From contig JAFGKV010000084.1 of NCBI GenBank assembly GCA_016928395.1, positions 1-15,408 of the forward strand: a DNA stretch of 15,408 bases, read 5' to 3'. The notes under the pieces were generated by a model, which was not told where the DNA came from, ran no database searches, and saw only the letters and a program-made list of their open reading frames with translations. This stretch comes from Candidatus Fermentibacterota bacterium (GTDB lineage: Bacteria > JAFGKV01). Positions 1-15,408 of this stretch are shown here, in pieces. Every line of letters starts with the position of its first letter. The stretch's first letter is position 1. Both the position numbers and the translations under genes were made by a program.

Positions 1-897
1 GGCTATCTCTGCGCGGCGATTCTCCTGGGATTCGTCCCCTGGTTGACTCACTCGCTCCGGCTCCTGGTGTGGACCCGATTCCTCGGGGCAAAGGTTTCCT
101 TTCGCGATCTAATGGCAATGGTTGTGGGCACGGAGCTGGGATCGGCAGTCAGCCCGACCGCGGTGGGCGGCGGGTATGTCAAGCTGGCCATGCTCGTGCA
201 TCGGGGCATCCGACCGGGCGCGGCCGCGTCACTCATGACTTTGGGGAGTCTCGAGGATGGGATCTTCTTCGCCTTCGCACTCCCGGCCGCTCTGGCCATG
301 AGATCAACCGCGCCCCTGGGTCGAGGCTTCCATCTGGGCGATGCCCTCGAGGCCCGTGCGCGTCTTGTCGTCATGATTCTCAGTATTACCGCGGTGTTCG
401 TGGCAGGTGTCGCCGCGCGTAAGGTGACCCACTCGCTCACGCTGCGCCTCAAGGCTGCCTGGAACGACTACATAGCAGTCTACCGGCTCATTCTCCACCA
501 TGGCAAGCTGCGATTCGGCATCACCCTGATGCTCACGGGAATACAGTGGATCTGCCGCTACTCGGTGGTATCCGCGCTGCTTGCCTCCCTCGGCGTACAG
601 GTATTTCCCGTGCGGTTCTTCGCCCTGCAATGGGTGGTGTTCACTCTGGGTGTGTTCGTGCCGACCCCGGGGGCACTAGGGGGAGCTGAGGCGGCCTTCT
701 TCTTGGTCTACCGGTCATTCATACCTGAGAACATCGTCGGCATTGCCACCGCCGGTTGGCGCTTTCTGACCTTCTACCTTCAGCTCGCCGTTGGTCTTGT
801 GGTGTTCGGGGTGCTCCAGACCTCGTTTCCCGCCGGGCCGGCCTCGCCCCGCGAAATGGCATCCAGGGCGGATGGGGATCGCGCGAATAGAGCCTGA
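1..897 (+). CDS. Flippase-like integral membrane protein, LPG-synthase TM / UPF0104 family (5' truncated)
   Basis: The reading frame is open from base 1 (Gly-Tyr-Leu-Cys...), so the true start lies upstream of the window and only the last 298 residues are seen. The protein is a string of hydrophobic helices. Two stretches match the lysylphosphatidylglycerol-synthase transmembrane / UPF0104 (YbhN, AglD-like) family: GTELGSAVSPTAVGGGYVK early on, and VPTPGALGGAEAAF in the C-terminal third, the family's usual 'P-x-P-G-x-L-G-x-x-E' signature. The tail after the last helix is short, charged and Pro/Arg-rich. Members are thought to move or modify lipid-linked substrates at the cytoplasmic membrane; there is no fused soluble aminoacyl-transferase domain in the visible part, so lysyl-PG synthesis is not implied. 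It converges with the DUF3795 gene across a 102-bp gap. The family call is fairly sure, the substrate unknown. Confidence 0.85.
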   Translation, partial: GYLCAAILLGFVPWLTHSLRLLVWTRFLGAKVSFRDLMAMVVGTELGSAVSPTAVGGGYVKLAMLVHRGIRPGAAASLMTLGSLEDGIFFAFALPAALAMRSTAPLGRGFHLGDALEARARLVVMILSITAVFVAGVAARKVTHSLTLRLKAAWNDYIAVYRLILHHGKLRFGITLMLTGIQWICRYSVVSALLASLGVQVFPVRFFALQWVVFTLGVFVPTPGALGGAEAAFFLVYRSFIPENIVGIATAGWRFLTFYLQLAVGLVVFGVLQTSFPAGPASPREMASRADGDRANRA

Positions 898-999
898 CCA
901 GCACATCTGAGAAGCCTTCGCCTCGTCTCGGCTCAGTGAGACTCAGTCACGCCACGACGTGGTGGAGATGGTCAATCCAACGCGGCGCCCCCGGTCGCC

Positions 1000-1470
1000 T
1001 CATGATCTGCATCGCGGACACTCGCGCGCGTACCACGACAACCGCGCACCGCACGCGCAGCTCCACCGGGTAGCCTGGTCGACGAGCCAGGCTTGGGTTC
1101 CCATCCGGTTCAGCGTCTCGATGTTCTCGATGGTCTTTGCGTGGTGGGGAATGCCGTCGTCCGCGAACCGCGTGATCGCAGCGCAGGGATACTCGGGGCA
1201 TTCGCCGCAGTGGGCGAGACCCTTGCCGCGGGCGCAGTCCTTGATGGCGCAGCCGTCATTCTCGTCGTCAAGCCTGCATCCTGGGCATAGTTGAAGTTCC
1301 TGCTCCTTGAGATAGTCGTACTTGGCGGGTATGTCCGCCAGATGCCGCCGGTCGTTCTGCTCTGCGGCGACCCGGAACGAACACGCCCCGCAGTAGAGCC
1401 CGCAATAGGCGAGCAACGCGAGATCGGGCACCTGGGCACTCAAGGGTGGATCGCTTTCAGGCTCACTCAT
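1000..1470 (-). CDS. DUF3795-type cysteine-rich protein
   Basis: The product is 156 aa with about 14 cysteines: C-G-L-Y-C-G-A-C at 23-30, C-P-G-C at 62-65, C74/C79, C88/C91/C96, and a C-terminal C-x-C...C-P-R-C knuckle at 138-155. The N-terminal 'AYCGLYCGAC' and the 'HCGECPEYPC' block are hallmarks of DUF3795 proteins, common in anaerobes. Their function is unknown; metal or Fe-S binding is the usual inference. ATG at 1470 is preferred because GAGAGGT lies 7 bases upstream; the in-frame GTG at 1479 falls inside that ribosome-binding site. The start overlaps the last 8 bases of the upstream secreted-protein gene, so the two are probably co-transcribed and translationally coupled. Confidence 0.85.
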   Translation of the reverse strand: MSEPESDPPLSAQVPDLALLAYCGLYCGACSFRVAAEQNDRRHLADIPAKYDYLKEQELQLCPGCRLDDENDGCAIKDCARGKGLAHCGECPEYPCAAITRFADDGIPHHAKTIENIETLNRMGTQAWLVDQATRWSCACGARLSWYARECPRCRS

Positions 1471-2068
1471 TGTTCGCACCTCTCGCGTATCGGGTCAGCA
1501 GGGTCTCGAAGGCCTCCCGATCCAGCAGGAATTCATAGGCCAAGAGCTCGTCGAGCGACTCGTCCTCTGCCGGGTGGTGGTCGGGACCAGGCGGGGGATA
1601 CCAGATCTGGGCGCCGGCGCTGTCCCATCCCAAAGCGATGAACACGAATTCCGACCCGGCACAAAACTCCTCTCCATACTGGGCCTCGGCTCCATCCCTG
1701 ATGCCGATGCGGAACACGGAGTAGTGCAGGCCCTCGATGGTGAGGTCACCGATGGCATCGACAAGATACCCGCTGACCGATCCCGCGATCCATCGCGCCT
1801 CGCAGATCAACGGCCGTTGGACCCCTCGATGCATCAGCGCCAACGTTGCGGAATCCGCCGCTGCGCGGGGCGAGATGAATGTACCGCTGATCTCGACGTC
1901 CTCTCCGGGAGAAGGCCACACCACCAGATTCGCCCGGGGATGGAGATACGGCTGGTCCTTCTCAGGAGCCGCAGTTGACGGGAGCGATGCCGCGGCCAAG
2001 GCGGCCATGGCCGTACCTCCGACCGCGAACGCCACCGACATGCGCACCACCCTCTCCATGACGTGCAT
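1463..2068 (-). CDS. Secreted hypothetical protein
   Basis: The product is 201 aa and I do not recognise its family. The N terminus (MHVMERVVRM, then an Ala/Val-rich hydrophobic stretch to about residue 31, then S-T-A-A before Pro-Glu-Lys) looks like a Sec signal peptide with a cleavage site near residue 34; no lipobox cysteine is present. The mature part has a Tyr/Trp/Pro-rich centre (W-Y-P-P-P-G-P-D-H-H-P around residue 160) and an acidic, helical C terminus (DESLDELLAYEFLLDREAF), with two cysteines that could pair outside the cytoplasm. ATG at 2068 is chosen over upstream starts because GGAGG sits at ideal spacing and the signal peptide begins there. Its 3' end overlaps the DUF3795 gene. 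An envelope or periplasmic role is inferred from the signal peptide only. Confidence 0.6.
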   Translation of the reverse strand: MHVMERVVRMSVAFAVGGTAMAALAAASLPSTAAPEKDQPYLHPRANLVVWPSPGEDVEISGTFISPRAAADSATLALMHRGVQRPLICEARWIAGSVSGYLVDAIGDLTIEGLHYSVFRIGIRDGAEAQYGEEFCAGSEFVFIALGWDSAGAQIWYPPPGPDHHPAEDESLDELLAYEFLLDREAFETLLTRYARGANNE

Positions 2069-2236
2069 TCCTTTGCCCTCCAACGCATTCAAGTGAATCG
2101 AGACCGAGCCGGGCCCAGCCACGCCTGCCTCGCCCGCTCACGGGATCCGCGCATGCCCGGCTGTAGCCACGCCACTCTCTGGCGTGTTCTCCGCACGACG
2201 ACACCTCCCACGGCCGCGCCATGGCCCGTCGATGGG

Positions 2237-2263
2237 GTCACGGGCGTCGGGGTAGCCCGTGAC
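2237..2263. repeat. 9-bp perfect inverted repeat (possible terminator stem)
   Basis: GTCACGGGC at 2237-2245 pairs perfectly with GCCCGTGAC at 2255-2263 across a 9-nt loop. It lies 43 bp downstream of the stop codon of the phosphatase-like gene on the minus strand. No T-run follows on either strand, so if it ends transcription it is not a classical intrinsic terminator. Confidence 0.4.
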
Positions 2264-2274
2264 GGCATCTACGC

Positions 2275-2312
2275 CATATAGGACTCGTCCAATAGAGGAC
2301 ATGTCCTATATG
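2275..2312. repeat. Nested palindromes at the 3' end of the phosphatase-like gene
   Basis: CATATAGGAC at 2275-2284 is the exact reverse complement of GTCCTATATG at 2303-2312 (18-nt spacer). Inside and overlapping it is a second perfect palindrome, AGGACATGTCCT at 2296-2307. The half-site 'ATA(G)AGGAC' thus occurs in direct and inverted copies. The stop codon of the minus-strand phosphatase-like gene (2306-2308) sits in the right arm. It could be an RNA hairpin protecting or ending the transcript, or a dimeric-protein or recombinase site; the sequence does not decide. Confidence 0.5.
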
Positions 2313-3196
2313 CTTTGTTCATCCTCCGCACCCTTCGAGGCCTCCTTGCCCGTCTTTCGCCCCCGCCTGAAGCCCCAGAAATGGGCGACATTCATCTCGT
2401 CGGGCGAGTCGCCCCCATGGGTTCCTTTCCCCGTGGCGGGATCCAACACGGCGCCGTGATCTGGCGCGAACACGACGGCGTGGGGGTGACGTCGCCACGC
2501 CCGGTGCGCCACACGGGCCATGCGACGGAATGACTCAACGTGACGCTCGGCTGCGCGGAGGGCGCGAGGGCTGAATGGGGTCGTCTCATGGAGCAGGTCA
2601 TCGTACTCCTGGTGGTAGGCTACGACCAGGTCGTGACGATCAAGCTGTAGAACGCCCAGAGTCGCCTCGGTGACCTCGGGATCGTAGTCTTCTGAGAAGT
2701 AGTCAATGGCGCGGCCACGGAAGATCAGGTCCATACTGCATCCCTCGACCGCAACGATGGCAACCCGCTTGCCCGCCCGGAGCACCACATCAAATATGGT
2801 GTCGCAGGTGAGCGCTGGCCGCTCATACCGGCGGATGCCATGTACCTCGGGTGGAGCGCCGGTGAACATGGACGCGAAGCAGACCGGCGTCTTGGAGGGG
2901 CGCATCGAACGCAGACGCACCTCCACAGGTGCAACTTTCCGGATCTGGTCGAACAGACAGCTTGCCGGCCCGGCCAGGTGGAGCCCGAAGGCATCGGGCG
3001 CGTAGATCAGGCAGCGACGGGCGTGCTCGTTTCCAAGCGCGGCTCCCGCTGCCTCAAGAAGTTTGCGGACCGGCGCGGCATGGAAGATCACGGGCGAATC
3101 AACCCCGAGGAGGGCCGCCAGGGTTGGCGCCAGTGCCGTGATGGTGCCGTCGAGGTCAGCGTTGAGACTCCCGGACGAATCGACGTCTGGGGTCAT
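2306..3196 (-). CDS. Alkaline-phosphatase-superfamily hydrolase (nucleotide pyrophosphatase/phosphodiesterase-like)
   Basis: The product is 296 aa with no signal peptide, so probably cytoplasmic. Signature blocks of the AP superfamily appear in order: an Asp in A-P-D-A-F-G (D68), a nucleophile-type segment S-K-T-P-V-C-F-A-S-M-F-T-G-A-P-P-E-V-H-G-I (101-121, probable nucleophile T103), D-D-L-L-H-E (199-204) as Asp/His metal ligands, A-P-D-H-G (244-248) and a late His in N-V-A-H-F (H272). This is the phosphodiesterase-like 'P-x-HG-I' form; the substrate cannot be read from sequence. ATG at 3196 is chosen because GGAGG lies 5 bases before it; upstream in-frame starts lack a ribosome-binding site. 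The C terminus is a Lys/Arg/Glu-rich tail (residues 277-296). It is transcribed alone, with long gaps on both sides. Confidence 0.75.
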   Translation of the reverse strand: MTPDVDSSGSLNADLDGTITALAPTLAALLGVDSPVIFHAAPVRKLLEAAGAALGNEHARRCLIYAPDAFGLHLAGPASCLFDQIRKVAPVEVRLRSMRPSKTPVCFASMFTGAPPEVHGIRRYERPALTCDTIFDVVLRAGKRVAIVAVEGCSMDLIFRGRAIDYFSEDYDPEVTEATLGVLQLDRHDLVVAYHQEYDDLLHETTPFSPRALRAAERHVESFRRMARVAHRAWRRHPHAVVFAPDHGAVLDPATGKGTHGGDSPDEMNVAHFWGFRRGRKTGKEASKGAEDEQSI

Positions 3197-3290
3197 GGGG
3201 TCCTCCCGCGATGGATCCGCTGATACTGCCATTACGAGGCCGGCGGATGAGGGCCGCCGGTCGGGACGATTCGGTGCCTGTGACAGGAGT

Positions 3291-3319
3291 CATTTGGCAC
3301 GATGCCCCAGGCCTGTCAA
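3291..3319 (-). promoter_or_regulatory. Possible sigma-70 promoter for the phosphatase-like gene
   Basis: On the minus strand a perfect -35 hexamer TTGACA (3319-3314) is followed after 17 bp by CAAATG (3296-3291), which matches only 2 of 6 bases of TATAAT. The position, about 95 bp upstream of the phosphatase-like start codon, is reasonable, but the weak -10 makes this tentative. Confidence 0.25.
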
Positions 3320-3396
3320 TGCCCGTGATCGGGGGCTTGCGGCTGAGAACCTCCAAGGGCGTGACGATCCTCGATAGCGACGAGCCCGGTCACGAT

Positions 3397-3567
3397 TCAT
3401 TCACGGCGTGTGAGGCTTCCGTCCACATCCCAACCGACCGGGGGCAGGCATTCTCCGAATTCGGGGAGGCACGCTCCGAGAAACCACTGGACCATCTGTT
3501 CGCGTTCCCAAGCCTTCCTGCGCCTGACGAGGCGCTCATCCGCGTGTACATTGATCGGTAGTGGCAT
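3397..3567 (-). CDS. Small hypothetical ORF (56 aa), doubtful
   Basis: A minus-strand ATG at 3567 opens 56 codons ending at TGA (3397-3399). The product has no recognised family, but its composition is protein-like: an Arg/Lys/Glu-rich helical start (ERLVRRRKAWEREQMVQWFL, 11-30) then two Cys and G-W-D-V-D-G (45-50). Only a weak AAGAG precedes the ATG, and there is no upstream alternative start before an in-frame stop. It could be a remnant or chance frame; it is listed because the stretch otherwise holds no gene. Confidence 0.22.
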   Translation of the reverse strand: MPLPINVHADERLVRRRKAWEREQMVQWFLGACLPEFGECLPPVGWDVDGSLTRRE

Positions 3568-3718
3568 GCACTCTTGTTTGAGAGAACGCGCGCCGCACGC
3601 TCGACTCCTCGAACTCTGATAGTGCCGCCGTCAGAAGCCCTGCTGAACAGAGAAGTCAGTCAAGAGAGCGGGGCTACGGCTGGCTGAGACGACACGCAGG
3701 ATGCCGGGAGAGTGTCCG

Positions 3719-4228
3719 ATGCACGCAAGCAGCGTCGAGGCGATTGCCGATGCCCTGAGCCGTGCGAACGTACGGTATCTCGTTGTCGGTGGATTGGCGG
3801 TGGTTGCACATGGCCACCTGCGGTTCACCGCTGACATCGACATCGTCCTCGACCTAAAGAGGTCGAACGTCGAGGCCGCGATGACCGCCTTGGCCGCGCT
3901 CGGTTACCGGCCCAGGGCCCCGGTGGCCTTGGCCGAGTTCGCCGATCCTGCCATGCGCGCATCGTGGGCTCGGGAGAAAGGCCTGAGGGTCTTCTCCTTG
4001 TGGAGTGCCCTGTATCCGGCGACTGAGATCGATATCTTTGTCGAGGAGCCGTTCGACTTCACCGAGACCTACCGGAGAGCAGATCTGGTGGAGATCCTTC
4101 CGAGTCTGACCCTGCCAGTTGTGGCCATCGATGATCTTCTTGCCCTCAAGCGCGCCGCCGGCCGGCCGGTGGACTTGGAGGATGTGCGGGCGTTGGACGC
4201 TCTGCGGAGGGATCGTGGAGAGGACTGA
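3719..4228 (+). CDS. Nucleotidyltransferase-fold protein (MNT/AbiEii-like)
   Basis: The product is 169 aa with the minimal nucleotidyltransferase signature: V-G-G-L-A-V-V-A-H-G (23-32), then R-F-T-A-D-I-D-I-V-L-D (35-45), whose D39 and D41 are the metal-binding pair, and a later E-I-D-I-F (about 105) that supplies the third carboxylate. A C-terminal helix with D-D-L-L-A-L-K-R-A-A-G-R-P-D/E-D is typical of this group, in which proteins attach nucleotides to proteins or RNA and often serve in toxin-antitoxin pairs. ATG at 3719 is chosen over the ATG at 3701 because GGGAG lies 6-7 bases before it. The 3' end overlaps the start of the next small gene by 14 bases. The fold is sure; the target is unknown. 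Confidence 0.8.
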   Translation: MHASSVEAIADALSRANVRYLVVGGLAVVAHGHLRFTADIDIVLDLKRSNVEAAMTALAALGYRPRAPVALAEFADPAMRASWAREKGLRVFSLWSALYPATEIDIFVEEPFDFTETYRRADLVEILPSLTLPVVAIDDLLALKRAAGRPVDLEDVRALDALRRDRGED

Positions 4229-4430
4229 CCCCCTGCCGCAAAGTGAACATCAATGGGAATGCGGCTTTGAAGGCCATGCCAAGGCCCAGCGTCTTCGGAT
4301 GGCAGCCCTTTCGTTCCGGCAGAAGCTGGCGTGGCTGGAGGAGATGGACAGGCTGCTCAGGCCATCGTGGCGCGGCTCTCCCTCAAGACCATCTCCCTCC
4401 AACGATGAGGAGAGATCTCCGAATAGGTAG
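4215..4430 (+). CDS. Small partner protein of the nucleotidyltransferase
   Basis: A GTG at 4215, preceded by GGAGG, opens 71 codons and overlaps the nucleotidyltransferase gene by 14 bases in another frame. The product carries H-Q-W-E-C-G-F-E-G-H followed by Q-R-L-R-M-A-A-L-S-F-R-Q-K-L-A-W-L-E-E-M-D-R-L-L. From memory, this 'W-E-x-G-x-x-G-H ... A-x-L-x-x-x-x-K-L-x-W-L-E-E' pattern recurs in small unnamed proteins encoded directly beside such nucleotidyltransferases in diverse bacteria. The last 20 residues are low-complexity Ser/Pro/Arg. Tight coupling suggests the two act together, perhaps as toxin and antidote; that function is inference. The gene ends 30 bp from the convergent hflK-like gene. 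Confidence 0.65.
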   Translation: MERTDPLPQSEHQWECGFEGHAKAQRLRMAALSFRQKLAWLEEMDRLLRPSWRGSPSRPSPSNDEERSPNR

Positions 4431-4460
4431 GTTCCCGCAACGAGGGAGCACCATGTCGGC

Positions 4461-5432
4461 TTACTTCACCGCCCCCGGAGTGACGATGCGCACCAGGCCC
4501 TGATCGCCGGCCTGCCCCACCACCGTCTTCCGGCTCACCTTGGAGAGCGCTTCGTTGAGGAACTCCAGATGGAGCCTCCGCCGCGTGACCTCGGGAGCGC
4601 GCGCGTATTCGGAACGAATGGAGGCAAACCTCTCGGCGTCACCCTGGGCCCTGGTGATAATCCGTGTCTCATACGCTTCGGCATCGCGGATCAATCGATC
4701 GGCGCCCGCCTTGGCGCCGGGCATTTTCTCGTTCTGGTAGGAGAGGGCGTTGTTGATCATCTTCTCCTTGTCGATCATCGCATTAATCACGTCGTTGAAG
4801 TACTCCTGGACCCGCTCGGGCGGGCGCACCTCCTGAAGTTCAACGGCGGAGACGGTCAAGCCGGACTCCATCTCGTCGAGCCGGCGTTGAAGCTCCCGTT
4901 TGACGTCGATCTGGATCGCCGACTTGCCAATGGTGAGGATGTCATCGATGGAAAGCCGCGAGAGGCTTGCGATCAGTGCATTGCATGCGAAGCTCCGCAA
5001 TGTCCTTTCGGGCTCCTTCATGGAGAAGAGATAGCGTGCCGGGTCGCTGATGGCATACTGCAACACGCAGTTTACCGTCACGATATTGTTGTCGCCGGTG
5101 ATCAAGTATGACGACAGGCCCGTTGCTTCACGAAAGGCGGCAGCCAGTTCCCCTTGCTCGTAGAAATCATCTATGGTGATGCGCTTGACCTGGCGCACCG
5201 GGACTCGGACGACCCGATCAATGGGCCACGGGAATGCGTAGTGCATGCCGGAGGGTACGCCACTGTCAATAACCCTGCCGAATCGCATCACCACGCCCAC
5301 CTGGCTGGGATCGATCGAGTAGATCCCGGAGGCGCAGTACGCGATGACCGCTGCCACCAGCAGCCACGCGGCGAATACGCCGGTCTTGCGCGCGGATCCT
5401 CTGAGTTCAGTGCCGTATCCAGAGCTCGTCAT
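4461..5432 (-). CDS. hflK: HflK-like SPFH/band-7 protein
   Basis: The product is 323 aa: a short cytoplasmic N terminus, one membrane helix (about 18-38), then an SPFH domain beginning I-D-P-S-Q-V-G-V-V-M-R-F-G (40-52). The HflK hallmarks H-Y-A-F-P-W-P-I-D (64-72) and I-T-G-D-N-N-I-V-T-V (111-120) are present, followed by a long helical region rich in Ala/Glu/Arg with the Q-G-D-A-E-R-F signature of HflK/HflC. HflK and HflC form a cage in the membrane around the FtsH protease and limit its access to membrane substrates in E. coli. It is the last gene of a three-gene SPFH operon, starting 2 bp after the hflC stop. No ftsH is in the window. The usual E. coli order (hflK before hflC) is reversed for this copy. 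Confidence 0.88.
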   Translation of the reverse strand: MTSSGYGTELRGSARKTGVFAAWLLVAAVIAYCASGIYSIDPSQVGVVMRFGRVIDSGVPSGMHYAFPWPIDRVVRVPVRQVKRITIDDFYEQGELAAAFREATGLSSYLITGDNNIVTVNCVLQYAISDPARYLFSMKEPERTLRSFACNALIASLSRLSIDDILTIGKSAIQIDVKRELQRRLDEMESGLTVSAVELQEVRPPERVQEYFNDVINAMIDKEKMINNALSYQNEKMPGAKAGADRLIRDAEAYETRIITRAQGDAERFASIRSEYARAPEVTRRRLHLEFLNEALSKVSRKTVVGQAGDQGLVRIVTPGAVK

Positions 5433-5434
5433 GG

Positions 5435-6328
5435 CTAGTTCCGGCCTCCGCGCGGCTTGCTGGAGCCCAAGTACTTGAAGAGCTCGGACTCAGTCGAGAG
5501 GATGAGGGTCGATTTCTCCGTGAGTGCGGCCCGATACAGGTCCAATGACTTCAGGAATTCGAAGAACTCAGGGTCACGGCCATACGCCTGGGCGTAGATC
5601 CTGGCGGCCTCCTGATCCCCTCTCCCCTTGGCGATTTCGGCCTGTTTGTAGGCCTCTGCCAGGATCTGAGATACATCCTTGTCGGTGGCCGCCTCGATCC
5701 GGGCGGCGGCCTCCGTACCCTCGGCACGGTACTTACGCGCCTCCTTCTCCCGTTCGGCTCTCATCCGGTTGTACACGGCATCGGCCACGATGGCAGGGTA
5801 GCTTACCCGTCGGAACCCGATGCGCTGGGTCTCGATGCCGTACTTGTCGCGGGCATGGGGGGCCGTCGCGTGCAACACGAGGCGCTCCAGCTCCTCCAAC
5901 TTCACGCGCTTTGGGTCAGGATTCAGGATATCCTCCAACGCATAGTCGGCCAAGGAAGCACCCAGGGCAGAGACGACCATGTCGCCCAACTTCTGACGAG
6001 CAACCTCGGGCCTGGCCAGGGAGCGGAAGTAGAGGAGCGGGTCGGCAACTCGCCACGCGATGAAAGTGGTGGCGATGATGGGGTTCTTGTCGCCCAGAAG
6101 GAGCTGGATTGGCTGGGTATTGAAGACCTCGGTTCGCGCATCCATGCGATTTACGCGCTGGAGGAATCCTGGTAGTTTCCAGCGGAACCCTGGTTCGGTG
6201 ATGGTGGCCACCGGCTTCCCGAACTGCGTCAGGATGGCTGCCTCTCCGGCTTCGACCGTGAAGGTGGAGTAGCGTACTAAGAGTGCCGCGACGACGAGGG
6301 CAAGTGCGGATACTCCCCACCGTTTCAT
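5435..6328 (-). CDS. hflC: HflC-like SPFH/band-7 protein
   Basis: The product is 297 aa: one N-terminal membrane helix (about 4-22), then V-E-A-G-E-A-A-I-L-T-Q-F-G-K-P (25-39), an HflC-type SPFH start, with P-G-F-R-W-K-L-P-G-F (46-55) and R-M-D-A-R-T. Next come the HflC-type G-F-R-R-V-S-Y-P segment, M-R-A-E-R-E-K-E-A-R-K-Y-R-A-E-G, and the Ala/Glu-rich helix ending in Y-A-Q-A-Y-G-R-D-P-E-F-F-E-F-L-K-S-L. These are diagnostic for HflC, the partner of HflK in the FtsH-regulating membrane cage. ATG at 6328 is preferred over an upstream GTG because GGAGG sits 7 bases before it. The start overlaps the upstream fusion gene by 4 bases (ATGA), giving tight coupling. Confidence 0.9.
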   Translation of the reverse strand: MKRWGVSALALVVAALLVRYSTFTVEAGEAAILTQFGKPVATITEPGFRWKLPGFLQRVNRMDARTEVFNTQPIQLLLGDKNPIIATTFIAWRVADPLLYFRSLARPEVARQKLGDMVVSALGASLADYALEDILNPDPKRVKLEELERLVLHATAPHARDKYGIETQRIGFRRVSYPAIVADAVYNRMRAEREKEARKYRAEGTEAAARIEAATDKDVSQILAEAYKQAEIAKGRGDQEAARIYAQAYGRDPEFFEFLKSLDLYRAALTEKSTLILSTESELFKYLGSSKPRGGRN

Positions 6329-8106
6329 TGTTGTACCTCCCACTGGAGCGCCTGCGGCGCCGGCAGTGCCGGCATGTCGAGGAAGAGGGTCGGTGTGCGG
6401 GTCTTCGGATCCACCAGCGTGACGGCGGAGCTTCCGAAGACTTCGATGAGCGCATCCATGTAGAGCCGTGACAGCGTCACACCCCGCTCGAGTGGCTCCC
6501 TCACGCGCCTGGCCAGAAACCGCTCGGCGTCTCCCTCGGCCCGCGTAACACGTTGTGTGACATAGGCGTTGGCCTGCTCTATGGTGCGTATGGCCTCACC
6601 CCGGCGTTGGGGAATGAGCTGGTTCTGGTACCCATGGGCTTCGTTGATGCGTTGTTCTTTCTCCTGGCGAGCGGCGATCACCTGTTCGAAGGCATCGGCG
6701 ATAAAGATGGGCGGATGAATATCGCGAAAGTGGACCCCGAGAATCTCCATGCCACCAAGGAGCGAGTCAGTCTCCGCCTGCACCAGTTCCTTGATGCGGG
6801 ATTCAAGCGCCCCCCGCTCCTTGCCGACGATATCATCGAACTCGCTGCCTGCTAAGACCCGGGAGACTACGCTGTGGGCAATGCTGTCCAGCAGCTTCTC
6901 CGGTTCAGCGTGGGCCATGAGATAGTGAAAGACATCGGCGATCCGGTAGTGGAGGACGACATAGGGGAAAAAGAAGCTGTTGTCGCCAGATAGAAACGGC
7001 TGCTCGGTGCCGTGAGCCCGCGTCCACAGTAGGGCAAAGGCCCCGGGGTCAGTGACATTGCCAAGGTTTACCTGCCGGACGAGGTAGGGATCAATCTTGA
7101 CCGGCCGGTCGATAGGCCATGGCAGCTTCAGATGAAGCCCGGAATAGACCGGGCGCCCCTCGTTGAGGGGCCGCCCCAGCCGGGTGAGGATCGCCGCCTC
7201 AGAAGGCCCCACCGAGTAGACCGCGGTGGACAGGTAGATGAGGATCGCCAGGCCGATTAGGTGGAAGCGAAGAGCCGTCGCACGACGATGTCCTGAGTGC
7301 AATCGGTCAACGATCCGCCAGCCGCTGACCGATTCCAGCCATCGGGCGGCCTGGACAAGCTTCTCCCGTCGCAGTGACGAAAACACGATCTGAGCGAGGC
7401 GCATGTGGGCTATGGCATGGGTGTCGCCCCGTACCCGGGCCGTGGCGGTGGCCACCAGCGTCTCAACTCCGAAGGACAGCACGAACAGCGATATCAGAAC
7501 CGCCACCGGCCGATCAACGTCGATGCCCAAGGAGTAGAGGATCAAGGCGGCCCCGGTCATCACCGCCCCGATCATGTCGGCCTTGGAGTGCATGCCGTCA
7601 GAGATTAGCCCCACCGATCCTTCACGGGCTCCGACCGATGTCTCGAATCGATAGACGAAGTAAGAACCGACCGCGAAAAGAAAGAAGATGATGCCCGATA
7701 GCATGGGGCGCGAAATGCCCGCCTTGGGAAGCACGGCGATCTTTTGCATGACCCCAAAAGCCACGATGACCAGCAGGATGCCGATACCGAAGGCGACAAA
7801 GTGCTCAAGGCTCGTGCGCCGGAGGAACGCCTTCAGGGCGCTCGGCGTTCTCTCAAGGCTCGCCTCGGCCGTCTCCGAGTCTACCGCAGGGGGTGCAGAG
7901 GCTGGTTCCTGCCCAGAGCCGCCTGTCGAGGAGGGCCTTGTTACCGACAAGAGAACCAAGAGCGAGGTGCCCACATCGGATACCGAATGCCACGCCTCCG
8001 CCAGAATCGCCAGGCTGCCGGTCATGGCATACACAAGGAACTTGAGCAGCGAGAGCAGGAGATTGAGCCCGGTTGAGAGGATGCCGGCCTTTGTTTTTAT
8101 ATCCAT
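6325..8106 (-). CDS. Fusion: cation diffusion facilitator membrane domain + HflK-like SPFH domain
   Basis: The product is 593 aa in two parts. Residues 1-215 form a six-helix CDF transporter core: helices near 10-29, 31-54, 101-121, 136-153, 165-191 and 197-214. It keeps the paired metal ligands H40-S-V-S-D44 in helix 2 and H173-S-K-A-D177 in helix 5, as in zinc/iron efflux transporters. A Ser/Pro/Glu-rich insert (about 56-95) separates helices 2 and 3. The usual CDF cytoplasmic C-terminal domain is replaced by a linker, a seventh helix (about 282-297) and an HflK-like SPFH domain (P-S-E-A-A-I-L-T-R-L-G at 301-311, L-P-W-P-I-D at 328-333, S-G-D-N-S at 373-377, E-G-D-A-E-R-F at 524-530). An even helix count before helix 7 puts the SPFH part outside the cytoplasm, as in HflK. 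It leads the operon; GGGAG lies 8 bases before the ATG. Metal transport and cage formation together are inferred. Confidence 0.88.
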   Translation of the reverse strand: MDIKTKAGILSTGLNLLLSLLKFLVYAMTGSLAILAEAWHSVSDVGTSLLVLLSVTRPSSTGGSGQEPASAPPAVDSETAEASLERTPSALKAFLRRTSLEHFVAFGIGILLVIVAFGVMQKIAVLPKAGISRPMLSGIIFFLFAVGSYFVYRFETSVGAREGSVGLISDGMHSKADMIGAVMTGAALILYSLGIDVDRPVAVLISLFVLSFGVETLVATATARVRGDTHAIAHMRLAQIVFSSLRREKLVQAARWLESVSGWRIVDRLHSGHRRATALRFHLIGLAILIYLSTAVYSVGPSEAAILTRLGRPLNEGRPVYSGLHLKLPWPIDRPVKIDPYLVRQVNLGNVTDPGAFALLWTRAHGTEQPFLSGDNSFFFPYVVLHYRIADVFHYLMAHAEPEKLLDSIAHSVVSRVLAGSEFDDIVGKERGALESRIKELVQAETDSLLGGMEILGVHFRDIHPPIFIADAFEQVIAARQEKEQRINEAHGYQNQLIPQRRGEAIRTIEQANAYVTQRVTRAEGDAERFLARRVREPLERGVTLSRLYMDALIEVFGSSAVTLVDPKTRTPTLFLDMPALPAPQALQWEVQQ

Positions 8107-8245
8107 ACCATGTTCTCCCTACGCATGCAGGGGCCCCGGACGGCCCGGACTACACACGGTGTGACTCCCAGGGCTGCTGCCCGAAGTCAAAGCTCAGAGC
8201 AACGAACCTCAGGAGCCCCGCCCGCGTGCGCCGCGGATCGATTCC

Positions 8246-8274
8246 CATCTACAAGGATCACCGACCCGTGTCAA
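8246..8274 (-). promoter_or_regulatory. Candidate sigma-70 promoter of the SPFH operon
   Basis: On the minus strand a perfect TTGACA (8274-8269) is followed, after exactly 17 bp, by TAGATG (8251-8246), matching 3 of 6 bases of TATAAT including its first two. Transcription would start near 8238, giving a leader of about 130 nt before the CDF-SPFH start at 8106. It is the best housekeeping-type promoter seen in this gap, but it is called by eye. Confidence 0.42.
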
Positions 8275-8337
8275 CCCAGCATCACCTCTCGGTGGTGTCT
8301 CCCCACTAGGGGTACCCGATCTTCGTGGCGTGGCCTC

Positions 8338-8676
8338 TCAGTGATCACACAGGTTGTCGCCCGTCTGGAGCGTGCCGTCGAGGTAGGCGGCGACCACGCG
8401 TTCGGGCGTCTCACAGGGCGCGCCGACCACCACCTCGATGCCCTGCTGGGTGAACAGGCCCTGGGCCCGGCCACCCATGCCGCCGGCGATGATCATCGTG
8501 GCGCCGCGCTCGGCAAGCCAGCGGGGCAGGAGGCCGGGTTGATGGGGAGGTGCGGGGAGGGCCTCCTGCTTCGTGACGGTCTTGGTGGCCGTGTCTACAT
8601 CAACCAGCGCGAACTGTTGGCAGTGGCCAAAGTGGGCGCATAGTCTACCTTCGGCGACGGGGATGGCGATACGCAT
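8338..8676 (-). CDS. NifX/NifB-like (dinitrogenase FeMo-cofactor family) protein
   Basis: The product is 112 aa and is a single NifX-type domain: M-R-I-A-I-P-V-A at the start, C-A-H-F-G-H-C-Q-Q-F (13-22), G-A-T-M-I-I-A-G-G-M-G-G-R-A (58-71), and a C-terminal D-G-T-L-Q-T-G-D-N-L-C-D-H. This is the small stand-alone family (MTH1175-like) that binds Fe-S or Mo/Cu-S clusters and occurs in ORP-type loci of anaerobes, unlinked to nitrogen fixation. GGAG precedes the ATG at 8676 by 7 bases. It follows the IscU-Mrp gene by 40 bp and closes the cluster, so the Mrp-like protein may deliver a cluster to it; that is inference. No nif structural genes are in the window. Confidence 0.88.
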   Translation of the reverse strand: MRIAIPVAEGRLCAHFGHCQQFALVDVDTATKTVTKQEALPAPPHQPGLLPRWLAERGATMIIAGGMGGRAQGLFTQQGIEVVVGAPCETPERVVAAYLDGTLQTGDNLCDH

Positions 8677-8716
8677 GAACGAGCTCCTTTTCAGTGAAGT
8701 ACATGACAGACCATAC

Positions 8717-10000
8717 TCAGGTCGAGAGACGGCGGCCGATCTCATCCACGATGTGCTGCATGATCGACGCAGATGCCGAATCATGCGCTTCAATGATCGG
8801 TATGCCACTGTCGGCCAGTTCGGCGACCCGGGGGTCGATGGGGATGGAACCCAAGAAGGGGATTTGCATGTCTTTGGCGATTCGCTGCCCCGCGCCCTCC
8901 TGCAAAATGGAGGTGATCGTTCCGCAGTGGGGGCAGGCGAATGACCCCATGTTCTCCACAATCCCAAGTATTGGGGCGCCCAGTTTCCTGCAGAAGGTAA
9001 CGGACTTCCTGACGTCGATCTCGGCAACCCTCTGGGGCGTGGTCACGATGACGGCGCCGTCGACTGTGCCCAGTAGCTGGAAGACCGACAAAGGCTCGTC
9101 GCCGGTGCCGGGAGGGGAATCGATGATCAGGAAATCCAGATCTCCCCAGGCAGCGTCCTTTAGAAGCTGGCGGATGACCCCCATCTTCATCGGACCCCGC
9201 CAGATCACGGCGTCATCGGCGCTTTCGAGAAAGAACCCGAGGGAGAGTACCTTCAGGCCGTCTCGGCTGACGGGCAGAAGTTCACCATTCTGCGCATACG
9301 GTTTCTCTCCCTCCAGGCCTAGCATGGTCGGTACGCTGGGGCCGTGAAAATCCACGTCGAGTAAGCCGACGCTGTTGCCGTTCTTGGCCAATCCCACGGC
9401 GAGGTTCACCGCTACGGTGCTCTTGCCCACACCGCCCTTGCCCGAGAGCACGACGATCTTGTGTCGGATCCGGCAGAGGCGTTGCTGGAGCGCTTGCCGT
9501 TGCGCGAACTCCTCGTCGCTCTCATCCGGGCGGCGAGTCTGCGCGGAGCAGCTTCGGTCGGTACAGGAGCTGCACTGGGCTCCCGCGGCGGAGGAGGGGG
9601 GGGGCTCATGTCGCTGTGCGGCAGCCTTGGCGTAGTTCTCGCAGGCGGCGCGCAGCGTAGCGGCAGCGAGGGCCGCACAGTGACCTACTTCGTCGGGCAG
9701 ACCTCCCAAAGCCTGAATGATATCACTTTGGGTAATGGAGGCTGCATCCTCCAAGCTCTTACCCTCCGCCAAGGTGGTTGCCATGCTGCCGCAGGCCAGT
9801 GACGGGGCACATCCATCCGTCGTGAACGTTGCCCGCTCAACCACATCGTCCCGCACCATGACCCACATCTCCATGGTGTCGCCGCACTCGCCGGTGATGC
9901 GTGCGTGGCCATTGGAAAGCAAGGGTTTGCCGTAGTTGCGTGGCCGTTGGGCATGTTCGATTACTGTGGCCGTGACGTGAACGACCTCGCCGTCTTCCAT
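8717..10000 (-). CDS. mrp: IscU/NifU-like scaffold domain fused to Mrp/ApbC-type Fe-S carrier ATPase
   Basis: The product is 427 aa. Residues about 10-128 form an IscU-like scaffold domain with E-C-G-D-T-M (C39, D41), D-G-C-A-P-S-L-A-C-G-S (C64, C70) and G-H-C-A-A-L (C108), i.e. the three cluster-binding cysteines and the aspartate, plus an extra Cys70. A linker carries C-S-S-C-T-D-R-S-C (143-151). From residue 180 it is a full Mrp/NBP35 P-loop ATPase: S-G-K-G-G-V-G-K-S-T (186-195, deviant Walker A), D-S-P-P-G-T-G-D-E (294-302) and the C-P-H-C cluster-bridging motif (356-359). It probably builds and hands on Fe-S clusters. ATG at 10000 is used because GGAGGG lies 4-5 bases before it; the GTG at 10018 lies upstream of this ribosome-binding site. 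The fusion joins scaffold and carrier in one chain. Confidence 0.9.
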   Translation of the reverse strand: MEDGEVVHVTATVIEHAQRPRNYGKPLLSNGHARITGECGDTMEMWVMVRDDVVERATFTTDGCAPSLACGSMATTLAEGKSLEDAASITQSDIIQALGGLPDEVGHCAALAAATLRAACENYAKAAAQRHEPPPSSAAGAQCSSCTDRSCSAQTRRPDESDEEFAQRQALQQRLCRIRHKIVVLSGKGGVGKSTVAVNLAVGLAKNGNSVGLLDVDFHGPSVPTMLGLEGEKPYAQNGELLPVSRDGLKVLSLGFFLESADDAVIWRGPMKMGVIRQLLKDAAWGDLDFLIIDSPPGTGDEPLSVFQLLGTVDGAVIVTTPQRVAEIDVRKSVTFCRKLGAPILGIVENMGSFACPHCGTITSILQEGAGQRIAKDMQIPFLGSIPIDPRVAELADSGIPIIEAHDSASASIMQHIVDEIGRRLST

Positions 10001-10207
10001 CCATCCCTCCTCGTGCACTCAGCACACAGGTTCACAAGAACATCGGTATTCGACCGCGCCGCGTCATCCCGGGCGGTTGGATTGCTCGCTCGATAGGGCC
10101 GGGGAATCTTGGGCCTTTTCGTTTTCTTCGCCACCCCTAAGGCGCCTCAGGAGCGCACACAGGGAGTCGGCCGATCGAGCCGCGACACGAAGGGTGACTC
10201 GCCTCAA

Positions 10208-10462
10208 TCAGTTCCCACACGGGGGCTTGTCGCACCGCTCCTGTCTGCCGCAGCAGGTTGAGCCCGTCTGTTGCAGCGAACACGCCGTGTTCCCGCGCCC
10301 GCGTTCGTCTGCTTGGCCAAAGAGGATACCTCCTCCTCCACTTATGATTCGGCGTACCTCCTTCCCACACACCGGACATACACTCAGCGGCGCATCAGTC
10401 ATGCCTTGGCGTTGTTCGAAGCGGTGCCCGCACACGGTGCACTCGTACTCATAGGTTGGCAT
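10208..10462 (-). CDS. FmdB-family zinc-ribbon protein
   Basis: The product is 84 aa. M-P-T-Y-E-Y-E-C-T-V-C-G-H-R-F-E (1-16) and C-P-V-C-G (about 29-33) form the FmdB-type zinc ribbon (two CxxC knuckles), first seen as a putative regulator beside formamidase and formylmethanofuran dehydrogenase genes. The Gly-rich middle and the Cys-rich tail (T-C-C-G-R-Q-E-R-C, then P-P-C-G-N at the end) are also common in this family. GGAGG stands 6 bases before the ATG. It lies inside the ORP-like cluster, 197 bp after the NifX-like gene and 207 bp before the IscU-Mrp gene; those gaps hold no convincing gene. A metal-binding accessory or regulator is the likely role. Confidence 0.85.
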   Translation of the reverse strand: MPTYEYECTVCGHRFEQRQGMTDAPLSVCPVCGKEVRRIISGGGGILFGQADERGRGNTACSLQQTGSTCCGRQERCDKPPCGN

Positions 10463-10659
10463 GGGCTACCTCCGTGCTATGCACAACGCAGCGGTTGAAC
10501 CCACCCGCCGGCAAAAGGATCCCGCGCGGCCCTTGTAGGCGCACCGTGACCAGGTTACGCGCATCGGCTACCGAAGCATCACGGTTCGGCGCGCGGCGCG
10601 GCAGACCCACCCGCAGATGGTGCACTTTGGCTCACCGTGTCTTGACTCGAAGCTTCCGC

Positions 10660-11019
10660 CTACCAGTGACTCTCTACATCGGCGCCCTCAGCTTCATGCA
10701 GCCTCCCCAGCTTGAGCGCCTCCAAGGCCTCGCCAACTGTCGGCAGGTCGGCATTGTAGACGACCACGCCGGCAGCCTGGAGCACACGGAAGGCTTTTGG
10801 GCCGCAGTGACCGGTAATGAGCGCATCTGCCCCGGCCTGGGCCACGAATTGTGCGGCCTGCACACCGGCGCCCTGCGCTGCCTGCAGGTTCTGGGCATTG
10901 TCCAACACGGTGAATTCGCCACTCTCCGTGTCGTAGACCAGGAACTTGGGGGCGCGGCCGAACCGGGTGTCCAACGGTGCATCCAAGGTGTCGCCAGAGG
11001 TGGTACAGGCAACTCTCAT
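10660..11019 (-). CDS. NifX/NifB-like (dinitrogenase FeMo-cofactor family) protein
   Basis: The product is 119 aa, a single NifX-like domain: M-R-V-A-C-T-T-S-G-D-T-L-D-A-P-L-D-T-R-F-G-R-A (1-23), then G-A-D-A-L-I-T-G-H-C-G-P-K-A-F-R-V-L (about 65-82) and a G-A-D-V-E-S-H-W C terminus seen in this subfamily. 'GHCGPKAF' is the loop that usually lines the cluster pocket. ATG at 11019 is preferred over an upstream in-frame start because GGAG lies 6 bases before it. It is separated from DUF5320 by 80 bp that contain a perfect 19-bp inverted repeat. It belongs to the same minus-strand series as the two other NifX-like proteins but to a different subgroup from the one ending at 8338. Confidence 0.9.
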   Translation of the reverse strand: MRVACTTSGDTLDAPLDTRFGRAPKFLVYDTESGEFTVLDNAQNLQAAQGAGVQAAQFVAQAGADALITGHCGPKAFRVLQAAGVVVYNADLPTVGEALEALKLGRLHEAEGADVESHW

Positions 11020-11043
11020 AAGTATCTCCTTGGCAGGGGAGCA

Positions 11044-11083
11044 CATGCGGCTTCCCACGGCAGATGCCGTGGGAAGCCGCATG
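11044..11083. repeat. Perfect 19-bp inverted repeat between DUF5320 and NifX-like genes
   Basis: CATGCGGCTTCCCACGGCA (11044-11062) is the exact reverse complement of 11065-11083, with only 2 bases between the arms, so a very stable hairpin forms on either strand. It lies wholly in the 80-bp gap: about 16 bp after the DUF5320 stop and 24 bp before the NifX-like start. No T-run follows in the minus-strand direction, so it is more likely an RNA stability, processing or attenuation element within the operon than a simple terminator. Confidence 0.75.
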
Positions 11084-11099
11084 CGGGGGGGCAGAAGCT

Positions 11100-11486
11100 C
11101 TACTCGTTGGCGGCCTTTGCCTCCAGCTCTTCCAGGCGCTTCCTCAAGAACTCCAGCTCCGACTGCAGCGCCTCAGCCTGGCTTCTGAGCGCCTGCTTCT
11201 CAAACTCAGGGTCCGGCATCTGAGGGGCCGGATACCCATAGGGCGCAGGATACCCGACACCCCATCCCTGGGCTGCAGGCACTCCGTACGGCAGGCGGCC
11301 CCATCCGGCGCCGAATCCTCGACCTCGACCAAATCCCCGGCCGAAGCCCCGGCCAAACCCTCTGCCGTATCCCCAGCCCATTGCTGGGTTCGCGTACCCG
11401 GGCATGGTGTTACCCGAGCAATACCCGGCGCCGCGGCCGGTCATCGGTCCTGCTCCAAACGGTCCAGTGCGATCTCCGCCTGGCAT
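11100..11486 (-). CDS. DUF5320 protein with Gly/Arg/Phe repeats and a coiled coil
   Basis: The product is 128 aa. The N terminus M-P-G-G-D-R-T-G-P-F-G-A-G-P-M-T-G-R-G-A-G-Y-C (1-23) is the DUF5320 signature, a family that repeatedly neighbours NifX-like and Mrp-like genes in anaerobes. The middle holds tandem R-G-F-G units (42-59) and a Gly/Tyr/Pro-rich stretch to about 91. The end (93-127, F-E-K-Q-A-L-R-S-Q-A-E-A...L-R-K-R-L-E-E-L-E) is a heptad-like coiled coil. A single Cys (23) is present. AAGGAGGT stands 5 bases before the ATG. It starts 19 bp after the upstream NifX/zinc-ribbon gene stops. The function is unknown; a flexible, oligomerising metal-cluster partner is inferred. Confidence 0.88.
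   Translation of the reverse strand: MPGGDRTGPFGAGPMTGRGAGYCSGNTMPGYANPAMGWGYGRGFGRGFGRGFGRGRGFGAGWGRLPYGVPAAQGWGVGYPAPYGYPAPQMPDPEFEKQALRSQAEALQSELEFLRKRLEELEAKAANE
11310..11363. repeat. Tandem repeat encoding Arg-Gly-Phe-Gly units
   Basis: Within the DUF5320 gene, residues 42-59 (R-G-F-G three times, then R-G-R-G-F-G) are encoded by near-identical 12-bp units at 11310-11363. Units of this kind can expand or contract by slippage; the protein stays in frame because 12 is a multiple of 3. Confidence 0.6.
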
Positions 11487-11505
11487 TATGCACCTCCTTC
11501 GTGAA

Positions 11506-12084
11506 CTATTCCCGTGTCAAGGGAAGCCCGCATTTCGGGCATTGGCTCTGATTGCACGGAACCCCACGTTCATGAGGCTCCCTGTGTCCGCATTGTGGGC
11601 ATACGCAGAAGCCGCCCGGGCCACCCGCGAACTGGCCGCCCATTCGGCCACGCCCACCACCCTGAAGATTGCCGCCCCGCCCATCCGCACTTTGCATGAT
11701 TCCTCCTTCCCGCCGGCCGAGACCCCGCGTGCGGCCATGGCGTCTTCCCCTGCCGCATCCCGGCATGGCATACGCCTCGGCACCCAGAGTACGGTCAAGC
11801 CAGGCCTGCACTACCTCGGCCAAAGTCCCCGTCACGAACGGGGATACATGGATGCCGTAGGCGGCCACCATGGTACGAAGGGGATACGAGATCGCTCCGC
11901 ACACCAGTTCATTCACGGCGAGTTCCGCCAGTCTGATGGCTTTGCCGGCAGGCGAATCCAACGGCAGTGTCGTCCGTATCTCGGCTACTATCCGCCCTGC
12001 GGTCGCGTCGACGACGTGGATATGGCCGGCCGTGTCGAACACCGGCGCGATGCGCTCATTCCAGACTGCAAAACCGGCTCGCAT
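11506..12084 (-). CDS. NifX/NifB-like protein with C-terminal zinc ribbon
   Basis: The product is 192 aa. Residues 1-95 are a divergent NifX-type domain (M-R-A-G-F-A-V-W-N-E-R-I-A-P-V-F-D at the start, L-V-C-G-A-I-S-Y-P-L in the middle). A Gly/Arg-rich linker (about 105-155) leads to a C-terminal zinc ribbon with C-V-C-P-Q-C-G and C-N-Q-S-Q-C-P-K-C-G. This NifX-linker-ribbon plan is typical of ORP-like loci in anaerobes. It is the first gene of the cluster. A sigma-54 promoter lies 34 bp upstream of the ATG, and AAAGGGA serves as ribosome-binding site. Cluster or metal binding is inferred from the family; there is no sign of nitrogen fixation. Confidence 0.82.
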   Translation of the reverse strand: MRAGFAVWNERIAPVFDTAGHIHVVDATAGRIVAEIRTTLPLDSPAGKAIRLAELAVNELVCGAISYPLRTMVAAYGIHVSPFVTGTLAEVVQAWLDRTLGAEAYAMPGCGRGRRHGRTRGLGRREGGIMQSADGRGGNLQGGGRGRMGGQFAGGPGGFCVCPQCGHREPHERGVPCNQSQCPKCGLPLTRE

Positions 12085-12117
12085 GGCGGTCCCTTTCTGT
12101 TGTTGTCATTCTTCTCT

Positions 12118-12133
12118 TGCACGAAGCGTGCCG
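12118..12133 (-). promoter_or_regulatory. Sigma-54 (RpoN) promoter of the ORP-like cluster
   Basis: On the minus strand CGGCACGCTTCGTGCA matches the -24/-12 consensus TGGCACG-N4-TTGCA at 10 of 12 fixed positions, with the invariant GG and GC in exact register. Transcription should start near 12107, 23 bp before the ATG at 12084. The neighbouring sigma-54 activator gene supports the call. Confidence 0.72.
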
Positions 12134-12217
12134 TCGGGGTGTCTTGTCGTTCAGTTGAGGGAATCACTTTGAGGGGCAATGGTTACAACTGGCACACAGA
12201 GAGCAAGGGTAAGCATG

Positions 12218-12260
12218 GGTAGTCGCGTATGTGCGACCTACTTGAGCCAAAGTAGTCGCA
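12218..12260. promoter_or_regulatory. Likely enhancer (upstream activator) sites for the sigma-54 regulator
   Basis: Three copies of one half-site fill 43 bp: GGTAGTCGC (12218-12226), the inverted TGCGACCTACTT (12232-12243, one base inserted) and AAGTAGTCGCA (12250-12260). The second and third form an 11-bp near-perfect palindrome with a 6-bp spacer. They lie about 111-153 bp upstream of the predicted start, where NtrC-type activators normally bind, and just after the regulator's stop codon. Confidence 0.6.
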
Positions 12261-12269
12261 TAGGAAAGA

Positions 12270-13643
12270 CTATCTATCCAGAGGTGTCGAGCTTCGGGGA
12301 GGAAGCGTGATGCCGAGACGCTTGAGTTTTCTGAACAGAGTGCTCTTATGAATGCCCAGGTCCTTGGCGGCGGCGAGACGGTGGTACCCGTGTCGTTCCA
12401 GGGTGCGGCGGATGATCTGTGCTTCCACCGAATCACGCGTCGCCTTCATGGACTGAGACTGCGGCACACCGCCGTGGCCAAGAAAATCGCCCGGCAGATG
12501 TTCCATGTCGATGGGGCCCTCGCCGCAGAGGACGAATGCCCTCTCGACGATGTTCTCCAGTTCCCTGACATTGCCTGGCCAGTCATGGGCCATGAGCAAC
12601 GAGAGCGCCTCAGGGCTGATGCCGGTCACTGTGCGCTTCTGCACGCGGTTGAAGCGCGCGATGAACTGATCGACCAGAAGAGGGATGTCTTCCTTTCGCC
12701 GACGAAGGGGAGGAAGCTCGATGCGTACGACATTGACCCGGTAATACAGGTCTTCGCGAAACTCCCCGGTGCGGACCAACGCTGCGAGATCCGCATTGGT
12801 CGCCACAACTATCCGTGCATCGGTGCGCTCGGAACGGGTCGCCCCCAAGGGTTCATACACTTTCTCCTGCAGGACGCGCAGCAGGCGCACTTGTAGCGCG
12901 GGGCTGACGTGGCCGATCTCATCGAGGAACAGCGTACCGCCAGTGGCCAGGGCGAAGCGGCCCGGCTTGTTCTTGGCGGCGCCGGTAAAGGCCCCAGCCT
13001 TGTACCCGAAAAGCTCCGATTCAAGGAGCGTGTCGGGCAGAGCGCCGCAATTGACCGCAACGAAGGGACCATTGCGCCTGGGGCTCAAGGTATGGATCGT
13101 CCGCGCGACGACCTCCTTGCCCGTACCCGTCTCCCCGAGAATGAGTACGGTGCTGGGGCTGGCTGCCACGGCCGGTAGCACCTCGAAGACCCGGCGCATG
13201 AGGGGGCTGTGGCTCACCAGATCCCCGACGCGGGTTCGGCCTTCCAACTCGTGGCGTAATGCCTCGATCTCGCTCAAGTCCCTGAATGTCTCCGCGCCGC
13301 CGATGACGTTGCCCCCACCGTCGCGCAGGGCGGCGGCGGACACGCTGATGGGAATGCGTTGCCCCTCAGCATCCACTATGTAGCCGGTCTGGCCAACCAC
13401 CGGCTTTCCGCTAATCAGGGAGCGTCTGAGCGCACACTCCGACTCGCACATGCTGGAACGGAACACGTCGGAGCAAATCCTGCCGATGGCCTCGCGCCGG
13501 GGAATTCCGGTGATCTCTTCTGCGGCGCGGTTGAAGGAGGTGACGACCCAGTCCAAATCCACGGTGAAGACCCCATCGGAGATGCTCTCAAGAATCGCCT
13601 CGGTCGGCGTCAGGGGTGTTGACCGTGAAGCTCGTCTCGGCAT
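12270..13643 (-). CDS. PAS-domain sigma-54-dependent transcriptional activator (NtrC-like)
   Basis: The product is 457 aa. It has a PAS sensor domain (about 13-125), with C-E-S-E-C (66-70) in its centre. The AAA+ activator domain follows: Walker A G-E-T-G-T-G-K-E (170-177), the sigma-54-contacting G-A-F-T-G-A loop (217-222), Walker B L-F-L-D-E-I-G (238-244) and an R-E-D-L-Y-Y-R-V arginine-finger segment. A Fis-type helix-turn-helix closes the protein (about 404-442, H-R-L-A-A-A-K-D-L-G-I-H-K-S-T-L-F-R-K-L). There is no receiver domain, so it probably senses a small ligand or redox state directly through the PAS domain. It stands between DUF4438 and the ORP-like cluster, just upstream of a matching promoter and enhancer, so it very likely activates that cluster, as the cognate regulator does for Desulfovibrio orp operons. 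The ribosome-binding site at 13643 is weak. Confidence 0.93.
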   Translation of the reverse strand: MPRRASRSTPLTPTEAILESISDGVFTVDLDWVVTSFNRAAEEITGIPRREAIGRICSDVFRSSMCESECALRRSLISGKPVVGQTGYIVDAEGQRIPISVSAAALRDGGGNVIGGAETFRDLSEIEALRHELEGRTRVGDLVSHSPLMRRVFEVLPAVAASPSTVLILGETGTGKEVVARTIHTLSPRRNGPFVAVNCGALPDTLLESELFGYKAGAFTGAAKNKPGRFALATGGTLFLDEIGHVSPALQVRLLRVLQEKVYEPLGATRSERTDARIVVATNADLAALVRTGEFREDLYYRVNVVRIELPPLRRRKEDIPLLVDQFIARFNRVQKRTVTGISPEALSLLMAHDWPGNVRELENIVERAFVLCGEGPIDMEHLPGDFLGHGGVPQSQSMKATRDSVEAQIIRRTLERHGYHRLAAAKDLGIHKSTLFRKLKRLGITLPPRSSTPLDR

Positions 13644-13686
13644 GATGCTCTTGCCTGGGCGCGGCGTCCTCTCAGCATTTCGTGGG

Positions 13687-14580
13687 CTAGACTCGGGGCG
13701 TGATGCCCAGAATCACCGCCAGGTTGGCATTGCGATCCAGGTGTGCCTCGATCTTGCCGGGCTCCTTCGTCGTGAGGAGGGTAGTGACGCCGGGGCCATG
13801 GCCGGAGGTGAAGCAGTCGGAATGCACGACGATGCCGATGGAGACTGCGCCCTGCTTGTAGATCCGGCCGTAGGTGTGATCGGTGTCCAGGACGGCCACG
13901 ATGTCGCCGAAGCGCAAATCCGCCAGACCGAACTCCTTCACGGTCTGCTCATCGAAAAGCTGGATATCGTAGTCACCCGTCCAGGTCTGCTCCGAGCCGA
14001 GGCCCGAACCCATGATCTTGCCCGGCACCATCTTGGCCACCCCGACGTGCAACGCCCCGTTCTCTTCCTCGACAGGCAGCTTGCCCAGCAGCCCGGGGTC
14101 GAGGCTTCGGACCGCGACTTGGGGATGATCCAGCAGACGCAAACCTTGCCCGTAGGCCTTGACCAGGATCTTATCGTCAATCAGGAGCTTCTCCAGCGTC
14201 TCGGGCGCGAAGTCGATGAGCACGTGCTCGATGCCGCCATGCTTGCCCGTGATGACTCCCCGGGCGCCCTTGGCGTCCCCTGCGGCGACGATGGCCTCGT
14301 TTCCTATGCACGCCAGGGCGTTGTAGGCCCGGTTGTAGGCATCGGGAGAACCCTCGCGCTTCTCCGTATTCCAGGTCGATACGCCCGGCTCCACGTGATC
14401 AGCCGCCAGGCCGACGCACACATCACCGATGCGCTTGTTGTAGGTGATTCCTCCGACACCGGGCAGCAGCAACACTTCGCCGTCGTGGGCCAGCACGTAG
14501 GGCCGGGCGCCTTTCACCGGATGCGATACCTTCCCCATCACCGACATCATGATCAGATCCTGTGTATTCGTTCGAAGCAT
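13687..14580 (-). CDS. DUF4438 family protein
   Basis: The product is 297 aa, soluble, with no signal peptide. M-L-R-T-N-T-Q-D-L-I-M-M-S-V-M-G-K-V-S-H-P-V (1-22), G-V-G-G-I-T-Y-N-K-R-I-G-D (41-53), H-V-E-P-G-V-S and V-A-K-M-V-P-G-K-I-M-G-S-G-L-G fit DUF4438, a conserved family without known function; the call is from memory of the motifs. Several conserved His, Asp and Glu could bind a metal, but no known active site is visible. ATG at 14580 is chosen over an upstream start because AGGAGAGGG precedes it directly. The regulator gene starts 43 bp after its stop, so the two may be co-transcribed; whether it works with the ORP-like cluster is not shown. Confidence 0.75.
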   Translation of the reverse strand: MLRTNTQDLIMMSVMGKVSHPVKGARPYVLAHDGEVLLLPGVGGITYNKRIGDVCVGLAADHVEPGVSTWNTEKREGSPDAYNRAYNALACIGNEAIVAAGDAKGARGVITGKHGGIEHVLIDFAPETLEKLLIDDKILVKAYGQGLRLLDHPQVAVRSLDPGLLGKLPVEEENGALHVGVAKMVPGKIMGSGLGSEQTWTGDYDIQLFDEQTVKEFGLADLRFGDIVAVLDTDHTYGRIYKQGAVSIGIVVHSDCFTSGHGPGVTTLLTTKEPGKIEAHLDRNANLAVILGITPRV

Positions 14581-14832
14581 TCCCTCTCCTTTGGTGTTCG
14601 TTTCCAGGCACGTCGAGGCAGATCCCAGGGGCACCTCTGTACAGCAGCCAAGGAAGTCAACCCCTCGACCACGTCAAGCGTGCCTTGTCCCCGGCACTGC
14701 TACACGAAACGGCCCATGATGCGCCGCTTCCTGTCGAGATGACCTTGAGGCCTGGCGCGTGTAGTGATGGGTGTGACCACGATGCGATGCCCCACACCGG
14801 CGACGCGATTTCGGGTTCTTGCCCGATGCGCC

Positions 14833-15408
14833 TTAGGGCCGCACGATGAGAGCGGTCGTGGCCGAACTGCCTGCGGCCGTTATCCGGCAGACGTAGGCGC
14901 CGGCCGGGCAGTTGCCCGCTTCCCAACGCAGGAGATGTTCTCCGGAGGGCAGGTACCCGTGATGCAGGATCTTTACCATTCTTCCCGCGGGGGTATAGAC
15001 TGCCGCGAACACCGACAGATCCGCACCCAATCGACACGGTATGAACGACAGTGACGATGCCGGGTTCGGCCATGGCGATCCCAGCACCATCATCAAAGGC
15101 ACTTCATGGAGCCGGGCGTCATCGGCCGTTGTCGGATCGAACTGGAGAACGTACATCCCGTCATACTCATCGGCGACATACACGGTTGACCCGACCGAAA
15201 AGATTCCCTGCGCCCAGTCACCGGTATCGTAGGAGCCCACGATGCTCATGGACGCGGGATCCTGCACATCCACTACCATGAGCCCATCGAACCCATTGGC
15301 TACAAACGCAAAGTGCTCCCACACGGCGACATCCGCCGCCCAGGAACTCCCCAGTGTGCCCAACTCGGCGGGATTGGCCGGATCGCTCACGTCAACTACG
15401 CGAAGCCC
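14833..15408 (-). CDS. Secreted LVIVD-repeat protein with FlgD-like C-terminal domain (5' part outside window)
   Basis: The frame runs open to the right edge (G-L-R-V-V-D-V-S-D-P at the end of the window), so the start lies beyond it and only 191 C-terminal residues are seen. The first part has LVIVD-type beta-propeller repeats of about 42 residues: L-R-V-V-D-V-S-D-P-A-N-P, G-L-M-V-V-D-V-Q-D-P-A-S-M and G-M-Y-V-L-Q-F-D-P. The last 85 residues (S-P-W-P-N-P-A-S-S-L, then V-Y-T-P-A-G-R-M-V, G-E-H-L-L-R-W, and A-G-A-Y-V-C-R-I ending I-V-R-P) form a FlgD-like / sorting-type Ig domain, common at the ends of exported proteins in FCB-group and candidate-phylum bacteria. It is probably cell-surface or extracellular; the ligand is unknown. 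It is separated from DUF4438 by 252 bp. Confidence 0.85.
   Translation of the reverse strand, partial: GLRVVDVSDPANPAELGTLGSSWAADVAVWEHFAFVANGFDGLMVVDVQDPASMSIVGSYDTGDWAQGIFSVGSTVYVADEYDGMYVLQFDPTTADDARLHEVPLMMVLGSPWPNPASSLSFIPCRLGADLSVFAAVYTPAGRMVKILHHGYLPSGEHLLRWEAGNCPAGAYVCRITAAGSSATTALIVRP

Follow-up and report, generated by a model that had tools for sequence, protein, structure and literature searches.

A gene fusing a cation diffusion facilitator core to an HflK-type SPFH domain heads a recurrent three-SPFH cassette with alternative transporters

Organisation of the CDF-HflK1 locus

The window, which is the whole 15,408-nucleotide stretch of DNA that was analysed, includes a gene on the minus strand at positions 6325-8106 that encodes a single protein of 593 aa. 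No internal stops were found when this reading frame was inspected, and a Shine-Dalgarno-like AGGGAG read from the sequence 8 nt upstream of the ATG (8115-8120, minus strand) is the likely ribosome-binding site. In the Pfam search, residues 9-219 (7450-8082, minus strand) matched the cation diffusion facilitator (CDF) family (Cation_efflux, PF01545; E 1.6e-13, 51.4 bits against a cut-off of 26.6). Six helices are predicted in this core from a crude hydropathy scan, which found the expected helices and did not call the ligand-bearing helix 2 separately. Two metal-ligand pairs, H40-xxx-D44 in helix 2 (7975-7989, minus strand) and H173-xxx-D177 in helix 5 (7576-7590, minus strand), are invariant in an alignment of nine sequences (alignment A1), and the loop between helices 2 and 3 is unusually long (about residues 57-97). 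A cytoplasmic dimerisation domain is common among CDF proteins, though not universal, and no Pfam match to one was found in the fusion protein. It is replaced by a linker of about 50 aa (7282-7431, minus strand) that includes no Pfam domain.

The linker is followed by a predicted seventh transmembrane helix (7213-7281, minus strand; hydropathy peak at residues 276-302), located where HflK has its single anchor, and at this helix alignment A1 shows an SGxYxVxPGExAI motif common to the fusions. Residues 298-492 (6631-7215, minus strand) form an SPFH domain (Band_7, PF01145; E 3.2e-18, 66.8 bits against a cut-off of 23.6). The SPFH part scored 147.1 bits against the NCBIfam HflK model TIGR01933, for which the cut-off is 159.4, and is therefore HflK-like yet under the curated line. 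Hence, the assignment to the HflK type made in a first-pass annotation of this DNA agrees with the position of the domain in the HflK class of the SPFH tree (see below) but not with the curated cut-off. The other parts of that description, namely an uninterrupted frame of 593 aa in which a CDF core is joined to a seventh helix with an SPFH domain behind it, two intact HxxxD pairs and the absence of the CDF cytoplasmic domain, were borne out by the open reading frame and by the Pfam and NCBIfam matches, and the helix topology fits an SPFH domain in the periplasm. An AlphaFold model of the fusion, for which the input was two sequences, had a mean pLDDT of 34 and was set aside.

The next gene on the same strand encodes HflC (5435-6343; TIGR01932, 177.8 bits against a cut-off of 134.4). 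Its likely start is an internal ATG at 6328, from which the gene overlaps the fusion gene by 4 bp. A second HflK, designated HflK2 (4461-5432, minus strand; TIGR01933, 236 bits against 159.4), starts 2 bp past HflC. The coordinates and cut-offs thus agree with the overlap, the spacing and the HflC and HflK identities annotated earlier. The gene order in the window, HflK1-HflC-HflK2, is that of the three-SPFH cassette of the hmtA type discussed below. In the window, no separate P-type ATPase gene was found after HflK2, and no open reading frame on the same strand directly follows it. The next gene downstream of the operon is on the opposite strand and encodes a small nucleotidyltransferase-like protein of the DUF6036/AbiEii type (3701-4228, plus strand).

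A search upstream of the fusion gene for an operator or promoter gave nothing convincing, and no inverted repeat was found in the intergenic region (8107-8337), little of which could be aligned with the related locus L008. Directly upstream of the operon (8338-12084, minus strand) lies a cluster of Nitro_FeMo-Co (ORP-like) genes together with a gene for a NifU_N-Mrp fusion (8717-10018). In 6 of 16 genomes, representing 4 of 13 genera, proteins of the Nitro_FeMo-Co family are encoded at most 10 kb away from the fusion, whereas 0.28 would be expected by chance (P about 2e-4, a rough estimate that assumes about three clusters per genome). This neighbourhood may be a hint, though a weaker one, of an iron-sulfur or molybdenum-copper connection, and it leaves the metal of the fusion unsettled.

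Distribution of the fusion and conservation of the metal site

A scan of the genome collection with the fusion protein singly recovered one relative only. With a profile of the CDF-SPFH junction, the full fusion was found in 16 of 386 sampled genomes. It is nearly universal within two other phyla, where 7 of 8 genomes and 16 of 20 have it, and is also carried by a plasmid of Aquibium oceanicum. In Candidatus Eisenbacteria Prado127 (locus L008), which belongs to the same genus but to another species, the same three genes are present and the fusion is 71% identical. An assembly join or frameshift, named in the first-pass annotation as a possible source of the fused frame, was ruled out by this separate assembly and by the distant homologues.

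The survey of the domain pair and its neighbours proposed in that annotation showed that the fusions recur almost always directly before HflC and HflK. As judged by 14 measured trios, HflC and then HflK2 follow the fusion in a fixed order with gaps of -7 to +43 bp, and this conservation of order and spacing upholds the earlier view of an operon-like coupling in which the three SPFH proteins form a set. Only one of the first 17 fusions, that of L051, lacks adjacent HflC and HflK2 genes. It is a lone CDF-HflK fusion (7272-9086 of L051) that precedes a phosphoglucose isomerase gene and has a long branch in the tree.

Both HxxxD pairs, in helices 2 and 5, are intact in 36 of 40 fusions, the H40/D44-type pair being kept in 37 and the H173/D177-type pair in 39. 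Among the four exceptions, one sequence is cut by a contig end, L102 and L138, both members of a single genus, no longer have the His of helix 2, and L108 has Asn in place of Asp in helix 5. Thus, the general loss of ligands in homologues that would have argued against a working transporter is not seen. From these alignments, the metal site of the CDF fusions is evidently under strong constraint, which supports the earlier reading of the core as one that would function in metal transport. A diverged CDF-HflK1 protein in which most of the ligands are lost (L056, 6352-8832) is encoded in a taxonomic family that also includes intact fusions.

Cassettes with other transporters

The arrangement X-HflK1, HflC, HflK2 recurs with a CDF core, an ArsP_1 permease or a heavy-metal P-type ATPase as X. 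ArsP_1 is fused to HflK1 in ten loci, two of them from one genome; the trio was found in L058, L059, L114, L116-L119, L123 and L124, and in L115 the fused gene alone is visible in the stretch examined. Upstream of some of the ArsP-HflK trios there is one more HflC-like gene (L058, 3991-5992; L116, 9679-10587), and between this gene and the fusion L058 encodes a protein of 343 aa whose start resembles a signal sequence. A P-type ATPase is fused to HflK1 in the same trio in L113 (1040 aa). The genome that includes L113 (G267) has two trios, the other being L104 with a fused CDF.

In a further form, found in L061, L070 and L109-L112, the P-type ATPase has a gene of its own, placed after the HflK2 gene of the trio. 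This four-gene form is also present on annotated plasmids of Burkholderia, Paraburkholderia, Rhizobium and Klebsiella, and on the Paraburkholderia plasmid the cassette has genes for metal ABC transporters and for a copper chaperone nearby. Of five separate ATPases that were inspected, four have the CPC motif of heavy-metal pumps, as does the fused ATPase, and L111 has CPT. Plasmid matches from Vibrio, Photobacterium, Roseibium and Methylophaga were rejected as cassettes, since the three inspected were ordinary HflK-HflC pairs, and were used as outgroups.

In a tree of 120 SPFH domains, the split between HflC and HflK was fully supported, and HflK1 and HflK2 both fell in the HflK class. Locus clusters largely agree across the HflK1, HflC and HflK2 trees, a pattern that joint inheritance of the trio would produce. 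However, the CDF locus L049 lies among ArsP loci and the ATPase-fused L113 among CDF loci. These placements, in a tree that comes from a quick search and includes many weak branches, suggest that the transporter has been swapped between trios.

In L109-L112 and L060, the latter a short locus that shows no ATPase or trio context, HflK1 has an N-terminal membrane domain that lacks the ligand pairs. This domain aligned with the CDF profile at 97% in hhalign (E 1.2e-10, 243 columns), as compared with 3.4% and 0.1% for control alignments of ArsP and P-type ATPases, respectively. The ligands are also lost in the HflK1 membrane domain of the plasmid relatives; the domain from Burkholderia, Rhizobium and Klebsiella matched the L109-L112/L060 group at 97% but did not match CDF directly (47%). 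The ATPase form of the cassette therefore seems to carry a CDF relic in HflK1, the evidence from these shallow alignments (five sequences each) being good but not final.

Comparison with known systems

The fused CDF core resembles YiiP/FieF and ZitB in its six helices with one ligand pair each in helices 2 and 5, but lacks their cytoplasmic metal-binding domain and is joined instead to the seventh helix and the SPFH domain. Its ligand set is HD-HD, as opposed to DD-HD in YiiP.

The closest described arrangement is in Pseudomonas aeruginosa, where the PA2434-PA2439 cluster includes the P-type ATPase HmtA (PA2435) and three proteins of the HflC/HflK family, PA2437, PA2438 and PA2439 (PMC4542158). 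Like the cassette, this cluster combines three HflK/HflC-family genes with one metal transporter and has an HflK-family gene, PA2439, first. The layout is shared by the plasmid cassettes of Burkholderia, Paraburkholderia, Rhizobium and Klebsiella, PA2439 being likened to their HflK1 by its published layout. The transporter is, however, a separate ATPase, whereas in the window HflK1 is fused to an intact CDF core and the trio is not followed by an ATPase gene. Transcripts of PA2439, PA2438, PA2437 and hmtA were reported to be raised 5.6-14.4 fold in a znuA mutant (PMC4542158), and the HmtA, PA2438 and PA2439 proteins to increase on zinc depletion, with a significance that varied by method (PMC11761036). 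Zur with zinc is reported to bind the PA2439 promoter, and in the same study hmtA mRNA was low and not zinc-repressed (PMC8531726). HmtA has been reported as an importer of Zn and Cu, a direction that reviewers describe as still unconfirmed. In the portions of the P. aeruginosa literature available, no discussion was found of the reason for which a metal pump is encoded together with SPFH proteins, and no description was found in the literature searched of CDF or ArsP fusions to HflK or of an exchangeable cassette.

PacL proteins, which are unrelated to SPFH proteins, provide a further parallel. In the mycobacterial PacL effluxosome, as reported, a membrane scaffold is likewise grouped with metal transporters (PMC13043812).

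Proposed role of the cassette

Taken from sequence comparison, the trio is probably a dedicated SPFH assembly with a built-in transporter for a divalent metal, most likely zinc, as indicated by the HD-HD ligand set and the parallel with hmtA. CDF proteins are usually exporters; they are carriers, as a rule metal/proton antiporters, and the term metal channel used in the first-pass annotation is therefore not appropriate. What we infer is assembly into one complex, together with its metal, its direction of transport and its benefit. The six-helix core of CDF-HflK1 would transport the divalent metal (Zn2+ being the likeliest) through the inner membrane. The seventh helix would set the HflK1 SPFH domain on the periplasmic side beside HflC and HflK2. 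As both belong to the HflK class, HflK1 and HflK2 would be expected to form a ring with HflC in which either of them can take the HflK positions, in alternation with HflC. The benefit would be either the clustering of the transporter in a microdomain or the enclosure of its periplasmic mouth. A more specific form of the latter, in which the transporter belongs to the subunits of an HflK/HflC-like dome that covers its periplasmic mouth, the metal is handed over inside the chamber and not in the open periplasm, and a CDF, an ArsP-type permease or a P-type ATPase can serve interchangeably, is tentative and rather doubtful.

The three-SPFH operon PA2437-PA2439 is presumably paFlo5-paFlo6-paFlo7 of strain PA14. 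Its triple deletion is reported to leave growth and the response to oxidative stress unchanged, to lower biofilm by about 20% and to attenuate the strain in Galleria; these effects are small and count against a dedicated transport assembly, and the available text of the report mentions no metal test (PMC13086221). The lone fusion of L051, the ligand losses in L102, L138, L108 and the diverged L056, and the hmtA mRNA that zinc did not repress (PMC8531726) also speak against it.

The transporter may instead be merely attached to a membrane microdomain or concentrated in one, in the manner of an effluxosome, with neither an enclosed chamber nor FtsH. This is a reasonable possibility, though not the expected one, and is compatible with a dedicated transport assembly except in its geometry. 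A scaffold and a transporter share one operon, the transporters are exchangeable, and PacL effluxosomes of Mycobacterium tuberculosis are a published analogue (PMC13043812), but E. coli SPFH proteins of the HflK/HflC type build closed or nautilus-shaped cages (PMC12048511), and a plain raft is therefore not the sole expectation.

HflK and HflC surround FtsH in E. coli (PMC12048511), and the HflC and HflK2 of the window are full members of these families above the curated cut-offs, with the HflK1 SPFH domain likewise following one anchor helix. The trio could thus modulate FtsH, the CDF core sensing or supplying metal and the SPFH cage tuning proteolysis. However, the window differs from the E. 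coli system in having three SPFH genes, in the order HflK1-HflC-HflK2, rather than two, and in the six additional helices with a metal site in HflK1. An FtsH-like open reading frame was found in none of the loci examined, the genome of the window retains an ordinary HflK-HflC pair (G000:C24; L064, 5216-7134), and several genomes with the fusion have more HflK matches on other contigs. Three unrelated transporter types are exchanged, which argues for transport as the constant theme. The earlier link to FtsH and membrane proteolysis hence gained no direct support; FtsH involvement is possible, but a role as FtsH modulator is unlikely.

That the CDF core is only a membrane anchor which helps the SPFH ring to assemble, with no transport, is very improbable. 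In its favour, the P-type ATPase variant keeps the six-helix domain despite the loss of all ligands, and the domain thus has some value without transport; against it, 36 of the 40 CDF fusions, from distant phyla, keep both ligand pairs.

Conclusions

SPFH proteins of the HflK/HflC type have been studied mainly as regulators of FtsH. A cassette in which a metal transporter accompanies three SPFH proteins, with three kinds of fusion in distant phyla, points to an additional function of the scaffold that is connected with transport. The cassette offers an explanation for the HflK/HflC genes that zinc starvation induces next to hmtA in P. aeruginosa, and the question becomes testable within one operon. 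Its recurrence in many bacterial phyla with different metal transporters suggests that a protein-quality-control scaffold may also work with metal transporters.
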